NCBI RefSeq assembly: GCF_003815775.1
Contig: NZ_CP033926.1
Coordinates: 744,001-808,000, forward strand
DNA: 64,000 bases
Reading direction: 5' to 3'
Source of the DNA: Chryseobacterium joostei
Lineage (GTDB): Bacteria; Bacteroidota; Bacteroidia; Flavobacteriales; Weeksellaceae
The first letter of the stretch is position 1; each line of letters opens with the position of its first letter. Under the pieces are notes generated by a model. That model was not told where the DNA came from, did not search any database, and saw only the letters and a list, made by a program, of their open reading frames with translations. Positions 1 to 64,000 of the stretch are shown here, one piece after another. The position numbers and the translations under genes are program-made.

Positions 1-291
1 AATGTAATGTCCAACAAGGTTGTTCTTCAGGCAGCATTACAGATTCACTCTGTAGAAGCAAGACACGCTTCACAAGTGAGAAGAATGAGAGCCAATAAAG
101 GTTGGATTGAGCTTGCCAATGGAGGAAATATGCCATCAGCAACTAATCCTGTATATGCCGGAGAAGAAAATATTAACCAGGCTGGCTATAATACAAGTAC
201 CTTATTTGGAGCAGCCGCTGGTTCTGCTGCGTACGACGAAATATTAAGTGGCAGTGATGCACAAACTATTGCATCTCTGTTTATCGTATAG
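1..291 (+). CDS. Ferritin-like domain protein, C-terminal part (gene enters from the left edge)
   Basis: The frame is open back to base 1, so this is the last 96 codons of a longer gene. An ATG at base 7 is probably internal. The stretch ALQIHSVEARHASQVR carries the Glu and His spacing of the last helix of a ferritin-like four-helix bundle. It is followed by a polar tail rich in Ala, Ser and Gly, as in the DUF4439/desiccation-associated ferritin-like proteins of Bacteroidetes. Members usually have about 230-280 residues, so most of the gene lies outside the window. Whether it binds iron cannot be judged because the first ligand helices are missing. A strong terminator hairpin follows about 50 bp after the stop. 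The ferritin-like assignment is fairly safe; the exact role is unknown. Confidence 0.7.
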   Translation, partial: NVMSNKVVLQAALQIHSVEARHASQVRRMRANKGWIELANGGNMPSATNPVYAGEENINQAGYNTSTLFGAAAGSAAYDEILSGSDAQTIASLFIV

Positions 292-343
292 TTCATTATG
301 TTTAATAGAGGTTTTTTTGAAAGCCTCATGATCAAGTTTTCTA

Positions 344-369
344 CCGCTCTGAAAAGAGCGGTTTTTATT
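344..369 (+). terminator. Rho-independent terminator after the ferritin-like gene
   Basis: A perfect 7-bp stem CCGCTCT/AGAGCGG with a GAAA tetraloop is followed directly by a T-rich run. It lies about 50 bp after the stop at 291. Confidence 0.85.
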
Positions 370-490
370 TTTAAACAGAATACATATCATTACATCACAT
401 TGTACTGTTAAAATAAAAAACATATTCAAAATCAACAAAGCAACAAAATTGCATTAAAAATTTAATATTGAGTACAAAGTAACCATATAA

Positions 491-533
491 ACAGTAATCC
501 GCTGTTACAATCTCTATAACCGCGGATTACTAT
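491..533 (-). terminator. Long imperfect hairpin downstream of the AraC remnant
   Basis: AGTAATCCGC (493-502) pairs with GCGGATTACT (522-531), and the inner bases extend the stem imperfectly. It lies 30 bp beyond the 3' end of the leftward AraC remnant and is flanked by T-rich sequence on that strand. A terminator of the former gene is the simplest reading. Confidence 0.5.
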
Positions 534-561
534 TTATAGACCTTATCACATAAAGAAAATC

Positions 562-819
562 CTAGAAAAAACTAGATTCTTTATTAAACCTCAATTTATA
601 GTCAGTTGGGGATAAGCCTGTCTTCTTCTTAAAAACGTCCCGAAATGCTCTCTCATCACTATAGCCCACTTCATACATAATTTCAAAAACACTTTTCCTA
701 CCTCTTTCGAGTAGGCTTTTGGCCGCTTCAATCTTCACTCTCTGCATATATTCAACCGGAGTAATACCGGTTGCTTTAATGAAACGACGGTCAAAATTCC
801 GCCGGCTTACAGCACAGCT
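562..819 (-). pseudogene. AraC-family regulator remnant (C-terminal half of the DNA-binding domain only)
   Basis: The leftward reading from about 816 to 562 encodes AVSRRNFDRRFIKATGITP followed by a complete second helix-turn-helix (IMYEVGYSDERAFRDVFKKKTGLSP). This matches the end of AraC/GlxA-type regulators. Everything upstream is missing: the first recognition helix begins abruptly and there is no effector domain. An ORF continues to an ATG at 906, but those about 30 codons (TEERLEIPTTFKGS and neighbours) are the antisense of a different gene remnant on the + strand, so the 114-codon frame is not a real small regulator. GlxA-type proteins usually have about 320 residues. The join near 815-826 looks like a deletion end point. 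Expression is unlikely because the native promoter and start are gone. Confidence 0.75.
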
Positions 820-823
820 TCCT

Positions 824-988
824 TTAAATGTCGTAGGTATTTCCAGTCTTTCCTCTGTTGAAGAGCTTACCAGAATAGGAGTGAAGCGAATCAGTATGGC
901 TGGCATATTATATTCTGCAGGCTATGAAAAAATAAATTCACTTGTCAAGACCATAAAAGAAGAAAACTCTTTATCTACATTATACTAA
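824..988 (+). pseudogene. PEP mutase / isocitrate-lyase-like family remnant (C-terminus only)
   Basis: On the + strand, about 54 codons read PLNVV...SVEELTRIGVKRISMAG...AGYEKINSLV and then a short charged tail. This matches the C-terminal end of the isocitrate lyase/PEP mutase family, which typically shows ELxxLGVRRISxGxxLxRAA. The family is normally about 250-285 residues, so only the last fifth is present and no active-site loop remains. Upstream, the frame runs into sequence antisense to the AraC remnant. A clear terminator hairpin (1015-1042) still follows. With the AraC remnant pointing the other way, the pair looks like two divergent genes that lost both 5' ends in one deletion. Confidence 0.65.
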
Positions 989-1014
989 GTTATTACAATA
1001 TCATTAAATAGCCC

Positions 1015-1042
1015 AAGCCTTAGTAAAATCTAAGGCTTTATT
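1015..1042 (+). terminator. Terminator after the PEP-mutase-like remnant
   Basis: AAGCCTTAG (1015-1023) and CTAAGGCTT (1030-1038) form a perfect 9-bp stem with a six-base loop, then TATTGT. It is a surviving 3' signal of the broken gene. Confidence 0.7.
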
Positions 1043-1174
1043 GTAAGAAATAAGTCTTATTAAAGGCTGAGTGTTTTAAAATATATAAATCAGGAATAAT
1101 ATACAATTTAACATAATATAAATTATAGGATTTGATTATAATTGCCAAAATGGAGTATTACCTTATCAAAATTC

Positions 1175-1768
1175 TCATTTGTTCAGCTTATCACCTAAAT
1201 ACTCCCTTACAACCTCTAGGAACTCTTTCTTGGTCATAAATCTATCCAGAAACTCATCCAGACTTCCTTCGTTTTCAATATCTTCAAAATACACTTCGTG
1301 GTCTGTACTGTAAACTGTTGGATTAGATTGCTCAGGATCTGCTGTACAAATAAAAAAATGATCCGGATATCCGTATGAATAAAATATGCAGATAAAATCC
1401 GGCTTAGAAACTTTTACAACTTCCTGTACGATACTTTCCTCAATAAGTCCGTCAAATTCCTCCTGATCGTTCGTACCTTCTTTAAAAGGCGTAAAAAACC
1501 AATCTCTGAAAAAATATTGACCGTACGGTAATTCATGATCAGAAAAATAATGCTTCAACAAATCCTCATAAAATTTCTTTTCATCATTTATATACAGATC
1601 CTTGTGCTTGCTATAGAATTCATCAATCCCATAAACGTCCCAGTCTTTATCATATAGATGGTGATTAAAGCTGATGCTCTGCCAGTTTTCAGCAAAACTT
1701 TTATTTGCGTTCACATCATCTGTATTTCCTCCTAAATCATTGATTTTATGTATTATATTTTCGTTCAT
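1175..1768 (-). CDS. Acidic unknown protein, possibly SUKH/SMI1-KNR4-like (immunity-type)
   Basis: 197 residues, strongly acidic, with no signal peptide or membrane segment. The second half (KPDFICIFYSYGYPDHFFICTA, then VYSTDHEVYFEDIENEGSLDEFL) has the order seen at the end of SUKH-fold proteins: a hydrophobic strand, a short phrase naming a value, then an acidic SxxEFL helix. This resemblance is by eye and weak. SUKH proteins are commonly immunity partners of polymorphic toxins in Bacteroidetes. The gene lies 21 bp after another acidic unknown gene on the same strand, so the two are probably co-transcribed. No toxin is adjacent. If not SUKH, I do not recognise it. Confidence 0.6.
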   Translation of the reverse strand: MNENIIHKINDLGGNTDDVNANKSFAENWQSISFNHHLYDKDWDVYGIDEFYSKHKDLYINDEKKFYEDLLKHYFSDHELPYGQYFFRDWFFTPFKEGTNDQEEFDGLIEESIVQEVVKVSKPDFICIFYSYGYPDHFFICTADPEQSNPTVYSTDHEVYFEDIENEGSLDEFLDRFMTKKEFLEVVREYLGDKLNK

Positions 1769-1789
1769 TATATTATTTTCTCTATATAA

Positions 1790-2326
1790 TTACTCTTTAC
1801 TGATCATTCCGCCATTCCAAAGACGATCCGTTATTTCTTCCTTGCCATACTCATAATAATTCCCATCTTTATCCTTATGAGACTGAAAAAGCTTGATATT
1901 ATACCCCTTACAGTTGAGTTTCAAAAACCTTGAATAATAGCCATTTCCAAAACATATGTAACTATAAAACAATGCTTTAAATGATTGATCTTCTGAATCA
2001 GGAGTTTCAAAAATATGTACTCGCCTTACAATTTCTGCCAATTCATCTTTTGTGACCCCATTAACTATCTGAGGATCAGGTAAACTTATATCAAAAGCAA
2101 GATGCTCTGCCCCATCACATTCCCACCATTCCCATAGATTAAACTGAGACATATCTTTTCCTGTCATGCCATGAAGCCTGTCTTCCAATACTTTATATTT
2201 GATATTATCTTCATCTCCTTCTTCATCACATTGGTCAGTATATTCTAAAATAAGCCTCAAAACCTCAGGATATCGCTTTTCTGCAGTCTCCATATCCGGC
2301 TCTATTTCATGTCTTAGTTCTATCAT
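1790..2326 (-). CDS. Acidic protein of unknown function, first gene of a two-gene operon
   Basis: 178 residues, very acidic at the N-terminus (MIELRHEIEPDMETAEKRYPEV, then DQCDEEGDEDN), cytosolic by appearance. The middle contains FNLWEWWECDGAEHLAFDISLPDPQIV and the later part KALFYSYICFGNGYYSRFLKLN, both mixed alpha/beta-looking. I recognise no family. Its size, charge and position directly before another acidic gene suggest a bacterial immunity-protein pair, as often left behind in orphan toxin-immunity loci. That is inference from context only. The intergenic gap to the next gene is 21 bp. Confidence 0.6.
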   Translation of the reverse strand: MIELRHEIEPDMETAEKRYPEVLRLILEYTDQCDEEGDEDNIKYKVLEDRLHGMTGKDMSQFNLWEWWECDGAEHLAFDISLPDPQIVNGVTKDELAEIVRRVHIFETPDSEDQSFKALFYSYICFGNGYYSRFLKLNCKGYNIKLFQSHKDKDGNYYEYGKEEITDRLWNGGMISKE

Positions 2327-2497
2327 TATATACTTATACTCCTATATATTATGTTAAATTAAACTTGTGATAATGACTCTTCTTCTTTTGTTTGCTATTT
2401 TTTTATTTTGTTCATTAAAAATACAAAATCTTGTCACATGGCAACCTCTATTGCTGAGAAAGACAGTAATTTTATGCTAACCAAAAAATGTAATGAT

Positions 2498-2893
2498 ATG
2501 AAACCTAAAATGATTTGGGCCAATCTGGCAGTGGCCAATTTAGAACGTACACAGAAGTTTTATACAGAGTTAGGGTTTAAGCCCAATAATCCGAACAGTT
2601 CTAATGAATTGGTAAGTTTTTTCGTAGGTGAAAAAGATTTTGTTATTCATTTCTTCCTAAAAAACATACTGGAAAGCAATGTGAAGAATGTAAGATTTGG
2701 TGATTCTCAAAATGCCAATGAAATTATATTCACTCTTTCGGCAGAAAGCAAGGAACAGACAGATCTATGGGCTGAGGAAGTTGAAAAAGCGGGTGGAAAA
2801 ATCATCTCCCCTCCCGAAAGCTTTGGAAACAATTATTACGGCTTTGTCTTTGCTGATCCGGACGGACATAAATTTAATGTATTTCATATGTAA
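2498..2893 (+). CDS. VOC-superfamily (glyoxalase/bleomycin-resistance-like) protein
   Basis: 131 residues from the chosen ATG. Reading starts MKPKMIWANLAVANLERTQKFYTELGFKPN, the classic first beta-alpha-beta unit of the vicinal oxygen chelate fold, and ends GFVFADPDGHKFNVFHM, the usual last strand. In-frame ATGs at 2408 and 2474 would add up to 30 residues with no family resemblance, so I chose the ATG at 2498. The first metal-ligand position is Asn (WANLAVAN) rather than the usual His, and no clear Glu is seen at the end, so it may be a binding protein rather than a metalloenzyme. The substrate is unknown. It stands alone between leftward genes and the ArsR operon. Confidence 0.8.
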   Translation: MKPKMIWANLAVANLERTQKFYTELGFKPNNPNSSNELVSFFVGEKDFVIHFFLKNILESNVKNVRFGDSQNANEIIFTLSAESKEQTDLWAEEVEKAGGKIISPPESFGNNYYGFVFADPDGHKFNVFHM

Positions 2894-3228
2894 AGATCTC
2901 AAATACCGATTATTAGCTTTAAAAGTAAAAATCACCATATATCACATTTATTATCAATCAGATAGCATAGGTACTGAATGAAAAAAGACCTCTTATATGA
3001 GCTTCTAATGACTTTTCTGTAAAAACGGCTTATTTAATATTAGGTCATTGCGGAAAATGATCTTTCATAATCTACGGGAAACATTCGATCTAGCTAAGAA
3101 ACATCTCGCTGATAAAGCAGATATCGCAGATCTCATACTTTCATAATCTGCATAATCCCCCAAGATCTGTGAGAAACAATTCAGTTCCGTTAATTATTAA
3201 AATCAATATTTTTTTTAAAAACACTTGC
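2894..3228. other. Intergenic region with degenerate CAGAT-type repeat
   Basis: No gene is seen in the 380 bp between the VOC gene and the ArsR gene. Around 3105-3180 there are several copies of CAGAT or ATCTG words in both orientations (AAGCAGAT, CGCAGATC, AATCTGC, AGATCTGTGAGAAAC). This resembles the dispersed non-coding repeats I know from Chryseobacterium-type genomes. It is degenerate here. The last 45 bp hold the ArsR promoter and operators. Confidence 0.4.
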
Positions 3229-3255
3229 GTAGCTAAATAACTACATATATATTTG
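3225..3255 (+). promoter_or_regulatory. Bacteroidetes-type promoter of the arsR-like gene
   Basis: TTG at 3225-3227 and TATATTTG at 3248-3255 match the -33 and -7 boxes (TTG...TAnnTTTG) with a 20-bp spacer. Transcription would begin about 3261, giving a leader of roughly 12 bases before the ATG at 3274. Confidence 0.7.
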
Positions 3256-3270
3256 TAGTCAAATAACTAC
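3229..3270 (+). promoter_or_regulatory. Two tandem dyad operators over the arsR-like promoter
   Basis: GTAGCTAAATAACTAC (3229-3244) and GTAGTCAAATAACTAC (3255-3270) are near-identical 16-bp dyads, centre to centre 26 bp apart. The second is GTAGT-N6-ACTAC. The first lies between the -33 and -7 boxes. The second overlaps the end of -7, the start site and the leader. Such symmetric sites next to an ArsR-fold gene are typical of autoregulation. Confidence 0.75.
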
Positions 3271-3273
3271 ATA

Positions 3274-3603
3274 ATGAATTTAAGAAGAGATGTATTTCAG
3301 GCGATTGCAGATCCTACCAGAAGATCAATATTGATGCTGGTAGCGGCTCAATCTATGACTGCAGGGGCTATTGCATCTAATTTCGATACGGCAAGACCTA
3401 CCGTTTCCAAGCATCTCCAGATCCTTACAGAATGTGAGTTACTGAGATCTGAACAGAATGGTCGTGAAATTATCTATCACCTAAATCCCAATAAAATGAA
3501 AGAAATAGCCGACTTTATAGAACCATTTCGCAAAATGTGGGATGAGAAATTCAACAAACTGGAAAGTGTCATGAAAGCCTTTCAAAGCATGAATAATAAG
3601 TAA
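3274..3603 (+). CDS. ArsR-family winged-helix repressor (SdpR-like, no metal-box seen)
   Basis: 109 residues. The opening [21 protein letters not shown] and the recognition region [33 protein letters not shown] are textbook ArsR winged-helix sequence: helix 3 to helix 4, then the beta-hairpin wing. The ELCVCDL metal-binding motif of arsenic or cadmium sensors is absent, so it belongs to the group usually paired with SRPBCC (AHSA1) genes. An SRPBCC gene indeed follows 104 bp downstream. Two 16-bp dyads over its promoter suggest that it represses itself and the following genes. The inducer is unknown. Confidence 0.92.
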
Positions 3604-3636
3604 TGAGCAATGAGTAATAATACCCAACAACTCCCA

Positions 3637-3680
3637 CTCTAATACTCTAATACTCTAATACTCTAATACTCTAATACTCT
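3637..3680 (+). repeat. 8-bp tandem repeat CTCTAATA, 5.5 copies
   Basis: Five perfect copies of CTCTAATA plus CTCT fill the spacer between the repressor and the SRPBCC gene. A decayed version (ACTCTATAACTCTACCACTC) recurs near 4219-4245 after the SRPBCC gene. Slipped-strand length change is possible. Being outside coding sequence, it could only affect spacing or transcript stability. Confidence 0.9.
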
Positions 3681-3707
3681 CCCACACTCAAACACCAAAC
3701 TCAAAAT

Positions 3708-4172
3708 ATGGAACTTAAAACAAAAATCCACGTAGAAGACGGAAAACAGGAAATCTTCATTATCAGAGAATTTGATCTTCCTGTAGAACTGCTTTTCAAA
3801 GCGTATACAGAAGCTGAACTTTTCGAGCAATGGATGGGAACCAAAGTGACAAAATTTGAAAATAAACAGCACGGGAGTTACCGATTTGAAACCTCAAACC
3901 CTCAAGGTGATGTAGTCTTCAGTGCCAACGGAACCATTCACGACATTATTCAGAATGAGAAAATTACAAGAACCTTCCAGATGGAAAACACTCCTTTTCC
4001 TGCACAGTTCGAGTTTTTAGAATTTGAAAAATTAACGGAAACCACCAGTAAAATTACGATCCAAACCATTTATAAATCTGTGGATTTCAGAGATCAGCAT
4101 CTGAAAATGCCTTTTGCACAGGGTATTAATATGGCGCATAATCGTTTGCAGGAAATGTTAGGTGGCAGGTAA
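3708..4172 (+). CDS. SRPBCC-domain protein (AHSA1 family)
   Basis: 154 residues. IIREFDLPVELLFKAYTEAELFEQWMG and the later FEFLEFEKLTETTSKITIQTIYKSVDFRDQHLKM are the START-like/AHSA1 pattern: first strand, helix with the AxTxxELxxxW phrase, then the long C-terminal helix region ending MAHNRLQEMLGG. These proteins bind hydrophobic ligands in a helix-grip cavity. The usual genetic partner is an ArsR repressor, present just upstream. The spacer between them holds the octamer repeat but no terminator, so co-transcription is likely. The ligand is unknown. Confidence 0.88.
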   Translation: MELKTKIHVEDGKQEIFIIREFDLPVELLFKAYTEAELFEQWMGTKVTKFENKQHGSYRFETSNPQGDVVFSANGTIHDIIQNEKITRTFQMENTPFPAQFEFLEFEKLTETTSKITIQTIYKSVDFRDQHLKMPFAQGINMAHNRLQEMLGGR

Positions 4173-4270
4173 TAGGTTTTAGGTTCTTGGTTATAGAGAT
4201 CATCTCATTCCAAACCAAAACTCTATAACTCTACCACTCTAACACACTCAAACCCTTAAACATAAAACAC

Positions 4271-4849
4271 ATGAATCCAAAAGTTAATTTTTTCTTTGAT
4301 AATGCCACGCAATGGAAAGAAGAATTTGAAAAACTAAGAGCGATTGCCCTAAGCACCGAACTTGTAGAAGATTTAAAATGGGGCTGCCCCTGTTACACCT
4401 ACGAGGGAAAAAATATTTTCTTAATTCACGGATTTAAAGACTATTGTGCAATTCTCTTTTTTAAAGGGGCCTTGATGAAAGACCCTGACCATATTTTGAT
4501 CCGGCAATCTGAAAATGTACAGGCTGCAAGACAAATCCGTTTTACAGAGCTGCAACAAATTATTGATTTGGAAAAAAATCTTCAAGCGTATATGTTTCAA
4601 GCCGTTGAAATTGAAGAATCAGGAGCTAAAGTTGAAATGAAGAAAACCAAGGAATTTGAAATGCCTGAGGAGTTTCAATCTAAACTTGACAATAATTTCG
4701 CATTAAAAGAAGCCTTTGAATCCTTAACACCAGGACGACAAAGAGCTTACCTACTCCATTTTTCTTCTGCCAAGCAGCCTAAAACACGGGAAGCAAGAAT
4801 TGAAAAATGCATCCCTCAAATCCTTATCGGAAAAGGACTAAATGACTAA
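4271..4849 (+). CDS. YdeI/OmdA-family protein with DUF1801-like domain
   Basis: 192 residues. The first about 115 residues (FFFDNATQWKEEFEKLRAIALSTELVEDLKWGCPCYTYEGKNIFLIHGFKDYCAILFFKGALMKD) match DUF1801/YdhG-like proteins. The last 70 (MPEEFQSKLDNNFALKEAFESLTPGRQRAYLLHFSSAKQPKTREARIEKCIPQILIGKGLND) match the YdeI/OmpD-associated domain with its characteristic GRQRxYLxxxxxAKxxxTRxxRIEK run. The biochemical role of the family is not settled. It follows the SRPBCC gene on the same strand with a 98-bp spacer, and the DoxX gene starts 17 bp later, so these stress-type genes probably form one unit. Confidence 0.85.
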   Translation: MNPKVNFFFDNATQWKEEFEKLRAIALSTELVEDLKWGCPCYTYEGKNIFLIHGFKDYCAILFFKGALMKDPDHILIRQSENVQAARQIRFTELQQIIDLEKNLQAYMFQAVEIEESGAKVEMKKTKEFEMPEEFQSKLDNNFALKEAFESLTPGRQRAYLLHFSSAKQPKTREARIEKCIPQILIGKGLND

Positions 4850-4866
4850 TCACAAAAATAAATACC

Positions 4867-5265
4867 ATGGAAACATCAAATAAATCAGAAAAAAGAAAAA
4901 GAATCTTCTACTGGATATTCACCCTATGGATGTCCTTAGGAATGGCCTCTACAGCGATTGTTCAAATCATGCAAAGCAAAGATGAGCTGGCCAACTTCAC
5001 TACCCTCGGCTATCCATCCTATCTCATGATAATCCTCGGAATATGGAAACTACTGGGCGTTATCGCAATACTGATCCCAAAACGTCTGCTTCTTAAAGAA
5101 TGGGCTTACGCAGGCTTTTTCTTTGTAATGTCCGGAGCTGTGATTTCACACCTTATTGTGGGCGATGCTATCGGAAGAACTTTTCCTGCCGTATTACTGC
5201 TTATTTTAGTCATTATTTCATGGTATTTAAGACCTTTAGATAGAAAAATCACTATTATTGATTGA
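4867..5265 (+). CDS. DoxX-family membrane protein
   Basis: 132 residues, four predicted transmembrane segments: FYWIFTLWMSLGMASTAIV, SYLMIILGIWKLLGVIAILIP, WAYAGFFFVMSGAVISHLIVG and FPAVLLLILVIISWYL. The spacing, the GxWKxLGxxAxL phrase and the final RPLDR after TM4 are typical of DoxX/DoxD-like proteins. The family is linked to redox or thiosulfate metabolism in some species, but its role in this small form is unclear. Only 17 bp separates it from the preceding YdeI-like gene, and such DoxX genes commonly sit in ArsR-SRPBCC operons. Confidence 0.88.
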   Translation: METSNKSEKRKRIFYWIFTLWMSLGMASTAIVQIMQSKDELANFTTLGYPSYLMIILGIWKLLGVIAILIPKRLLLKEWAYAGFFFVMSGAVISHLIVGDAIGRTFPAVLLLILVIISWYLRPLDRKITIID

Positions 5266-5359
5266 TTTTAAGATAAAAATCAAAAATTTTATTGTAGATA
5301 AAATCCCTGCAACTTAAGCAAATCCTCATTAGCAAAACCAATAGTAAACAAAACTTGAT

Positions 5360-5914
5360 ATGAAAAAGAAACTCACCCAAGAACAAATCATCGAACTTTT
5401 AAAAATACTAAAAGCCCGTTTTGAAAAAAATATGCACCGCCATAAGGACCTGAAATGGGAGAAAATCCAGGCTAAATTGGAGGTCAGTCCTGAAAAATTA
5501 TGGTCTTTGCACCAAATGGAAGAAACCGAAGGCGAACCAGATGTGGTTGCTTATGATAAAAGAACAGATGAATACCTCTTCTTCGACTGCTCTCCCGAAA
5601 GCCCGAAACGCAGAAGCCTTTGCTATGATTACCAAGCCTGGAATTCACGAAAAGCCAATAAACCTGAAAGTAATGTCATCGATAAAGCTTCTGAAATGGG
5701 AATTGAACTTCTAACCGAAGAACAATACCGCCACCTTCAGGAACTTGGAAAGTTTGATCAAAAGACATCAAGCTGGGTACAAACTCCGGCTTCCATCAGA
5801 GAACTGGGAGGAGCAATCTTTTGTGACAGACGCTACAATACGGTCTTTATGTACCATAATGGTGCAGATTCCTATTATGCTGCAAGAGGATTTAGGGGAT
5901 TATTAAAAATATAA
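5360..5914 (+). CDS. DUF4256-family protein
   Basis: 184 residues, soluble. Reading KKKLTQEQIIELLKILKARFEKNMHRHKDLKW, then GEPDVVAYDKRTDEYLFFDCSPESPKRRSLCYDYQAWNSRK and finally SIRELGGAIFCDRRYNTVFMYHNGADSYYAARGFRGLLKI is the full-length pattern of DUF4256. The function of the family is unknown. Conserved Asp, Cys and Tyr positions in FFDCSPESP and the terminal YYAARGFRG are intact, so nothing suggests decay. It lies 94 bp after the DoxX gene on the same strand and may share its transcript. Confidence 0.85.
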   Translation: MKKKLTQEQIIELLKILKARFEKNMHRHKDLKWEKIQAKLEVSPEKLWSLHQMEETEGEPDVVAYDKRTDEYLFFDCSPESPKRRSLCYDYQAWNSRKANKPESNVIDKASEMGIELLTEEQYRHLQELGKFDQKTSSWVQTPASIRELGGAIFCDRRYNTVFMYHNGADSYYAARGFRGLLKI

Positions 5915-5952
5915 AACGGAGAAACTTACCTGGATTTTTTTCTCAGAAAACA

Positions 5953-6912
5953 TTAGGAATCTCTCAACCAGGGAGATTCCACACTCCAGAATATAATGGT
6001 AACTCCCAGATAGTTTTCTGCATATTCTGTAAATTCTTCTTTTGTAAAATTCTTTCCGGTTTTAGGGTTCTTGTAGGTAAGTGTGGGTTCCTGAACCGCC
6101 ATTGCTACAAGAGAAAGCTTTCCTTTGTATTGATTAAAAAAAGGATAAGAATTTTTCATCTGAGCCTTTTTATTTGGAACAATATCTGGTCCGCCCAAAC
6201 CTATATTATTTTTATAGGCGAAATCAAAAAGTCTGGACATATATTGATGGTCATTGTCCCACTCACAAGGAAAAAAATTGACATACTGCAAAACATAGGA
6301 ATGATGGAAAACACTTCTTGCAAATTTTAGGTTTTCTAATTCAGCCTGAAAATAACGATCGCAGCTAAACCCTGTTTTATCCCCCTTCATTTCAATATCT
6401 ATTGCCGTTTCCGGAAGATTAATCCCTTGAATCTTTCCATCAAATTTCTTTGCCAGTGCTTCTATCAGCTTTTGAAATCTCTTTTGAACTGCAGAATTCC
6501 ATTGCTGGGTTACCCAACCGCTTCCAACAGGTTTATTCTCACCCGGATTATCATATTGAGCAACCAATCCGCCGGCATACTCTTTATCACTCAACAGATA
6601 ATCAGGAATATATCTTGCCTGCGGCTCAAAAAATCTATCCTGAAGCTGGATAAATAACTTTTTATGAATAGAATTTAAATAATCCAGATCTTTTTCAATA
6701 ACAGAAAAATCATACACATCTTTCGATTTTTCCAAAGCTTTCCAGTTATAAACAATCTGCACCCCGCCGATATCTTCCCGCATAATCATCTTTTCAATTT
6801 CCCGAAGATCTCCTGATGAAGTATAAATATAGTTTTGAGGGGACTGTCCCATTAAAAGTGATAAGCCAAAAACAAAGAATCCCAGTCCTATCAACTTAGT
6901 TGCAATTTTCAT
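5953..6912 (-). CDS. Secreted TIM-barrel, glycoside-hydrolase-like protein
   Basis: 319 residues from the chosen ATG at 6912. An in-frame ATG at 6936 would put eight extra residues before the signal peptide (MKIATKLIGLGFFVFGLSLLMGQ). The mature part starts like a (beta/alpha)8 hydrolase: GGVQIVYNWKALEKSKDVYDFSVIEKDLDYLNSIHKKLFIQLQDR, as in GH42/GH5-type families. KKFDGKIQGINLPETAIDIEM places a Glu where a catalytic acid/base is often found. YVNFFPCEW and the closing GVTIIFWSVESPWL are further barrel strands. Substrate and exact family are not recognised. It is convergent with the DUF4256 gene and stands alone. Confidence 0.7.
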   Translation of the reverse strand: MKIATKLIGLGFFVFGLSLLMGQSPQNYIYTSSGDLREIEKMIMREDIGGVQIVYNWKALEKSKDVYDFSVIEKDLDYLNSIHKKLFIQLQDRFFEPQARYIPDYLLSDKEYAGGLVAQYDNPGENKPVGSGWVTQQWNSAVQKRFQKLIEALAKKFDGKIQGINLPETAIDIEMKGDKTGFSCDRYFQAELENLKFARSVFHHSYVLQYVNFFPCEWDNDHQYMSRLFDFAYKNNIGLGGPDIVPNKKAQMKNSYPFFNQYKGKLSLVAMAVQEPTLTYKNPKTGKNFTKEEFTEYAENYLGVTIIFWSVESPWLRDS

Positions 6913-7070
6913 TAAAATCAATTTAAAAGTGTACAATCATTTTCTATGCCTAAATCATTTTCGTCATTTTAAAATTTTAGAAATTATTCTTATTTATAAA
7001 TATTATTCTTTAATATATAAATAGTATTATTATTTTTGGAATTCAAAATCTGACTATAATAATTAAGGAT

Positions 7071-7571
7071 ATGAAAAAATTAATCTTACTGGGCGCAGTT
7101 TCAGCCTTTTTAATCAATTGTAATAAAAAGGCCGAAGCTCCTGCTCCGAAAGTTGAAACAGATACCATTGCCGTAGCTGAACCTGTAGTGGATACATTAG
7201 GTCCAAAATCTTTCTGCTATATTGGAACTACAGGAAAAGACAGTATTTTTGCTTCTATTGATGATAATCTGGGAACAATTACTGGAAAATTATCTTACAA
7301 AAACAGCGAGAAAGACAGTTCAAAAGGAGATATTACAGGTTTTAAGTCCGGAGATACCCTGAAGCTGACCTACGAATTCACTTCTGAGGGTAAAAAAAGC
7401 AAAAGAGATATTTACTTCCTTCAAAAGGATAATGCCCTAACGGAAGGTATTGGAGATCATAAGGACGAAGACGGGCAATCTAAATATGCTGACGAAAAAA
7501 AGATCAGCTATAAGGATGGACAAAAACTAAATACAGCAGATTGTAAAGTGGTTACCAAAGCTTTAAAATAA
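7071..7571 (+). CDS. Small lipoprotein of unknown function
   Basis: 166 residues. The start MKKLILLGAVSAFLINCNKK is a lipoprotein signal with a lipobox-like FLIN|C, so the mature protein is lipid-anchored at Cys17. A Pro/Ala/Val spacer follows, then a beta-rich domain with repeated short strands (CYIGTTGKDSIFASIDDNLGTITGKLSYKNSEKDSSKGDITGFKSGDTLKLTYEF). The architecture (GK/GD turns at regular intervals) resembles small lipoproteins common in Flavobacteriia, but I recognise no named family. It is single, with a strong bidirectional terminator directly after it. Confidence 0.8.
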   Translation: MKKLILLGAVSAFLINCNKKAEAPAPKVETDTIAVAEPVVDTLGPKSFCYIGTTGKDSIFASIDDNLGTITGKLSYKNSEKDSSKGDITGFKSGDTLKLTYEFTSEGKKSKRDIYFLQKDNALTEGIGDHKDEDGQSKYADEKKISYKDGQKLNTADCKVVTKALK

Positions 7572-7592
7572 TTGCCCCTACTTATATAAATA

Positions 7593-7620
7593 AAAACAGC
7601 CTTCATAAAGGCTGTTTTTA
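7593..7620. terminator. Bidirectional terminator between the lipoprotein and threonine aldolase genes
   Basis: AAAACAGCCTT and AAGGCTGTTTT pair perfectly around a four-base loop, with A and T runs on the two sides. It serves both convergent genes. Confidence 0.9.
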
Positions 7621-7622
7621 TT

Positions 7623-8657
7623 TTATGGCAACTCTCTTTTTATTATTTCAATAAATTGATTTACTGCATCATCACCCGTATTCCATGAAGTGATAAGACG
7701 GATGGCCGAAAAACTCTCATCTATTTTTTTCCAGACAAAAAAATCAAAATGTTCTGATAAAACCTGGATAAGGCCATTGCTTACAATCGGGAAAATCTGA
7801 TTGGTATAGGTATCAGAAAGGAATTTTACTCCTTTTTCCTGCAGTGCATGTTTTATCTTCATTGCCTGTTGATTGGCGTGTTTTGCCAGATCAAAATACA
7901 GGTCATCTTTCATCAGTTCCATAAACTGGATTCCCAGCAATCGTCCTTTGGCCAATAATGCTCCTTTCTGCTTGATATTAAATGCAAAATCCTCTTGAAG
8001 TACATGATTATTAATCACAATCGCCTCTCCTATCAATGCTCCGTTTTTGGTTCCGCCAAGGTAGAATATATCAGTAAGTTCCGCCACTCTTTCCAAGGTA
8101 AGATCACTGATTTCGGAAGTTAATCCGTGTCCTAGCCTTGCTCCGTCCATAAACAAATAGAGACGATTCTGTCTGCAAAATTCAGAAAGTTCTTCCAGTT
8201 CCTTTGCCTGATAAATGGTACCTAATTCCGTAGAATTTGATATATAAACAAGCTTTGGCATTACCTGATGCGGAACATTACTATGGCCCTCTAAAACCGG
8301 AATAATATCGGATGGTCTTAGTTTTCCGTCTTCAGTTTCAATACTTAATATTTTGTGTCCGGTAGCTTCAATCGCTCCGGTTTCATTATTTAAAATATGT
8401 CCTGTAGATGCAGAAACAGCACATTGATAAGGCTTTAGAATAGATGAAATCACGATTAAATTTGCCTGTGTTCCTCCGGAAACAAAATAAACCTCTGAAT
8501 CTTTCTTATTTATTTTTTCCTTAATTAATTCTTTTGCTTTCAAAGAATACATATCCTCTCCATAACCGGCCTGTTGGTCAAGATTATATTGTAAAAGAGC
8601 TTGTAAAATATTGGGGTGACATCCCTCAGAATAGTCGTTTTTGAATGAAAATCTCAT
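7623..8657 (-). CDS. Low-specificity L-threonine aldolase (PLP enzyme)
   Basis: 344 residues, the usual length. The family splits L-threonine or allo-threonine to glycine and acetaldehyde using pyridoxal phosphate. The opening FSFKNDYSEGCHPNILQAL, EVYFVSGGTQANLIVI (residues 56-70), the cofactor-contacting FMDGARLGHGL (169-179) and the PLP lysine in LGGTKNGA (Lys204) are all present. The variant FVSGGTQAN and the lack of an N-terminal FRSDT motif place it in the beta-eliminating-lyase-like branch seen in Bacteroidetes. It is divergent from the DtxR-type gene, and the two starts are 85 bp apart. Confidence 0.9.
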   Translation of the reverse strand: MRFSFKNDYSEGCHPNILQALLQYNLDQQAGYGEDMYSLKAKELIKEKINKKDSEVYFVSGGTQANLIVISSILKPYQCAVSASTGHILNNETGAIEATGHKILSIETEDGKLRPSDIIPVLEGHSNVPHQVMPKLVYISNSTELGTIYQAKELEELSEFCRQNRLYLFMDGARLGHGLTSEISDLTLERVAELTDIFYLGGTKNGALIGEAIVINNHVLQEDFAFNIKQKGALLAKGRLLGIQFMELMKDDLYFDLAKHANQQAMKIKHALQEKGVKFLSDTYTNQIFPIVSNGLIQVLSEHFDFFVWKKIDESFSAIRLITSWNTGDDAVNQFIEIIKRELP

Positions 8658-8713
8658 ACTGTAAAATTAAAAAAAGTTAAAATAACAAGAGTGATCTTTC
8701 CATATTATTTTGT

Positions 8714-8721
8714 TAGTTTTG
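8714..8721 (+). promoter_or_regulatory. -7 box of the DtxR-type regulator gene
   Basis: TAGTTTTG fits the Bacteroidetes TAnnTTTG consensus and lies 21 bp before the TTG start codon. I see no good -33 box. Confidence 0.5.
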
Positions 8722-8742
8722 TATTGAAAATCATCTAACATT

Positions 8743-9396
8743 TTGAGAACAACCCTAACAGAAGAGAATTACCTGAAAGCTTTGTTTCATTTAGTTGACA
8801 ATGAAAGAAAGGTGACCATTAATGAACTCAGCAAATTTTTAAATGTAAAAATGCCAAGCGTTAATAATATGATGAAGAAATTTGCTGAGAAAAAGTGGGT
8901 CATCTATGAGACCTACAAACCACTAATCGTTACAGAAAACGGAAGACGGGAAGCCGCCCTTGTGGTTCGAAAGCACCGACTTACCGAAATGTTTTTGGTC
9001 AAAAAAATGAATTTTGGTTGGGAAAACGTGCATGAAATTGCCGAGCAACTTGAACATGTACACTCTCAAATTTTCTTTGATAAGATGGATGAAATTCTTG
9101 ATCATCCTAAATTCGATCCCCATGGAGAACCTATTCCTGATAAAGACGGTAACATCATCGCTCAGGATCTTCAGAAATTAAGCAGCTGTGAAATTGGAGA
9201 AAATGTAACTTTTGCTTCAGTTACCCTCTCCGACGATGCTTTTCTTACATACCTAAATGACAGAAAGCTTCTTCTTAATACCAAGGTAAAGATCATTAAA
9301 ATTGAAAGTTTTGATAAATCGATGACCATAGAAATTGATGGCAAAACTGAAATTTTAAGCAAAAAAGCAACTGAGAAAATATTGGTAAAAAAATAA
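8743..9396 (+). CDS. DtxR/MntR-family metal-dependent transcriptional regulator
   Basis: 217 residues. The start codon is TTG: the family N-terminus (RTTLTEENYLKALFHLVDN) begins there and no ATG lies upstream in frame. Residues about 1-65 form the winged helix (VTINELSKFLNVKMPSVNNMMKKFAEKKWVIYE). Residues 75-140 form the metal-binding dimerisation domain with RKHRLTEMFLVKKMNFGWENVHEIAEQLEHVHS and DPHGEPIP. The last about 70 residues are an SH3-like FeoA-type domain. Glu, His and Asp ligands of the primary site are in place (HxxE, EHVHS). It would control manganese or iron uptake genes, none of which is adjacent. A terminator follows. Confidence 0.9.
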   Translation: MRTTLTEENYLKALFHLVDNERKVTINELSKFLNVKMPSVNNMMKKFAEKKWVIYETYKPLIVTENGRREAALVVRKHRLTEMFLVKKMNFGWENVHEIAEQLEHVHSQIFFDKMDEILDHPKFDPHGEPIPDKDGNIIAQDLQKLSSCEIGENVTFASVTLSDDAFLTYLNDRKLLLNTKVKIIKIESFDKSMTIEIDGKTEILSKKATEKILVKK

Positions 9397-9402
9397 ATTT
9401 AT

Positions 9403-9437
9403 AAAAGGTGACCACTAGGTATAGGGTCACCTTTTAT
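9403..9437 (+). terminator. Terminator after the DtxR-type gene
   Basis: AAAAGGTGACC (9403-9413) pairs with GGTCACCTTTT (9425-9435), giving 11 perfect base pairs before TATATT. Confidence 0.9.
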
Positions 9438-9584
9438 ATTATATATTTAAAAAAGAATAATAAGCTTTAAACTCACATGGAAGCATAATTTTATTTTCAC
9501 ATCTTTTTGAAAAGCAAGGATAGCATAATTGTTAAAAAAGGGTTAAACTCTCCATCCTAAAATATATGAAGATTTATTTTTAAC

Positions 9585-9592
9585 TAGGTTTG
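9585..9592 (+). promoter_or_regulatory. -7 box upstream of the metallo-beta-lactamase gene
   Basis: TAGGTTTG fits TAnnTTTG and lies 63 bp before the ATG. No clear -33 box is seen, and there is no regulator gene of AmpR type nearby, which fits constitutive intrinsic expression. Confidence 0.45.
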
Positions 9593-9655
9593 CAAAACTT
9601 TCTACAGATTTTGTCTTTCCAACAAGTACAAACTTTAATTATTACTAAAAAAATT

Positions 9656-10375
9656 ATGAAAAAAAGCATTCCATTTTTTATTGTTTCAATGTTGCTAAGT
9701 CCATTTGCAAATGCTCAGGTAAGAGATTTTGTGATTGAGCCACAGATTAAACCTAACTTCTATATTTACAAAACTTTCGGAGTATTCGGAGGTAAAGAAT
9801 ACTCTACCAATGCTGTTTATCTGGTTACCAAAAAAGGAGTTGTTTTATTTGATGTTCCATGGCAGAAAACACAGTATCAAAGCTTAATGGATACCATTCA
9901 AAAACGTCATCATCTACCTGTAATTGCAGTATTTGCGACTCATTCCCATGAGGACAGAGCTGGAGATTTAAGCTTTTACAACAATAAAGGAATTAAAACC
10001 TATGCAACAGCCAAAACTAACGAACTACTAAAGAAAGACGGAAAAGCTACTTCTACAGAACTTATAAAAACAGGAAAACCTTACCGCATTGGTGGAGAGG
10101 AATTTACAGTAGACTTTCTTGGTGAAGGGCATACTGCTGACAATGTCGTGGTATGGTTCCCAAAATATAAAATATTAGATGGCGGATGTCTTGTAAAAAG
10201 CAAATCAGCAGTAGATCTTGGATATACCGGAGAAGCCAATGTTGCCCAATGGCCAAAGACCATGGAAAAACTAAAGTCGAAGTACTCCCAAGCTACCCTG
10301 GTCATTCCTGGTCATGATGAATGGAAAGGAGGTGGACATGTAGAGCACACACTGGAACTTCTGAACAAAAAATAA
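9656..10375 (+). CDS. Subclass B1 metallo-beta-lactamase, IND/CGB-like (carbapenemase family)
   Basis: 239 residues from the ATG at 9656. Earlier in-frame codons precede a perfect Sec signal peptide (MKKSIPFFIVSMLLSPFANA), so the later start is right. The enzyme hydrolyses beta-lactams, carbapenems included, with two zinc ions in the periplasm. All B1 ligands are present: HSHED (H116, H118, D120 in BBL numbering), GEGHTADN (H196), GGCLVKS (C221) and IPGHDEWKGGG (H263). Sequence such as IYKTFGVFGGKEYS and VEHTLELLNKK is diagnostic, from memory, of the IND (C. indologenes) and CGB (C. gleum) group. No integron, insertion sequence or resistance island surrounds it, so it is an intrinsic chromosomal gene. 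Confidence 0.95.
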   Translation: MKKSIPFFIVSMLLSPFANAQVRDFVIEPQIKPNFYIYKTFGVFGGKEYSTNAVYLVTKKGVVLFDVPWQKTQYQSLMDTIQKRHHLPVIAVFATHSHEDRAGDLSFYNNKGIKTYATAKTNELLKKDGKATSTELIKTGKPYRIGGEEFTVDFLGEGHTADNVVVWFPKYKILDGGCLVKSKSAVDLGYTGEANVAQWPKTMEKLKSKYSQATLVIPGHDEWKGGGHVEHTLELLNKK

Positions 10376-10406
10376 ATTTGTTTATACTTTTTTTCACAAT
10401 AAAAAA

Positions 10407-10436
10407 AATCCCGAATGAAAATTCGGGATTTATATT
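10407..10436. terminator. Bidirectional terminator between the MBL gene and tssK
   Basis: AATCCCGAAT and ATTCGGGATT form a perfect 10-bp stem with a GAAA loop, with an A run on the left and T-rich sequence on the right. Confidence 0.9.
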
Positions 10437-10452
10437 TTAATAACAGATTGTA

Positions 10453-11592
10453 TTAGTCTAGTACACTCCAACCTCTCTTAGGGTTAGCATTGCTAGAAAC
10501 CTCCTGCTCGTTAACAATAATATTTTCTTTTCTCTGACCGATATAATCCAGTTCGCTAAGTTTGGCGAAGATGGTTTCTAAGCTTCTCAACATTTGCTGG
10601 ATATAAAGTAATGGCTCTCCACAATTGTGATGGTCATAGTTAGTCTCTGCTACAATAGAAAGCTGGTTCAGTAAGGTATGTGGTGCAATCTCACTCCATT
10701 CTAAACTATAGTTCAACATTTCTTCCAGTTCAGCAGGAACCAGAAGCTGAGTTGAGTTGTATAAATGAAGTGCCAGTTTTGCAAATGATTCAATTAAAAA
10801 TACAGGTGGCTGCCAAGGGGTAATATTTCTGAATTGGAAGTACATATCTCCAAAGTTGTTCACCATAGTGCTACACAGAAACTTAACGTTCTGTGCCAAT
10901 GCTGTATTTTGGTTTTTGTGAGATGCTTTTTGAATGATTTTAAAAGCATACTGTTGTAGATTTCCGATAGATTTTGCAAAGCTTCCGTAATAATCTACCA
11001 AAGCCGGATGACTCTGGATAGAGGTACATGGCGGGATAAAATTGGAATCTACCTGTGCAATATTAGCCTTTAAATCCACTTTCCCTATAATCAGATAGTT
11101 CCCTCCTGAATAACTGCTGTTCAGGGAAGTTACAGGAAGTAACTCAATATGGTGATTAGGCTGTGCATTTGGATGGCGTGGCGGAATTTCTTCCGGATCA
11201 ATATCCCCAAAAGGAACCTTATCAAAAGGATTTACAGAGATCAGAATATAATATTCACCGTCTACCTGCTCCTCATTCATTGACTTCGCCAATGATTTCA
11301 CACTGATTCTTCTATCGATCAATTCTATACGATATCCAGCCATAGTAACGGCGCTGCATCTTTTGATCACCAGCTGCACATCATTGGTTGCAGTGTTGTG
11401 AACATCAAAAATAGTACGGTCTGTAAATTCTGTGGAAATAGGCAAAAGCCCATAGTTATATGTAGTAATCCCAAGTGAATTGGAATCTCTGATGGTATCA
11501 ATTAAGAAATTATCCTGATCATTAAGGTGTCTCTGGGAAACTTTCATCCCATCCACCCAATTGATTGCAAAATGTTTAATAGGTTGTATCAT
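10453..11592 (-). CDS. tssK: Type VI secretion baseplate protein TssK (Bacteroidetes subtype)
   Basis: 379 residues, shorter than proteobacterial TssK (about 440). The N-terminal FAINWVDGMKVSQRHLNDQDNFLIDTIRDSNSLGITTYNYGLLP corresponds to the TssK start (W-x-x-G-M-x-L-x-x-x-H-F). The central beta-rich part and the helical C-terminal part (PPVFLIESFAKLALHLYNSTQLLVPAELEEMLNYSLEWSEIAP) follow the family layout. TssK links the baseplate wedges to the membrane complex in the cytoplasm. It is third of three leftward genes (tssG, tssN, tssK), 28 bp after tssN, and ends at a terminator. No sheath, Hcp or ClpV gene is in the window. Confidence 0.85.
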   Translation of the reverse strand: MIQPIKHFAINWVDGMKVSQRHLNDQDNFLIDTIRDSNSLGITTYNYGLLPISTEFTDRTIFDVHNTATNDVQLVIKRCSAVTMAGYRIELIDRRISVKSLAKSMNEEQVDGEYYILISVNPFDKVPFGDIDPEEIPPRHPNAQPNHHIELLPVTSLNSSYSGGNYLIIGKVDLKANIAQVDSNFIPPCTSIQSHPALVDYYGSFAKSIGNLQQYAFKIIQKASHKNQNTALAQNVKFLCSTMVNNFGDMYFQFRNITPWQPPVFLIESFAKLALHLYNSTQLLVPAELEEMLNYSLEWSEIAPHTLLNQLSIVAETNYDHHNCGEPLLYIQQMLRSLETIFAKLSELDYIGQRKENIIVNEQEVSSNANPKRGWSVLD

Positions 11593-11620
11593 GCTTAATA
11601 CTTTTTAATTTTTTTTGTGT

Positions 11621-12523
11621 TTATGATTTTCTTGCGACTCCCTCCTCTTCATGCTGAATAACTCTTTTACAAATAACCACTTCATTTTCAGAAATGCTGT
11701 TTGTAGTAATGTCCTGGTCGAAATCTATATATTTTCTAAAGCTGAAAAATGATTTTTTAGTATAAAAGATCCAGTAATAAGGCTCTCTTGTCTCATCTGA
11801 AAGATGAATAATTGATCCCGGATTTTTATGGTTATAATCATCCACTACTCTATAAAACCAGTCACCAAAAGTAATCCCAGTCGGAAGTGTTTTTGCTTTA
11901 ATTCTGAATCGGTTTGAATCTTCAAGGTTTTTACTTAATTCAACATTTAAAACCATTAATCTGTCAAAGTCAACCCCATCAAAATCAGGAAGTTTCTGTT
12001 CCGGAGAATATCTCCATGTTTTATAGATATCAAAAGGAATACTGATAAACTGAATATAACAGTAATAAAATACCATTGGTACTACAAAGATCAGCATACT
12101 GGTGGCAGCCATTACCGCATACCCTGTACCTTTGCTCATCCAATTAAATAGCAAGGTAAACAAAAATCCTCCCAATGCTATACACGTTAATGAAAGTATT
12201 GACTCAAATAAAATACTCATTGATAAAGATTCAATGTGCTTTTTAAAGTATCTGTGTAATAAGTTCACGTGAATAATCCCAAAAATAAGGTAAATAACCT
12301 GTGCAATGAGATACCAATAAGGATTAAAAAGATTTCCGGCAAATCCAAAAACACCTGGAATAGCCAGGCATAAACTGCACAGAAGAACGTATATAATAAT
12401 GACTTTAATTTTTATCGCAGGTTTATTTCTCCTGATGATTCCCAGGATAAACATCATTATAACTGCGATTAAAGGCATTAGGATATACCTTAAAAAAATA
12501 CCTTTTACTGAAGAAATTTCCAT
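11621..12523 (-). CDS. tssN: Type VI secretion membrane protein TssN (T6SS subtype iii)
   Basis: 300 residues. The first 170 residues hold about six hydrophobic segments (for example YILMPLIAVIMMFILGII, VIIIYVLLCSLCLAIPGVFGF, YWYLIAQVIYLIFGIIHV, ILSLTCIALGGFLFTLLF, MLIFVVPMVFYYCYIQF). The rest is a cytosolic beta-rich domain (FRIKAKTLPTGITFGDWFYRVVDDYNHKNPGSIIHLSDE...PYYWIFYTKKS). This is the TssN layout, a component known only from the Bacteroidetes T6SSiii, where TssN-O-P-Q-R replace the TssJLM membrane complex. It lies between tssG (54 bp) and tssK (28 bp) in the same direction. Confidence 0.85.
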   Translation of the reverse strand: MEISSVKGIFLRYILMPLIAVIMMFILGIIRRNKPAIKIKVIIIYVLLCSLCLAIPGVFGFAGNLFNPYWYLIAQVIYLIFGIIHVNLLHRYFKKHIESLSMSILFESILSLTCIALGGFLFTLLFNWMSKGTGYAVMAATSMLIFVVPMVFYYCYIQFISIPFDIYKTWRYSPEQKLPDFDGVDFDRLMVLNVELSKNLEDSNRFRIKAKTLPTGITFGDWFYRVVDDYNHKNPGSIIHLSDETREPYYWIFYTKKSFFSFRKYIDFDQDITTNSISENEVVICKRVIQHEEEGVARKS

Positions 12524-12577
12524 TTTTTTCTTTTCGAATTTATACTTTGTTGGTAGTTGTAAATATAATAAAATAAT

Positions 12578-13519
12578 TTAGAGGAATGTAGAGTATCCAA
12601 GGCGGCTGGCATTTCTTTCATCATCCATAAGGCTGAACGAGTATTCTACCTTTTCTGTGACAAAATTTTCCTCTATATCCACCGTTACCGGAAGAAAATA
12701 GTCATACAATGCCTGAAGAACATTTCTGAACGGACTTCCGGGAATATATTTCTTCATATCCTCATAAGGAATCGGACCTATATTGACCACCCAGTTCCTT
12801 TGCCCATCCATATGTCTTCCACTCGGAATATAAGTAACTCCCAGCCTTGAATTTCCCAACAGCATAGAGTCATTATTTTTCTCTATTCCATCAATAACAT
12901 TTGGAGAAAAAGTTACCTCTACAGGTACTTGCAGAAATGCAGTCATACATCTTTCAAACCATTTCTTGTCTCCTCGGATCTGATGGAAAAATGGCAAAAT
13001 ATGCATAAAGACATAAGCGTTTTTCTTATCCAGCATATTGATCAGTGGCCACAGCTCGCTTACTGTTTCCAGCAAAGAATCTGTATTACTGGAAATATCA
13101 AACTCAGATTCCTTAAGTAAAGCACTGATCTCCGTAAAAAAAACTTCCAGCTCAAAAGGGCGGAAAAATTTTCGGGCATCATCCTCTACTCTTTTCTGTT
13201 TACGAATTTCTCTTACAACGGTGTCTACATTTTTTCTGGAAGCTCCAAGAGACGGCGGATGAAATAGTCCCTCAGGAAGATAATCATAAATCCCCTCCCT
13301 ATAAGTCTCTATAGTGAATACTTCCTCATCAAAGCCTAGATAACTGCTCGAAATGCTTTTAATATCCTTTAAATAGGCACGGTCATTTACACCTACCCTT
13401 TCAATAAAGATATTGCTTACGGTCCGTTGGTATTTTAAAAGGTTAACAGCCACAGCTTCAGCCTTAAAGTCTGTCTGCAGCTTATTGTAATTCATGTCTA
13501 CAATATTGTTCTCATGCAT
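12578..13519 (-). CDS. tssG: Type VI secretion baseplate protein TssG
   Basis: 313 residues. The C-terminal third shows the TssG pattern: GIEKNNDSMLLGNSRLGVTYIPSGRHMDGQRNWVVNIGPIPYEDMKKYIPGS, then a stretch on a predicted helix FRNVLQALYDYFLPV, and the terminal RLGYSTFL equivalent to the RLGWxxWL ending of TssG. TssG with TssF, TssE and TssK builds the baseplate wedge. The N-terminal third is less conserved. It is the first gene of the tssG-tssN-tssK unit. An in-frame ATG at 13495 is an alternative start. Upstream lie nearly 480 bp without a gene, including a 10-copy heptamer repeat. Confidence 0.75.
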   Translation of the reverse strand: MHENNIVDMNYNKLQTDFKAEAVAVNLLKYQRTVSNIFIERVGVNDRAYLKDIKSISSSYLGFDEEVFTIETYREGIYDYLPEGLFHPPSLGASRKNVDTVVREIRKQKRVEDDARKFFRPFELEVFFTEISALLKESEFDISSNTDSLLETVSELWPLINMLDKKNAYVFMHILPFFHQIRGDKKWFERCMTAFLQVPVEVTFSPNVIDGIEKNNDSMLLGNSRLGVTYIPSGRHMDGQRNWVVNIGPIPYEDMKKYIPGSPFRNVLQALYDYFLPVTVDIEENFVTEKVEYSFSLMDDERNASRLGYSTFL

Positions 13520-13976
13520 AGTGTTTCCTGTGATTATGACTTGTAAAGATAATATATCTCGTAAGTTTGAAAAAATATTTTGGCAATAATTTTATCCTAA
13601 AAGTACTATTTTATTGACATTAAAAGGAATAAATTCAAGTAAATTCCGTAAAAATACGGTAAAAAGCATATCAGCTCTATGTTTAAAAGTAAAAGGTAGT
13701 GTTCAAAATCAGAGGTTTAAAAATTTTTCCCTAATATTTTATAAAGTCCATTCCTTTGCAATATAACCTCCCTCCATTATACATTATACATTATACATTA
13801 TACATTATACATTATACATTATACATTATACATTATACATTATACAAAAATAAATCCTCTCCTTAACTTAACCGTCCAAACCTAGTACAATTCCCTATTT
13901 TATTTAGATTAAATTTTATTAACATTTATTACGGAATAAATTCGGGATAATTCATGCTCATTCGGAAAGCGGGCCG
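13520..13976. other. Long intergenic region between tssG and the nuclease gene
   Basis: No gene is seen. It holds the heptamer tandem repeat at 13775-13845, AT-rich sequence on both sides, and near its right end the promoter of the nuclease gene. On the leftward strand, TATCTTTA about 30 bp before tssG is close to but not a full match to the -7 consensus. Confidence 0.7.
13775..13845 (+). repeat. Heptamer tandem repeat CATTATA, 10 perfect copies
   Basis: Ten uninterrupted copies of CATTATA run from 13775 to 13844. The array lies 256 bp before tssG (leftward) and 163 bp before the nuclease start (rightward). A perfect array of this length is a likely hotspot for slipped-strand length change. 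It is too short and has no spacers, so it is not a CRISPR array. Confidence 0.95.
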
Positions 13977-13984
13977 TATCTTTG
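13977..13984 (+). promoter_or_regulatory. -7 box of the S1/P1 nuclease gene
   Basis: TATCTTTG matches TAnnTTTG and is followed by CAG, as at several other starts in this window. The ATG lies 23 bp further on. No clear -33 box. Confidence 0.6.
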
Positions 13985-14007
13985 CAGATTGAAAATTGTT
14001 ATTTAAA

Positions 14008-14799
14008 ATGAAAAGTATTTATTCTAAAATTCTGATTTTAGCATTCATTTCCTCTTCACTTTATTCTTATGCGTGGGGATTAACAGGTCATAGAGTCATT
14101 GCAGACATTGCTGAAAACCACCTTTCGAGAAAGGCTAGAAGAGAAATCAAAAAAATAATGGGAAAAGAGCGTTTGGCATATTGGGCCAACTGGCCAGATT
14201 TCATTAAGTCTGATACAACGGGCGTATGGAAGCAGGCTTCATCCTGGCATTATGTAAACATTGATCCACAGACAGATCTTAAGGCTTTTGATCAAAACCT
14301 AAAGATGCAGGCAGGTCCAAGTCTTTATACTCAGATAAACACTTTATCCGGACAAATTAAGGATAAAAACACTTCTGAAAAGGACAGAAAAATCGCTTTA
14401 ATCTTCCTTATTCATATTATGGGAGATCTTGCTCAGCCTCTACACGTAGGAAGAGCTGAAGATTTAGGAGGAAATAAGATCAATGTTACTTACTTTGGAG
14501 AAAAAACAAACTTACACTCTGTTTGGGACGGGAAACTAGTTGATTCTCAAAAATACAGCTATACCGAATATTCCAAGCTTTTGGATATCAAATCTAAAGA
14601 AGAAGTAGCACAAATTCAATCCGGAACACTGGAAGACTGGTTGTATGATTCGCATAAAATTGCCAACAAAATCTATGCACAGACTCCAAATGATTCAAAA
14701 TTATCCTACGATTATCAGTATAAATTCAACGAAACAATGGAAAGACAATTATTGTTCGGAGGATTAAGACTGGCGAAAGTACTGAATGAATTATTTTAA
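14008..14799 (+). CDS. Secreted S1/P1-family nuclease (zinc-dependent)
   Basis: 263 residues from the ATG at 14008. A TTG four codons earlier is less likely. A Sec signal peptide ends SSLYSYA, so the mature protein begins at Trp (WGLTGHRVIADIAENHLS). In S1/P1 nucleases the N-terminal Trp itself binds zinc, so this cleavage site fits function. Other ligands are visible in order: GHR, NWPDFIKSD, SSWHYVNID, HIMGDLAQPLHVG and NLHSVWDGKL. The family cuts single-stranded DNA and RNA and removes 3'-phosphates outside the cell or in the periplasm. It stands alone with its own promoter and a terminator. Confidence 0.92.
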   Translation: MKSIYSKILILAFISSSLYSYAWGLTGHRVIADIAENHLSRKARREIKKIMGKERLAYWANWPDFIKSDTTGVWKQASSWHYVNIDPQTDLKAFDQNLKMQAGPSLYTQINTLSGQIKDKNTSEKDRKIALIFLIHIMGDLAQPLHVGRAEDLGGNKINVTYFGEKTNLHSVWDGKLVDSQKYSYTEYSKLLDIKSKEEVAQIQSGTLEDWLYDSHKIANKIYAQTPNDSKLSYDYQYKFNETMERQLLFGGLRLAKVLNELF

Positions 14800-14862
14800 T
14801 TACCGGTTGCTGGTAAACATTTAAGAATACTGGCTACAGTTAAAATATTACTTAATAGTTAT

Positions 14863-14892
14863 AAAACGGAACTTCGGTTTCGTTTTTTTTGT
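14863..14892 (+). terminator. Terminator after the nuclease gene
   Basis: AAAACGGAAC and GTTTCGTTTT pair over 10 bp (one G-U) with a TTCG tetraloop, followed by a T run. Confidence 0.85.
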
Positions 14893-15098
14893 TTAGAACT
14901 TAAGGCTCTTGCACTATTTCACTATTTAAGCTTTAAAAATAATATTCTTACCCATCTTCTAATTAAATTAACTTCTAAAGTATTACCTCTTGATTTTCCC
15001 TATAATACTACTTTTTACAAAAAAAATCAAAATAGGTGTAACCTTTTCACTTTGCCAAACGTATATACTATAGTAACTCTTTTTTGAGGATAAAATAA

Positions 15099-15965
15099 AT
15101 GAGACAATTAAAAATCACTAAGCAGGTTACCAACAGGGAAACTGCTTCATTAGACAAGTATTTGCAGGAAATTGGTAAAGTGGAACTAATTACTGCGGAC
15201 GAGGAAGTAGAATTGGCACAAAGAATACGTGCAGGCGACAGAGCCGCACTAGAGAAATTAATCAAGGCCAACCTTCGTTTCGTAGTTTCTGTATCCAAGC
15301 AATACCAAAATCAAGGTCTTTCCTTACCCGATTTGATTAATGAAGGTAACCTAGGATTAATGAAGGCGGCAAAAAGGTACGATGAAACTAGAGGTTTCAA
15401 ATTTATCTCTTATGCAGTATGGTGGATCCGTCAATCAATTTTACAGGCGTTAGCTGAGCAATCCAGAATTGTAAGACTTCCGTTGAACAAAATTGGTTCC
15501 ATCAATAAAATTAATAAAGCATACGCTCACCTTGAGCAGGAAAATGAAAGACCACCTTCTCCGGAAGAATTGGCTGAAGTTCTTGACATGAGTGAGGAGG
15601 ACATTAAAGAATCTATGAAAAACTCCGGAAGACACCTGTCTATGGATGCTCCTTTAGTAGAAGGGGAAGATTCTAACCTTTATGATGTATTACGTTCAGG
15701 AGAATCACCAAGTCCTGATAAAGACTTAATGCTTGAGTCTCTACAAATTGAGATTGAAAGAGCATTGAATACTTTAACTCCAAGAGAGGCTGATTTGGTA
15801 AGACTATACTTCGGACTGAACGGAAAACACCCAATGACTTTAGAAGAAATTGGTGAGACTTTCGATCTTACAAGAGAGAGAGTTCGTCAGATCAAAGAAA
15901 AAGCAATTAAGAGACTAAAACACAATACCAGAAGTAAGATCCTTAAATCTTACCTAGGTAAATAA
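15099..15965 (+). CDS. rpoD: Primary sigma factor RpoD, short Bacteroidetes form
   Basis: 288 residues, lacking region 1.1 and the long non-conserved region of proteobacterial sigma-70. Region 1.2 ([27 protein letters not shown]), region 2 ([62 protein letters not shown]), region 3 ([21 protein letters not shown]) and region 4 ([18 protein letters not shown]...[28 protein letters not shown]) are complete. This is the housekeeping factor that recognises the TTG/TAnnTTTG promoters seen throughout the window. It is monocistronic with a strong terminator and about 300 bp of upstream sequence. Confidence 0.97.
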
Positions 15966-15989
15966 TTTTAGCGCAAACTATTTTATAGG

Positions 15990-16026
15990 CGGAGTCTGTT
16001 TTCAGGCTCCGTTTTTTTTTATTTTT
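15990..16026 (+). terminator. Terminator after rpoD
   Basis: GGAGTCTG (15991-15998) and CAGGCTCC (16003-16010) form an 8-bp stem with a TTTT loop and an immediate run of nine T. Confidence 0.9.
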
Positions 16027-16146
16027 GTATCTATGGATACTTTTATTTAAAGATTTTGATTTACATTCTATCGATAAGCATTTGTAACAATTTTTTAAAT
16101 ACCTTCAACTAATACCATTATAAAATTCAATTCGAAAAGATTAAAC

Positions 16147-17379
16147 ATGACTACTCTACCATTTGAAAACAAAATTTCTAAAGATAAAAACGTTCTTGTT
16201 GCTTTGCAAAACGACAATACTATCAATTCTGAACTTCAATACCTCATCGAGAATTTCTGCGGATTGGTTATCAATAACCTTTCGGATAGAGAGATTGACT
16301 TTAGCAATAAAAACATATACGTATGTGGAGACCTCAACATTCTTACAGAAACCAATCTCTTTCTTAACATTATAGAAGAGTTTTCGGTTAATTATGAAAA
16401 TTATAACCCGGAAAAATCAAAAATAGTAACACTGGGAGAAGTTCCTGTAGTCATCAGCAATGCTGGGGTTTATTACAGAAAACTGTTTGTGGGCGAAAGC
16501 AATTTTGATAAAATAAAATCTGAACATGATTTTCAGGAACTTACAGAATCCAACAAGGAAAGTAAGGCTTTAAGAAAAGGAATCTACCTCAGCAAAGTCA
16601 CCAAAACCCCTGCTGAAGACGGAAAAGATGCCTTTCATTATCATCTTTTGAGATGTTCCAGTAATTTAACAGGGCCTACAGATAATTTCCGCAGTACGGA
16701 TACAAAAATTATCAATATATTAAACAAGTGTGTGCAGGAAAGTTTCGAAAGTAAAACAGAACTTAATCACGCTCTGGTACAGATCTATGAGAATAAAAAG
16801 AAAACTGCTGATTCTGAAAAGGAAGTAAAAGCTAAAATCAAGGCACATTCGGATAAAACCAAAGATATGCCTAAGGAAGGGCTTATTGCATTTTGTACTT
16901 TTTATGATGATTCTAATACTGAACAGCTAAAACCATCAACTACCGACAGATTCGATTGGTGCTATAAACAAACAAGTGCCCTGACAAGATTGCATTTCAA
17001 GTTAAAGAAAAATGTGGAGGATGATTCTCTGGAAAAGGAATTCAGTGTTACTTTATACCCGAATTCTGCATTCATAATCCCGCTTTCCACCAACAGGCTC
17101 TATACCCATGAAATCAAACCCTCTGTTTTGGGTGTTGATCAAATTCCTATAAGAATGGGTTATGTAGTGCGTTGTTCTAATCTGGAAGCCATGCACACAG
17201 ATGATCAGACTTATATTAAAGAAAATGACAGCTATATTAAACTTGAAAAAATGACTCCTGAACTTCAGGAAGAGCTGCGCAATTCTTATTATGAAGAAAA
17301 TATCTCTGAAAAGATGATGGAATATGGAAAAATTCATTTCAGCATGAACTCTGGTGATTATGAAAAACCTATTTTTTAA
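16147..17379 (+). CDS. Putative 2-oxoglutarate/Fe(II) oxygenase-like protein with extra N-terminal domain
   Basis: 410 residues, cytosolic. Residues about 1-140 form an unfamiliar alpha/beta domain (NKNIYVCGDLNIL...IVTLGEVPVVISNAGVYYRKLF). From about residue 165 the protein reads like an AlkB-type double-stranded beta-helix: LNHALVQIYENKK, then IKAHSDKTKDMPKEGLIAFCTFYD with an H-x-D pair (H234, D236), a distal His in STNRLYTHEI (H321) and an Arg on the following strand (RMGYVVRCS, R342). These positions are the iron and 2-oxoglutarate ligands of the superfamily. The neighbouring gene has the same pattern. Substrate is unknown: nucleic acid, protein and small molecule are all possible. First gene of a six-gene run. 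I do not recognise it as a described family. Confidence 0.65.
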   Translation: MTTLPFENKISKDKNVLVALQNDNTINSELQYLIENFCGLVINNLSDREIDFSNKNIYVCGDLNILTETNLFLNIIEEFSVNYENYNPEKSKIVTLGEVPVVISNAGVYYRKLFVGESNFDKIKSEHDFQELTESNKESKALRKGIYLSKVTKTPAEDGKDAFHYHLLRCSSNLTGPTDNFRSTDTKIINILNKCVQESFESKTELNHALVQIYENKKKTADSEKEVKAKIKAHSDKTKDMPKEGLIAFCTFYDDSNTEQLKPSTTDRFDWCYKQTSALTRLHFKLKKNVEDDSLEKEFSVTLYPNSAFIIPLSTNRLYTHEIKPSVLGVDQIPIRMGYVVRCSNLEAMHTDDQTYIKENDSYIKLEKMTPELQEELRNSYYEENISEKMMEYGKIHFSMNSGDYEKPIF

Positions 17380-17398
17380 ATATATAAAATAAAGAAAA

Positions 17399-18187
17399 AT
17401 GAGCTTTCCTGAATTTTATATCATCAATCTTCCTTTGGAAGAAAATCTTTTCGATCCACTATTCAATTCTGCTGAATTTGAGTCTACCGGAAAAGGTAGG
17501 ATTGGAAATCATCTTGTTAATACAAATGGGCAACTTATTCCGATTGTAAGAACCACTACGCGATATGCCATTCCAGCTGTTGTATTTTCAGATATTCATC
17601 ATAAGCTTGTGGGCAGTATTAATGATACGTTACTTGAAAACCATATTGATATACCTGTACAGAATTTCAACAACGCTTTAATTGAAGTGTATGATTCTAC
17701 TTATTCTAAAATGAATTACCATTCTGATCAGGCATTGGACTTGGACAGCGATTCTTTTATAGCACTTTTTTCATGCTATGAGAAGCCTGAAGAGCTGGAG
17801 GAGTTTCATTTAAGAAAACTCGTTATTAAAGACAAAGTAACCCATGAGGAGGCTGAAATTATACTCCATCATAATTCTGTAGTTTTATTTTCCGTTGAAA
17901 CCAATAAAAGATTTCAGCATAAAATTATATTGAATTCATCATCAAATACAATATCCAATAATAAGTGGTTGGGAATAACTTTCCGAACTTCAAAAACCTA
18001 TATTCAGTTCAAAGATGAGCTTCCTTATTTTTCTACCGGTGAGGCACTGGCATTGACAGATAAAGATCAGGAATCAGAGTTTTTCCAGCTGAGGGGTCAG
18101 GAAAACAGATCACTGGATTTCGTTTATCCCAATTTATTGTACACCATAAGTAATGCGGACCTTATAAAACCTATTACCAAAACATAA
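17399..18187 (+). CDS. Putative AlkB-like 2-oxoglutarate/Fe(II) oxygenase, paralogue of the preceding gene
   Basis: 262 residues. NNALIEVYDSTYSKMNYHSDQALDLDSDSFIALFSCYE gives the H-x-D pair (H108, D110). FSVETNKRFQHKIIL gives the distal His (H174). WLGITFRTSKTYIQF gives the Arg that would salt-bridge 2-oxoglutarate (R196). The order and spacing mirror the preceding protein (IYENKK...HSDK...RLYTHEI...RMGYVVRCS), so the two are related, but this one lacks the long N-terminal domain and the charged insert. All four key residues are present, so activity is plausible. The gene follows 19 bp after the first. Substrate is unknown. AlkB DNA repair proteins are usually about 200 residues and stand alone. 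Confidence 0.68.
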   Translation: MSFPEFYIINLPLEENLFDPLFNSAEFESTGKGRIGNHLVNTNGQLIPIVRTTTRYAIPAVVFSDIHHKLVGSINDTLLENHIDIPVQNFNNALIEVYDSTYSKMNYHSDQALDLDSDSFIALFSCYEKPEELEEFHLRKLVIKDKVTHEEAEIILHHNSVVLFSVETNKRFQHKIILNSSSNTISNNKWLGITFRTSKTYIQFKDELPYFSTGEALALTDKDQESEFFQLRGQENRSLDFVYPNLLYTISNADLIKPITKT

Positions 18188-18203
18188 TTTTAAAATAATC
18201 ACA

Positions 18204-18797
18204 ATGAAAAAAATACTTTTCGCTTCTGTAATGGCTTTATCCTTGCTTTCATGTAGGGAAAGTAAGGCTGGAAATGCTCCGATTGTGGAAAATGCTGTTG
18301 ACAATGCAAAATCTTCGGTATCAAGTTCCTTAGAATCTTATCGTGGAGAAAATTTGATTGATCAAATCTATTCCGAGGTAATTAAAGATGATAAAAACCT
18401 TAAAGCACTTGATGATAAAGTACAAAAAAACATAGAGGAAACCGAAAAGGTTCTGGAGATATACGACAAAATACTCAGCATGTCTGAATCTTATTATCAG
18501 CAGGCAGGATATAAAACCAAGTCGATTACTGATTCTCTGATGAAAAAACAGATTGAAGCAGAGGTTAAAATCAGTGCTGATCAATACAATCTTAAAACCG
18601 GAAATATAAAAGCGCTTATTGCTCAGATCAATAAAAATAATGAAACTTTAAATAATCTATACGTTGCCTTTAAAATCAGAAAAACACTTCTTGAAATTGA
18701 AAAGTATCAAAATGCTCATCCTCTAAAAACAGACAGTCTAGATAATTTCATCAAGAAGCAGAATAGGTTAATGGAAGAATTAAAGCATATAAAATAA
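18204..18797 (+). CDS. Lipoprotein with predicted coiled coil, unknown function
   Basis: 197 residues. MKKILFASVMALSLLSCRES is a lipoprotein signal with LLS|C (Cys17). The mature part is almost all helical and charged (NLKALDDKVQKNIEETEKVLEIYDKILSMSESYYQQAG...IEAEVKISADQYNLKTGNIKALIAQINKNNETLNNLYVAFKIRKTLLEIEKYQ), a likely coiled coil. I recognise no family. It is 16 bp after the second oxygenase-like gene and 10 bp before a GNAT gene, so it is translated as part of this operon. That links an envelope protein to two cytosolic oxygenase-like proteins. Confidence 0.78.
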   Translation: MKKILFASVMALSLLSCRESKAGNAPIVENAVDNAKSSVSSSLESYRGENLIDQIYSEVIKDDKNLKALDDKVQKNIEETEKVLEIYDKILSMSESYYQQAGYKTKSITDSLMKKQIEAEVKISADQYNLKTGNIKALIAQINKNNETLNNLYVAFKIRKTLLEIEKYQNAHPLKTDSLDNFIKKQNRLMEELKHIK

Positions 18798-18807
18798 ACA
18801 ACATCTT

Positions 18808-19308
18808 ATGAAATATACTACAAAATGGCTTACAGATAAAACACGCGTCCCGGAACTGGTCGACTTTTTTATTGCCCATAAAACAGATTCCTACATCTCC
18901 CACAGTGAAATTATGTATGGAAGAGCTTTAGATTCCAATCATTGGAATCCTGATCTCAGAGCTGTATTTACAGAACAGCTTATGACCGATTATGATTATA
19001 ATGAGGCTTCAAAATTGAATATTTTAATTGCAGAAAATGGCAACGGAGATATTGTCGGGATGCTTGTTTTCAATGTTATTAACAGTCCTTTTAAAAAGTA
19101 TGCTATTTTGGAAGATATGCTTTTAGATCAAGCCGTAAGAGGTCAGTCTCTTGGAAGTAAACTTTTGGAGGAAGTGATTCGGGAATCCAAAAGCTGGAAC
19201 GTCAGTTTTATTATGCTGGAAAGTGGTGCTGATAATCATGGTGCCCATCATTTTTTCGGTAAATATGGTTTTAAAAAAGTATCTGAAAGTTATATGTTAA
19301 CCCTATAA
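18808..19308 (+). CDS. GNAT-family N-acetyltransferase
   Basis: 166 residues. Acetyl-CoA-binding motif A is visible as EDMLLDQAVRGQSLGSKLLEEVIRESKSWN (R/Q-x-x-G-x-S/A pattern GQSLGS). The preceding strand is IVGMLVFNVINSPF, and the closing strand SFIMLESGADNHGAHHFFGKYGFKKVSESYMLTL contains the usual HxFFxKYGF helix. The substrate of GNATs cannot be read from sequence. It lies in the oxygenase-lipoprotein-monooxygenase run with short gaps (10 bp before, 49 bp after), which suggests a role in the same pathway, perhaps as a tailoring or modifying enzyme. That is inference. Confidence 0.9.
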   Translation: MKYTTKWLTDKTRVPELVDFFIAHKTDSYISHSEIMYGRALDSNHWNPDLRAVFTEQLMTDYDYNEASKLNILIAENGNGDIVGMLVFNVINSPFKKYAILEDMLLDQAVRGQSLGSKLLEEVIRESKSWNVSFIMLESGADNHGAHHFFGKYGFKKVSESYMLTL

Positions 19309-19357
19309 ATTTCATGAACAACTTACAACAGGCTTTACATACCATAAACCAATACTG

Positions 19358-20476
19358 ATGAATCCCATTTCAATCATAGGAGCCGGAATTGGCGGTCTCA
19401 CCCTTGGAAATATCCTGAAGCAGCATCAATATGATTTTACGCTCTATGAATCTGCTCCTGAAATAAAGCCTGTAGGGGCAGGAATCATGATGGCTGTAAA
19501 TGCGATGCAGGTTTTTGATCAATTGGGCTTAAAAGAAAAAATTGAAAATGCAGGAAATAAAATCCATAGAATCACCCTATCCAACGAATCAATGAAACCG
19601 TTTTCAAAAACGGAAATTCTTGAACTTGAAAAAAAGTATAATTCCTGCAATGTAGCCATTCACAGAGCTGAACTACAGAGAATTCTTGCAGAAAATTTAG
19701 ATCCTGCGGCTATTCGGCTCAATCATTCTTTAAAGACCATTGAAAAGAAAGAAAACTATATTTTGGATTTTGATAATGGAACCCAAGTAGAAAGTACAAT
19801 TGTCTTTGGTGCAGATGGTATAAAGTCTCCTATCCGAAATCAAATATTAAAAACAGGAACCATCCGAAGTTCCGGACAAAAATGCTGGCGCGGGCTTGTA
19901 GACTTTGAGCTGCCTGAAAAACATCATCATGAGGCCTTTGAAATGTGGGGGAAAGGAAAACGCTTTGGCTTTGTAAAGATCTCGGAGAAAAAAGTGTACT
20001 GGTATGCCTGCATCAATGAGAGGAGCTTTGGCAGATATTTGGAACTAACAGACATTTTTAAAGAGTATCATTCTCTCGTTTTGAAGCTTATTGAAGCTAC
20101 AGAAGAAGAAGATATCATCTGTAATGAAATTTCCGACCTCTCACCCATTCCGAAATGGTATTCTGAAAACCTATGCCTGATTGGTGATGCTGCCCATGCT
20201 ACCACTCCTAATATGGGACAAGGTGCCTGCCAGGCCATTGAAGATGCTTACATTCTTGGGAAGTTACTCGAGAAGCATAAAGACTTTAATTTCATCTTCG
20301 AGCAATTTCAAAAAATCAGAAGAAAAAAGGTGGATTATATTGTGAGTACCAGTTGGAAAATAGGACAAATCTCGCAATGGGAACGAGGAAATTCTCTGCG
20401 TAATTTCTTTATGAGGCTTATTCCGGAAACCACCAATCAAAAATTAGTTGAAAAAATTACACAATTGGAATTATAA
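19358..20476 (+). CDS. FAD-dependent monooxygenase (class A flavoprotein hydroxylase-like)
   Basis: 372 residues, normal length. Three flavoprotein motifs are clear: GAGIGGLTLGNIL near residue 8 (GxGxxG for the ADP of FAD), VFGADGIKSPIR near residue 154 (DG motif) and LIGDAAHATTPNMGQGACQAIEDAY near residue 280 (GD motif with the AHATTPNxGQG loop). This is the group of FAD monooxygenases that includes salicylate and 3-hydroxybenzoate hydroxylases and zeaxanthin epoxidase. Tet(X) belongs to the same superfamily, but I see no specific reason to call this tigecycline-inactivating. It overlaps the next gene by one base (TAATG), showing translational coupling. Confidence 0.88.
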   Translation: MNPISIIGAGIGGLTLGNILKQHQYDFTLYESAPEIKPVGAGIMMAVNAMQVFDQLGLKEKIENAGNKIHRITLSNESMKPFSKTEILELEKKYNSCNVAIHRAELQRILAENLDPAAIRLNHSLKTIEKKENYILDFDNGTQVESTIVFGADGIKSPIRNQILKTGTIRSSGQKCWRGLVDFELPEKHHHEAFEMWGKGKRFGFVKISEKKVYWYACINERSFGRYLELTDIFKEYHSLVLKLIEATEEEDIICNEISDLSPIPKWYSENLCLIGDAAHATTPNMGQGACQAIEDAYILGKLLEKHKDFNFIFEQFQKIRRKKVDYIVSTSWKIGQISQWERGNSLRNFFMRLIPETTNQKLVEKITQLEL

Positions 20477-20940
20477 TGATCACAATAAAAACTTTCAAAT
20501 TCGAATCTAATCTTGCCTTTGTCAGTTCTTATTTAAAAGAGCAACATATTCCTCATTTTGCAGATTTAAAAACGAAATCTCTTCTTTCTGATGAAAAAAC
20601 AAAATATGAAATTTTAAAAATCATAGAAGATTTAAAAATAGATGAAGCCGATGTAGAGCCTGATAGAGAAATACTTGAAGGCTATAAGGAATGGAACGAA
20701 AACATGTATAACCCGGGATATTATACCGGAGGAAAATCTCCTTCTTTTAGTCATGACAAAAGTAATTATTTAACTTTAGGCTTTGTAACTCTTTTATCTG
20801 GCTTGGCTTGTTGTGTTGAATTAATTTATGGAGATAATTTTAGCAAAACTTTCTTCTGGATAATGGTAGGCATAATTTCACTCATTAGTTTTTCTTTTTT
20901 CTATCAGTATTTTAAATATAAAAAAAGGAACTCAAATTGA
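20476..20940 (+). CDS. Small protein with two C-terminal membrane segments, unknown
   Basis: 154 residues. The first about 95 are soluble and charged (KTFKFESNLAFVSSYLKEQHIPHFADLKT...ILKIIEDLKIDEADVEPDREILEGYKEWN), loosely like the signal-transducing PII-like DUF2007 fold. Then come YLTLGFVTLLSGLACCVELIYG and FFWIMVGIISLISFSFFYQYF, two transmembrane helices, and a basic tail. Its start overlaps the monooxygenase stop, so it is coupled to it. Its last codons and stop lie inside a perfect hairpin that also serves as the operon terminator. Function unknown. Confidence 0.75.
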   Translation: MITIKTFKFESNLAFVSSYLKEQHIPHFADLKTKSLLSDEKTKYEILKIIEDLKIDEADVEPDREILEGYKEWNENMYNPGYYTGGKSPSFSHDKSNYLTLGFVTLLSGLACCVELIYGDNFSKTFFWIMVGIISLISFSFFYQYFKYKKRNSN

Positions 20941-20956
20941 GTTCCTTCTGTTTTTA
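20925..20956. terminator. Bidirectional terminator overlapping the end of the last operon gene
   Basis: AAGGAACTCAA (20925-20935) is perfectly complementary to TTGAGTTCCTT (20937-20947), so a 9-bp stem with a small loop is realistic. A runs lie left and T runs right. The stop codon of the upstream gene (20938-20940) lies in the stem, and the leftward oxidase gene ends at 20954. Confidence 0.85.
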
Positions 20957-23737
20957 ATAGGTTAAGGTAACTCCCGCTCCAAATCCCATTTCGTTATCAT
21001 AATTTCCTGAAAGAGATAGCCATTTCTGAACAATGTATCTCAGTCCTGTAGAAAACTCACCATCAGAATTGACACTGAAGTTTCCTCTCCATCTTCTGGA
21101 AATTGGAATATCTTCCCTGCTCAATTCCAGCAATACTTTCCCATTTTGGTCTACACTGGCATCAGCGGTTATCAGCATTGGTAATACATACTGCATCCCG
21201 ACCATAAACGCATATCTGCTTTTAGAAGCTTTCTGCTGCCCGAACCAGGTTTTCTTACCATGAAAATCCATTCCCATATCTTCTGCCATCTGTCTTTCCA
21301 TGATTTCATGATTTTTTTGAACCCTTACCCCTGCATATGGAAGTGCCCATTGGAATTTCCCTAAAAATCTTCCCACTTTTGCACTTCCCTCAAAATGATC
21401 AAAGTTCCAGTTAGAATGAAATTCATTAAGGTTTGCCCATCTTGGTCCGAACATTGTCATGGTTTCTGCATGTATTTTATTGCTTGCAACATCCAGCATA
21501 GCCATAGAGCCTACCATCTTGTTATCCTGTAAGAAGTTTTTCCAGGCCAGTTTTCTGTTAGGAAGCTGCGGATTTGGTTTTGAATTTTCATAGCTGAAGA
21601 TTCTTCCCATTCCGGCCATCATATGATAAAGGATATGGCAATGGAAAAACCAGTCTCCATCCTGATTGGCGGCAAATTCAATGATCGTTGTTTCCATGGG
21701 CATGATGTCTACGACATTTTTCAAGGGTGAGTATTCTCCTTTTGAATTAATCAGCCTGAAATCGTGTCCATGCAAGTGCATTGGGTGACGCATCATGGAA
21801 TTATTGTACAGTTTGATTCTAAGAATCTCTCCTTTTTTAACCAAAATCTTATCTGTTTCTGTAACCGTTTTATTGTCTAGCGTCCATAGATAGTGGTTCA
21901 TATTTCCCTCCAGTGTAAATTTCATTTCACGAATACTATCTGTTGGAAGAATTGTTTTCTCCGGAGACTTTAAAATATTGTAGGATAATCTTTTGATGGA
22001 TTTTTCTTCTTTCATATTCATCCCTGAATGTTGGGAATGATCTTCTTCTTTTTTCTCTTCCTTTGTTTTTACCCCCATCATTTCATTCATGTGCTTCATC
22101 GTTGTCTTTCTTTGACTTTCGGGAATTTCCGGGTACATTACCTCATTCATATCCATCATCTGGTTCCCCATCGTCATGTTCATTGGCTTCATGTTTCCGC
22201 TCATTTCCATCATTCCATTCATCATTTTCATCCCTTCAAAAAGCATTAATCTAGGCAAATTGGGAGCTTCTACTTTATCACCCGAACCTAACCAAAGTGA
22301 AGCATGCCCTATTCTGTCTTCTGAAGTAGCTCTGAACTCAAAGCTTTTGCTTTCAGGAATAGTGACTTCAATGTCATATGTTTCAGAAACACCTACAATC
22401 AAGCGGTCTACTTCTACGGGAACCACATCATTTCCGTCATTTCCAACTACCTTTATCTTTCCGCCTCCATAGTTGAGCCAGAAATAAGTGGAAGATCCAC
22501 CATTGGCTACCCTCAATCTTACCTTGTCACCCGCTTTTAGATTAGAATAATCAGAACTTGGCGCTCCATTGATCAGGAATTTATCATAGTAGACATCACT
22601 TACGTCCATGGCTTCCATTCTTTTCCATTCATTCAGCGCTTTTGTTCCAAAATTCCCCGACTTTATGGCTTCCCAATAACTCTGAACGGCATTTTTCTTT
22701 ACCGCATACCAATCTGTATTGGCCATGTGAAGTCTTCGGGCAATCTGCATGGGATCATCATCACTCCAGTCTCCCAATAATACAGGGATTTCTGCATTAT
22801 ATTCTGTTTTGGGTTCTCCTTCTCTTTTTTTAAAGACCAAAATTCCGTTCATCCCTATTTGTTCCTGAAGAGCCTCATGTGAGTGATACCAATACGTTCC
22901 GTTTTGAGAAACTCTGAATTTATATAAATGGGTCTCTCCTGGTTTTACAGGCTTTGTGGTAAGATAAGGCACACCATCCTGTTCGTTGGGCAAGATAACA
23001 CCATGCCAGTGAAGTCCTGTATTTTCCTTAAGCATATTATGCAGATAAATTTCTGCCGTATCTCCCTCTGTAAAATACATCGTAGGAGCCTGCAATTTTC
23101 CGTTGATGGCAAGTGCTCTTCTGTTTTTCCCTGTGAAATTGACAATAGTATCTTTTACATACAAATCATAACGAACTGTTTTTCCTCCAAAAGTAAGTCT
23201 TCCGTTTTCAGAGTTTCTTTTTAGAACAGGCTGTTCTTCTTTCTGCTCTTCAACTACAACATGTTGATGATCTTCTTTTTCCACTAAATCCATTCCGCAT
23301 TTGGGGCATCTCCCCGGTTTATCTGAAGTAACTTCAGGATGCATAGGACAAGTGTAGGTGATTTTAGATTGAGGTTTAGATTGTTGAGGAGAAATCTGAC
23401 TTTTAGGTTTCAAATCAGGTTTGACTACCTGAGCTTTCTCAACTTTTTTTGACTTTTTAACATCAACTTTTTTATCAATCTTGGTCTTATTGACCTTAAC
23501 TTCTACTGGTTTTGTTTTGGTCTCTACTTTCTGTATAGGTTTTACTACCGGCTTTTCAACCACTTTGGGTTGTATTACAACTGTTTTTTTTACCAGGGTC
23601 ATTTTGCACTTTGGGCAGTCTCCCGGTTTTGAGGAAACTACTTCTGCATGCATAGGACATGTATAATAGGTTTTTGTTGTTTGTGCGAAGGTAAAAACAG
23701 AAAATAAAAGCACCAGAAATATGATTAGCTTTTTCAT
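20954..23737 (-). CDS. CopA-type multicopper oxidase fused to heavy-metal-binding domains and a C-terminal barrel-like region
   Basis: 927 residues with a Sec signal peptide. Two YTCPMHxEV...PGxCPKCxMxL metal-binding domains sit at about 25-50 and 128-152, joined by a Lys/Val/Pro-rich linker (51-125). The multicopper oxidase core spans about 185-715: HWHG (243-246) and YHSH (284-287) give the N-terminal copper ligands; HPMHLHGHDF (651-660) and HCHILYHMMAGM (699-710) give the type 1 and trinuclear ligands. A Met/His-rich segment (about 500-580) resembles that of CopA/PcoA. The last about 190 residues (ending LSLSGNYDNEMGFGAGVTLTY) look like beta-strands of a CopB-type outer-membrane domain, so this is probably a CopA-CopB fusion. 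It likely oxidises Cu(I) in the envelope. Third gene of the copper unit. Confidence 0.9.
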   Translation of the reverse strand: MKKLIIFLVLLFSVFTFAQTTKTYYTCPMHAEVVSSKPGDCPKCKMTLVKKTVVIQPKVVEKPVVKPIQKVETKTKPVEVKVNKTKIDKKVDVKKSKKVEKAQVVKPDLKPKSQISPQQSKPQSKITYTCPMHPEVTSDKPGRCPKCGMDLVEKEDHQHVVVEEQKEEQPVLKRNSENGRLTFGGKTVRYDLYVKDTIVNFTGKNRRALAINGKLQAPTMYFTEGDTAEIYLHNMLKENTGLHWHGVILPNEQDGVPYLTTKPVKPGETHLYKFRVSQNGTYWYHSHEALQEQIGMNGILVFKKREGEPKTEYNAEIPVLLGDWSDDDPMQIARRLHMANTDWYAVKKNAVQSYWEAIKSGNFGTKALNEWKRMEAMDVSDVYYDKFLINGAPSSDYSNLKAGDKVRLRVANGGSSTYFWLNYGGGKIKVVGNDGNDVVPVEVDRLIVGVSETYDIEVTIPESKSFEFRATSEDRIGHASLWLGSGDKVEAPNLPRLMLFEGMKMMNGMMEMSGNMKPMNMTMGNQMMDMNEVMYPEIPESQRKTTMKHMNEMMGVKTKEEKKEEDHSQHSGMNMKEEKSIKRLSYNILKSPEKTILPTDSIREMKFTLEGNMNHYLWTLDNKTVTETDKILVKKGEILRIKLYNNSMMRHPMHLHGHDFRLINSKGEYSPLKNVVDIMPMETTIIEFAANQDGDWFFHCHILYHMMAGMGRIFSYENSKPNPQLPNRKLAWKNFLQDNKMVGSMAMLDVASNKIHAETMTMFGPRWANLNEFHSNWNFDHFEGSAKVGRFLGKFQWALPYAGVRVQKNHEIMERQMAEDMGMDFHGKKTWFGQQKASKSRYAFMVGMQYVLPMLITADASVDQNGKVLLELSREDIPISRRWRGNFSVNSDGEFSTGLRYIVQKWLSLSGNYDNEMGFGAGVTLTY

Positions 23738-23756
23738 AATATTCCGAACTTTTTAG

Positions 23757-23801
23757 AAGCTGCATGATTTCAATTTAATCATAAACTAAATCATGCAACT
23801 T
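23757..23801. promoter_or_regulatory. Strong imperfect palindrome in the gap before the oxidase gene
   Basis: AAGCTGCATGATTT (23757-23770) and AAATCATGCAACTT (23788-23801) pair at 13 of 14 positions with a 17-bp spacer. It lies 20 bp upstream of the oxidase start and 27 bp after the DUF3347 gene. Operator, attenuator or transcript-processing hairpin are all possible. There is no T run, so a plain terminator is less likely. Confidence 0.5.
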
Positions 23802-23827
23802 ATTGTCTTAAAAATAAATACAACATA

Positions 23828-24301
23828 TTACTTAATTTCTGACTTTACACTTCCACAAGTAAGCATAGACTTGCCATAGTATGGGTTTGCGATCTGTTTT
23901 TCGTCGCTCAACCAGCTTGCATCAGCCATGGGGCAATATTGTACATACACCGGTTTTTCGGAAAGCTTAAACTCTTTTGTCAGAGCAATCATATTATCGG
24001 AAAGGTTGAAGAATGTTTCTCTCTGGGCAGCAACAGTTCTTGCATCAGAAATAGCAGAAGCATCTTTTCTAAGAATATTAAGGTTTCCTTCAGAGACTAA
24101 TTTATAGTCAATAGTAGAAGCTGTTTTAATGAATTCTGTAGCAGCTTTTGAAGTTTTGTCGGCATCATCTGAAGCTAATGCAGATTTGATTGCAATATAG
24201 TTCTGATACAGTTTTGAAACCTGAGCATCTTTTTTAGATTGTGCTGAAAGTGAAATGATTGAAAATAAAGATAAGGCTGCTGTAATGATATACTTTTTCA
24301 T
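23828..24301 (-). CDS. DUF3347 periplasmic protein (copper-linked)
   Basis: 157 residues from the ATG at 24301. An ATG 17 codons upstream would put a charged stretch before the signal peptide MKKYIITAALSLFSIISLSAQ. The mature domain is helical (LYQNYIAIKSALASDDADKTSKAATEFIKTAS...AQRETFFNLSDNMIALTKEF) and ends with YVQYCPMADASWLSDEKQIANPYYGKSMLTCGSVK, the DUF3347 signature with two Cys and Met. The same domain is fused to CusB/CzcB-type efflux proteins and binds metal there. It lies between the HYC_CC_PP-like gene and the oxidase gene, so a periplasmic copper carrier is a reasonable inference. Confidence 0.88.
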   Translation of the reverse strand: MKKYIITAALSLFSIISLSAQSKKDAQVSKLYQNYIAIKSALASDDADKTSKAATEFIKTASTIDYKLVSEGNLNILRKDASAISDARTVAAQRETFFNLSDNMIALTKEFKLSEKPVYVQYCPMADASWLSDEKQIANPYYGKSMLTCGSVKSEIK

Positions 24302-24419
24302 TGTTTTAAATTTTAGAATTAATTTTTTTAATAAAGAATAATGGTAGCGCATAAGTACATGCGTCAGGACATGTCGCCTTGGTCGATATTATTTTAATAC
24401 CGAAAACGACAGACGCATT

Positions 24420-24800
24420 CTAAATTCTAAAATTACAATGATGGATATAGATAGGTACGGGCTTGTATTCCGGAGGCCCATTAATCTGAATTTGAGTAAA
24501 TTTTGATGCTGAAAAAGACTTATCTGCAAAGAAAAACTGGTGTGTGGCCGGGATTTCGGAGATTTGTCCTAAAAAGTCAACATTCATCAAATCTGATTTC
24601 TGAGAATCATCAACTTTTACAATTTTAATCTCTGTTTTACAACATCCCTTTTTTTCTTTTACACCACATTTTCCACAGATATCATCTGTTTTCTGGCTTA
24701 CAGAAACAAATTCCTGCATACAATAATGAACGCTAAAAGCTGCTCCGGAAGAAAATCCGAAGTAGAAAATAGAGAACAATATGGCAAGAATCTTTTTCAT
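24420..24800 (-). CDS. HYC_CC_PP-family small exported protein
   Basis: 126 residues. A signal peptide (MKKILAILFSIFYFGFSSGAA) is followed by FSVHYCMQEFVSV, then DICGKCG...KGCCKTEIKIVKVDDSQK and, near the end, INGPPEYKPVPIYIHHCNFRI. The three conserved elements HYC, CC and PP are those for which the Bacteroidetes family is named. Several Cys and His make metal binding plausible, but this is not proven. It is first in the copper unit. Its upstream region carries a -7 box and two 15-bp direct repeats, and the leader is almost absent, so this promoter probably drives the whole unit. Confidence 0.82.
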   Translation of the reverse strand: MKKILAILFSIFYFGFSSGAAFSVHYCMQEFVSVSQKTDDICGKCGVKEKKGCCKTEIKIVKVDDSQKSDLMNVDFLGQISEIPATHQFFFADKSFSASKFTQIQINGPPEYKPVPIYIHHCNFRI

Positions 24801-24808
24801 TGTTACAG

Positions 24809-24816
24809 CAAAGTTA
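24809..24816 (-). promoter_or_regulatory. -7 box of the copper unit
   Basis: On the leftward strand this reads TAACTTTG, a match to TAnnTTTG. It ends only 8 bases before the ATG at 24800, so the transcript would be leaderless or nearly so. Confidence 0.6.
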
Positions 24817-24833
24817 AAAATATCCTGTAAACC

Positions 24834-24869
24834 GTTGTTATAAAATTCAGTAATGTTGTTATAAAATTC
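24834..24869 (-). promoter_or_regulatory. Two 15-bp direct repeats 21 bp apart upstream of the copper promoter
   Basis: GTTGTTATAAAATTC occurs at 24834-24848 and again at 24855-24869. The 21-bp period equals two helical turns. The pair begins 17 bp upstream of the -7 box, covering the -33 region and beyond, where an activator would bind. No TTG -33 box is present, which also fits activator-dependent transcription. Two repeats of this length are unlikely by chance. Confidence 0.65.
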
Positions 24870-24878
24870 TGGTAAACA

Positions 24879-24912
24879 AAAAAGCTCCTGAATATTCTCA
24901 GAAGCTTTTTAT
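24879..24912 (-). terminator. Terminator after the TonB-dependent receptor gene
   Basis: AAAAGCT with CTGA and TCAG with AGCTTTT form an 11-bp stem with one mismatch, with A/T runs on both outer sides. It separates the receptor gene (ends 24932) from the copper unit. Confidence 0.75.
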
Positions 24913-24931
24913 ATTTTTTTTAGAAACGTTA

Positions 24932-27169
24932 CTATAGTTTAAACTCTAATTTTACATTAAAGAAACGTCCTGTAAGACGTACCGGAACCGGATACATATA
25001 ATTGGTATTATAATCCGTGATCCATTGGTTGGCAACGGTATTATTGATATTAAATGCATTGAAAACCTGAACTCCTAATGATAATTCCTGGAAATTTCCC
25101 CAGAAACCGTATCTCTTATTTTTTTCTTTCGGATCAATGAAAACTTTTGTCAATCCGATATCTACTCTTTTATAAGCCGGTAATGTTTGCTGGTAGTTAT
25201 AGGCTGATGTAAAATCTGGCTGTCCATTACTGTTAAACATTACAGGAGCACCTGTAGGCAGTCCCATTGCATACACCAAGGTAAGATTTACCCTCATGGA
25301 TGGGAACTGTGGCATATAATCCTGATAGAACATGGCAACCCTTAATCTCTGATCGGTAGGTCTTGGAATATTTCCTCTTCCATCAATATTTTCATACACT
25401 CTTGCATAACTTGCGGATAACCAAGAATCTACTCCCGGAACAAATTCTCCGAATAATCTTGTATCGATTCCGTATGCATATCCTTTTGAATTATTCTGCC
25501 CTGAGTAACGGATTCTTACATTGTCCATGTAATACGGGATCAGATTATCCATTTTCTTGTAATAAAGCTCCGTTGTCAATTTAAACGGTCTGTCATACAT
25601 ATAAAACTCATAGTCATTGGCAAGAATCAATTGCATAGATCGCTGTGACTTGATATTAGAGTTGAAATTTCCGTCCAAATCCTTGATTTCCTTATAAAAT
25701 GGTGCCTGATAGTAAATTCCTCCTGAAAGTTTGAATAACATATCAGATTCCCAGTCCGGTTTTATGGCAAACTGGAATCTTGGAGAGAATAATGTTTCCT
25801 TATTGAAGCTCCAGTTGGAAACTCTTGCTCCGGCATTGATAAATACCTTGCTTGCACCCCAGTAAAACTTCTGAGAGTATTGAGCATAAGCCGATAGTCT
25901 TGTAGGCTCTATATCATTTTTTCCAGCAATATGATAAAACATTCGAAGATCTCCCGTAGTTCCAGTCCTTGGATCAATGACTTCCGGTCTTGGAAGACTG
26001 TATCCTGCAGAATCTACCAGTTTCCATTCGTTGGTAAGGTCTTTCAGATTTTCCTTTTCATACTTAAATCCAACTTCGATATCCGTATTGATATTAGGAG
26101 AGAATTTTGCTCTGAACTGTGTTCCGTAAGTTCTTACGAATAAATCATTTCTGGCATGTTCTGTCTGCCCCCCAACGTCATAGGTAGCAACAGGCTCCTT
26201 TGTTATTGGGTCAAATGTTTGCAGATCATATTCTGATCGAATGGTGTAGTATTCTTTTTCTCTGTTTTGATAAGCAAAACTATCCAATGTTAGTCTCCAT
26301 TTATCGGTTGGCTTATAGTTTAGGGAGAATGTACCCATCATATTTTTATACTGGTCATTTTCCTGACCACCATAGCCAATGTTTACCTGAATAGGCTGCT
26401 GAAGACTTCCAAAAGTTACACTTTTTGCCCTAGGAATCATTTCATAATCATTCTTGGAGTAATACCCTATGAATGACATGGAAAGTTTATCATTAACATG
26501 ATAATTAAGGTAAGACTGAAAATCCCAATACGTAGGATTAAAGTCTGTATCTTCCTTTAAGGTATTAAGAACAAGATTGGTATTTCTGTATCTTCCGGAA
26601 AATAAAGCGGTAAACTTTTTATTTTTGGATGCCAAGCCGGTTGTTAATCGGCCTCCGATTAAACTTGCTTCTCCTGAAAGCTCAAATTTTTCAGGTTCAC
26701 GGTAATAGATATTTAAAGCAGAAGACATTTTATCCCCATACTTGGGTTCAAATCCTCCTGCTGAGAAATTCACAGTTGAAACCATATCCGGATTGATGAT
26801 ACTCATTCCTTCCTGCTGAGAGTTTCTGATCAGGAAAGGTCTGTAGATCTCAATATCGTTGATGTAGATAAGGTTTTCGTCATAGTTTCCACCACGTACC
26901 ATATACTGGGAAGATAGCTCAGTATTGGAGTTTACAGAAGGAAGTGTTTTAAGCAAACCCTCTATTCCGCCACTTATGGAGGCTACTGCCTTGGCTTCTT
27001 TTGCAGAAATTCTTACATTGGTAAGGTCATTTGTTCTTCCGGTTGTTTTTTTCTGGAATACGACTTCCTCTATATCGGTTACTTTAGTGGTCGCCGTATC
27101 TTTTTTCCTTTGTTGGGAGAAAATCAGCATAGGGACCATAAGGCTTAGCGGTAAAACTAGTTTTTTCAA
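24932..27169 (-). CDS. TonB-dependent outer-membrane receptor
   Basis: 745 residues. A signal peptide (MKKLVLPLSLMVPMLIFSQ) is followed by a short linker and the plug domain: TDIEEVVFQKK, AVASISGGIEGLLKTLPSVNSNTELSSQYMVRGGNYDENLIYINDIEIYRP and SFIL-like strands up to about residue 170. The barrel follows with many aromatic-ended strands and closes LTGRFFNVKLEFKL. The N-terminal carboxypeptidase-like (CarboxypepD) domain of many Bacteroidetes receptors is absent. The substrate is unknown. It sits between kdsA and the copper unit, but a terminator on the copper side means no direct operon. A copper or copper-chelate role is only suggested by position. Confidence 0.92.
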   Translation of the reverse strand: MKKLVLPLSLMVPMLIFSQQRKKDTATTKVTDIEEVVFQKKTTGRTNDLTNVRISAKEAKAVASISGGIEGLLKTLPSVNSNTELSSQYMVRGGNYDENLIYINDIEIYRPFLIRNSQQEGMSIINPDMVSTVNFSAGGFEPKYGDKMSSALNIYYREPEKFELSGEASLIGGRLTTGLASKNKKFTALFSGRYRNTNLVLNTLKEDTDFNPTYWDFQSYLNYHVNDKLSMSFIGYYSKNDYEMIPRAKSVTFGSLQQPIQVNIGYGGQENDQYKNMMGTFSLNYKPTDKWRLTLDSFAYQNREKEYYTIRSEYDLQTFDPITKEPVATYDVGGQTEHARNDLFVRTYGTQFRAKFSPNINTDIEVGFKYEKENLKDLTNEWKLVDSAGYSLPRPEVIDPRTGTTGDLRMFYHIAGKNDIEPTRLSAYAQYSQKFYWGASKVFINAGARVSNWSFNKETLFSPRFQFAIKPDWESDMLFKLSGGIYYQAPFYKEIKDLDGNFNSNIKSQRSMQLILANDYEFYMYDRPFKLTTELYYKKMDNLIPYYMDNVRIRYSGQNNSKGYAYGIDTRLFGEFVPGVDSWLSASYARVYENIDGRGNIPRPTDQRLRVAMFYQDYMPQFPSMRVNLTLVYAMGLPTGAPVMFNSNGQPDFTSAYNYQQTLPAYKRVDIGLTKVFIDPKEKNKRYGFWGNFQELSLGVQVFNAFNINNTVANQWITDYNTNYMYPVPVRLTGRFFNVKLEFKL

Positions 27170-27212
27170 AAGAAATATTTTAGAATTTCTAAAATTAATG
27201 TTTTTTTAACAA

Positions 27213-28022
27213 TTACAAAATCGATTCTCTAATTCTTGTTAATTTTTGTAACAAATCTTCTAATAAATCTAATCTTAGCATGTTTGCACCATCAGATAAA
27301 GCTGTTTCCGGTGTTGGATGTGTTTCTATGAAAATTCCGTCTGCTCCTACAGCAATTCCTGCCTTGGCAACGGTTTCAATAAGATCCGGTCTTCCCCCTG
27401 TTACTCCTGAGCTTTGGTTAGGCTGTTGTAAAGAATGGGTAACATCCAGAATTACAGGCGCATATTCTCTCATGGTAGGAATTCCTCTGTAATCAACAAT
27501 CAGATCTGTATATCCAAAAGAATTCCCTCTTTCAATGATCGCAACTTTCTGATTATCAGAATCTGTAACTTTTTGAACGGCAAATTTCATGGATTCCGGT
27601 GAAAGGAACTGTCCTTTTTTCAGAGTAACACATTTTCCTGTTTTTGCTGCAGCCACCAATAAATCGGTCTGGCGTACAAGAAATGCAGGAATCTGAAGTA
27701 CATCCACATACTGTGCTGCCAATGCTGCATGCTCATTTTCATGAATATCTGTAGTAGTAGGAATATTGAATGTCTCTCCTACTTTTTTAAGGATTTCAAG
27801 AGATTTTTCTTCTCCAATGGATGTGAAAGAATCTACACGGCTTCTGTTCGCCTTTTTGAAACTTCCCTTAAAAATATATGGAATATTGTACTTGTCTGTA
27901 ATGTTAATCACTTTTTCAGCAATTCTTAAAGCCATATCTTCTCCTTCAATAATACAAGGACCCGCAATAAGGAAAAAGTTCTTTGAATCTTTGTGCTGAA
28001 TATTATCTAAATACTGAATCAT
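27213..28022 (-). CDS. kdsA: 3-deoxy-8-phosphooctulonate synthase (KdsA)
   Basis: 269 residues, usual length. It condenses arabinose 5-phosphate and phosphoenolpyruvate to KDO 8-phosphate, the first committed step toward the LPS inner core sugar. Clear signatures: FFLIAGPCIIEGEDMALRIAE, YIFKGSFKKANRSRVDSFTSIGEEKSL, PTTTDIHENEHA, LQIPAFLVRQTDLLVAAAKTG, VTLKKGQFLSPESM and IFIETHPTPETALSDGANML. The motif GPCIIE has Cys at the metal-ligand position of the metal-dependent class. The partner kdsB lies at 53.0-53.8 kb. It is 43 bp before the TonB receptor gene, possibly co-transcribed. Confidence 0.96.
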   Translation of the reverse strand: MIQYLDNIQHKDSKNFFLIAGPCIIEGEDMALRIAEKVINITDKYNIPYIFKGSFKKANRSRVDSFTSIGEEKSLEILKKVGETFNIPTTTDIHENEHAALAAQYVDVLQIPAFLVRQTDLLVAAAKTGKCVTLKKGQFLSPESMKFAVQKVTDSDNQKVAIIERGNSFGYTDLIVDYRGIPTMREYAPVILDVTHSLQQPNQSSGVTGGRPDLIETVAKAGIAVGADGIFIETHPTPETALSDGANMLRLDLLEDLLQKLTRIRESIL

Positions 28023-28165
28023 TTTGTTGTAATTAAAAGTTCAGTAAAAATACTGAGAAAGTTTCAGACTTGGAAATTATTTGGGACTTAAGAGTAATTA
28101 AAAATTTCATGCATCAGTACTGCGCAAAAAAAGGTAATCAGAAATGAAATAAGTCCAACAGCATT

Positions 28166-28690
28166 TTAAAACTTTTTTAAAATTTTCTCAAATGTATTGG
28201 TATTTCTGCTCGTAAACTGATCTTTAAGGCTTTTCTTTCCCAATACCTTTCCAAAGGTAGAATCCAGGGTATTTCCCTTTGAAACCTGCCAGTAAAATAT
28301 ATCATTAACAATTTCAGCTTTTTCATCTTCAGTCTGAGTGGCTTTCTGAAATTCTTCCATCAGGGTATTTTCCACACCGGGCATGCCTACAAAGGCATAG
28401 ATATGTAGATTTTCATTCTTTTCAAAAGGAATACTGTTCCAGAACATCTCCGTTTCTTCCTGTGATTTCACAAACAGAAAAGCCTCATAGGAAAAGTATT
28501 CTGACATCGCCTTTTCCAGAATTTTCTTTAAATCATCAACATTTTTATCTGAAGAAAAGACAATATTTCCGGAGGCCAGTATAGAACTCACCTCTTTCAT
28601 TCCGGCATCTTTAAAAACCTGACAGACATCTGCCATTTTCATATTGGTTCCTTTTACATTAACGCCACGGAGAAATGCACAATATTTCAT
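28166..28690 (-). CDS. DUF1697-family protein
   Basis: 174 residues, complete. The opening MKYCAFLRGVNVKGTNMKMADVCQVFKDAGMKEVSSILASGNIVFSSD is the hallmark of DUF1697 (AxLRGINVGG...LxxxxxxxGxxxVxTYxxSGNVxF). The later FLFVKSQEETEMFWNSIPFEK and NDIFYWQVSKGNTLDSTFGKVLGKKSLKDQFTSRNTNTFEKI complete the fold. The family is widespread and uncharacterised; a nucleic-acid or small-molecule role has not been shown to my knowledge. It is separated from kdsA by 143 bp and probably transcribed separately. Confidence 0.9.
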   Translation of the reverse strand: MKYCAFLRGVNVKGTNMKMADVCQVFKDAGMKEVSSILASGNIVFSSDKNVDDLKKILEKAMSEYFSYEAFLFVKSQEETEMFWNSIPFEKNENLHIYAFVGMPGVENTLMEEFQKATQTEDEKAEIVNDIFYWQVSKGNTLDSTFGKVLGKKSLKDQFTSRNTNTFEKILKKF

Positions 28691-28745
28691 AGATTAGGTA
28701 TTAGGTGATAGATAATGGATTGCAGGTGTTTATAGCTTCTTTCTT

Positions 28746-30233
28746 TTAATCAACCCTTATATATAAATTATAGTCTGTTCCGGAAGGCTTTAGGTTGTAG
28801 ATCTTTTCTAAAATCTTATGATTGCTTTTCAAGTGATCTTTTACCCTGAATTCTTTCAAAACTTTATAATGAATTTGATAATATTCAGCATCTTTTCCTT
28901 CATATAAATTCTGATAAGAAAGAAGGTATTTTGGTTTCCTTGTCTTTACAGTATTGATCCAGTAATTTGTTTTATCTTTTTTAATTTCTTCCTGAATCTG
29001 CTTGTCTACAAGCCCAACCTCATCAATGGTTTTTAGCCCTGAAAAGTAAGGAACATAACCAGCAGGCTCCAGCAAGATCCATTGGTTTTTATCTTTTTCA
29101 TATTTGTTTAGGAATACGCCGATGGTTCTGCGGTAGTTCCATTCCCCGTTTCCTGTTGCAATGGAATGAATGGTCTGGAAAGCCAGCATTGGGGCAATGT
29201 AGAACACAATAAGCAATGACAGCCATAGGTTTCTTCTTTCCTTTTGCTCCAATACAAAGATAAGAACCGGAACAAAAAGCAGAATCTGCGGAACCCAATA
29301 ATACCAATCGAATAAACTCTTTTGGGAGATAAAAGCCATCTGTTTTACCCACCCGAAGAGAAAGATCATCCACAAGAAATAGTTTCTCTTTTCTCTTTGT
29401 CTTATAAGGTAAATAAAGCATAGCAATTCAAAAATAAGGACAATAATGGTGATCGGGTTGAAATCTCCAGGAACCTTTAGCATTCCCCAAAAATTACCAA
29501 AGCTTACCATGAAATAGTTGATATGCTGCCCTAATGTAAAATGCTGTTCGTACAATAATTTTTTTGCGGTGATGGTATTGTTAACAACCTCTCCAAAGTA
29601 GAACCAGTTAAATGCAAACGTTGATAAAATTCCTAAAATTCCTCCAAAAATATAATTCCATCTGATTTTTTTGTTCCAAAACAGGTCTACAAAAAATACA
29701 ATCCCCAGGAATATAATGGTATCAATCCTTGTAAACATAATTAAAACGGGAAGAAATGTCAAAGCCCATTTTTTACCTTTATTGAAGCCGTAGTACAACA
29801 GAGCCATCTCCAAGAAAAACAGAATTCCGTATTCCATTCCAAGAATCGAAATCTTGATGGATGGTGGTAAAATACCAATCAAAAATATAAATAAAGCTTT
29901 ATGCCAAGGATTTTTAAGAACCAAATGAGAAAGAAACAGTGTTCCTATTGTAAAAAGTATAGAATTGAAGATCAAAAGAGGCTCAATAAAGTTTTCTTTA
30001 CCAAATACAAGATTGAAAATATAGGACACAAAAACATACAAATGAGTGGTAGAAGCAGAGATCTTAGTATCCCCATTGAAACCAATTACTCCATAATCCA
30101 GTAGGTTCTGAGCCACTCTCCAGGTGATAAAGGCATCTTCCTGAATGTAATGCGTCAATAAAAAAAGAAGTTTAAAAACAACCGTAGCGATTACGGCATA
30201 GATTGGGAACCTGCTATTTTGTGTTTCTGCCAT
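28746..30233 (-). CDS. GT-C-fold integral membrane glycosyltransferase-like protein
   Basis: 495 residues. The first about 400 contain about ten transmembrane segments. A periplasmic loop after TM1 carries IQEDAFITWRVAQNLLDYGVIGFNGDTKISASTTHLYVFVSYI, where the ED pair and the following pattern correspond to the acidic motif of GT-C transferases that use polyprenyl-linked sugars. The last about 130 residues are a soluble domain (LLEPAGYVPYFSGLKTIDEVGLVDKQIQEE...KPKYLLSYQNLYEGKD) such as follows the membrane part in related mycobacterial and Bacteroidetes proteins. The acceptor is unknown: protein O-glycan and cell-surface polymer are the usual options. It lies next to the DUF2723 gene, 90 bp apart on the same strand. 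Confidence 0.82.
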   Translation of the reverse strand: MAETQNSRFPIYAVIATVVFKLLFLLTHYIQEDAFITWRVAQNLLDYGVIGFNGDTKISASTTHLYVFVSYIFNLVFGKENFIEPLLIFNSILFTIGTLFLSHLVLKNPWHKALFIFLIGILPPSIKISILGMEYGILFFLEMALLYYGFNKGKKWALTFLPVLIMFTRIDTIIFLGIVFFVDLFWNKKIRWNYIFGGILGILSTFAFNWFYFGEVVNNTITAKKLLYEQHFTLGQHINYFMVSFGNFWGMLKVPGDFNPITIIVLIFELLCFIYLIRQREKRNYFLWMIFLFGWVKQMAFISQKSLFDWYYWVPQILLFVPVLIFVLEQKERRNLWLSLLIVFYIAPMLAFQTIHSIATGNGEWNYRRTIGVFLNKYEKDKNQWILLEPAGYVPYFSGLKTIDEVGLVDKQIQEEIKKDKTNYWINTVKTRKPKYLLSYQNLYEGKDAEYYQIHYKVLKEFRVKDHLKSNHKILEKIYNLKPSGTDYNLYIRVD

Positions 30234-30290
30234 TATGCATTTTTAGTTCCGCAAATATAATCTTAAAATTCAGGAATCCCAATAACAAAA

Positions 30291-30316
30291 AAAACGGAAC
30301 CGAAGTTCCGTTTTAA
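30291..30316 (-). terminator. Terminator after the DUF2723 gene
   Basis: AAAACGGAAC and GTTCCGTTTT form a perfect 10-bp stem around CGAA, with an A run (T run on the leftward strand) at the outer side. Confidence 0.9.
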
Positions 30317-30323
30317 AAGTATT

Positions 30324-33300
30324 TTATTGTGTTGCCTTGATAATCGCTGATGTGATCTGATCTTCTTTTTCTTTTGAATAAGTAGAATCATAAGGCTGCA
30401 TAACATCAAATAGGTATTGATAGAATGGTGTGATCTTCTGAACCTCTTCCGATTCTTTCATTGCTTTTTCTTTGCCCATCTGCTGAAGTTCCTTTACAAA
30501 GGCATTGAATTTTTTATCAATTGGCTCAATGGATTTTACCAGATAAGCATATCCTTTTTCTTTTTGCCCGATCTTAGTATAAGCATCTGTAACCGCTGCA
30601 ACTACTAATGAATATTCCATTGGTTTTGTTCTCATCTGTCTTCTCAGATAGCTTTGATCAGACTTTGAAAGGCTTAAATAGTAATCATATTCTTCAAAGA
30701 TTCCTTTTTTAAGCACTTCTGCCAACTGTAGTCCTTTTTGCTCTTGTCCGGCAATAATGTATCCGGATACAATTGAACTTAATGAACGTGGATCATTGTA
30801 TTTTTCAGCCGGAATTTCCTTCGCAGCAAGATCCAATATTTCTAAAGCTTTCGCTTTTTGTCCGTCCAATGCAAGTGCTGAAGCAGCTCTGCTTGCTGAC
30901 ATTCTATAGCTGATGATATTGGAAGTAGCAGTCTCATCAAAGTGAGTGTTCAGATTTTTGAAGTTACCCCATCTGAAGTTTTTCACCACATTATAAAGAG
31001 AATTCGGATCTACTCTTCCCATATCTCCCTCCACTGATGGTGGTGTATGAACCGGTATCAATCTGTAGCTGAATCCGTCAAACTGAAGATAGTCATTAAG
31101 GTAGAAAATATTTTCGCTATCATAAACACCTCCTGAAGAGAAGTTAATTGGACGTTTCCAATCAAAGTTGGCCAATAGGTCTAATAAGATCAGGTTGTTT
31201 TTATAAAGTGTGTTTCCTTTATAAGTAATCATAATTTGATCTACTACATTGGGAAGATCTTCCTTGTTAATAATTCCTGCCTTTAGTGCATTTGCCTTAT
31301 TTACCGGAAGAATAAACTTGTTTACCGGAAGAATGTTGTACTTCTCGTATTTTTCTTCTCCAAAGTACATTTTTAATAACTGATCTTTTTCAGGAGACTT
31401 GAACTTGATAAAGTTAATCGCTTCCTTCAGCGTCAATGAATCTTGTGTAAGATACTTTCTGAATGCCTGGAATTCTGTATCCGGAACTCCTTGCTCTTTC
31501 AGCATAGAGAAAACGCCCTCCCAATCATCTTTCTTCATCATATAGATTTGATCATTTACACCATCTCTATAATCTTCGTGCGTCAATTGGCTTGGAATTC
31601 CCATTGCATTGTACGTTCTTCTCTTCACCTGATCCAGATTCCAAGGCGTTGATGCAAGAGTAAAGTTAACTACCTTCACATCATCTCTAAACCTTTCTGT
31701 TTCCTGAATAGCCCAAACCGGGTAAGTATCATTATCACCATACACGAATAAGATATCATTCTTTGGTAATGATTTTAATACTGAATACGCATAATCATAA
31801 GCGGTATATCTGTTACTTCTATCGTGAACATTATAGTTCTGGAAGCCCATCATAAAAGGCACTCCCAATAAAACTACTCCTAACGCGATGTTAGCACCAT
31901 TCGATTTGATCTTAGATTGAAGGAACCATAAGATTGCTCCGGCCCCCATTCCGATCCAAATGGCAAATGCATAGAATGAACCCACCATTGCATAATCTCT
32001 TTCTCTTGGTTCAAATGGTTTTACTCCTGTATAGAAAATAATTCCCACACTTGTCAAAATAAATAGAGATAATAATGCATAGAACCTTCCAAAATCTCTG
32101 TTCAATTGGAAAAAGAATCCGATTAAACCTAAAATTAATGGCAAGAAGAAGAACTTAACTGTACTTTCATTCTTGAATTTAGCAGGCATTTTATCCTGAC
32201 TTCCTACGTTTACATTATCGATAAAAGGAATACCCGAAATCCAGTTTCCTTTCGTACTTTCCATATTTCCTTCAAGGTCATTCTGTCTTCCAACATAGTT
32301 CCACATAAGGTATCTTACAAAGTAATATCCGTTCTGGAAAGAAATGAAATAATCCATATTCTGAAGCAATGACGGCTTCTGAACATTGATCAGGTTATAA
32401 GGCTTTACCTTTAAATAATCTGATGCGGTAATGGATTTATCTTCATACTTACCTCTCAATTCATCAAAAATCTGCTTAGCCTGAGGATTGTCTGCTACAT
32501 CTTCATTAGCATAGTTAAATGTAAAATCAGGAGCCCCATACATTGAAATATAGTTAGCCATTACATCCTTATCCTCATTAAACATTCTTGGCATTAAGCT
32601 TACCTGAGACTTACTGAAAACATAGTTGAATCGGTCTCCGGTTTTTCTATAGGTTCCGGTTTTCTCATCTTTTTCGTAGATTTCTCCGGTCTTTTTTGTT
32701 TTAAAGCTTCCATCTTCATTCTTCTCAATTCCATTCGCATCAAGGAAAGCCGTGTAGTTCTGTCCATACATTGTTGGCCAGTCACCATATTGCTCTCTGT
32801 TATAATAATCCAGCATTCCAATTGCTGTATCCGGATCATTAAGGTTCATTGGTGGATTAGCATTTGCTCTGATCGGAATAACCATCCAACAAGAAAACCC
32901 GATCATCATAAAAACTACAGATAAAGCAGCGGTCTGATAAATGTTTCTTTTTGCCTTTCTTGCATACTTAATCAGGAAATAACAAATAGCCACCATTAAA
33001 ATAAAGGCTACAATTGTTCCTGAATGGAAAGGAAGACCAAGACCGTTTACAAAGAAAATTTCTAATCTTCCGAACATCGTCATAATCAAAGGGAAGATAA
33101 TTTTGAAAACAACGATCAAAATCCCCAATGTAATAAGGTTTGCCCCAATAAAATTCTTCCAGGTAAACTTATAGTTTCTTGCATAGTATACCAGGCATAC
33201 TGCAGGAATTGCCAACATACACATCATGTGTACCCCAACAGAAAGTCCCAAAACAAAGAAAATAAGGATAATCCATCTTTCACTGTCTGCCGCCTTATAC

Positions 33301-33809
33301 TCATTTTCCCACTTTGTGATCAACCAGACCAAAAGCGCGATAAACATAGAAGCCATTGAGTAAACCTCACCTTCTACTGCAGAGAACCAGAATGTATCTG
33401 AGAACGTGAAGCAAAGTGCTCCTACAGCTCCGGCAAATAAAATAGAGATTTCCTGATGTTTCGTAATTTCTTCAAAATCCTTGTTGAGAAGCCTTCTCAC
33501 AAAATGAGTGATCGTCCAAAACAAAAATAAAATAGTCAGCGCACTGAACAATGCAGACATCGCATTAATTACGATGGAATAATTTTCGCCTTTCCCTAAT
33601 GCAAAAATGGCTGCCACGGCACCCACTATCTGAAATAAAGCTGCTCCGGGAGCGTGCGTTACTTCAAGTTTTACTGCAGAAGAAATGTACTCTCCACAAT
33701 CCCAAAAACTGAAATTGGGTTCTATTGTGGACAAGTACGTGAAAAACGCAATGACGAAAATCACCCATCCTAAAACGGTGTTCCATTGCCTAAAAGTCCA
33801 ATTTTTCAT
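30324..33809 (-). CDS. DUF2723-family (GT117-type) large membrane protein, protein O-glycosylation candidate
   Basis: 1161 residues, usual size. The N-terminus WTFRQWNTVLGWVIFVIAFFTYLSTIEPNFSFWDCGEYISSAVKLEVTHAPGAALFQIVGAVAAIFA is diagnostic: the DCGEY acidic motif after TM1 and the HAPGAALF phrase. About 11-13 transmembrane segments follow in the first 680 residues, including a large periplasmic loop. Then comes a long soluble periplasmic part (FVYGDNDTYPVWAIQETERFRDDVKVVNFTLASTPW...) and helical TPR-like repeats at the C-terminus. In Bacteroidetes DUF2723 proteins resemble oligosaccharyl or mannosyl transferases (CAZy GT117), but I do not know a tested substrate. The strong stop hairpin follows 10 bp after the gene. 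Confidence 0.92.
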   Translation of the reverse strand: MKNWTFRQWNTVLGWVIFVIAFFTYLSTIEPNFSFWDCGEYISSAVKLEVTHAPGAALFQIVGAVAAIFALGKGENYSIVINAMSALFSALTILFLFWTITHFVRRLLNKDFEEITKHQEISILFAGAVGALCFTFSDTFWFSAVEGEVYSMASMFIALLVWLITKWENEYKAADSERWIILIFFVLGLSVGVHMMCMLAIPAVCLVYYARNYKFTWKNFIGANLITLGILIVVFKIIFPLIMTMFGRLEIFFVNGLGLPFHSGTIVAFILMVAICYFLIKYARKAKRNIYQTAALSVVFMMIGFSCWMVIPIRANANPPMNLNDPDTAIGMLDYYNREQYGDWPTMYGQNYTAFLDANGIEKNEDGSFKTKKTGEIYEKDEKTGTYRKTGDRFNYVFSKSQVSLMPRMFNEDKDVMANYISMYGAPDFTFNYANEDVADNPQAKQIFDELRGKYEDKSITASDYLKVKPYNLINVQKPSLLQNMDYFISFQNGYYFVRYLMWNYVGRQNDLEGNMESTKGNWISGIPFIDNVNVGSQDKMPAKFKNESTVKFFFLPLILGLIGFFFQLNRDFGRFYALLSLFILTSVGIIFYTGVKPFEPRERDYAMVGSFYAFAIWIGMGAGAILWFLQSKIKSNGANIALGVVLLGVPFMMGFQNYNVHDRSNRYTAYDYAYSVLKSLPKNDILFVYGDNDTYPVWAIQETERFRDDVKVVNFTLASTPWNLDQVKRRTYNAMGIPSQLTHEDYRDGVNDQIYMMKKDDWEGVFSMLKEQGVPDTEFQAFRKYLTQDSLTLKEAINFIKFKSPEKDQLLKMYFGEEKYEKYNILPVNKFILPVNKANALKAGIINKEDLPNVVDQIMITYKGNTLYKNNLILLDLLANFDWKRPINFSSGGVYDSENIFYLNDYLQFDGFSYRLIPVHTPPSVEGDMGRVDPNSLYNVVKNFRWGNFKNLNTHFDETATSNIISYRMSASRAASALALDGQKAKALEILDLAAKEIPAEKYNDPRSLSSIVSGYIIAGQEQKGLQLAEVLKKGIFEEYDYYLSLSKSDQSYLRRQMRTKPMEYSLVVAAVTDAYTKIGQKEKGYAYLVKSIEPIDKKFNAFVKELQQMGKEKAMKESEEVQKITPFYQYLFDVMQPYDSTYSKEKEDQITSAIIKATQ

Positions 33810-33993
33810 AGTATTAAATCAATTATGCGAAAATAAGGCTTTTATATTATTTTATATTGTTTTTAACAAATTTTAAAAAATTGGCTTGGTATTTGCGATT
33901 AAAGTCCTGTTAAAACTGTAAACAGGAAAATAAGTTTTTAAGGAACAGCCTCTGAGAAATCAAACAAAAGTTTAGTAATTATTTATTTTTTTG

Positions 33994-34001
33994 TATTTTT
34001 G
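33994..34001 (+). promoter_or_regulatory. -7 box of the cysteine-synthase-like gene
   Basis: TATTTTTG fits TAnnTTTG, is followed by CAG, and lies 30 bp before the ATG. TTTAG at 33971-33975, about 20 bp upstream, is only an imperfect -33 box. Confidence 0.55.
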
Positions 34002-34031
34002 CAGTCAGATTTTTATTGAAAATAACAAATA

Positions 34032-35069
34032 ATGAGTAATGTTTACGATAATATTCTTGGCCTAGTAGGACACACTCCGATGGTGAAGCTAAATACTGTT
34101 ACAAAAGATATTCCAGCAACCATTTATGCCAAGTTAGAATCATATAATCCTGGACATTCCACCAAAGACCGAATCGCACTTCATATTATAGAGAACGCAG
34201 AGGAGAAAGGCTTATTGAAAGAAGATTCTGTAGTTGTAGAAACTACATCAGGAAACACAGGGTTTTCTATTGCAATGGTATGTATCATCAAGGGATATAA
34301 ATGTATTCTCGCGGTAAGCGACAAAACAAAACCTGAGAAAATTGCTTATCTAAAAGCATTAGGAGCTACTGTTTATATATGTCCTGCCAATGTACCGGCG
34401 GATGATCCAAGATCTTATTATGAAGTAGCGAAAAGAATTGCTTTGGAAACTCCCAATTCTATTTACATCAATCAGTACTTTAATGAACTGAATATTGATG
34501 CCCATTATCAGACCACAGGTCCTGAAATCTGGGAACAGACAGAAGGTAAGATCACTCACCTTTTTGCCTGCACCGGAACAGGAGGTACCTTATCTGGTTC
34601 AGCAAAGTTTTTGAAGGAGAAAAACCCGGATATTAAAATTATTGGGGTGGATGCAGATGGATCTATATTAAAGAGCTATCACGAGACAGGTGAGATTCAC
34701 AAGGAAGATGTACATCCTTATCAGATTGAAGGAATGGGTAAAAACCTTATCCCTTCTGCTCTACTTTTTGACAAGGTAGATGAATTTGTAAGGGTAAATG
34801 ATGAAATGGCTGCCTACAGAACCCGCGAAATAGCTTTGAAAGAAGCCATTATGGGAGGTTATACAACAGGAGCTGTAACACAGGGATTGATGCAGTATGC
34901 ACAGTCTCATGAATTAACAGAAAATGACGTGGTTGTTTTAATATACCCAGACCATGGTTCAAGATACATCACTAAGGTATACAGTGATAAGTGGATGGCC
35001 GAACAAGGGTTTGTTAACAACTGTGTTCACAACTATGACGAAGTCTTCAAGACAGAGTTTATTAAATAG
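34032..35069 (+). CDS. PLP-dependent cysteine-synthase-family enzyme, probable cysteate synthase of sulfonolipid synthesis
   Basis: 345 residues. Fold type II PLP enzyme: GHTPMVKLNTV, PLP lysine in PGHSTKDRIA (Lys45), substrate-binding TSGNTGFS (72-79), phosphate-binding TGTGGTLSG (181-189) and YPDHGSRYITKVYSDKWM at the C-terminus. It resembles CysK/cystathionine-beta-synthase without CBS domains. The next gene on the same strand is an alpha-oxoamine synthase. In Capnocytophaga the capnine pathway uses just such a pair: a PLP enzyme joining O-phosphoserine with sulfite to make cysteate (CapA), and a cysteate acyltransferase (CapB). Chryseobacteria make sulfonolipids (sulfobacins). Cysteate synthase is therefore my preferred role, by context. 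An ordinary cysteine or cystathionine synthase is the alternative. Confidence 0.9.
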   Translation: MSNVYDNILGLVGHTPMVKLNTVTKDIPATIYAKLESYNPGHSTKDRIALHIIENAEEKGLLKEDSVVVETTSGNTGFSIAMVCIIKGYKCILAVSDKTKPEKIAYLKALGATVYICPANVPADDPRSYYEVAKRIALETPNSIYINQYFNELNIDAHYQTTGPEIWEQTEGKITHLFACTGTGGTLSGSAKFLKEKNPDIKIIGVDADGSILKSYHETGEIHKEDVHPYQIEGMGKNLIPSALLFDKVDEFVRVNDEMAAYRTREIALKEAIMGGYTTGAVTQGLMQYAQSHELTENDVVVLIYPDHGSRYITKVYSDKWMAEQGFVNNCVHNYDEVFKTEFIK

Positions 35070-35093
35070 TAACAAATAAAATCACGATATAAT

Positions 35094-35130
35094 AAAGCCT
35101 TTTGCGTGTTCTACAAAAAAGGCTTTTTTA
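35094..35130 (+). terminator. Terminator between the PLP synthase and the oxoamine synthase gene
   Basis: AAAGCCTTTT (35094-35103) and AAAAGGCTTT (35117-35126) form a 10-bp stem with a 13-base loop and a short T run. It lies 20 bp before the next start codon, so read-through may still occur. Confidence 0.7.
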
Positions 35131-35149
35131 CTTAAAAAATTACGATACA

Positions 35150-36424
35150 ATGTTGGATATTTTTGAAAGAATAAAAGAAAATCCAGGACCTCTTGGACAA
35201 TTTGCAGATTATGGAGAAGGATATTTTATTTTCCCAAGATTAGAGGGACCTATCGGCCCTAGAATGCAATTTCAGGGTAGAGAAGTAATTTTCTGGAGTG
35301 CCAATGATTATTTAGGATTATGTAATCATCCTGAAGTAATAGAAGCGGATGCAAAAGCGGCTGCAGAATACGGAATGTTCTATCCTATGGGAGCAAGAGC
35401 GATGTCTGGAGAAACAGATCAGCACCTTCAATTGGAAAGAGAATTGGCAGACTTTGTAAAAAAAGAATCAGCATATTTATTGAATTTCGGTTATCAGGGA
35501 ATGGTTTCTACCATTGATGCCTTGGTAAGCAGAAATGATGTTATTGTGTATGATATGGATTCTCATGCCTGCATCGTGGATGGGGTAAGACTTCATTCCG
35601 GTAAGAGATTTACCTACAAGCACAATGACATGGAAAGCCTTGAAAAGAATCTTCAAAGAGCAACTAAGGTTGCTGAAGAAACCGGAGGAGGTATCCTGGT
35701 AATTACTGAAGGGGTTTTCGGAATGAGAGGTCAGCAGGGAAAAATCAAAGAGATCTGCGAGCTTAAATCCAAATATCAGTTCAGATTGTTGGTAGATGAT
35801 GCTCACGGGTTTGGTACACTTGGTAAAACAGGTGCCGGAGTTGGTGAAGAGCAGGACTGTAATGATCAGATTGATGTATACTTCTCTACTTTTGCTAAAT
35901 CAATGGCTGGTTTCGGAGCATTCCTTGCGGGTGACAAAGAAATCATCAGATACCTTAAATTTAACCTAAGATCACAAATCTTCGCAAAATCTCTTACAAT
36001 GCCAATGGTAATTGGAGGTTTGAAAAGATTGGAGCTATTGAGATCAAGACCTGAGATCAAGGCTAAACTTTGGGAGAATGTTGAAAAATTACAGAGTGGA
36101 TTAAAAGAAAGAGGATTCAACATTGGGGATACCAACACTTGTGTAACCCCGGTAATGATGCAGGGAACTCCTGTAGAAGCTACTCTACTGGTAAAAGACT
36201 TGAGAGAAAATTATGGTATTTTCACCTCCGTGGTGGTATATCCTGTAATTCCTAAGGGAATGATTCTTTTAAGATTAATTCCAACCGCTTCACATACAGA
36301 TGCAGAGATTAATGAAACTCTGGCCGCATTTGAAGGGATTCATGATAAATTAGTAAGTGGTTACTATAAAGATCAGGAACAAAAATTACTACAAGAACAA
36401 GGATTAAGCTTTAAACCAATTTAA
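35150..36424 (+). CDS. Alpha-oxoamine synthase, probable cysteate (or serine) acyltransferase
   Basis: 424 residues from the ATG at 35150. A 16-codon upstream extension overlaps the terminator and is rejected. Fold type I PLP enzyme of the SPT/KBL/ALAS family: EVIFWSANDYLGLCNHPEVIEA, YPMGARAMSGETDQHLQLERELADF, the His stacked on PLP in YDMDSHACIVDG, VDDAHGFGTLGKTG (Asp216) and the PLP lysine in FSTFAKSMAGFGAF (Lys250). It joins an amino acid to an acyl thioester with loss of CO2. Serine gives 3-ketosphinganine; cysteate gives 3-dehydrocapnine. The neighbouring cysteine-synthase-like gene favours cysteate, hence sulfonolipids. Sequence alone cannot separate the two. A strong terminator follows. 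Confidence 0.88.
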   Translation: MLDIFERIKENPGPLGQFADYGEGYFIFPRLEGPIGPRMQFQGREVIFWSANDYLGLCNHPEVIEADAKAAAEYGMFYPMGARAMSGETDQHLQLERELADFVKKESAYLLNFGYQGMVSTIDALVSRNDVIVYDMDSHACIVDGVRLHSGKRFTYKHNDMESLEKNLQRATKVAEETGGGILVITEGVFGMRGQQGKIKEICELKSKYQFRLLVDDAHGFGTLGKTGAGVGEEQDCNDQIDVYFSTFAKSMAGFGAFLAGDKEIIRYLKFNLRSQIFAKSLTMPMVIGGLKRLELLRSRPEIKAKLWENVEKLQSGLKERGFNIGDTNTCVTPVMMQGTPVEATLLVKDLRENYGIFTSVVVYPVIPKGMILLRLIPTASHTDAEINETLAAFEGIHDKLVSGYYKDQEQKLLQEQGLSFKPI

Positions 36425-36444
36425 TCTTTAGAAAAATAAAGAAA

Positions 36445-36480
36445 AAAAAACCACTGATTGATTCAGTGGTTTTTTATTTT
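36445..36480 (+). terminator. Terminator after the oxoamine synthase gene
   Basis: AAAAAACCACTGA (36445-36457) pairs with TCAGTGGTTTTTT (36463-36475) around a five-base loop, followed by TATTTT. It ends the PLP gene pair. Confidence 0.9.
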
Positions 36481-36506
36481 AAAAACTATAAAAGCTATAA
36501 AAACAA

Positions 36507-37385
36507 ATGAAACTTAGGGGTTATATGTTGGGCGTTATGTCAGCCGTTTCCTATGGATTGATTCCAATTTTTATTCTGCCCATCAAGCAGGCTCATTTTT
36601 CAATGGACATTACCCTGTTTTACAGGTTTTCCTTTTCAGCCTTAATGGTGGGCGGATATCTGATGTATTCCAGACAAAATTTTAGGATCAATAAAAAAGA
36701 AGCTTTAATATTAGCAATTCTCGGAATATGCTATGCCCTTTCTTCAGAGTTTTTATTTATAGGATATGATTTTCTTACTGCCGGAATTGCCTCTACTGTT
36801 TTATTTATATATCCCGTCATTGTCGCTTTAATTATGTTTTTCTTTTATAAGGAAAAGCTTAACCGGTTATCTGTAGTTTCTTTACTGCTTGCTTTTGCAG
36901 GGGTAATTGTTTTATGCCTAAAAGAAAATGGACTAGAGATTAATTTTGCAGGCTTGGGAATTGTAATGCTGAGCTCTCTTTTCTATGCACTTTATATGGT
37001 GATCGTCAACAAATCAAACCTTAAGGTGTCAGGATTTAAGCTTACCTTTTACTCTATGCTTTTTACTTCCATGTTCTTTATGACAAAATCTGTGATAGGC
37101 AATGAGTCTTTTGCTATTCCATCAACAGCAATCTTTTTTAACTTTCTTATTTTTGCTTTTCTTACTACGGTTATTTCCAGCCTTTGTCTGGTATATGCCA
37201 TTAAAAATATCGGTTCTACACCAGTTGCCATTTTAGGAGCATTGGAACCGGTGGTTGCTGTAATGGTAAGCGTATTGATATTTCATGAAAATTTCACCAC
37301 CAACTTATTGATCGGTATTACACTAATTCTGCTGGGAGTTATCCTGAATGTTATTTCAGACCGTAAGAAAGTAAGTCATATTTAA
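36507..37385 (+). CDS. EamA/DMT-family transporter
   Basis: 292 residues, two repeats of five transmembrane helices. First EamA repeat: GYMLGVMSAVSYGLIPIFI... FYRFSFSALMVGGYL... ALILAILGICYALSSEFLFIGYDFLTAGIASTVLFIYPVIVALIMFFFYKEKLNRLSVVSLLLAFAGVIVL. Second repeat: GLGIVMLSSLFYALYMVIVNKS... FLIFAFLTTVISSLCLVYAIKNIGSTPVAILGALEPVVAVMVSVLIFHENFTTNLLIGITLILLGVIL. The LEPVVAVMVSVLIFHE motif is typical. These proteins export or import small metabolites; the substrate is unknown. It is separated from the upstream gene by a terminator. Confidence 0.92.
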   Translation: MKLRGYMLGVMSAVSYGLIPIFILPIKQAHFSMDITLFYRFSFSALMVGGYLMYSRQNFRINKKEALILAILGICYALSSEFLFIGYDFLTAGIASTVLFIYPVIVALIMFFFYKEKLNRLSVVSLLLAFAGVIVLCLKENGLEINFAGLGIVMLSSLFYALYMVIVNKSNLKVSGFKLTFYSMLFTSMFFMTKSVIGNESFAIPSTAIFFNFLIFAFLTTVISSLCLVYAIKNIGSTPVAILGALEPVVAVMVSVLIFHENFTTNLLIGITLILLGVILNVISDRKKVSHI

Positions 37386-37767
37386 AAGCTTTTAAATAAA
37401 CTATAAAATGCCCCCGTGTGAAATTTGTTTTCTTCGGGGGCATCTTATTAAGATCAACAATTTTCTGAAAATGGTGTGGCTAACTATTATCTTTTTCTGC
37501 TATCAACCCTTATAAATATTATACTTTCTATTGTAGTATTGGTTATTCCGGCATTGTTTTTTTAATGATATTAGTTTAATATTATATCTGAATTATCACT
37601 ATAGCTAATGAATAGCAAAAAAAATAATTCCTGTAATCGGAAAAATATTTGAAAATAAATTTAACTTTCTGAGATGACAAGATTTATCTCCTTATATTGC
37701 ATCTATCTATTTTAAATAATAATACACCTTTTTCTACAGAAATTTATAGGTGCAATATAGTACACAA
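37386..37767. other. Gene-free region before the polymer-forming-like gene
   Basis: Besides the hairpin at 37408-37443, nothing is recognised. The sequence is AT-rich and I see no complete TTG/TAnnTTTG promoter pair. Confidence 0.6.
37408..37447 (+). terminator. Hairpin after the EamA gene
   Basis: ATGCCCCCG and CGGGGGCAT form a perfect 9-bp GC-rich stem with an 18-base loop, 22 bp after the stop. The T run is weak (CTTATTA). Confidence 0.7.
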
Positions 37768-38517
37768 ATGATGAATGAACTGCAACAACTCACAAAAGAT
37801 CAATTATATAATAAGCTTAAAAACAGGTCTGAAAACTTCAATGCCACTGTTTGTACTGCCTTGGAAAATTCCTTGTTTGATGAGCATACGCTAAATGATG
37901 ATGATCTTTCAGAATTCCTTCAAATGCTGGATGAAGAAACAGCAGAAAAGATAAAAGAAGCCTCCACACAGGTAAATGATGAAGATGATTCTCCCAACAT
38001 TGTTCTTGCAGAAAGCAAAGGTGTAACCACCTCTCTTGACGTAACAACAAAAAATGGAGAAGGATATAAGATTGTTCTCATTGAACATGACATTAATCTA
38101 TCCGGGAACTTATTTATTGAAGAATATGTTGTCCTTATTATAACGGGAAATATAAAAGCTAAAAATATTATAGTTAATGGCTCACTTTACTGCTCAGGAA
38201 ATATTACCTGTAATGTTTTGTTCGGAGCTTCTTCCAATGACAATGAAACCCATGTAGAAAGAAATATTTCTTCTGGACTTATTGCAGAAAACGGCCACTA
38301 TACTGTTGCCAAAGGAAATATTCATTCAAAATATTTGGTCAGTTTTCATAACGAAATAGAAGGAAAATCAGGTCGATTTATTGAAAATCCAACTCTGGAA
38401 AATGCAGATGACATTGAAATGTTAAGCCCTGAAATGATAGATGAACATGGGCATTTTGATGAGGACTCTTTCTTAAATCTTATCAATAATCATCCTATAG
38501 AAGCCTTATTTAAGTAA
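37768..38517 (+). CDS. Acidic protein with polymer-forming (beta-helix-like) central domain
   Basis: 249 residues from the ATG at 37768. A GTG six codons upstream is possible. The N-terminal about 75 residues are helical and acidic. The centre (about 80-190) has short regular strands typical of a left-handed or bactofilin-like helix: LSGNLFIEEYVVLIITGNIKAKNIIVNGSLYCSGNITCNVLFGASS...ERNISSGLIAENGHYTVAKGNIHSKYL, with GN/GS turns every 10-20 residues. This pattern occurs in polymer-forming cytoskeletal proteins and in proteins annotated next to WGR or toxin-immunity genes. No signal peptide. Function unknown. It stands between a transporter and a radical SAM gene on the same strand. Confidence 0.7.
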   Translation: MMNELQQLTKDQLYNKLKNRSENFNATVCTALENSLFDEHTLNDDDLSEFLQMLDEETAEKIKEASTQVNDEDDSPNIVLAESKGVTTSLDVTTKNGEGYKIVLIEHDINLSGNLFIEEYVVLIITGNIKAKNIIVNGSLYCSGNITCNVLFGASSNDNETHVERNISSGLIAENGHYTVAKGNIHSKYLVSFHNEIEGKSGRFIENPTLENADDIEMLSPEMIDEHGHFDEDSFLNLINNHPIEALFK

Positions 38518-38600
38518 CAACAAATCCATATACTTTAAAGACCTGTTTTCTCTCAGCTTATAATCAATGCAAAAAATTTTTTTCTGAAAAAACTTTAGAA

Positions 38601-38608
38601 TAACTTTG
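38601..38608 (+). promoter_or_regulatory. -7 box of the radical SAM gene
   Basis: TAACTTTG matches TAnnTTTG and precedes the TTG start codon by 13 bp, supporting that start. No -33 TTG box at the usual distance. Confidence 0.6.
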
Positions 38609-38621
38609 CAAAAAATTTCTG

Positions 38622-40811
38622 TTGAAAGACCTGCTTCTTATTACCCCGCCTTTTACCCAACTTAACACTCCTTATCCTGCAACTGCTTATATTAAAGGAT
38701 TTTTAAATACTAAAAATATTTCCAGTTATCAAATAGATTTAGGGATAGATGTTATTTTGGAATTATTTTCAAAAGACGGGCTTCAAAAGGTTTTCAGTAA
38801 AGAAATTGATCTTCAGAATATATCCGAAAATTCCCAAAGAATATTTGCCTTAAGAGAAGAATATTTAAAAACCATAGATCAGGTTATTCCTTTTCTACAA
38901 GGTAAAAATCCTACACTCGCCAGACAGATCTGCAGTATGAATTTTCTTCCGGAAGCCTCCCGTTTTAATCAGTTGGATGACATGGAATTTGCTTTTGGAA
39001 ATATGGGTTTGCAAGATAAGGCAAAACACTTGGTAACCCTTTATTTAGAAGACCTATCGGATTATATTGTTGAGAATGTTGATTCAGATTTTGGTTTTAG
39101 CAGATATGCAGAACGCCTTGGAAAAAGTGCCAATTCCTTTGATGAGTTATACTCGAAATTATCTGATCAACAAACATTTATAGATGAGTTTACTTTAAAG
39201 ATTCTTCGTAAAACAGTTGAAGCTGTACAGCCAAAACTGGTTTGCTTTTCAATCCCTTTTCCTGGAAATTTATACTCAGCTTTTCGATGTGCACAGTTTA
39301 TAAAAAAGAATTTCCCTCACATTAAAATAGCAATGGGCGGTGGATTTCCCAATACAGAATTAAGGGAAATTAAAGATCAGAGAGTATTTGAGTTTTTTGA
39401 TTTCATTACCCTTGATGATGGTGAATTACCCCTTGAACTTCTTTGTGAAAACCTAGAATTACAGCCGGAAACAGCAGAATACAAAAGAACATTTTTAATT
39501 GAAAATAAAGAAGTTACTTATAAAAATAATTCTAAAAGACACGATTACAAGCAGGCTGACATCGGAACTCCGGATTATATTGATTTAAAACTAGACCAAT
39601 ATATTTCCGTAATTGAAATCGCCAATCCCATGCATAGCTTATGGAGCGATGGAAGATGGAATAAGCTGACAATGGCTCATGGATGCTACTGGGGAAAATG
39701 TACTTTCTGTGATATTTCCTTGGATTACATTAAAATATATGAACCTATTTCAGCCAAAATTCTGGTAGACAGAATGGAGGAACTGATCCAAACAACAGGT
39801 GAAACCGGATTCCATTTTGTGGATGAAGCTGCACCACCCGCTTTGATGCGTGAAGTGGCACTGGAAATTCTACGAAGAAATCTTGTTGTTACCTGGTGGA
39901 CCAATATTCGTTTTGAAAAAAGCTTCACTAAAGATTTATGCTTTTTATTAAAACTTTCAGGCTGCGTTGCAGTTTCCGGAGGGCTGGAAGTGGCAAGTGA
40001 TCGTCTCTTAAAATTAATTGATAAGGGAATTTCTGTTGAACAAGTGGCCAAGGTGACAAGAAATTTTACCGAAGCCGGAATTATGATCCATGCTTATTTG
40101 ATGTATGGTTATCCGACGCAAACTGTTCAGGAAACTATTGATTCTATGGAAATGATTCGTCAGTTATTTGAGATGGGAATTTTACAAAGTGGCTTTTGGC
40201 ATCAGTTTGCAATGACCGCTCATTCACCTGTCGGACTAAACCCTGAAGAATTTGGAGTTACCCCAATCAAGCAGGAAATTCTATTTGCAAATAATGATAT
40301 TGATTTTACAGACAAAACCGGAATCAATCATGGTAAGTTTAGTTCAGGTTTAAAAAAATCCTTATTCAATTATATGCACGGAATTAATTTCGATCTTCCT
40401 CTTCAGGAATGGTTTGATTTTAAAATTCCGAGAACAACTATTCATCGCGATTATATTCACGACAGTTTACTGGAAGATGAAGATTTTAAATTTAAAGGAA
40501 ATTCAAAAGTTATCTTTTTGACCAAAAATGTAATCGCTGAGAATCGTGTAAAAAATAAAAAGAAATACTCTGGTACATATACGCTTCTTACATTCCACTT
40601 AAAAACCAATATTGTAAAGGTAGAACTGGAAGAAGATAAAGCAACATGGTTAATGAATGTTTTGGAGGAAAACTCTATAGAAAACCAGAAGAAGCCTACA
40701 GTTCAACAACTTAAGACTCAATTTGAGGAAAATTTTGAGGATTTTGAACTATTTTGGTTCTCAAAACCTATGCAGCAATTAAAGGAAAATGGCGTTATTT
40801 TGAGTTTATAA
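38622..40811 (+). CDS. B12-binding-domain radical SAM enzyme, large stand-alone form
   Basis: 729 residues. The start is TTG at 38622 (LLLITPPFTQLNTPYPATAYIKGFL is the usual beginning of the domain). Residues about 1-280 form a cobalamin-binding-type domain with QPKLVCFSIPFPGNLYSAFRCAQFIKKNFPHIKIAMGGGFPN, but no DxHxxG cobalamin ligand motif is seen. The radical SAM core has its cluster motif MAHGCYWGKCTFCDIS with spacing C-X4-C-X2-C (C355, C360, C363) rather than the common C-X3-C-X2-C. FHFVDEAAPPALM and YLMYGYPTQTVQETIDSMEMIRQLF follow the core. The last about 220 residues are a unique domain. No peptide or partner gene is adjacent, so the substrate (methyltransfer, RiPP, lipid) is open. 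Confidence 0.88.
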   Translation: MKDLLLITPPFTQLNTPYPATAYIKGFLNTKNISSYQIDLGIDVILELFSKDGLQKVFSKEIDLQNISENSQRIFALREEYLKTIDQVIPFLQGKNPTLARQICSMNFLPEASRFNQLDDMEFAFGNMGLQDKAKHLVTLYLEDLSDYIVENVDSDFGFSRYAERLGKSANSFDELYSKLSDQQTFIDEFTLKILRKTVEAVQPKLVCFSIPFPGNLYSAFRCAQFIKKNFPHIKIAMGGGFPNTELREIKDQRVFEFFDFITLDDGELPLELLCENLELQPETAEYKRTFLIENKEVTYKNNSKRHDYKQADIGTPDYIDLKLDQYISVIEIANPMHSLWSDGRWNKLTMAHGCYWGKCTFCDISLDYIKIYEPISAKILVDRMEELIQTTGETGFHFVDEAAPPALMREVALEILRRNLVVTWWTNIRFEKSFTKDLCFLLKLSGCVAVSGGLEVASDRLLKLIDKGISVEQVAKVTRNFTEAGIMIHAYLMYGYPTQTVQETIDSMEMIRQLFEMGILQSGFWHQFAMTAHSPVGLNPEEFGVTPIKQEILFANNDIDFTDKTGINHGKFSSGLKKSLFNYMHGINFDLPLQEWFDFKIPRTTIHRDYIHDSLLEDEDFKFKGNSKVIFLTKNVIAENRVKNKKKYSGTYTLLTFHLKTNIVKVELEEDKATWLMNVLEENSIENQKKPTVQQLKTQFEENFEDFELFWFSKPMQQLKENGVILSL

Positions 40812-40943
40812 AAATGTTCTTATTTTTTTCAGGGATTTGAAAGATTCTTGTGATTTCTACTAAAAATAAGAAATAACTATACATCTTGTCATTCCAAAGG
40901 AATCTAAGTGATGATTTTCGGGAGATATTAAATAACAATACAA

Positions 40944-40976
40944 AAAAACCCTTGAAATAATCTTTCAAGGGTTTTT
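40944..40976. terminator. Bidirectional terminator between the radical SAM gene and the secreted-protein gene
   Basis: AAAAACCCTTGAAA and TTTCAAGGGTTTTT form a perfect 14-bp stem around TAATC. Convergent genes lie on both sides. Confidence 0.9.
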
Positions 40977-41026
40977 CTTTTTAAGTTTGGGCTAAATTAT
41001 TCTATTCTTATTGAATATTTTATCAA

Positions 41027-41845
41027 TTAATTAGGCGTATCTTTTGAAACAGGTCCTACCGTTACTTTGTCCTGTATTTTAATAAAGTTGGGATCCATCA
41101 TAGCCATACGTTCAGCAATGGCCTTATAAGTTGGATATTTCAAAATAGAGGCTCTTCCTGACATTTCTTTGTACACGACGAAAGATTTACCACCGGCTGT
41201 TTTCAGCTGTTTTGTTGTTGTAATATATCTTCCAATATACTTACTTTTAGCATCATAGATCTCAATATCGATAAAGGTTTTATCTATTATTTTATCATCT
41301 GATCCAAAGCTTACCGGTAAATTGGTAAAATACCCTACCGGAACACCATTACTTAAGATCTCACCAACCTTATTTACCTCAAGATTAAGTTTATCTATTT
41401 TCTTTCTGGTTGTATAGGCATCCTTTGTTTTATTGTCCAGCTTCCTTTTAGGTACATTTGAAAATAGTTCATCAAGGATTTTCACGTTGATTCCTTTATT
41501 ATCAATGATTTTAAGACCTTTCACAGAGGTATATACTGCAGACTTTTCTTCACCTGAAAATGCAGAGGGTGAAATATAATCAAGCTCTATGGTTTTATCT
41601 CTGTTATATACTCTATTAATTTGTATATAACTGTCTCTCACTGAGTCTACGATACTTTTATCAATAAACTTTATGGTATACAGCGGTGTTTCCTTCAAAT
41701 CCATAAAAGTATATTCATTGGATTTATTGGAAATTTTGGCAACCGGAATCCCATCTAAATTGATAATCCCCCTTTTGGTCTTAATATTCTGGGCATTAAG
41801 AAAAAGCCCCAGTATTGTAAAGAATATGATTGTACTTCTCTTCAT
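41027..41845 (-). CDS. Secreted protein of unknown function
   Basis: 272 residues. MKRSTIIFFTILGLFLNAQ is a signal peptide. The mature protein is repeated in style: NIKTKRGIINLDGIPVAKIS...YTFMDLKETPLYTIKF near the start and LEVNKVGEILSNGVPVGYFTNLPVSFGSDDKIIDKTFIDIEIYD after the middle share a G-x-P-V-A/G-x-x-x motif. This suggests two similar halves of about 120 residues. No catalytic motif is seen. The family is not recognised. It has its own terminator-bounded unit between atpC and the radical SAM gene. Confidence 0.72.
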   Translation of the reverse strand: MKRSTIIFFTILGLFLNAQNIKTKRGIINLDGIPVAKISNKSNEYTFMDLKETPLYTIKFIDKSIVDSVRDSYIQINRVYNRDKTIELDYISPSAFSGEEKSAVYTSVKGLKIIDNKGINVKILDELFSNVPKRKLDNKTKDAYTTRKKIDKLNLEVNKVGEILSNGVPVGYFTNLPVSFGSDDKIIDKTFIDIEIYDAKSKYIGRYITTTKQLKTAGGKSFVVYKEMSGRASILKYPTYKAIAERMAMMDPNFIKIQDKVTVGPVSKDTPN

Positions 41846-41870
41846 AGAATCAAATTTTTACATGAAATAA

Positions 41871-41901
41871 AAAAAGTGTAACCAAAGTTACACTTTTTTG
41901 A
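41871..41901 (-). terminator. Terminator after atpC
   Basis: AAAAAGTGTAAC and GTTACACTTTTTT pair perfectly around CAAA. A run on the left (T run on the leftward strand). Confidence 0.9.
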
Positions 41902-41925
41902 AAATATATTTAGCTTTTCATTTAA

Positions 41926-42207
41926 TTATTCACAAAGGATAATTCCTTTATTATGATTAAATTCTACAACACCGCTTTTAATAGAATAAGAAAAAACAGA
42001 GTCTTTATCGTTTTCTTTGGTTAAGTTTTTAGCATAAGCTTCATCTACAGAATTAGCAAATAACTTTACTTTACCACCGATTAAAGAAGAAACGATTCCT
42101 GCGTGGTTTTTCATGATGTGGAATTCACCATTTTTTCCAGGCAATAATACAGAGTTTACCTCTCCTTCAAAAACTACGTATTCTGGTGTTAAAATTTTTA
42201 TATTCAT
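41926..42207 (-). CDS. atpC: ATP synthase F1 epsilon subunit (short form)
   Basis: 93 residues, so only the N-terminal beta-sandwich of the epsilon subunit (usually 130-140 residues) is present. The C-terminal helical hairpin that inhibits ATP hydrolysis in other bacteria is absent. NIKILTPEYVVFEGEVNSVLLPGKNGEFHIMKNHAGIVSSLIGGKVKLF is typical: the LPGxxGEFxIxxNHAxxxSxL pattern is exact. Such short epsilon subunits are normal in Bacteroidetes. It follows atpD by 89 bp. The other F1Fo genes are not in the window. Confidence 0.93.
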   Translation of the reverse strand: MNIKILTPEYVVFEGEVNSVLLPGKNGEFHIMKNHAGIVSSLIGGKVKLFANSVDEAYAKNLTKENDKDSVFSYSIKSGVVEFNHNKGIILCE

Positions 42208-42296
42208 TTTAATTTAGATTTGAAGATTTCAGATTTCAGATTTCAGACAACCTTAAAGTCTCATGTCTAGTATCTGATATCTTTATGTCTAATTTA

Positions 42297-43855
<1,559 letters not shown>

Positions 43856-44066
43856 TTGGTAAAAAAAAGATTTTTATCATACTTTTACAGATAATAGTAT
43901 CTTCATATTTTAATATGTAAAATTCAATGTTTTTCGCGATATTAAGAAGCAAATTTGTATATTACGGAATTAGTCTGCATACTTTATTATATAATGTGCT
44001 TTTCATTTTAATATATTTCATTTTTAAATTTTCGGATTCCCTCCCCCACATTCAAAATAAAGGCTT

Positions 44067-44074
44067 TATATTTG
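44067..44074 (+). promoter_or_regulatory. -7 box of ribF
   Basis: TATATTTG followed by CAG, 19 bp before the TTG start codon. No clear -33 box. Confidence 0.6.
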
Positions 44075-44093
44075 CAGTCAAAATTTTTCCGTT

Positions 44094-45014
44094 TTGAAAG
44101 TTTTCAAGAATTTTAAAGATTATTCCTCTCAGAAGCCTCTAGCATTGTCTTTAGGGATGTTTGACGGGGTACATCTTGGGCATAAAAGTATTATAGATGA
44201 ACTCATTAAGGTAGGTACAGAAAACAATCTGGAAACTGCGATTCTTACTTTTTGGCCTCATCCAAGGTTTGTTTTTAATCCTAATGAAGATTTAAAACTT
44301 CTGAATACCATAGAGGAAAAGAAAGAACTGGTTGAAAAATATAATATTGATAACTTATTCCTGAAAGAATTTGATGAAGAATTCAGAAATTTAACAGGAG
44401 AAGAATTTGTTCGTCAGATTTTAATTGATAAACTCAATGTAAAATACCTTATTATAGGCTACGATCATTCCTTTGGGAAAAATAAAAGTGGAAATTTCGA
44501 GCTTCTTCAAACATTATCTAAGGAACTTGATTTCGAGGTTGAACAAATGGAAGCTATTAATATTCATGAAAATAACATCAGCTCTACCAAGGTTCGTAAT
44601 GCTCTTTTAACCGGAAATATTAAAGAGGCCAATGAAATGTTGGGATATTCTTATCCTGTTTCAGGAACGGTGGTTCATGGCAAGAAAATAGGAAGAACAA
44701 TTGGCTATCCAACAGCTAATATTCATACAGACTCCATCAAGCTATTACCTAAAAAAGGGGCCTATATTGTTGAAGTTGAAGTAAAAGGAAATCAATATAG
44801 AGGAATGCTGAGCATTGGTACCAATCCTACAGTAAATGGTGAAAAGTTAACGGTTGAAGTGTATATTCTTGATTTTGATAGAGATATTTATGATGAAAAG
44901 ATTACCGTAAAATTCAGAGATTTTCTTCATGATGAAATTAAGTTTGAGGGACTTGAAAAACTCATTGAAAGACTAGACGAAGATAAAAGACTCACAAAGG
45001 AGTTTAATTTTTAA
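44094..45014 (+). CDS. ribF: Bifunctional riboflavin kinase / FAD synthetase (RibF)
   Basis: 306 residues, usual length, TTG start. It makes FMN and FAD from riboflavin in the cytosol. The N-terminal nucleotidyltransferase (PLALSLGMFDGVHLGHKSIIDEL with the GxFDGxHxGH motif, GYDHSFGKNKSGN, SSTKVRNALLTGNI) is followed by the kinase domain (YPVSGTVVHGKKIGRTIGYPTANI and GMLSIGTNPTVNGEKLTVEVYILDFDRDIYDE). Both domains are intact. The start codon TTG is confirmed because the conserved N-terminus begins there and a -7 box lies just upstream. A bidirectional terminator follows. Confidence 0.97.
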   Translation: MKVFKNFKDYSSQKPLALSLGMFDGVHLGHKSIIDELIKVGTENNLETAILTFWPHPRFVFNPNEDLKLLNTIEEKKELVEKYNIDNLFLKEFDEEFRNLTGEEFVRQILIDKLNVKYLIIGYDHSFGKNKSGNFELLQTLSKELDFEVEQMEAINIHENNISSTKVRNALLTGNIKEANEMLGYSYPVSGTVVHGKKIGRTIGYPTANIHTDSIKLLPKKGAYIVEVEVKGNQYRGMLSIGTNPTVNGEKLTVEVYILDFDRDIYDEKITVKFRDFLHDEIKFEGLEKLIERLDEDKRLTKEFNF

Positions 45015-45020
45015 GATATA

Positions 45021-45056
45021 AAAAAGGGCTATTCATTAATGAGTAGCCCTTTTTAT
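45021..45056. terminator. Bidirectional terminator between ribF and the YbaY-like lipoprotein gene
   Basis: AAAAAGGGCTA and TAGCCCTTTTT form an 11-bp stem with an internal AT-rich loop. The convergent gene ends at 45059. Confidence 0.9.
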
Positions 45057-45058
45057 GT

Positions 45059-45538
45059 TTATTTTAATATCTTTAAATAGATCTTCTGTGTTTCATTGTT
45101 CAATTTCACATTAGGAAATTGCTTGTCATAATCAATAAATATATCTCCTTTTTGATCTGCTTTTCCGTTACCGTCAGAATCCCAGCTCACAGTAACATAA
45201 TATTTAACAGGCCCCATAGGTTTAGGTGTAATTTTAGTATCAGCATCTTTGGGTACAGGCAAGTCTATGGTAAATGGCACAGATTTTTGCTCGTACTCTT
45301 TTTCGGTAATGAGAGTGGCCGGAGCATCTGCCAGTCTTTCATCAGCTCCATATAAGCTTACCTTAAACTTTGGGTTCTTAATGGTAAAATTTTCTGTTCC
45401 GGAAAATTCTATTTTAAGATTATCAGAAGAACTATTATCTGCCACCGAAGCAGCAGGCGCAGGTTTCTGATCTGCCTTATTACAGCTTGATAGCATTAAT
45501 GTACCCGCTGCCATGAATAATAAAAAGTGATTTCTCAT
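45059..45538 (-). CDS. Lipoprotein with YbaY-like beta-sandwich
   Basis: 159 residues. MRNHFLLFMAAGTLMLSSC is a lipoprotein signal with LSS|C (Cys19). A Pro/Ala/Ser spacer follows. The domain FKVSLYGADERLADAPATLITEKEYEQKSVPFTIDLPVPKDADTKI has the pattern of YbaY/YscW-type lipoproteins (sequence L.D.S.ADAPA.vi......g.q.PipF). A later DSDGNGKADQKGD stretch looks like a calcium-binding-type loop of Asp and Asn. The combination fits a small envelope protein. The pathway is unknown. It is monocistronic, convergent with ribF. Confidence 0.72.
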   Translation of the reverse strand: MRNHFLLFMAAGTLMLSSCNKADQKPAPAASVADNSSSDNLKIEFSGTENFTIKNPKFKVSLYGADERLADAPATLITEKEYEQKSVPFTIDLPVPKDADTKITPKPMGPVKYYVTVSWDSDGNGKADQKGDIFIDYDKQFPNVKLNNETQKIYLKILK

Positions 45539-45668
45539 GTGTTCTTTATTGTATTAATATTAAATGATTTATTTCACTTATTATTGATAACAAAATCTAT
45601 ACCCAGATTACTTAGTTATTATGATATAGTTAATAATTTTAATATCTAGAGCTATTTTGCGCAAAAAA

Positions 45669-45697
45669 TAAAACCAGATCCTATGATCTGGTTTTGA
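45669..45697 (-). terminator. Terminator after the DUF3857 gene
   Basis: AAAACCAGATC and GATCTGGTTTT form a perfect 11-bp stem around CTAT, with an A-rich run on the left side. Confidence 0.88.
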
Positions 45698-45742
45698 GTT
45701 TAATAATGGTATTGATTTTCTTTATAAAACTCAATATATCTA

Positions 45743-48700
45743 TTATTTATATCCTAAAATTTGGTTCTCTGCATTGATGGCATCTTCTACAAATTTTTTA
45801 AATTCCGGATATTGTTCTTTTTTGATGTTATCCCAAGGAGTTTTGGACTTTCTGGTTATTTTTAATCTATTATTCTTTTCAAGTTCGTAATTGATTGAAT
45901 AATTAAAATTATTGTACGCAAGGGTCTTATTTTCAGGAATTTCAATAAACTTCATTCCGTCAGGAATATTAAGATATATTTCCTCAAAATACTCATTCTG
46001 TCTTTCATATTGCGTATACAGAATGTCCATATTTCTGTTTTCAGTAGCTATCACATCTTTTGTAAATGGTTTTGTGATAAAAGGAATTTTCATAATTTTC
46101 AGGCTGCCTACAGATTGAGGCTTGTCATTGATATTAAACTGAACTTCATAGGATAAAGGATTTATCGTAAGATCCTTTCCGTCCAATAATTTCACTGATT
46201 TTACATTAATTACTTTATCTAAAATTCCGCCATACTCTTTCTCCATACTTTTTTTACGGTTTTCTTCTGTCTGTGAATTCTGGAAGAAAGTATTATAATA
46301 GCTTTTGGTCTCACCCATTGTATATTGTTTGGTCACAAAGGTTTGATCATCACCTTTAATCTGAACCTCACTTACTGATTTGAACAGATTTTTTGTATTA
46401 TTATCTCCTAATATGTCGATGAGTTGGGCTGTATTCCCATTATTTTTATCAGTATAAATTACCAGACCTTTTGCTTTATAATTTCCTTTCACAATTGCAT
46501 TAAAGGGTAAATATTTGTCTGTCATCTCAAGGAAAGTTTCCTTTCCATCAAGGTTTACCTTTACAATACAGTGATTGAAACTTAAATTCGGCAAAAGAAG
46601 ACGCTGTGGGGAGTTATCATTGGTTTGTACCAAGACAAGATTAGATTTTAATCCTGCCTGATTTCCAAGAATTAAAAATAAGGTTGACAAATCCTTGCAA
46701 TCCCCCAATTTTGTCACCAATGTTTTAGATGGCTTTTGGGGAATAAACCCGCTTTGACGGAAATCTACAGAACTATAGGTTACATTTTTTTCAATATAAT
46801 TATAAATTTTCTCGGCTTTTTCTGTATCATTCATTCCTGAAGTTCCGTTGGGAAATATTTCCTTGAATGCTTTCTCAACCACTCTGTCAGAAACCAGGCT
46901 TTTTCTTGTAAGATCAGAATACCAGTTGGAAATTTCCTGCCAGGTTTTTATGGAATTAGCGGTTACTGAAATGGTTGCATCGTAATATGTTGGACCATAG
47001 TTTTCATCCATATTTACTTCCGGAAGATTATTTAGTTTCCAAGTCTGAAAAAGCTTATTCCCTACTTTTTTCTGTGTAGAAGCCACTTCTGCATTATTAC
47101 TTTTTACCTGATATGGCATGTTTTCAGGAGTAATTACTGTAAAAACAGATTCTACCACAGGATATTCGGAGTTAAAATAAGAACTAAGATTAAAATCTTT
47201 ATAGAAACGTCCGCCTCTTCTTTCCACACTTTCTTTTTGTATAAGAACTACATCCCCCACCTCAAGATTGGTAAAAACAATCTGGTCCTCAGATTTTTCA
47301 CCCGGAACAATGCTGCCGTTTGGTTTTACTATTTCAGATTTTAAAACGTCGTCATAATAATTAATGTAGTATTCCTTAAGCTCTTCAATCCCGCTTTCTG
47401 AGGTAATTTCATAGACATAGGTCGTTCTTTTTTTGAATCCTCCCTCAGGATAAACATTTACAATATATTCATCTAATAATGTGGTAACTCCTTTTTTACC
47501 TTTTGTTCCCTTATTTCTTCTTTCTGAAGCCAGTTTTTTCAAATCCTTTACAGAAACCTGATCAATCTCATCCTCGGTTTGCCCCAAATCTCTGATCAAC
47601 TTGTACATACGCTCGTTCTCTGCAAAATGAGAAAGGGATTCCTTTGCATATTTTACAGCTTCATCCTTATTTTTTTGTAGCGCTAAAATTTCTGCCTTTA
47701 GTGCCATCAGAGAATAAGAATAAGGAAAGTTTTCAAGTCCTTCATTAATCTGCTTCATAATTTCGGGATCTTTGGGATCTTCCTGCAAAAGATATACATA
47801 TTTGGTTCTCAGAAGATTTAAAGATGGATATACTTCAATGAATTTTCTAAGAAGCTTTTTTTCATCTTCTATCCTGTTGGATTTTTCATAGTAATCAAAT
47901 AATGAAGACATGACATCCAGATTGTTTCTTGTGGCAATAAAATCTTCAAGTTTTTTTATAATGCCGCTCTGATCCTTTTTATCGGCCTCTTCAAGGGAAG
48001 TTAAAAGAACAATATATTTTTCATTATTGGCAAAGGTTTTTTTAATACTGGAAACATGGGATTTCATTTTTTCAATATCATGGTTTCTGGCAGATATGAT
48101 TACATCAAAAAGATCCACCATTGCCCGGGCCTTTGTTTTATTTAGAATTGCCTTGTATTTTTCAAGTTCCTGAATACTCATGCTTTTGGTAACGTTGTCA
48201 TCAGCAATTTTCATTACGGGAACCTGATAATATTCAGGATCGTTTACTTCTATATTTTTAAGAATCTCGGTAATCTTTCCCTGATCATCCGTATTGGCGT
48301 AGTATCTGGAAAGAAGAATCTGAATGAGTGAAGATTTTGGATATTTCTGGGTTAAAACATCTATTTTTTCTTTGGCCTTGTCATTCTGCTGATTATTCAG
48401 ATACCCTAATGTTAAAAGGTAATCATAAATAAAATCATTGGGAGACTGTGCAATTTTCTCTTTAAGTTTTTGTTCAAATTTTAATTCTAATTCTTTAGGC
48501 TGAAGCTGAGCAAGAGTGCTTTTTTTATAATCACGATAGGTATCAAAATAAGTAAGATTACTGATTCTTTGATAATTTGTATCAAAAGGAACAATCATAA
48601 ATCCCGCCATCTTACTAGCCTGCGAATCACTTTTAACAAGTAAGCGGTTCATTCCTTTGGGTAATACCACCTCTACAAGGTGTGATCCTGTGGAAGTATA

Positions 48701-49498
48701 ACCGTCTTTCGTACTTGAAAGTATTTCGACATCATTCAGAAAAACCTTGAGTTCACAGTCTGCATCAACTTCAAGCCATACTTTCCTTTCTTCAGGATTG
48801 TCTATAAATGACTGCGCATAAACAATTCCTCTTCCATACTCCAGTTCATTGAAGAAAAAGCTGAAGCCGTCATTATCTTTATATTTTTTGTTGTACCAAC
48901 CAATATTACCAAAGTTTCCGGTATTGAAGAGCTTGTCATTTTTAGCATAGGTTTCCGGCTCATATTCATTGTCCATACCACTTCCGTTCAGGTTTTCAAA
49001 TACTCCGGCATATTGCCATTTATCAATTTTCCCGAGCTTTGAAAGCGCTTCTGCAGATCCTGTAAAATTACCTCTCAGATAGTCAAAATAGGTTTTAAAC
49101 TCTATTATTCCGTTTAAATGACCAAAATTTTTACTACCATATAAGATATCTACCTTTTTATAGGTATGATCATCAATTCCGCTTTCCTCAATGTCATTCA
49201 GCATAAATTTTTCCTTGAAAACAGGATATAGATAAGCTTCTTCATCCGTGATATTTACAAAATTATTGACAAAGGTTTCATCAAAAATAAATTGACCCAT
49301 TTCCTGATCTATCATTGCATCCAGAAAAAGGCTTTCAAAGTTTTTAAGTTTTTGGGACTGTAATGTTTTATCGTAAAAAGTTCTTGCTTCATCTCTTTTG
49401 TTGTTCAGCAAAAGTTCCCAGGTTTTGGAGTGATCCTTTGACTGGGCAAACGCTCCGACTGATAAGAAATATACAGCCGAAATCAATATTTTTTTCAT
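45743..49498 (-). CDS. Large exported protein with TPR-like repeats, DUF3857 and transglutaminase-like domain
   Basis: 1251 residues with a signal peptide (MKKILISAVYFLSVGAFAQ). Residues about 25-350 look beta-rich with a carbohydrate-binding feel (YAQSFIDNPEERKVWLEVDADCELKVFLNDVEILSS). About 340-680 are helical TPR-type repeats. The DUF3857 domain (DEYIVNVYPEGGFKKRTTYVYEITSESGIEELKEYYINY) follows. The transglutaminase-like core has a full Cys-His-Asp set: KLGDCKDLSTLFLIL (Cys934), SFNHCIVKV and MTDKYLPFN. The last 200 residues are beta-rich. Family members are common in Bacteroidetes, and their role is not established. It precedes the YjbR gene in the reading direction's upstream side, 18 bp apart. 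Confidence 0.86.
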   Translation of the reverse strand: MKKILISAVYFLSVGAFAQSKDHSKTWELLLNNKRDEARTFYDKTLQSQKLKNFESLFLDAMIDQEMGQFIFDETFVNNFVNITDEEAYLYPVFKEKFMLNDIEESGIDDHTYKKVDILYGSKNFGHLNGIIEFKTYFDYLRGNFTGSAEALSKLGKIDKWQYAGVFENLNGSGMDNEYEPETYAKNDKLFNTGNFGNIGWYNKKYKDNDGFSFFFNELEYGRGIVYAQSFIDNPEERKVWLEVDADCELKVFLNDVEILSSTKDGYTSTGSHLVEVVLPKGMNRLLVKSDSQASKMAGFMIVPFDTNYQRISNLTYFDTYRDYKKSTLAQLQPKELELKFEQKLKEKIAQSPNDFIYDYLLTLGYLNNQQNDKAKEKIDVLTQKYPKSSLIQILLSRYYANTDDQGKITEILKNIEVNDPEYYQVPVMKIADDNVTKSMSIQELEKYKAILNKTKARAMVDLFDVIISARNHDIEKMKSHVSSIKKTFANNEKYIVLLTSLEEADKKDQSGIIKKLEDFIATRNNLDVMSSLFDYYEKSNRIEDEKKLLRKFIEVYPSLNLLRTKYVYLLQEDPKDPEIMKQINEGLENFPYSYSLMALKAEILALQKNKDEAVKYAKESLSHFAENERMYKLIRDLGQTEDEIDQVSVKDLKKLASERRNKGTKGKKGVTTLLDEYIVNVYPEGGFKKRTTYVYEITSESGIEELKEYYINYYDDVLKSEIVKPNGSIVPGEKSEDQIVFTNLEVGDVVLIQKESVERRGGRFYKDFNLSSYFNSEYPVVESVFTVITPENMPYQVKSNNAEVASTQKKVGNKLFQTWKLNNLPEVNMDENYGPTYYDATISVTANSIKTWQEISNWYSDLTRKSLVSDRVVEKAFKEIFPNGTSGMNDTEKAEKIYNYIEKNVTYSSVDFRQSGFIPQKPSKTLVTKLGDCKDLSTLFLILGNQAGLKSNLVLVQTNDNSPQRLLLPNLSFNHCIVKVNLDGKETFLEMTDKYLPFNAIVKGNYKAKGLVIYTDKNNGNTAQLIDILGDNNTKNLFKSVSEVQIKGDDQTFVTKQYTMGETKSYYNTFFQNSQTEENRKKSMEKEYGGILDKVINVKSVKLLDGKDLTINPLSYEVQFNINDKPQSVGSLKIMKIPFITKPFTKDVIATENRNMDILYTQYERQNEYFEEIYLNIPDGMKFIEIPENKTLAYNNFNYSINYELEKNNRLKITRKSKTPWDNIKKEQYPEFKKFVEDAINAENQILGYK

Positions 49499-49516
49499 GT
49501 TATTAGTTTCGTTTTT

Positions 49517-49870
49517 TTAAGAATTATTTATTTCACTTTGAATTTTTTTGGTCAGGGATTTAAATACCAATTCATAGGAATGATCTATTAATTTTAAGAT
49601 TAGTTCTCTCTTTAATCCGTCCACTGAAACAGAATTCCAGTGTGTTTTATTCATATGATAAGCCCCTGTAATCTGAGGATATTGCTCACGAAGCTCTGCA
49701 CTCCACTCAGGATCTGTCTTTACATTAATGGACAGCGGCTGCCTTTCAAGGCTCATCAGCAGAAACATTTTAGTATCCACTTTCATCACAAGAGTTTCAT
49801 TATCAAAGGGAAAATTTTCTGTAACTGCTTTTTTAGCAAGACAATAGTCTAAAATTTCGTTAGCATCCAT
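49517..49870 (-). CDS. MmcQ/YjbR-family protein
   Basis: 117 residues, the size of the family. ANEILDYCLAKKAVTENFPFDNETLVMKVDTKMFLLMSLERQPLSINVKTDPEWSAELREQYPQITGAYHMNKTHWNSVSVDG is a full match to the pattern (CLxLPGxxExxPFGxxxxxFKVxGKMFAxL...P..LxLKxxPxxxxxLRxxYPxIxPGYHMNKxHWxxV). The domain has a double-stranded-DNA-binding-like fold, but the physiological role is unknown. It is transcribed just before the large DUF3857 gene with an 18-bp gap. Confidence 0.92.
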   Translation of the reverse strand: MDANEILDYCLAKKAVTENFPFDNETLVMKVDTKMFLLMSLERQPLSINVKTDPEWSAELREQYPQITGAYHMNKTHWNSVSVDGLKRELILKLIDHSYELVFKSLTKKIQSEINNS

Positions 49871-50010
49871 GTTTTTAGTTTATAGATAAGCAATATAATA
49901 AAAATGATGATGTTCTGAGATGTTATTTAATCCCATAAAAAATAGATAAACTTTAAATCAAATTTAGTAAATTTAAGAAAGGAAATATCATCACCCCAAA
50001 ATAGATTGTT

Positions 50011-50670
50011 ATGAAAGCTCTAGTAATCGGTGCTACAGGCGCTACAGGAAAAGATTTGGTCAATCAGTTACTCAATGACAAGGATTTTGAGGAAGTGGAT
50101 ATTTTTGTAAGAAAACCTGTTAATATTGAAAATGAAAGACTTAAAGTTCACGTTGTGAATTTTGAAAAACCTGAGGAATGGAAAGAAATGGTGAAAGGAG
50201 ATGTTGCATTTTCTTGTCTGGGAACTACTTTAAAAGACGCAGGAAGTAAGGAAGCCCAGAAAAAGGTAGATTTTGATTATCAATATGAATTTGCTAAGGC
50301 AGCCAAGGAAAATAATGTGGAAGACTATATTTTGGTTTCTGCTTATGGAGCTAATTCAAAGTCTAAGATCTTCTATTCTAAAATGAAAGGAGAGCTGGAA
50401 GAAGCTGTAAGGCAATTACATTTCAATAAAATCACCATTTTTAAGCCTGGAATGCTTGAAAGAAAAGATTCAGGAAGAACGGGCGAAGTTTTGGGTAGCA
50501 GAATTATAAAGTTTGCCAATAAACTCGGATTATTAGAAAGCCAAAAACCTTTACCTACTGATATTTTAGCCAAAGCAATGATTAATTCTTCCAAAATAAA
50601 AAGCAACGGTTACTCCAGTATCAAACTGGGAAATATTTTTTGCTTTGCAGAGAAAACAATTGATAACTAA
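50011..50670 (+). CDS. NAD(P)-binding Rossmann-fold protein (atypical short-chain dehydrogenase)
   Basis: 219 residues. MKALVIGATGATGKDLVNQLLNDKDFEEVDIFVRKP has the GATGATGK nucleotide-binding loop. DVAFSCLGTTLKDAGSKEAQKKVDFDYQYEFAKAAKENNVEDYILVSAYGANSKSKIFYSKMKGELEEAV follows with the Ser-Tyr/Lys-like YSKMKGELE segment. TIFKPGMLERKD is next. This matches the NmrA/HTATIP2-like atypical SDR group (oxidoreductase HTATIP2, YwnB). The substrate is unknown; a redox-sensing role is possible. It stands alone. A long imperfect palindrome follows. Confidence 0.85.
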   Translation: MKALVIGATGATGKDLVNQLLNDKDFEEVDIFVRKPVNIENERLKVHVVNFEKPEEWKEMVKGDVAFSCLGTTLKDAGSKEAQKKVDFDYQYEFAKAAKENNVEDYILVSAYGANSKSKIFYSKMKGELEEAVRQLHFNKITIFKPGMLERKDSGRTGEVLGSRIIKFANKLGLLESQKPLPTDILAKAMINSSKIKSNGYSSIKLGNIFCFAEKTIDN

Positions 50671-50700
50671 TTGAAAATATTCATGTTATAAGAACAAATT

Positions 50701-50758
50701 CCCCTCAAAGTAACATTCCAAATTCAGATGGTCTTGTATTAAGAGTTACCTTGAGGGG
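50701..50758. terminator. 14-bp inverted repeat between convergent genes
   Basis: CCCCTCAAAGTAAC (50701-50714) and GTTACCTTGAGGGG (50745-50758) pair at 13 of 14 positions with a 30-base loop. It lies between the Rossmann gene (ends 50670) and the TPR gene (ends 50786), in a typical terminator position, but there is no T run directly after the stem. Confidence 0.6.
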
Positions 50759-50785
50759 AGTCGTATTTTATTGTTTTTCAAAGCC

Positions 50786-51580
50786 TTAAGAAAATTCTTC
50801 TTTCAATTTCTTGGAAATATTTTCCAGAATGTTTTTATCCTTTATCTTTTCGTAGCTTTTTCTGGCTTTTTTAATCAGCTTTTCATCATTCTTTCTTTTA
50901 CCGGATTTTATCTGTGTAAGGGCGTATAATGCCAGATAATGATCATCTTTTTTATATACAGAATATACTTCGTCTAAATAAGGTAAAGCTTCATCATATT
51001 TTTCTTTAAGGCAATATAATGCACCATATAAATACTTCACATCACTTTTTACAGTTCCTGTGTAGCCATAACGCTCTTCTGCTTTTTTCAGGTTTACCAA
51101 CCCATCGTCATAATCTTCCAATATCAAAGATGTATTGGCAACTCCATAATATCCTTCAGGGTCTCCTGGGAAATATTTTATCATTTCTTCATATTTATTT
51201 CTGGCTTTTTTTACCTGCCCGAACTTCATATACTGAACAGCCAAATTCTGCTTAAATATCGGAGCCTTGTTTTGTGCTAAACTATCTGCTGTATAATACA
51301 TAATCAGAGCCTCTTTATCTAGATTCTGTAGGCGTAAATAATACCCAGCCAAAAAGTACGCATCACAATATTTAGGATCTTCTTTAATAGTTTTCAATAA
51401 AACAAGTGATGTTGCTGTATAATATTTAGGAAAATTAAGAGCCGCCATAGCTCCTTGAAACATTTCCTTTGAATCTCCTTTTTCGGGGGTACAGTAGTTT
51501 GTCTTTCCCAAAAAGTAATTGTCTTGTGAAAATCCTTTAATGGAAAGGATTAGAATAAAAATAGTTAATAGTTTTTTCAT
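50786..51580 (-). CDS. Secreted TPR-repeat protein
   Basis: 264 residues. A signal peptide (MKKLLTIFILILSIKGFSQ) is followed by helical repeats of about 34 residues, several with TPR spacing: DAYFLAGYYLRLQNLDKEALIMYYTADSLAQN, PIFKQNLAVQYMKFGQVKKARNKYEEMIKYFPGDPEGYYGVANTSLILEDYDDGLVNLKKAEERYG and YLYGALYCLKEKYDEALPYLDEVYSVYKKD. Such domains act as protein-interaction scaffolds in the envelope. No partner is apparent. A terminator lies 12 bp upstream of the start. Confidence 0.85.
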   Translation of the reverse strand: MKKLLTIFILILSIKGFSQDNYFLGKTNYCTPEKGDSKEMFQGAMAALNFPKYYTATSLVLLKTIKEDPKYCDAYFLAGYYLRLQNLDKEALIMYYTADSLAQNKAPIFKQNLAVQYMKFGQVKKARNKYEEMIKYFPGDPEGYYGVANTSLILEDYDDGLVNLKKAEERYGYTGTVKSDVKYLYGALYCLKEKYDEALPYLDEVYSVYKKDDHYLALYALTQIKSGKRKNDEKLIKKARKSYEKIKDKNILENISKKLKEEFS

Positions 51581-51591
51581 GATTAAAAATA

Positions 51592-51622
51592 AAAAAAGTG
51601 GATTATAAAACCCACTTTTAAT
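51592..51622 (-). terminator. Terminator after the glutathione peroxidase gene
   Basis: AAAAGTGG and CCACTTTT form an 8-bp stem with a 10-base loop, with A and T runs on the outside. Confidence 0.8.
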
Positions 51623-51638
51623 ATATATTTTTTCTTAT

Positions 51639-52214
51639 TTATTTTAAATGCTTTGTAATCGACTCACTGGTTGGTTTCGTAGTACTTACATAAGTATCAA
51701 TCAATTTTCCGTTTTCATCAATTAAGAACTTGGTGAAGTTCCAAAGAATGCTTGTATTTTTTACTCCATTCAATTCTTGTTCTGTTAAATATTTAAAGAT
51801 GGGAGCAATATCATCACCTTTTACAGAAACCTTGGCAGCCATTGGGAATGTTACGCCATAGTTTTTCTGGCAAAATGCTCCAATTTCAGTATTGGTTCCT
51901 GGTTCTTGTCCTCCGAAGTTATTGGCTGGAAAACCTACAACAACTAATTTGTCCTTGTATTCTTCATATACTTTTTCAAGATCAGCATATTGAGGGGTAA
52001 ATCCACATTCTGAAGCGGTATTGACAATAAGAATTTTCTTTCCTTTGAAATCTGCAAAGTTGATTTCCTTTCCGTCAAGGCCCTCTACTTTAAAGTCATA
52101 TATTGTTTTTCCCATAAGTTCTTTGGTTTTAGCTTTAGAAATTTCACTTTTTTGATTGGTGCAGCTTTGCAAAACGGCAACGAATGAAAACAGCAGTAAA
52201 AAAATATTTTTCAT
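51639..52214 (-). CDS. Glutathione peroxidase-family thiol peroxidase, lipoprotein form
   Basis: 191 residues. MKNIFLLLFSFVAVLQSC is a lipoprotein signal (LQS|C), so this GPx is anchored outside the cytosol. The catalytic tetrad motifs are complete: NTASECGFTPQYADLE (Cys in the Sec position), FPANNFGGQEPGTNTEIGAFC and WNFTKFLIDENGKLI. The GPx dimer loop is absent and a second Cys is placed as in bacterial thioredoxin-dependent GPx (KNYGVTFPMAAKVSVKG). It reduces peroxides; thioredoxin is a likelier partner than glutathione, by family knowledge. It precedes the TPR gene with a terminator between. Confidence 0.92.
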   Translation of the reverse strand: MKNIFLLLFSFVAVLQSCTNQKSEISKAKTKELMGKTIYDFKVEGLDGKEINFADFKGKKILIVNTASECGFTPQYADLEKVYEEYKDKLVVVGFPANNFGGQEPGTNTEIGAFCQKNYGVTFPMAAKVSVKGDDIAPIFKYLTEQELNGVKNTSILWNFTKFLIDENGKLIDTYVSTTKPTSESITKHLK

Positions 52215-52251
52215 TTCTTATAAATTTTATGCAGGATAAGCTGCAGTTGAA

Positions 52252-52914
52252 TTAAAACTTAAAAATATTGGCAGGAAAAACTTTGTTGATGTCAATTCTA
52301 TTAAGCAACATTACATAATCCCCGTCTTTCTTTGAGCTTGAAGATTCAATTCTGAAAGGCATGGTAAGGTTTCCTACTTTTTTATAGTCAGAATATACCA
52401 CTGTTTCATCTTTTTTAATCTCCTTTAGCAGCATATAAGTCTTTGTATCAAAATAATACATATTCTTATTAACATTCTTGGTAAGTTCTACTTTATGACA
52501 ATAGATCTCTCCTACTTTTTCTTTTCCAAGATATTTGGCAGCAAAACCTTTGCTTTCCCAATCAATGAAGTCATTATCAAAGCTTTCTGAAACATATTCA
52601 GGATATTCCTGAAGTTTATTGGTAGCATAGTTCATGGCATATCCCTTTGTTCCGTCAAAGCCTTCAATAGCCGTTTCCTTTCCGCTAATTGTAATAATTG
52701 TTTTGGTAAGGTTGGGGCGCTGCTGGTATATTTTTATAGGATATTCGTCCTTTATTCCCAACACTACTTTTCCTTGCAGCAATACCGAGTTTAAAAGCTT
52801 CCAACTGGTTAAGCCTCCGGATAACTCAATATTTTTATCTATAATTTCTTTGGCTGTCTGGGCAAAGGTTAAGTGTGAAAATATCAGGGCAAATACTAAA
52901 AATAATCTCTTCAT
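52252..52914 (-). CDS. Exported LolA-like (outer-membrane lipoprotein-sorting-type) protein
   Basis: 220 residues with a signal peptide (MKRLFLVFALIFSHLTFA). The mature part reads QTAKEIIDKNIELSGGLTSWKLLNSVLLQGKVVLGIKDEYPIKIYQQRPNLTKTIITISGKETAIEGFDGTKGYAMNYATNK, then KYLGKEKVGEIYCHKVELTKNVNKNMYYFDTKTYMLLKEIKKDETVVYSDYKKVGNLTMPFRIE. This is the half-barrel pattern of LolA/LolB-type proteins annotated as outer membrane lipoprotein-sorting protein in Bacteroidetes. A lipid- or lipoprotein-carrying role is inferred. It is the first gene of the run and lies 37 bp before the glutathione peroxidase gene, so these two may be co-transcribed. Confidence 0.82.
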   Translation of the reverse strand: MKRLFLVFALIFSHLTFAQTAKEIIDKNIELSGGLTSWKLLNSVLLQGKVVLGIKDEYPIKIYQQRPNLTKTIITISGKETAIEGFDGTKGYAMNYATNKLQEYPEYVSESFDNDFIDWESKGFAAKYLGKEKVGEIYCHKVELTKNVNKNMYYFDTKTYMLLKEIKKDETVVYSDYKKVGNLTMPFRIESSSSKKDGDYVMLLNRIDINKVFPANIFKF

Positions 52915-53028
52915 TAATTTTATTTATAAATTCAAATATAAGGGGATTTGGGCGAAATAGCAAAAAGGATTGGTAAGCAAAAGGACGAAAGGATAAAATT
53001 CCAAACCTGTTGATTGCTTTCTCCTATT

Positions 53029-53751
53029 TTAAATAAGCTTTCGTGCTTTTTCCAAATCTTCCGGAGTATCAATACCTACTCCAATGAAATTAGTTTCTAT
53101 CATTTTGATCTTCATTCCGTATTCCAGATATCGGATACATTCAATTTTTTCTGAGATTTCCAATGGCTTCATTTCCAGTTTCGAGAATTGTAACAACGCT
53201 TCTTTTCGGAACGCGTATACCCCGATATGCTTAAAGTAACTTATATCATAAGAAACTTCTCTGTGAAAAGGGATTACAGAACGGCTAAAATATAAGGCAA
53301 AACCATTGTTATCAGTAATTACTTTTACGTTATTGGGATTTTCAACTTCTTCTTTTTCAGATAATTTTATTTTAAGGGAAGCCAATGAAATCTCTTTATG
53401 ATCATCTTTTTTGAAAACCTCAATTAGCTGTTGTAAAGGTTCCAGCTTTAGGAAAGGTTCATCTCCCTGAACATTGATAACGATATCGCAATCTATGTTC
53501 TGTACGGCTTCAGCAATACGGTCGCTTCCTGTTTCATGCTGTCCTGTCATTACAGCCTTACCGCCATTTTTTACAATTTCATCAAGGATAATTTCAGAAT
53601 CCGTTGCTACAAAAACTTCATCAAAAAGTCCTGTTTCCACTACATTCTGATAGGTGGTGGCAATAACGGTTTTTTCTCCTAAAGTCTGCATGAGTTTCCC
53701 CGGAAAACGGCTTGCTTCGTAACGAGCAGGGATGACAGCGATTATTTTCAT
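53029..53751 (-). CDS. kdsB: 3-deoxy-manno-octulosonate cytidylyltransferase (CMP-KDO synthetase)
   Basis: 240 residues, usual length. It activates KDO with CTP for LPS core synthesis; kdsA is at 27.2-28.0 kb. [33 protein letters not shown] is the CTP-binding loop with the [12 protein letters not shown] signature. [61 protein letters not shown] and [44 protein letters not shown] follow in the right order. It is not in an operon with other LPS genes here. Confidence 0.96.
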
Positions 53752-53893
53752 CTAATAAAAATATTAATTAAGTCTTTTTAATTCAATAAGTTTTCATTCC
53801 GGCATTTAAAAACGCGGTAATGCTCCTTTTATATTGAGATCAAATGTAGTGAAAACTATCTTATTTACTATACAAAACAAAGATTTCAGAGGT

Positions 53894-54880
53894 TTAAAAA
53901 GAGAGTTTTACTCCTACCATATTATATTCCCATTGGCGGGATGCAACAAAGTTTAAGTTGTATTTTGTTTTTCCGATGGTTCCTTCTGATGAAGTATATC
54001 TGCTTTTTGAAATGGTTTTTCCTATAAAATATCCCATTAATAAGGCTAGCGGATAATCTGAAGCCCAGTGAACCTTACTTTGCATCATTTGAAAACATAA
54101 AGCTCCTGCTAAGGTATATCCTACCGGCTTTATCCATCTTGCATCAGGATAGTTATCCGCAATTACAGTAATACCCGCCATAAACGTAGTTAAGTGTCCG
54201 GACGGCATTGCATCATAATTCGAGGTATTTTTCCCAAATTCTGAAAAACTTGGAAAAGGATTCCATGCCCCTCCTTTATTGCCATTTATCTCTGCAATAA
54301 ACGGGCTTTCTCTTCCTGTAATTCTTTTAATAGTCTGGGTGAAAACCCCGGAAAGAATTAAACTTTCCATTAATCCGCTTGCTGTGGCTTGTGCTCTGTA
54401 ATCATTTTTAATTAAACCATACGTTCCAAAACCGATTCCCAAAAGGACTAATGTAGAGCCATTCCCAATAAGGTATAGGGTTGATCCGATATCTTTAGGT
54501 ATTTTAAAGACACCTCCAATTTTATGGTAATTGTTATCTTTATCCATTCCCCATCTTTCTCCCAATTCTCGTGAATTGTCTATTAATTTCTGATCAAATG
54601 GTATAAGGATCAATGTTGATGCAACTGCTCCTCCTAAATAATAAGCATGATCCTTTGCTACAAAGTCTTTATTGGTATCAATAAAATTTCGGGGTAGTTT
54701 GGTTACAAAATCTAATAGTTTAGGCTTTGGATAGGTTCTGACAGAACCGTCTTTTAAGGTGTAGGTTTGTACTTTTGGCAGTTCAAGTTCCTGTGGTAGC
54801 TCTTTTACTTTCAGTGTATCAATCTCTTGTGAGCATACCAATATTGAAACTGGTAAGAGTAGAAATCTCAGTTTTTTCAT
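53894..54880 (-). CDS. PAP2-family phosphatase (membrane or exported)
   Basis: 328 residues. A signal-like start MKKLRFLLLPVSILVCSQ is followed by about 70 residues of linker. Then come several hydrophobic segments and the three phosphatase motifs: KRITGRESPF (residues near 187), MPSGHLTTFMAGI (near 232) and SKVHWASDYPLALLMG (near 277). The family dephosphorylates lipid phosphates such as phosphatidic acid or undecaprenyl diphosphate. The C-terminus ends KYNLNFVASRQWEYNMVGVKLSF, an outer-membrane-style strand with a terminal aromatic residue, so an OM location is possible. It stands alone. Confidence 0.88.
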   Translation of the reverse strand: MKKLRFLLLPVSILVCSQEIDTLKVKELPQELELPKVQTYTLKDGSVRTYPKPKLLDFVTKLPRNFIDTNKDFVAKDHAYYLGGAVASTLILIPFDQKLIDNSRELGERWGMDKDNNYHKIGGVFKIPKDIGSTLYLIGNGSTLVLLGIGFGTYGLIKNDYRAQATASGLMESLILSGVFTQTIKRITGRESPFIAEINGNKGGAWNPFPSFSEFGKNTSNYDAMPSGHLTTFMAGITVIADNYPDARWIKPVGYTLAGALCFQMMQSKVHWASDYPLALLMGYFIGKTISKSRYTSSEGTIGKTKYNLNFVASRQWEYNMVGVKLSF

Positions 54881-55070
54881 CGTTTAATTTTCGACTTTAT
54901 TATATTTAGGTGTGTAAAAGCCCCAAAGGTAATTCCTAGTTCATGTTACTACAAAATGTTTATCTAATTTTTAATGTTTATTTAATTTTTTTCGTAAAAT
55001 AATAATCTTACGTTAATTGATAAACTTAATCAGAAAAATAATTCTGTATATCCAAGGAATGGGTAGAAAA

Positions 55071-55143
55071 AACTTCGACTCTATCCCGTATGACACTGCT
55101 AATGATAATATTTTAACGATGTCATGCTGAACAGAGTCGAAGC
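55071..55143. repeat. Copy of a dispersed intergenic repeat (CTTCGACTC ... GAGTCGAAG palindrome)
   Basis: ACTTCGACTCT (55072-55082) and AGAGTCGAAG (55133-55142) form an inverted repeat over about 70 bp, with TGACAC and GTCATGCTGAAC inside. The wording GTCATGCTGAxCxGAGTCGAAG is a common intergenic repeat I know from Flavobacteriia genomes, and this copy has decayed somewhat. It has no coding content. Confidence 0.6.
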
Positions 55144-55163
55144 CTATATATTTTATGTAAAGA

Positions 55164-56417
55164 TTACTTTAATTTGTTCAAAGCGCTCTCCAGTTTTGGA
55201 AGCATTACCTTGATCTCATCTACAGCCAACCCTCCAACGGAAGCACGGAACCAAGGTTCAGACTTATCTTCCCCGAATGCTGAGAATGGTACTAAAGCTA
55301 CTCCTGCTTCATTGATTAAATAGAATACCAAATCAGACGAGTTTTCAATAGTAGCTCCATCAGGTTTTGTTTTTCCGATGTAGTCTAACTTAATGGTAAG
55401 ATAAAGTGCTCCCATAGGCTCTATACTGTCTACAGAAAGTCCTTTTATTTTTAGATCCTGAACTCCTCCGTGAAGAACTTTTAAGCTTTCTTCAAGCTTT
55501 CCTTTGAAATCTTCTACGAATACATTTACATTTTCAGGGTTTTCATAGAATTTTGCAGTAGCTTCCTGCTCTGGTTTTGGCGCCCAAGCTCCCACATGGG
55601 TAAGAAGCGCTTTCATTTTATCTATGATATGAGCCGGACCGAATCCCCATCCTACACGTACTCCTGTTGCAGCAAGACATTTAGAGATCCCATCAATATA
55701 GATAGTATATTCTCTCATTTCAGGGAAAAGAGAAACCGGATCTACATGTTCTGCTCCAAAAGTAAGGTTAGAATAAATTTGGTCATACATTAGGTATAAC
55801 GGCTTTTCATCTGCCCCTCTTTTTTTGTTTTCAGCGATCACCAATTCACAGATTTCTGAAAGTTGTTCTCTTGTGAACATTGTTCCTGTAGGGTTCAATG
55901 GTGAACAAAGTGCCAGTAAAACAGCGCCATCCAAATGAGGTCTTAAATCATCTGCTGTTGGAAGGAAGTTGGTTTCAGGCTTCGTTTTTACTTCTACAGC
56001 ATTGGCTGAAGTAAGGTAAGCATAATGATTATTGTTCCAAGACGGTGTAGGATATATTACCTTATCTCCCTCATCTACAATTGTTTTGTATACAGCATAG
56101 ATCAAAGGTCTTGAACCTGCCGTAATCAGGATGTCGTTAGGTGAATAATCCAGGTTCCATCTGTTTTTCAGATCCTTGGAAACTTCCTTTCTTAAAGATA
56201 AAAGTCCGTTTGCAGGTGGATAGTTTGTCAGATTATTCTGATAGGCTTTCTGAATCTCTTCCTTCAGCAATGCCGGAATAGGATAGATATTAGAATTCAG
56301 GTCACCAATAGTAAGATTGGCAATTTCTGCTCCCTTTGCTTTTAGATCATTTACCTCGTTACCAATTTTTACAATTTCAGAACCGATCAGGTTCGCTGCT
56401 AATTTTGAAACTTTCAC
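55164..56417 (-). CDS. PLP-dependent aminotransferase (class I/II)
   Basis: 417 residues. The N-terminus KVSKLAANLIGSEIVKIGNEVNDLKAKGAEIANLTIGDLNSNIYPIPALLKEEI is that of a Bacteroidetes branch of aspartate-aminotransferase-like enzymes. The substrate loop TNYPPANGLLSLRKEVSKDL, CSPLNPTGTMFTREQL, PLYLMYDQIYSNLTFG and the PLP lysine in YIDGISKCLAATGVRVGWGFG are all present, as is the terminal Arg in WFRASVGG. The amino-acid substrate is not certain; aspartate or an aromatic amino acid is usual. It ends near the dispersed repeat and is upstream of nothing obvious in its own direction. Confidence 0.92.
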   Translation of the reverse strand: MKVSKLAANLIGSEIVKIGNEVNDLKAKGAEIANLTIGDLNSNIYPIPALLKEEIQKAYQNNLTNYPPANGLLSLRKEVSKDLKNRWNLDYSPNDILITAGSRPLIYAVYKTIVDEGDKVIYPTPSWNNNHYAYLTSANAVEVKTKPETNFLPTADDLRPHLDGAVLLALCSPLNPTGTMFTREQLSEICELVIAENKKRGADEKPLYLMYDQIYSNLTFGAEHVDPVSLFPEMREYTIYIDGISKCLAATGVRVGWGFGPAHIIDKMKALLTHVGAWAPKPEQEATAKFYENPENVNVFVEDFKGKLEESLKVLHGGVQDLKIKGLSVDSIEPMGALYLTIKLDYIGKTKPDGATIENSSDLVFYLINEAGVALVPFSAFGEDKSEPWFRASVGGLAVDEIKVMLPKLESALNKLK

Positions 56418-56444
56418 TTTTTTCTTATTTTAAATTTACTAATA

Positions 56445-57344
56445 TTATCTTCTCAAATTTATTCTCTCTTCTATCTGATCCACAGGTATATGGGCATCAT
56501 AAGCGGCTATTAGTTCTTTAGTTTTTTTCGCAGTAATAGAATTTGGATATTTTTTGATGATTCTGTTATATTCTTCTCTCTTATCATCATAAATTTCACC
56601 TTCTTCGCTGTCATAAATTCGATCACTGTCCATTCCCAGAAGGTAATCCAACAAATAATTATGATAATCCTCTTTTACCACTTTTATCAGTGGGCTTTTA
56701 GGGTATTTATTCATGAAATTTTCCCAGACGATCAATCTGTCGCCTAATTCTTCCCAGGTAATTAACAAGCCTCCGTTCACAGCATAGTTTTCCTTGTTGT
56801 CTTTTGCTATCTGTGAAATATAAGCATCATAATCAGGAGTTACCTTATTCTTAAAAACAGACACATAATATTCCGGCAATGAGTGGATTTCAGTAAGTCC
56901 CTCTCCCATTACACGGAATTCAAGACCTGCCTTGTTCAGTTCGGCAGCAATTTTCTTTACATTTTCCGGTAGGTTATAAGTATCAGCGTCTCTTGTATGA
57001 TAATCAACATATTTATCCAATATATCGATATGCAAATCATTCAAACAACTGGTATACTTATTTCTGATTTTTACATAATCTTCATATACCTTATCATTCT
57101 GCTCCGGACTATTTGCTGCAATCTCCTTATCAATTTTGGTACGATACCATTGAAGAGCCGTGATATAATCCTCTGTTTTATAATTGGGAGAACAAGCTGT
57201 ATCAATAGGTTTATACTGATCTTCCTTGGTTTCGTTTTTAGCAATCGAATCATTTGCCGGCTTTACATCCGAAACTGTAGCTTCCTTTTTACAGGAAACT
57301 ACGGCTGCAGAAAGCAGGCAAACTGCTATAATTTTTTTTATCAT
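56445..57344 (-). CDS. Lipoprotein of unknown function
   Basis: 299 residues. MIKKIIAVCLLSAAVVSCKKE has the lipobox VVS|C (Cys18), and an acidic Asp/Lys-rich spacer follows. The rest is mainly helical: TALQWYRTKIDKEIAANSPEQNDKVYEDYVKIRNKYTSCLNDLHIDILDKYVDYH..., then GEGLTEIHSLPEYYVSVFKNKVTPDYDAYISQIAKDNKENYAVNGGLLITWEELGDRLIVWENFMNKYPKSPLI and DKREEYNRIIKKYPNSITAKKTKELI. The repeated F.NKYPKSPLI / I.KKYPNSITA elements resemble TPR-type ends. I recognise no family. It is 10 bp after the phosphohexomutase gene, so the two are likely one transcript. Confidence 0.78.
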   Translation of the reverse strand: MIKKIIAVCLLSAAVVSCKKEATVSDVKPANDSIAKNETKEDQYKPIDTACSPNYKTEDYITALQWYRTKIDKEIAANSPEQNDKVYEDYVKIRNKYTSCLNDLHIDILDKYVDYHTRDADTYNLPENVKKIAAELNKAGLEFRVMGEGLTEIHSLPEYYVSVFKNKVTPDYDAYISQIAKDNKENYAVNGGLLITWEELGDRLIVWENFMNKYPKSPLIKVVKEDYHNYLLDYLLGMDSDRIYDSEEGEIYDDKREEYNRIIKKYPNSITAKKTKELIAAYDAHIPVDQIEERINLRR

Positions 57345-57354
57345 CTACTACAAA

Positions 57355-59070
57355 TTAATCCAGTTTTAAATCTGTTTTAACTGCCTCGATTTTAGCTTCT
57401 AGTGATTTTAATTTATCTTTAAAATCTGCTTCAGACTTAATAACATCTTTTACTGAAACGTAGAATTTAATTTTTGGTTCTGTTCCTGAAGGTCTTACAC
57501 AAACTTTGGTTCCATCCTGTGTATAGTAAATTAATACATTGGATTTTGGAATATCGTTCATTACTTTTTTGTCACCTGTTGAAACAGTAAGACTGGTTTG
57601 TTCTTTAAAGTCTTTAACTTCTTCCACTAATGAACCGGCCAATTCTTTTGGAGGGTTTTCACGGAAGTTCTTCATCATATTCTGAATTTCTTCAGCCCCT
57701 TCTTTTCCTTTTCTTACAATGTTTACCAGTCCCTCATAATACATTCCAAGATCTTCATAGATCTCAATCATGTACTGATACATTGTTTTTCCGTTGGCTT
57801 TACACCAAGCAGCAATTTCACAAGCAAGAACGATACTACCACAAGAATCTTTATCACGAACAAAGTCTCCTGTCATGAAACCGAAACTTTCCTCACCACC
57901 ACATACAAACTTCTGTGTTCCTTCTGCTTCACGGATCATTTTCCCGATCCATTTGAATCCTGTAAGACCTACTTTGCACTCAACACCGAATTTTTGTGCA
58001 ATATCATAGAAAACATCTGAAGTTACAATCGTAGAACCAATGAATTCTTTTCCTGTAATTCTTCCTTGTTTTTGCCATTCGTGCAAAATATAATAAGTTA
58101 GGATGGTATTGGTCTGGTTTCCGTTCAATAACTGCATTTCTCCATCAAGGTTTCTTACAGCAATTCCCAGTCTGTCTCCATCCGGATCTGTTCCGATAAC
58201 AATATCAGCGTTGGTAATTTTTGCAAGATCCATTGCCATTTCCAATGCAGCAGGCTCTTCCGGATTTGGAGAATCTACCGTTGGGAAGTTTCCACTTGGG
58301 ATCATCTGCTCTTTTACAAGATCTACTTTTTTAAATCCTGCTTTTGCTAAAGCTTTTGGAATTGTTGTATATGTTGTTCCGTGGATGGATGTAAAGACAA
58401 TATTTAGATTTTCTTTTCCAACGTTCTGGTAAGTAGAGTTTTCAATACAAGTATCGATATAAACATCGTCCTGCTCCTCTCCGATCCATTCAATCAGATC
58501 ATCATTTCCGTTGAATTTAATTTCTTCAAATTTTACAGAATATACTTCATTGATGATGGCTTCATCATTTGGCGGAACAATCTGCGCTCCGTCATTCCAA
58601 TATACTTTGTAACCGTTATATTCCGGTGGGTTGTGGGAAGCCGTTAATACGATTCCTCCATTACATTTTTTATCACGAACCGTGAAAGACAATTCTGGCG
58701 TAGGTCTGTGATCTTTGAAAAGTAATACCTTAATTCCATTAGCAGTTAAAACATCTGCCACCAGTTTCCCGAATTCCTTTGAGTTATGACGAACGTCATA
58801 GGCAATGGCCACTTTAATTTCCTCTCCCTTGAACTGCTCCAGCATATAGTTTGCTAATCCCTGAGTAGCCTGCCCTAATGTATATTTGTTTAAGCGGTTG
58901 GTTCCTACTCCCATAATCCCACGCATTCCTCCTGTCCCGAATTCCAGTTCTCTGTAGAAAGAATCTTCCAGATCTAGGGAATTGCTGTCGATCAAGGATT
59001 GTACAGCATCTCTCGTTTCTTTATCGAATGTATCACTTAACCAAAGTTTCGCTTTTTCTAATGTTGTCAT
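57355..59070 (-). CDS. Phosphoglucomutase/phosphomannomutase-family enzyme
   Basis: 571 residues, the long Bacteroidetes/Firmicutes type. It interconverts hexose 1- and 6-phosphates. The active-site phosphoserine loop is GGIVLTASHNPPEYNGYKVYW (TASHNPP), the metal loop is IGTDPDGDRLGIAVR (DPDGDR), the sugar-binding loop is CGGEESFGFMTG and the phosphate-binding loop is VRPSGTEPKIKFY. The start LEKAKLWLSDTFDKETRDAVQSLIDSN and RELEFGTGGMRGIMGVGTNRLNKYT is canonical. Precise specificity (Pgm versus ManB) is not clear from sequence. It supplies sugar phosphates for cell-surface glycans. Confidence 0.94.
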   Translation of the reverse strand: MTTLEKAKLWLSDTFDKETRDAVQSLIDSNSLDLEDSFYRELEFGTGGMRGIMGVGTNRLNKYTLGQATQGLANYMLEQFKGEEIKVAIAYDVRHNSKEFGKLVADVLTANGIKVLLFKDHRPTPELSFTVRDKKCNGGIVLTASHNPPEYNGYKVYWNDGAQIVPPNDEAIINEVYSVKFEEIKFNGNDDLIEWIGEEQDDVYIDTCIENSTYQNVGKENLNIVFTSIHGTTYTTIPKALAKAGFKKVDLVKEQMIPSGNFPTVDSPNPEEPAALEMAMDLAKITNADIVIGTDPDGDRLGIAVRNLDGEMQLLNGNQTNTILTYYILHEWQKQGRITGKEFIGSTIVTSDVFYDIAQKFGVECKVGLTGFKWIGKMIREAEGTQKFVCGGEESFGFMTGDFVRDKDSCGSIVLACEIAAWCKANGKTMYQYMIEIYEDLGMYYEGLVNIVRKGKEGAEEIQNMMKNFRENPPKELAGSLVEEVKDFKEQTSLTVSTGDKKVMNDIPKSNVLIYYTQDGTKVCVRPSGTEPKIKFYVSVKDVIKSEADFKDKLKSLEAKIEAVKTDLKLD

Positions 59071-59150
59071 ATTTATATCTAGTTTGGAAGCTGAAAGCTT
59101 GAAAACGAACGTACTTTTGCAGCCATTTTCAACATTCAGCTGATGGTTTT

Positions 59151-59852
59151 CTAATTTAATTTCTTATTCTCTACTCTCGTCGTTTTATCCACTTTAAACG
59201 CTCGGATCGGGTCGTTATAATAGATAAATTTTGCTGTATTCTGAATATTTCCTTTTAAAGAATCTTTTACATTTACTTCAGCATAATTTCCGTTTTTGGA
59301 ATCGATATTCAGGTTGGTAATTTTCCAGTAAGGAGCAATTAAACTCGCTGTATCTGAAATCTTTATAACAGCATCCTTGGATAATCCTAAAAAGTTGGCG
59401 CGGCTTCTATTCTGCATTTCCACCTCTGCTCTTCTGGTATTAACAGATCCCATAAATGTGGCGTAGTTTTTCATATTAAGCTTGAAATTATCGGTTTTAA
59501 TTTCGCTTGAAATATTCATTTCCACTGAGTCTGCAACGGCTACTTTTTCAAGGTTATATTTTGAATAAATGGTTACATTATAAAAATCCACCCCCTTTGT
59601 GCCTCTTTTTTCTTTAATGAAAAGCGTTTTGTCTTTTACATCTACATCAAGGTTACTCGCAACATTGGGATAGGTTTCTATTTCCACGAAGTTTTTAGGA
59701 CCTCTGGCATAGAATACACGAAATTTCCCGGTAAGATCCAGATTAACAAACTCCGGAACTTCCACATCTTTCTTTTCAATATTTCCTTTTGGAGAAACTT
59801 TTCCACAGGAAACCACCGCAACCAGCATTAATGTGTATAATACTTTTTTCAT
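59151..59852 (-). CDS. GIN-domain (DUF2807) lipoprotein
   Basis: 233 residues. MKKVLYTLMLVAVVSCGK is a lipoprotein signal (VVS|C, Cys16). The rest is a repeating set of short beta-strands (FVNLDLTGKFRVFYARGPKNFVEIETYPNVASNLDVDVKDKTLFIKEKRGTKGVDFYNVTIYS...VEMNISSEIKTDNFKLNMKNYATFMGSVNTRRAEVEMQNRSRANFLGLSKDAVIKIS), the putative beta-helix-like GIN/DUF2807 domain often called a putative auto-transporter adhesin head. Its biological role is not known, though an envelope structural or stress function is usual speculation. It lies 80 bp from the phosphohexomutase gene on the same strand. Confidence 0.88.
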   Translation of the reverse strand: MKKVLYTLMLVAVVSCGKVSPKGNIEKKDVEVPEFVNLDLTGKFRVFYARGPKNFVEIETYPNVASNLDVDVKDKTLFIKEKRGTKGVDFYNVTIYSKYNLEKVAVADSVEMNISSEIKTDNFKLNMKNYATFMGSVNTRRAEVEMQNRSRANFLGLSKDAVIKISDTASLIAPYWKITNLNIDSKNGNYAEVNVKDSLKGNIQNTAKFIYYNDPIRAFKVDKTTRVENKKLN

Positions 59853-60269
59853 ATTTAATTTTAAATATTCTACTAACGATCATAGGGATCTACTCTATTG
59901 AAAATTTTCGGAATCTTTTATACATCCGTTATGAAACTTTCAACAATATCTTTTAACAAAAATAGGATTAAAATTTCTAAAAAACTTTGTCATTTGACAA
60001 TAAAAAACCTGATAATTTTCAATTTCTTGCTTTTTTTAGTAGATCTAAGAGAGCAAGAACAGTTCAAGTAAAATTAAAATCAATGAGTAACCTTTAAAAT
60101 CATCAAGTTCATGCAGTAATTTAATTAATTTTGTTGTTAAAGTTGTCTGATTTTGTTTAGTAGCTAGTATAAAATAATATTGGAAAAAGGATGAAATAAA
60201 AATGCCTCAGAAAGATGTACTTCCTGAGGCATTTATTTGATTTGAAATTAGTTAATAGGTTTTAAAACC
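59853..60269. other. Gene-free region between the GIN-domain and GT2 genes
   Basis: 417 bp of AT-rich sequence. Apart from the terminator hairpin at 60199-60235 nothing is recognised, and I see no clear promoter pair or small ORF with coding character. Confidence 0.6.
60199..60237 (-). terminator. Terminator after the GT2 gene
   Basis: AAATGCCTCAG (60200-60210) and CTGAGGCATTT (60224-60234) form a perfect 11-bp stem, with an A run at the outer side of the leftward strand. Confidence 0.88.
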
Positions 60270-61220
60270 TTATATCACTTCATCAATATTATAATTTTTA
60301 TGCTCGCGGTTGGTTCTGATAATCATTTCTCCAAGGAATCCTGCCACAAACAGTAATGTTCCCATAATCATCATTGTTAAAGCAATAAAGAACCACGGAT
60401 TATTCGTGATTAAATGCCCATAAATACCTCTTGCTACATCAATCAGTTTTGAAATTCCCAACCAAAGCGCTGAAAGGAAACCGAAGATAAACATCAACGT
60501 CCCTACTGCTCCGAAGAAGTGCATAGGTCTTCCTCCAAAACGACTTACAAACCAAAGAGTTACCAAATCCAGAAATCCTCTGATGAATCTTTCTGTTCCG
60601 AATTTTGAGGTTCCGTAAGGTCTTGCCTGATGCTGAACTTCTTTCTCGGTAATTCTTCTGAATCCTGCATTAGCTGCCAATACCGGAATATAACGGTGCA
60701 TATCTCCGTATACATCCACAGATTTTACAACCTGCCTTTTGTAAGCTTTCAAACCGCAATTGAAATCATGAAGATATACTCCTGAAACTTTTCTTGCTGC
60801 TGCATTGAATAGCTTTGACGGAACATTTTTCGTCATTACATTATCAAAACGTTTCTTCTTCCAGCCTGAAACAATATCGTAATTATCATTAACTACCATA
60901 TTGTATAGTTCAGGAATTTCTTCCGGAAAGTCTTGTAAGTCGGCATCCATGGTAATTACCACATCTCCGTTCGTTCTTGAAAAGGCAGCATGAAGTGCCT
61001 GAGATTTTCCATAATTTCTGGAAAATTTAATACCGTGAATCTGAGGATGCTGTACTTTTAGGTTCTCAATAATGCTCCACGATAAATCCGTACTTCCATC
61101 ATCTACAAACCAAATTTCGTAAGACAAACTACTGGCTCTGCAGACGTTATCAATTCTTGAAAAAAGTTCTTCCAGAGAATCTTCCTCGTTCAGTAACGGA
61201 ATAACTATAGATAAATTCAT
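60270..61220 (-). CDS. Family 2 glycosyltransferase with C-terminal membrane segments (GtrB/DPM1-like)
   Basis: 316 residues. GT-A fold with LSIVIPLLNEEDSLEELFSRID, YEIWFVDDGSTDLSWSIIENL, FSRNYGKSQALHAAFSRTNGDVVITMDADLQDFPEEIPEL (DADLQD metal motif) and VYLHDFNCGLKAYKRQVVKSVD. Two C-terminal transmembrane segments (FGAVGTLMFIFGFLSALWLGI and WFFIALTMMIMGTLLFVAGFLGEMII) are typical of polyprenyl-phosphate glycosyltransferases of the GtrB, DPM1 or ArnC kind. It probably charges a lipid carrier with a sugar for a GT-C enzyme. The DUF4199 gene lies 16 bp upstream. Confidence 0.93.
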   Translation of the reverse strand: MNLSIVIPLLNEEDSLEELFSRIDNVCRASSLSYEIWFVDDGSTDLSWSIIENLKVQHPQIHGIKFSRNYGKSQALHAAFSRTNGDVVITMDADLQDFPEEIPELYNMVVNDNYDIVSGWKKKRFDNVMTKNVPSKLFNAAARKVSGVYLHDFNCGLKAYKRQVVKSVDVYGDMHRYIPVLAANAGFRRITEKEVQHQARPYGTSKFGTERFIRGFLDLVTLWFVSRFGGRPMHFFGAVGTLMFIFGFLSALWLGISKLIDVARGIYGHLITNNPWFFIALTMMIMGTLLFVAGFLGEMIIRTNREHKNYNIDEVI

Positions 61221-61236
61221 TTAATTTTAATAAAAA

Positions 61237-61839
61237 TTAGGCTTGTTCTGTTTCTTCGGGCTGATATATCGTTCTCGTTCTGAAAAATGCTCCGAAAAAC
61301 ACTGACAAAACTACGTAAAATATAAGAATTGCTGCAAAATATCCTGAAAAATGACTTGCGGTGAGCATATCTTTTCCTTTTACAGCTTCTGGAGTGAAGC
61401 TTTGTAGCCTCTCTTTATACTTCTGATCCAGCTCATCAATGTCTTTTTGATGTTTCATAATCTTTCTTGCTGAAGTATATTCTGTATCCAATTCCGACTT
61501 CTGTCTTTGAACATATTGGTAGTTCAAAAGCTTCTTGGCATCCGTATCTGCAAAGTTTAAAAAAGCATAAATACTGAAAATAGAAAGAATTCCTCCGATA
61601 AACATCGGAACGAAGGCTCTCTTGAAAGCTTCTTTAAAACTTACCACTCTATGGTTGTTCCAGTATAATTTTACAGACCAGAATGCGGCTCCTGCATACA
61701 AAAGAGGTAAAACAAACGCATTGGCTTTCAGTGATATATCAAAATAATTGATTCCTGAAAAAAAAGTATATACTACAAAGAAAACGATCATTGTAGCTAT
61801 AAAAAGTATAATTCCTAGTGTTGATGGACTTTTCGTCAT
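61237..61839 (-). CDS. DUF4199-family membrane protein
   Basis: 200 residues with four transmembrane segments: LGIILFIATMIVFFVVYTFFSG, ANAFVLPLLYAGAAFWSVKLYW, AFVPMFIGGILSIFSIYAFL and SGYFAAILIFYVVLSVFFGAFF. Between TM3 and TM4 lies a charged helical part (NYQYVQRQKSELDTEYTSARKIMKHQKDIDELDQKYKERLQSF). This matches DUF4199, a Bacteroidetes membrane family often placed directly before a GT2 gene, as here. Its role, possibly in the same glycolipid or protein-glycosylation pathway, is not established. Confidence 0.88.
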   Translation of the reverse strand: MTKSPSTLGIILFIATMIVFFVVYTFFSGINYFDISLKANAFVLPLLYAGAAFWSVKLYWNNHRVVSFKEAFKRAFVPMFIGGILSIFSIYAFLNFADTDAKKLLNYQYVQRQKSELDTEYTSARKIMKHQKDIDELDQKYKERLQSFTPEAVKGKDMLTASHFSGYFAAILIFYVVLSVFFGAFFRTRTIYQPEETEQA

Positions 61840-61937
61840 ATTTAAATTTTTAGAAAAAAGTTGAAAAATTATTCCTCTAAATGTCAGCTGTTTAGCTTTA
61901 CCACTGCATTTTTTCGACTAATTTTCTTTAATAAAGT

Positions 61938-61967
61938 TTTGAAGTTTACAAATATTTCCTACCTTTG
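61938..61967 (+). promoter_or_regulatory. Promoter of the SRP RNA gene
   Basis: TTTG (61938-61941) and TACCTTTG (61960-61967) match both boxes of the Bacteroidetes consensus with an 18-bp spacer. The start predicted about 5-7 bp later coincides with the RNA 5' end. Confidence 0.8.
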
Positions 61968-61971
61968 CAAC

Positions 61972-62064
61972 GGCAAGTCCTAAACAACCAGCTCCTGAGA
62001 ATCCTCCAGGGTGGGAACGCAGCAAAGGTAATTGGTCGTAGCGGTGTGATTTAGGTAGCTTGCC
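61972..62064 (+). ncRNA. ffs: Signal recognition particle RNA, small bacterial type (4.5S)
   Basis: The ends pair: GGCAAG at 61972 with CTTGCC ending at 62064, and the next CCTAAA with TTTAGG. The middle holds the apical stem with CTCCTGAGAATCCTCC and GTGGGAACGCAGCAAAGG, including the AGG / GGGAACGCAGC loop residues that bind Ffh. The product is about 93 nt, followed by a run of T. The RNA partners with Ffh to target membrane proteins. A full promoter precedes it. Boundaries come from the terminal pairing and are good to a few bases. Confidence 0.85.
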
Positions 62065-62184
62065 ATTTTTTTTTGGTTTAAAGTGAGAAGAGAGGTAATT
62101 TGATAATTATCTTTTTTTGTTTTTAATACCTTACGCATCATTTTCATTTTTCTAATTTTAGATTACCTCAATCTTAATTCTCTA

Positions 62185-62871
62185 TTAAAATTCGAACGTC
62201 TCTCCCAGTTTTGGTAAAACAAGTTCTACATTTTTATCTGCGAAATGCTTTAATGCACTTTCATGATTGATCTCAATGGCAGGGAAAGTATCAAAGTGGC
62301 ATCCAATTACCTTTGGAGTTTTCAATAATTCTGCTGCTGCAAAAGATGCTTTTCTCGGACACATTGTGTAGTGGCTTCCGATAGGAAGAATAGAAAGATC
62401 GATGTTACCATACAATCTTGGGAATAATTCCATATCTGCCATTACTCCTGTATCTCCAGCTAAATAAACATTCTTCCCTTCAGGAAGTCTGAAAATATAC
62501 CCTACAGGAACGCCCCCATAGCTCCCATCAGGAAAAGAACTGGTGTGGTGAGCCGGAACCATGGAAATCTTAAGATCGTCGATTTTTGCCGATCCTCCTA
62601 GGTTCACATCGTCTGTATTCTTCGCTGATTTGAAATAACCGCATACTTCAGGCACTCCAATGATGGTTGCCTCAGGATAATGCTGTAACACTTCTCCTAC
62701 ATCCGCAATATGATCGCCATGCGCATGGGTCAACAGGATGTAATCGATTTTTTGAGCGGTAATATCAAAACCTGATTCCGCTTTTTTGTAATTGTAAAAA
62801 GGGTCACTCAAAATGGTCTTGTCCTTATAGGTGAACAAGAAACAATTTTGCCCTAAGAATTGTATTTTCAT
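62185..62871 (-). CDS. UPF0173 metal-dependent hydrolase (metallo-beta-lactamase fold)
   Basis: 228 residues from the ATG at 62871. An upstream ATG at 62922 adds 17 residues of no family likeness. The MBL-fold motif is DYILLTHAHGDHIADVGEVLQHYP (HxHxDH), with EVCGYFKSAK, VPAHHTSSF, VYLAGDTGVMADM and GCHFDTFPAIEIN as further zinc and core positions. This is the UPF0173 pattern (KIQFLGQNCFLFTYKDKTILSDPF). The fold is not an antibiotic-resistance enzyme: there is no signal peptide, and the substrate is unknown. It follows the ffs gene in the opposite direction. Confidence 0.92.
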   Translation of the reverse strand: MKIQFLGQNCFLFTYKDKTILSDPFYNYKKAESGFDITAQKIDYILLTHAHGDHIADVGEVLQHYPEATIIGVPEVCGYFKSAKNTDDVNLGGSAKIDDLKISMVPAHHTSSFPDGSYGGVPVGYIFRLPEGKNVYLAGDTGVMADMELFPRLYGNIDLSILPIGSHYTMCPRKASFAAAELLKTPKVIGCHFDTFPAIEINHESALKHFADKNVELVLPKLGETFEF

Positions 62872-63007
62872 TTTAAATTTAATTTTAAAATTTTTAAACA
62901 CAAATGACTCTAATGGTTTCACAATGAGATTTGTAAAAACATTCGTGTTATTTGTGTTTTAATTAAACGCAAATGCGTAGTTTATTTTAAATATTTCCCG
63001 AAACGGA

Positions 63008-63454
63008 TTATTTCTGTGGGAATTTATCTTCAATTAAGTTGAGTTTAATTCCATGTTCCAGATAGGCTTTGCAACCATCTAAAACTGTCGTAAAACCACC
63101 TGTATTGTCATTAACCTGTCTTAAAAGATCTTCACCGCTCTGGTTTAATCCATAGCTTTTAATAACAACAAGGGTTCCTTTTTCCATTGTTTTAAACTCA
63201 TAGTCCACATTTGTTGAAGGCGATCCCCATTCTGTCCTGATCAGCTCATTTGGAATAATCTGATGCACTTTCACTTCAGATTTTACACCATACATTTCCC
63301 ATTCCCAGGTTACCGTTTTCCCTTCTTCTAATTTTCCGGTAGATTTTGTAAACCAGAAATTAGTAGTGATTTCAGGATTGATGAATGCTTCAAAGACATC
63401 TTCAATCGGTTTTCTGATAAGCATTTGCGCTTCAACATAGATTGTAGGACTCAT
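63008..63454 (-). CDS. SRPBCC-domain protein (AHSA1-like)
   Basis: 148 residues. IYVEAQMLIRKPIEDVFEAFINPEITTNFWFTKSTGKLEEGKTVTWEWEMYGVKSEVKVHQIIPNELIRTEWG is the START/AHSA1 pattern: first strand, helix with EAFxNPE, then alternating strands. The C-terminal VDYEFKTMEKGTLVVIKSYGLNQSGEDLLRQVNDNTGGFTTVLDGCKAYLEHGIKLNL matches the long helix. It differs from the 3.7 kb SRPBCC gene in sequence, and no ArsR gene is nearby. The ligand is unknown. It lies 17 bp after the menA gene in the reading direction. Confidence 0.88.
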   Translation of the reverse strand: MSPTIYVEAQMLIRKPIEDVFEAFINPEITTNFWFTKSTGKLEEGKTVTWEWEMYGVKSEVKVHQIIPNELIRTEWGSPSTNVDYEFKTMEKGTLVVIKSYGLNQSGEDLLRQVNDNTGGFTTVLDGCKAYLEHGIKLNLIEDKFPQK

Positions 63455-63471
63455 GATATACTATTTTAGAT

Positions 63472-64000
63472 TTAGTTAAATAAATTAAGTCCGGCTGCTG
63501 TAAGAATTGCCATTATAAATGTCATGATCCCAACCTGCTTTAAATATTGATCTAATTCTTTGGGCTCTTTAACTGACATGATACTTCTTCTCAGTTTTGC
63601 CAATGGAAACAACAGAATCATTACGATGAAAGCATAATAGTCTTGCGCCTGTATAAAACCGTTTACTCCTAAAAAAATAAGGATCAATACCAAAGGAAGC
63701 TGCAACAGGATCATTTCGTAGATCATTGCATTTTTGAATCCGATTCTTAATGCAAAACTATTTTTTCCTGATAGTTTATCACTTTCAATATCTCTCATAT
63801 TATTAAGGTTTAAAACGGCCATACTCATCATCCCTACTGCAGTTCCGGGTAATAACATATCCCAGCTGAAAGTTTTTGTAAATAGGAAATAGCTACCACA
63901 TACAGAAACAAGTCCAAAGAAGATAAACACGAAGATATCTCCCAGTCCCATATAACCATAAGGTTTTTTCCCTACTGTATATCCAATTGCTGCTAAAATG
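63472..64000 (-). CDS. menA: MenA, 1,4-dihydroxy-2-naphthoate polyprenyltransferase, C-terminal part (gene continues past the right edge)
   Basis: The frame is open through the right edge, so the N-terminus is outside. An ATG at 63951 is internal. The visible part has YTVGKKPYGYMGLGDIFVFIFFGLVSVCGSYFLF and MLLPGTAVGMMSMAVLNLNNMRDIESDKLSGKNSFALRIGFKNAMIYE. This is the second UbiA/MenA metal motif (NNxRDxxxDxxxGKxxxAVRxG) in a multi-pass protein. MenA attaches the polyprenyl tail to 1,4-dihydroxy-2-naphthoate in menaquinone synthesis, the only quinone expected in Flavobacteriia. Confidence 0.92.
   Translation of the reverse strand, partial: ILAAIGYTVGKKPYGYMGLGDIFVFIFFGLVSVCGSYFLFTKTFSWDMLLPGTAVGMMSMAVLNLNNMRDIESDKLSGKNSFALRIGFKNAMIYEMILLQLPLVLILIFLGVNGFIQAQDYYAFIVMILLFPLAKLRRSIMSVKEPKELDQYLKQVGIMTFIMAILTAAGLNLFN

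Follow-up and report, generated by a model that had tools for sequence, protein, structure and literature searches.

The window, a 64,000-nucleotide stretch of the Chryseobacterium joostei genome, carries six consecutive open reading frames (ORFs) on the forward strand between positions 16147 and 20940, and the question that this locus raises is whether all six form one functional system or whether the true unit is smaller. ORF mapping of the window confirmed the coordinates and reproduced the predicted gaps of 19, 16, 10, and 49 bp followed by a one-base overlap. The first gene, g1 (16147 to 17379), encodes an AlkB-like 2-oxoglutarate (2OG)/Fe(II) oxygenase of 410 amino acids, in which an N-terminal extension of approximately 100 residues precedes the oxygenase domain, and g2 (17399 to 18187) encodes an AlkB-like oxygenase of 262 amino acids. 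These are followed by a lipoprotein-like gene, g3 (18204 to 18797), a GNAT acetyltransferase gene, g4 (18808 to 19308; PF00583), a FAD-dependent monooxygenase gene, g5 (19358 to 20476; PF01494), and a small membrane-protein-like ORF, g6 (20476 to 20940), which matches no Pfam family above the cutoff. NCBIfam returned no match for g1, g2, or g6. The two terminator-like sites with the longest stems (12 pairs) lie after rpoD (15987 to 16014) and after g6 (20925 to 20947, detected on both strands), and shorter matches occur inside genes of the six-ORF stretch. Co-transcription of the six genes in this strain is plausible.

Comparison with related genomes separates the first two genes from the rest. 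Of 173 genomes of the genus, the same 21 carry g1 and g2, whereas g3 is found in 136 and g5 in 141 (at an E value of ≤1e-100). In 20 genomes without g1, selected for carrying g3 and compared by their mapped genes only, with rpoD-g3 gaps of up to approximately 900 bp, rpoD was in every case followed by g3 as the next mapped gene, and g4 and g5 were each present in 16. Given this gene order in genomes lacking g1, the pair occupies the leader of an operon resident at the site. This leader, which together with the rpoD terminator identified in the terminator scan occupies positions 15966 to 16146 of the forward strand, resembles in its second half the sequence 5′ of g3 in g1-less genomes in an alignment inspected by eye, and this half is presumed to be the promoter region of the resident operon. 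At the g2-g3 junction (18188 to 18203, forward strand), the last bases 5′ of g3 are similar, again by eye, to those of three empty sites (L091 to L093). The pair thus has the upstream region on one side and the beginning of the resident operon on the other, and g3 to g6 are older residents of the site, separate from the g1-g2 system. Other ORFs intervene between rpoD and g1 in loci L047 to L051, so that a simple insertion best describes the window, L042, and their closest relatives.

Of the 21 loci with g1 in the genus, the window alone contains all six genes, and g1 to g5 occur in order in four; g6 was found at this site in only one other locus (L044), and g3, g4, and g6 were not found across 21 pair loci outside the genus. 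The original prediction of a single six-gene modification or biosynthesis system, to which the short intergenic gaps in this strain lend some appeal, is therefore highly improbable, since g3, g4, and g5 occupy the same place without g1 and g2 in related genomes and the distributions of g1/g2 and of g3 and g5 contradict a conserved unit. A biosynthetic cluster of the pair with g4 and g5 was rejected on the same empty-site evidence, as both are resident genes. Short gaps can mislead in this way: two genes within the leader of an operon resident at the site mimic a six-gene system.

What is conserved beyond the closest strains is not the six-gene order but the g1-g2 pair: in 41 of 42 loci from the Bacteroidota and the Actinomycetota, its two genes are adjacent and share a strand. 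The true unit is a patchily distributed two-gene cassette. In a Bacteroidota-wide sample, g1 was present in 3 of 395 genomes, the window's own genome included, and in a plasmid collection g1 was present in three actinomycete records, the same three that carry g2. Viral contigs contained no relative of g1 or g2, and phage records, searched with g1 only, gave no match; a phage origin of the pair was dropped on these grounds.

The two proteins share a common set of ligands, H-x-D...H...R, as predicted, and this set is found in 40 of 41 aligned rows of each. In g1 the ligands are H234-S-D236, H321, R336, and R342, and in g2 they are H108-S-D110, H174, and R196. The H-x-D...H triad together with R-x5-R is present in 40/41 rows of g1, and the metal triad in 40/41 rows of g2, the exceptions being broken copies (L077 and L062, respectively). 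The R-x5-R motif of AlkB binds 2OG. All five AlkB ligands are retained in g1, whereas in g2 the first arginine of the motif is replaced by tryptophan (Trp190) in 40 of 41 rows and the second is kept. Because of this substitution, g2 is classed as an AlkB-fold relative rather than a standard AlkB enzyme. As judged from their sequences, g1 and g2 are paralogues that arose by an old duplication: their alignment covers the full length of g2 with its C-terminal tail, and blastp joins them at approximately 20% identity in several species. A tree of 39 g1 and 39 g2 rows has a single fully supported split between the two, with actinomycetes on either side, and the distances among g1 sequences correlate with those among g2 sequences (r = 0.94 over 38 loci). 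The additional 140-residue domain described for one protein is more aptly seen, in g1, as the N-terminal extension of approximately 100 residues together with loop insertions.

Both proteins resemble 2OG oxygenases of the AlkB type, g2 firmly and g1 with moderate confidence. The structure model of g2 shows a confident AlkB/ALKBH2-3 fold with the AlkB-type double-stranded beta-helix. That of g1 points less securely to an AlkB-like fold, a statement that concerns the oxygenase domain (model residues ~98 to 366), as the first ~95 residues were barely covered in the fold search. Against PF13532 (2OG-FeII_Oxy_2; cutoff, 31.2 bits), g2 scores 38.1 bits and g1 falls below the cutoff at 19.1 bits; 8 of 19 g1 orthologues match this family at an E value of ≤0.01. 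Single-sequence searches of the PDB gave no match for either protein, and a profile search gave none for g1; the g2 profile reached ALKBH3/ALKBH2 at E values of 0.06 to 1 only, alongside a KtrA chain at 0.34. Human ALKBH3 is dealt with in PMC8616854. Matches in PADLOC were weak only (g2 to CARF_2OG, 3e-4), and g2 weakly matches "alkylated DNA repair" in PHROGs (E value of 0.002). The pair shares with the AlkB/ALKBH2/ALKBH3/FTO family its fold, less firmly so for g1, the H-x-D...H triad, and the final arginine, with the complete R-x5-R in g1. It differs in consisting of two diverged paralogues that are paired in all but one of 42 loci, in the tryptophan of g2, in the subthreshold Pfam score of g1, and in a C-terminal region past the AlkB core, to which g1 adds its N-terminal extension.

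Elsewhere, the pair has a frequent companion, a short endonuclease V, which is absent from the cassette in the window. This gene lies directly 3′ of g2 in 11 of the 18 Bacteroidota loci from other genera, in about four lineages, and in a Flavobacteriaceae sample of 397 genomes it is present in all six genomes that bear g1 versus 22 overall. Actinomycete records bearing the pair showed no short endonuclease V. The Chryseobacterium endonuclease V was dropped as support for a link to the pair, as 36 of 38 g1-less genomes carry one too. The companion resembles endonuclease V (Nfi) in its match to PF04493 (45.4 bits; cutoff, 23.4) and in residues D6, E52, D74, and K105, which are invariant in 8/8 sequences and which agree with the catalytic residues of the family. 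It differs in being a short form, mostly of 166 to 173 amino acids, and a later conserved histidine is alanine in L068. Enzymes of the endonuclease V family cut at hypoxanthine/inosine.

The reading that we favor, with somewhat better than even confidence, is that g1-g2 is an old, patchy cassette of two Fe(II)-type AlkB-fold oxygenases that cooperate on modified or damaged nucleic acid. Its computed basis comprises the paralogy, the AlkB fold (g2, and less firmly g1), the conserved triads, the near-obligate pairing, and the position in an operon leader. A nucleic acid substrate is suggested because the nearest solved folds are nucleic acid demethylases and because the short endonuclease V is a frequent genomic companion. 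The two proteins would act together, probably as a complex, on a base that is modified or damaged, which they would hydroxylate or remove by oxidation. In this reading g1, with its metal triad and both 2OG arginines, would be the complete catalyst, and g2, with an invariant tryptophan at the first arginine, would be a partner in which 2OG use is altered or absent.

That g1 and g2 are instead two independent AlkB-type repair enzymes, merely neighbors and each acting alone, would agree with the metal triad retained in both and with the fact that, to our knowledge, all AlkB enzymes act singly. This is improbable given that both occur in the same genomes of the genus without exception, that they are inherited jointly over two phyla, that the cosubstrate site of g2 is altered, and that the genome already encodes three other PF13532 proteins above the cutoff. 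The pair departs from the single-enzyme pattern of known AlkB proteins in that diverged AlkB-fold proteins stay together near-obligately with the 2OG pocket changed in one, and it allows a direct test of whether bacterial AlkB-type oxygenases work as two-subunit enzymes.

Modification of a small molecule, as natural-product tailoring or self-resistance, is also unlikely. The pair does occur in large actinomycete genomes, and pathways of this kind often include 2OG oxygenases from the same superfamily; however, no recurrent biosynthetic genes lie beside it, the flanks vary by lineage, g4 and g5 are genes of the resident operon, and the closest folds are those of nucleic acid demethylases.

The endonuclease V companion and the immunity arrays around some copies lead to a more specific hypothesis within the nucleic acid explanation, in which the pair, often with the short endonuclease V, reverses base damage made by interbacterial nucleic acid toxins. 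Classical immunity proteins instead block the toxin itself. The pair would then represent a new, cross-phylum kind of immunity, with one complete oxygenase and one with an altered cosubstrate site acting from within immunity arrays, which we regard as a long shot. Its odds are lowered slightly because the actinomycete pair records carry no short endonuclease V. The patchy distribution of the pair is consistent with it, as are unlinked short endonuclease V genes that adjoin or lie near SUKH genes (L176, L177, and L185) or next to or near an Imm35 gene (L184). Against it, pair neighborhoods, with Pfam scans on loci outside the actinomycetes, gave no recognized immunity gene around the pair in L053, L055, L064, L118, and L119, as far as these neighborhoods were read; no toxin partner was identified, hot spots gather unrelated genes, and the Chryseobacterium endonuclease V lies in a conserved setting without recognized immunity genes. 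SUKH, SUFU, and DUF2314 are given as immunity protein families of polyimmunity loci in PMC3482391, the main text of which mentions neither a dioxygenase nor an endonuclease V. Most pair loci elsewhere are without such arrays. The likeness to polyimmunity loci is seen in the Winogradskyella-type loci, where SUKH, SUFU, and DUF2314 genes stand in tandem and in one orientation upstream of g1, and a single immunity-family gene, Imm26 (24.0 bits; cutoff, 23.3), lies between rpoD and g1 in L071.

The window occupies positions 744001 to 808000 on contig 1 of a 4.89-Mb genome (G000), for which the nearest named relatives belong to Chryseobacterium. The six predicted open reading frames, g1 to g6, are present and are separated by gaps of 19, 16, 10, and 49 bp and then by a 1-base overlap. 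Terminator-like sites are found 3′ of rpoD, the gene upstream of g1, and 3′ of g6. Pfam assigned g4 as a GNAT and g5 as a FAD enzyme, in agreement with the prediction, and the Pfam scan retrieved no family above the cutoff for g3 or g6. These two were judged by eye and are called a lipoprotein, from the N terminus (g3), and a membrane protein, from the hydrophobic C terminus (g6). The minus strand at window positions 10453 to 13519 contains type VI secretion genes, namely, TssN (PF17555; E value, 3.5e-88), TssG (PF06996, over the cutoff), and a TssK-like ORF (PF05936, below the cutoff). Type VI secretion genes are retained upstream of rpoD in most of the genus loci read.

The first two genes, g1 (16147 to 17379) and g2 (17399 to 18187) on the plus strand, were compared across 42 distinct g1 loci, as follows: the window, 24 loci from a first search for relatives, 8 additional Chryseobacterium loci (L070 to L077), 6 additional Flavobacteriales loci (L068, L069, L116, and L118 to L120), and 3 actinomycete records (L078 to L080). 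L117 was left out of this count because it shares a contig with L055. In 41 of the 42 loci g2 adjoins g1 on the same strand, counting the broken copies in L062, L070, and L077. The sole g1 without a neighboring g2 is that of L120, with none within the 18 kb read; there, an ORF judged by eye to resemble a REP-type transposase lies 3′ of g1 in the place expected for g2 (L120:9550-10164). In L062 (Chryseobacterium sp. E1) many genes are frame-split, including g1, g2, rpoD, and tssG, which looks like an assembly error. A tree of 78 rows, built without an outgroup and with many inner forks open, presents one 100/100 split between 39 g1 and 39 g2 sequences, with the three actinomycetes on either side. 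The g1 and g2 distances correlate with an r of 0.94 (38 loci), the result expected under joint inheritance. Only 3 of the 395 Bacteroidota genomes sampled, its own genome included, carry this rare pair. The g1 nearest to that of the window is from Xanthocytophaga, a different order (71%), which hints at transfer.

Residues H234, D236, H321, R336, G338, and R342 of g1 are invariant in 40 of 41 rows, the exception being the broken copy of L077. The same proportion holds for H108, D110, H174, W190, G192, and R196 of g2, here with the broken copy of L062 as the exception. Because both arginines of the R-x5-R motif hold 2-oxoglutarate in AlkB, g1 retains the full AlkB ligand set, whereas g2 retains the metal triad with a tryptophan in place of the first arginine. 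This tryptophan follows a basic residue in 37 of the 41 rows; the two Embleya copies have Gln at that position and L119 has His, so the basic residue is not a strict replacement. The same genome encodes three other AlkB-like proteins of 204 to 209 amino acids with PF13532 over the cutoff (L081, G000:C1:1377400; L082, G000:C1:2005145; L083, G000:C1:1316524). These carry the ordinary R-x5-R motif (RINLTFR, RVNLTFR, and RISLTFR), in contrast to WLGITFR in g2 of the window.

Of the original prediction, the two related AlkB-like oxygenases are upheld and the single six-gene system is not: the six-gene unit is composite, and the pair and g3/g5 differ in distribution. Within Chryseobacterium, g1 matches 21 of 173 genomes and g2 the same 21, whereas g3 matches 136 and g5 matches 141 (E ≤ 1e-100; 13 of those with only an approximately 50%-identity copy). 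Among 20 empty sites, which are regions of g1-less genomes chosen for the presence of g3, the next mapped gene 3′ of rpoD is g3 in all 20, and g4 and g5 are each present in 16. All six genes occur together in just one of the 21 g1-bearing genus loci, the window itself, and the g1-to-g5 order is seen in four (the window, L042, L043, and L071). A comparison with 21 loci from other genera found no g3, g4, or g6, and the sole g5 match, in L053, is short and on the opposite strand. Judged by eye from an alignment, the sequence 5′ of g1 in the window and in L042 is similar to the sequence 5′ of g3 in empty sites L091 to L093, and the bases immediately 5′ of g3 also match; the other six empty sites displayed align poorly in this region. 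The simplest reading is that insertion of g1 and g2 separated the start of the resident g3 operon from its upstream region, the presumed promoter. The rpoD-g1 site accumulates genes, since other ORFs lie there in L047 to L051 and an Imm26 gene in L071. The ORFs of the five loci L047 to L051 comprise one of 415 amino acids, for which no Pfam family was found above the cutoff, and a second small one beside it.

Of the 18 Bacteroidota loci that lie outside the genus, 11 have a gene of the endonuclease V family (PF04493) directly 3′ of g2. These represent about four independent lineages, because 8 of the 11 have one common array, with proteins 93 to 100% identical to each other's reference. A short endonuclease V was found in 22 of 397 Flavobacteriaceae genomes, and g1 in 6 genomes of a second draw, matched to the first by name and size. 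All 6 fall within the 22, and the two genes are unlinked in 4 of them. The chance of this overlap is 1.4e-8 with genomes treated as independent, or 7e-7 at the genus level (5 within 16 of 237 genera), kinship being ignored in both. Two results weigh against a link. Chryseobacterium is uninformative because the short form is present in 57 of 59 genomes tested, with g1 (21/21) or without it (36/38). A search of a plasmid collection with the short endonuclease V gave 8 records, none of them a pair-bearing Embleya or Nonomuraea record; the pair-bearing Nonomuraea record spans 11.85 Mb yet has no match. The link between the pair and endonuclease V is therefore a Bacteroidota pattern.

Co-occurrence, adjacency, and joint inheritance indicate that the g1 and g2 proteins most likely form one working unit, and the fold neighbors and endonuclease V companion point to nucleic acid as its substrate. 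In such a unit, g1 would perform 2-oxoglutarate-dependent oxidation, and g2 would bind, position, or regulate, perhaps with its own metal. A bolder and less probable extension is an immunity reading, in which the pair, often with the short endonuclease V, would undo nucleic acid lesions made by interbacterial toxins. SUKH, SUFU, DUF1963, DUF2314, and DUF2262 genes lie 5′ of g1 in Winogradskyella-type loci (L057 to L061, L063, L065, and L116; Pfam, representatives), a DUF1963 gene lies 5′ of g1 in L056, and a DUF6304 gene lies near the pair in L069. SUKH, SUFU, and DUF2314 are described as immunity families, and polyimmunity loci are reported, in PMC3482391, the available main text of which contains no DUF1963, dioxygenase, or endonuclease V. 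No such genes were seen in the stretches read of L053, L055, L064, L118, and L119. The array with endonuclease V is also present in L166 and L167, with g1 and g2 absent from the stretch read. In further stretches without g1 and g2, an unlinked short endonuclease V adjoins or lies near SUKH (L176:5819-6904, L177:4365-6514, and L185:5785-6797) or Imm35 (L184:6631-7478), and this proximity is a lead separate from the g1-g2 pair.
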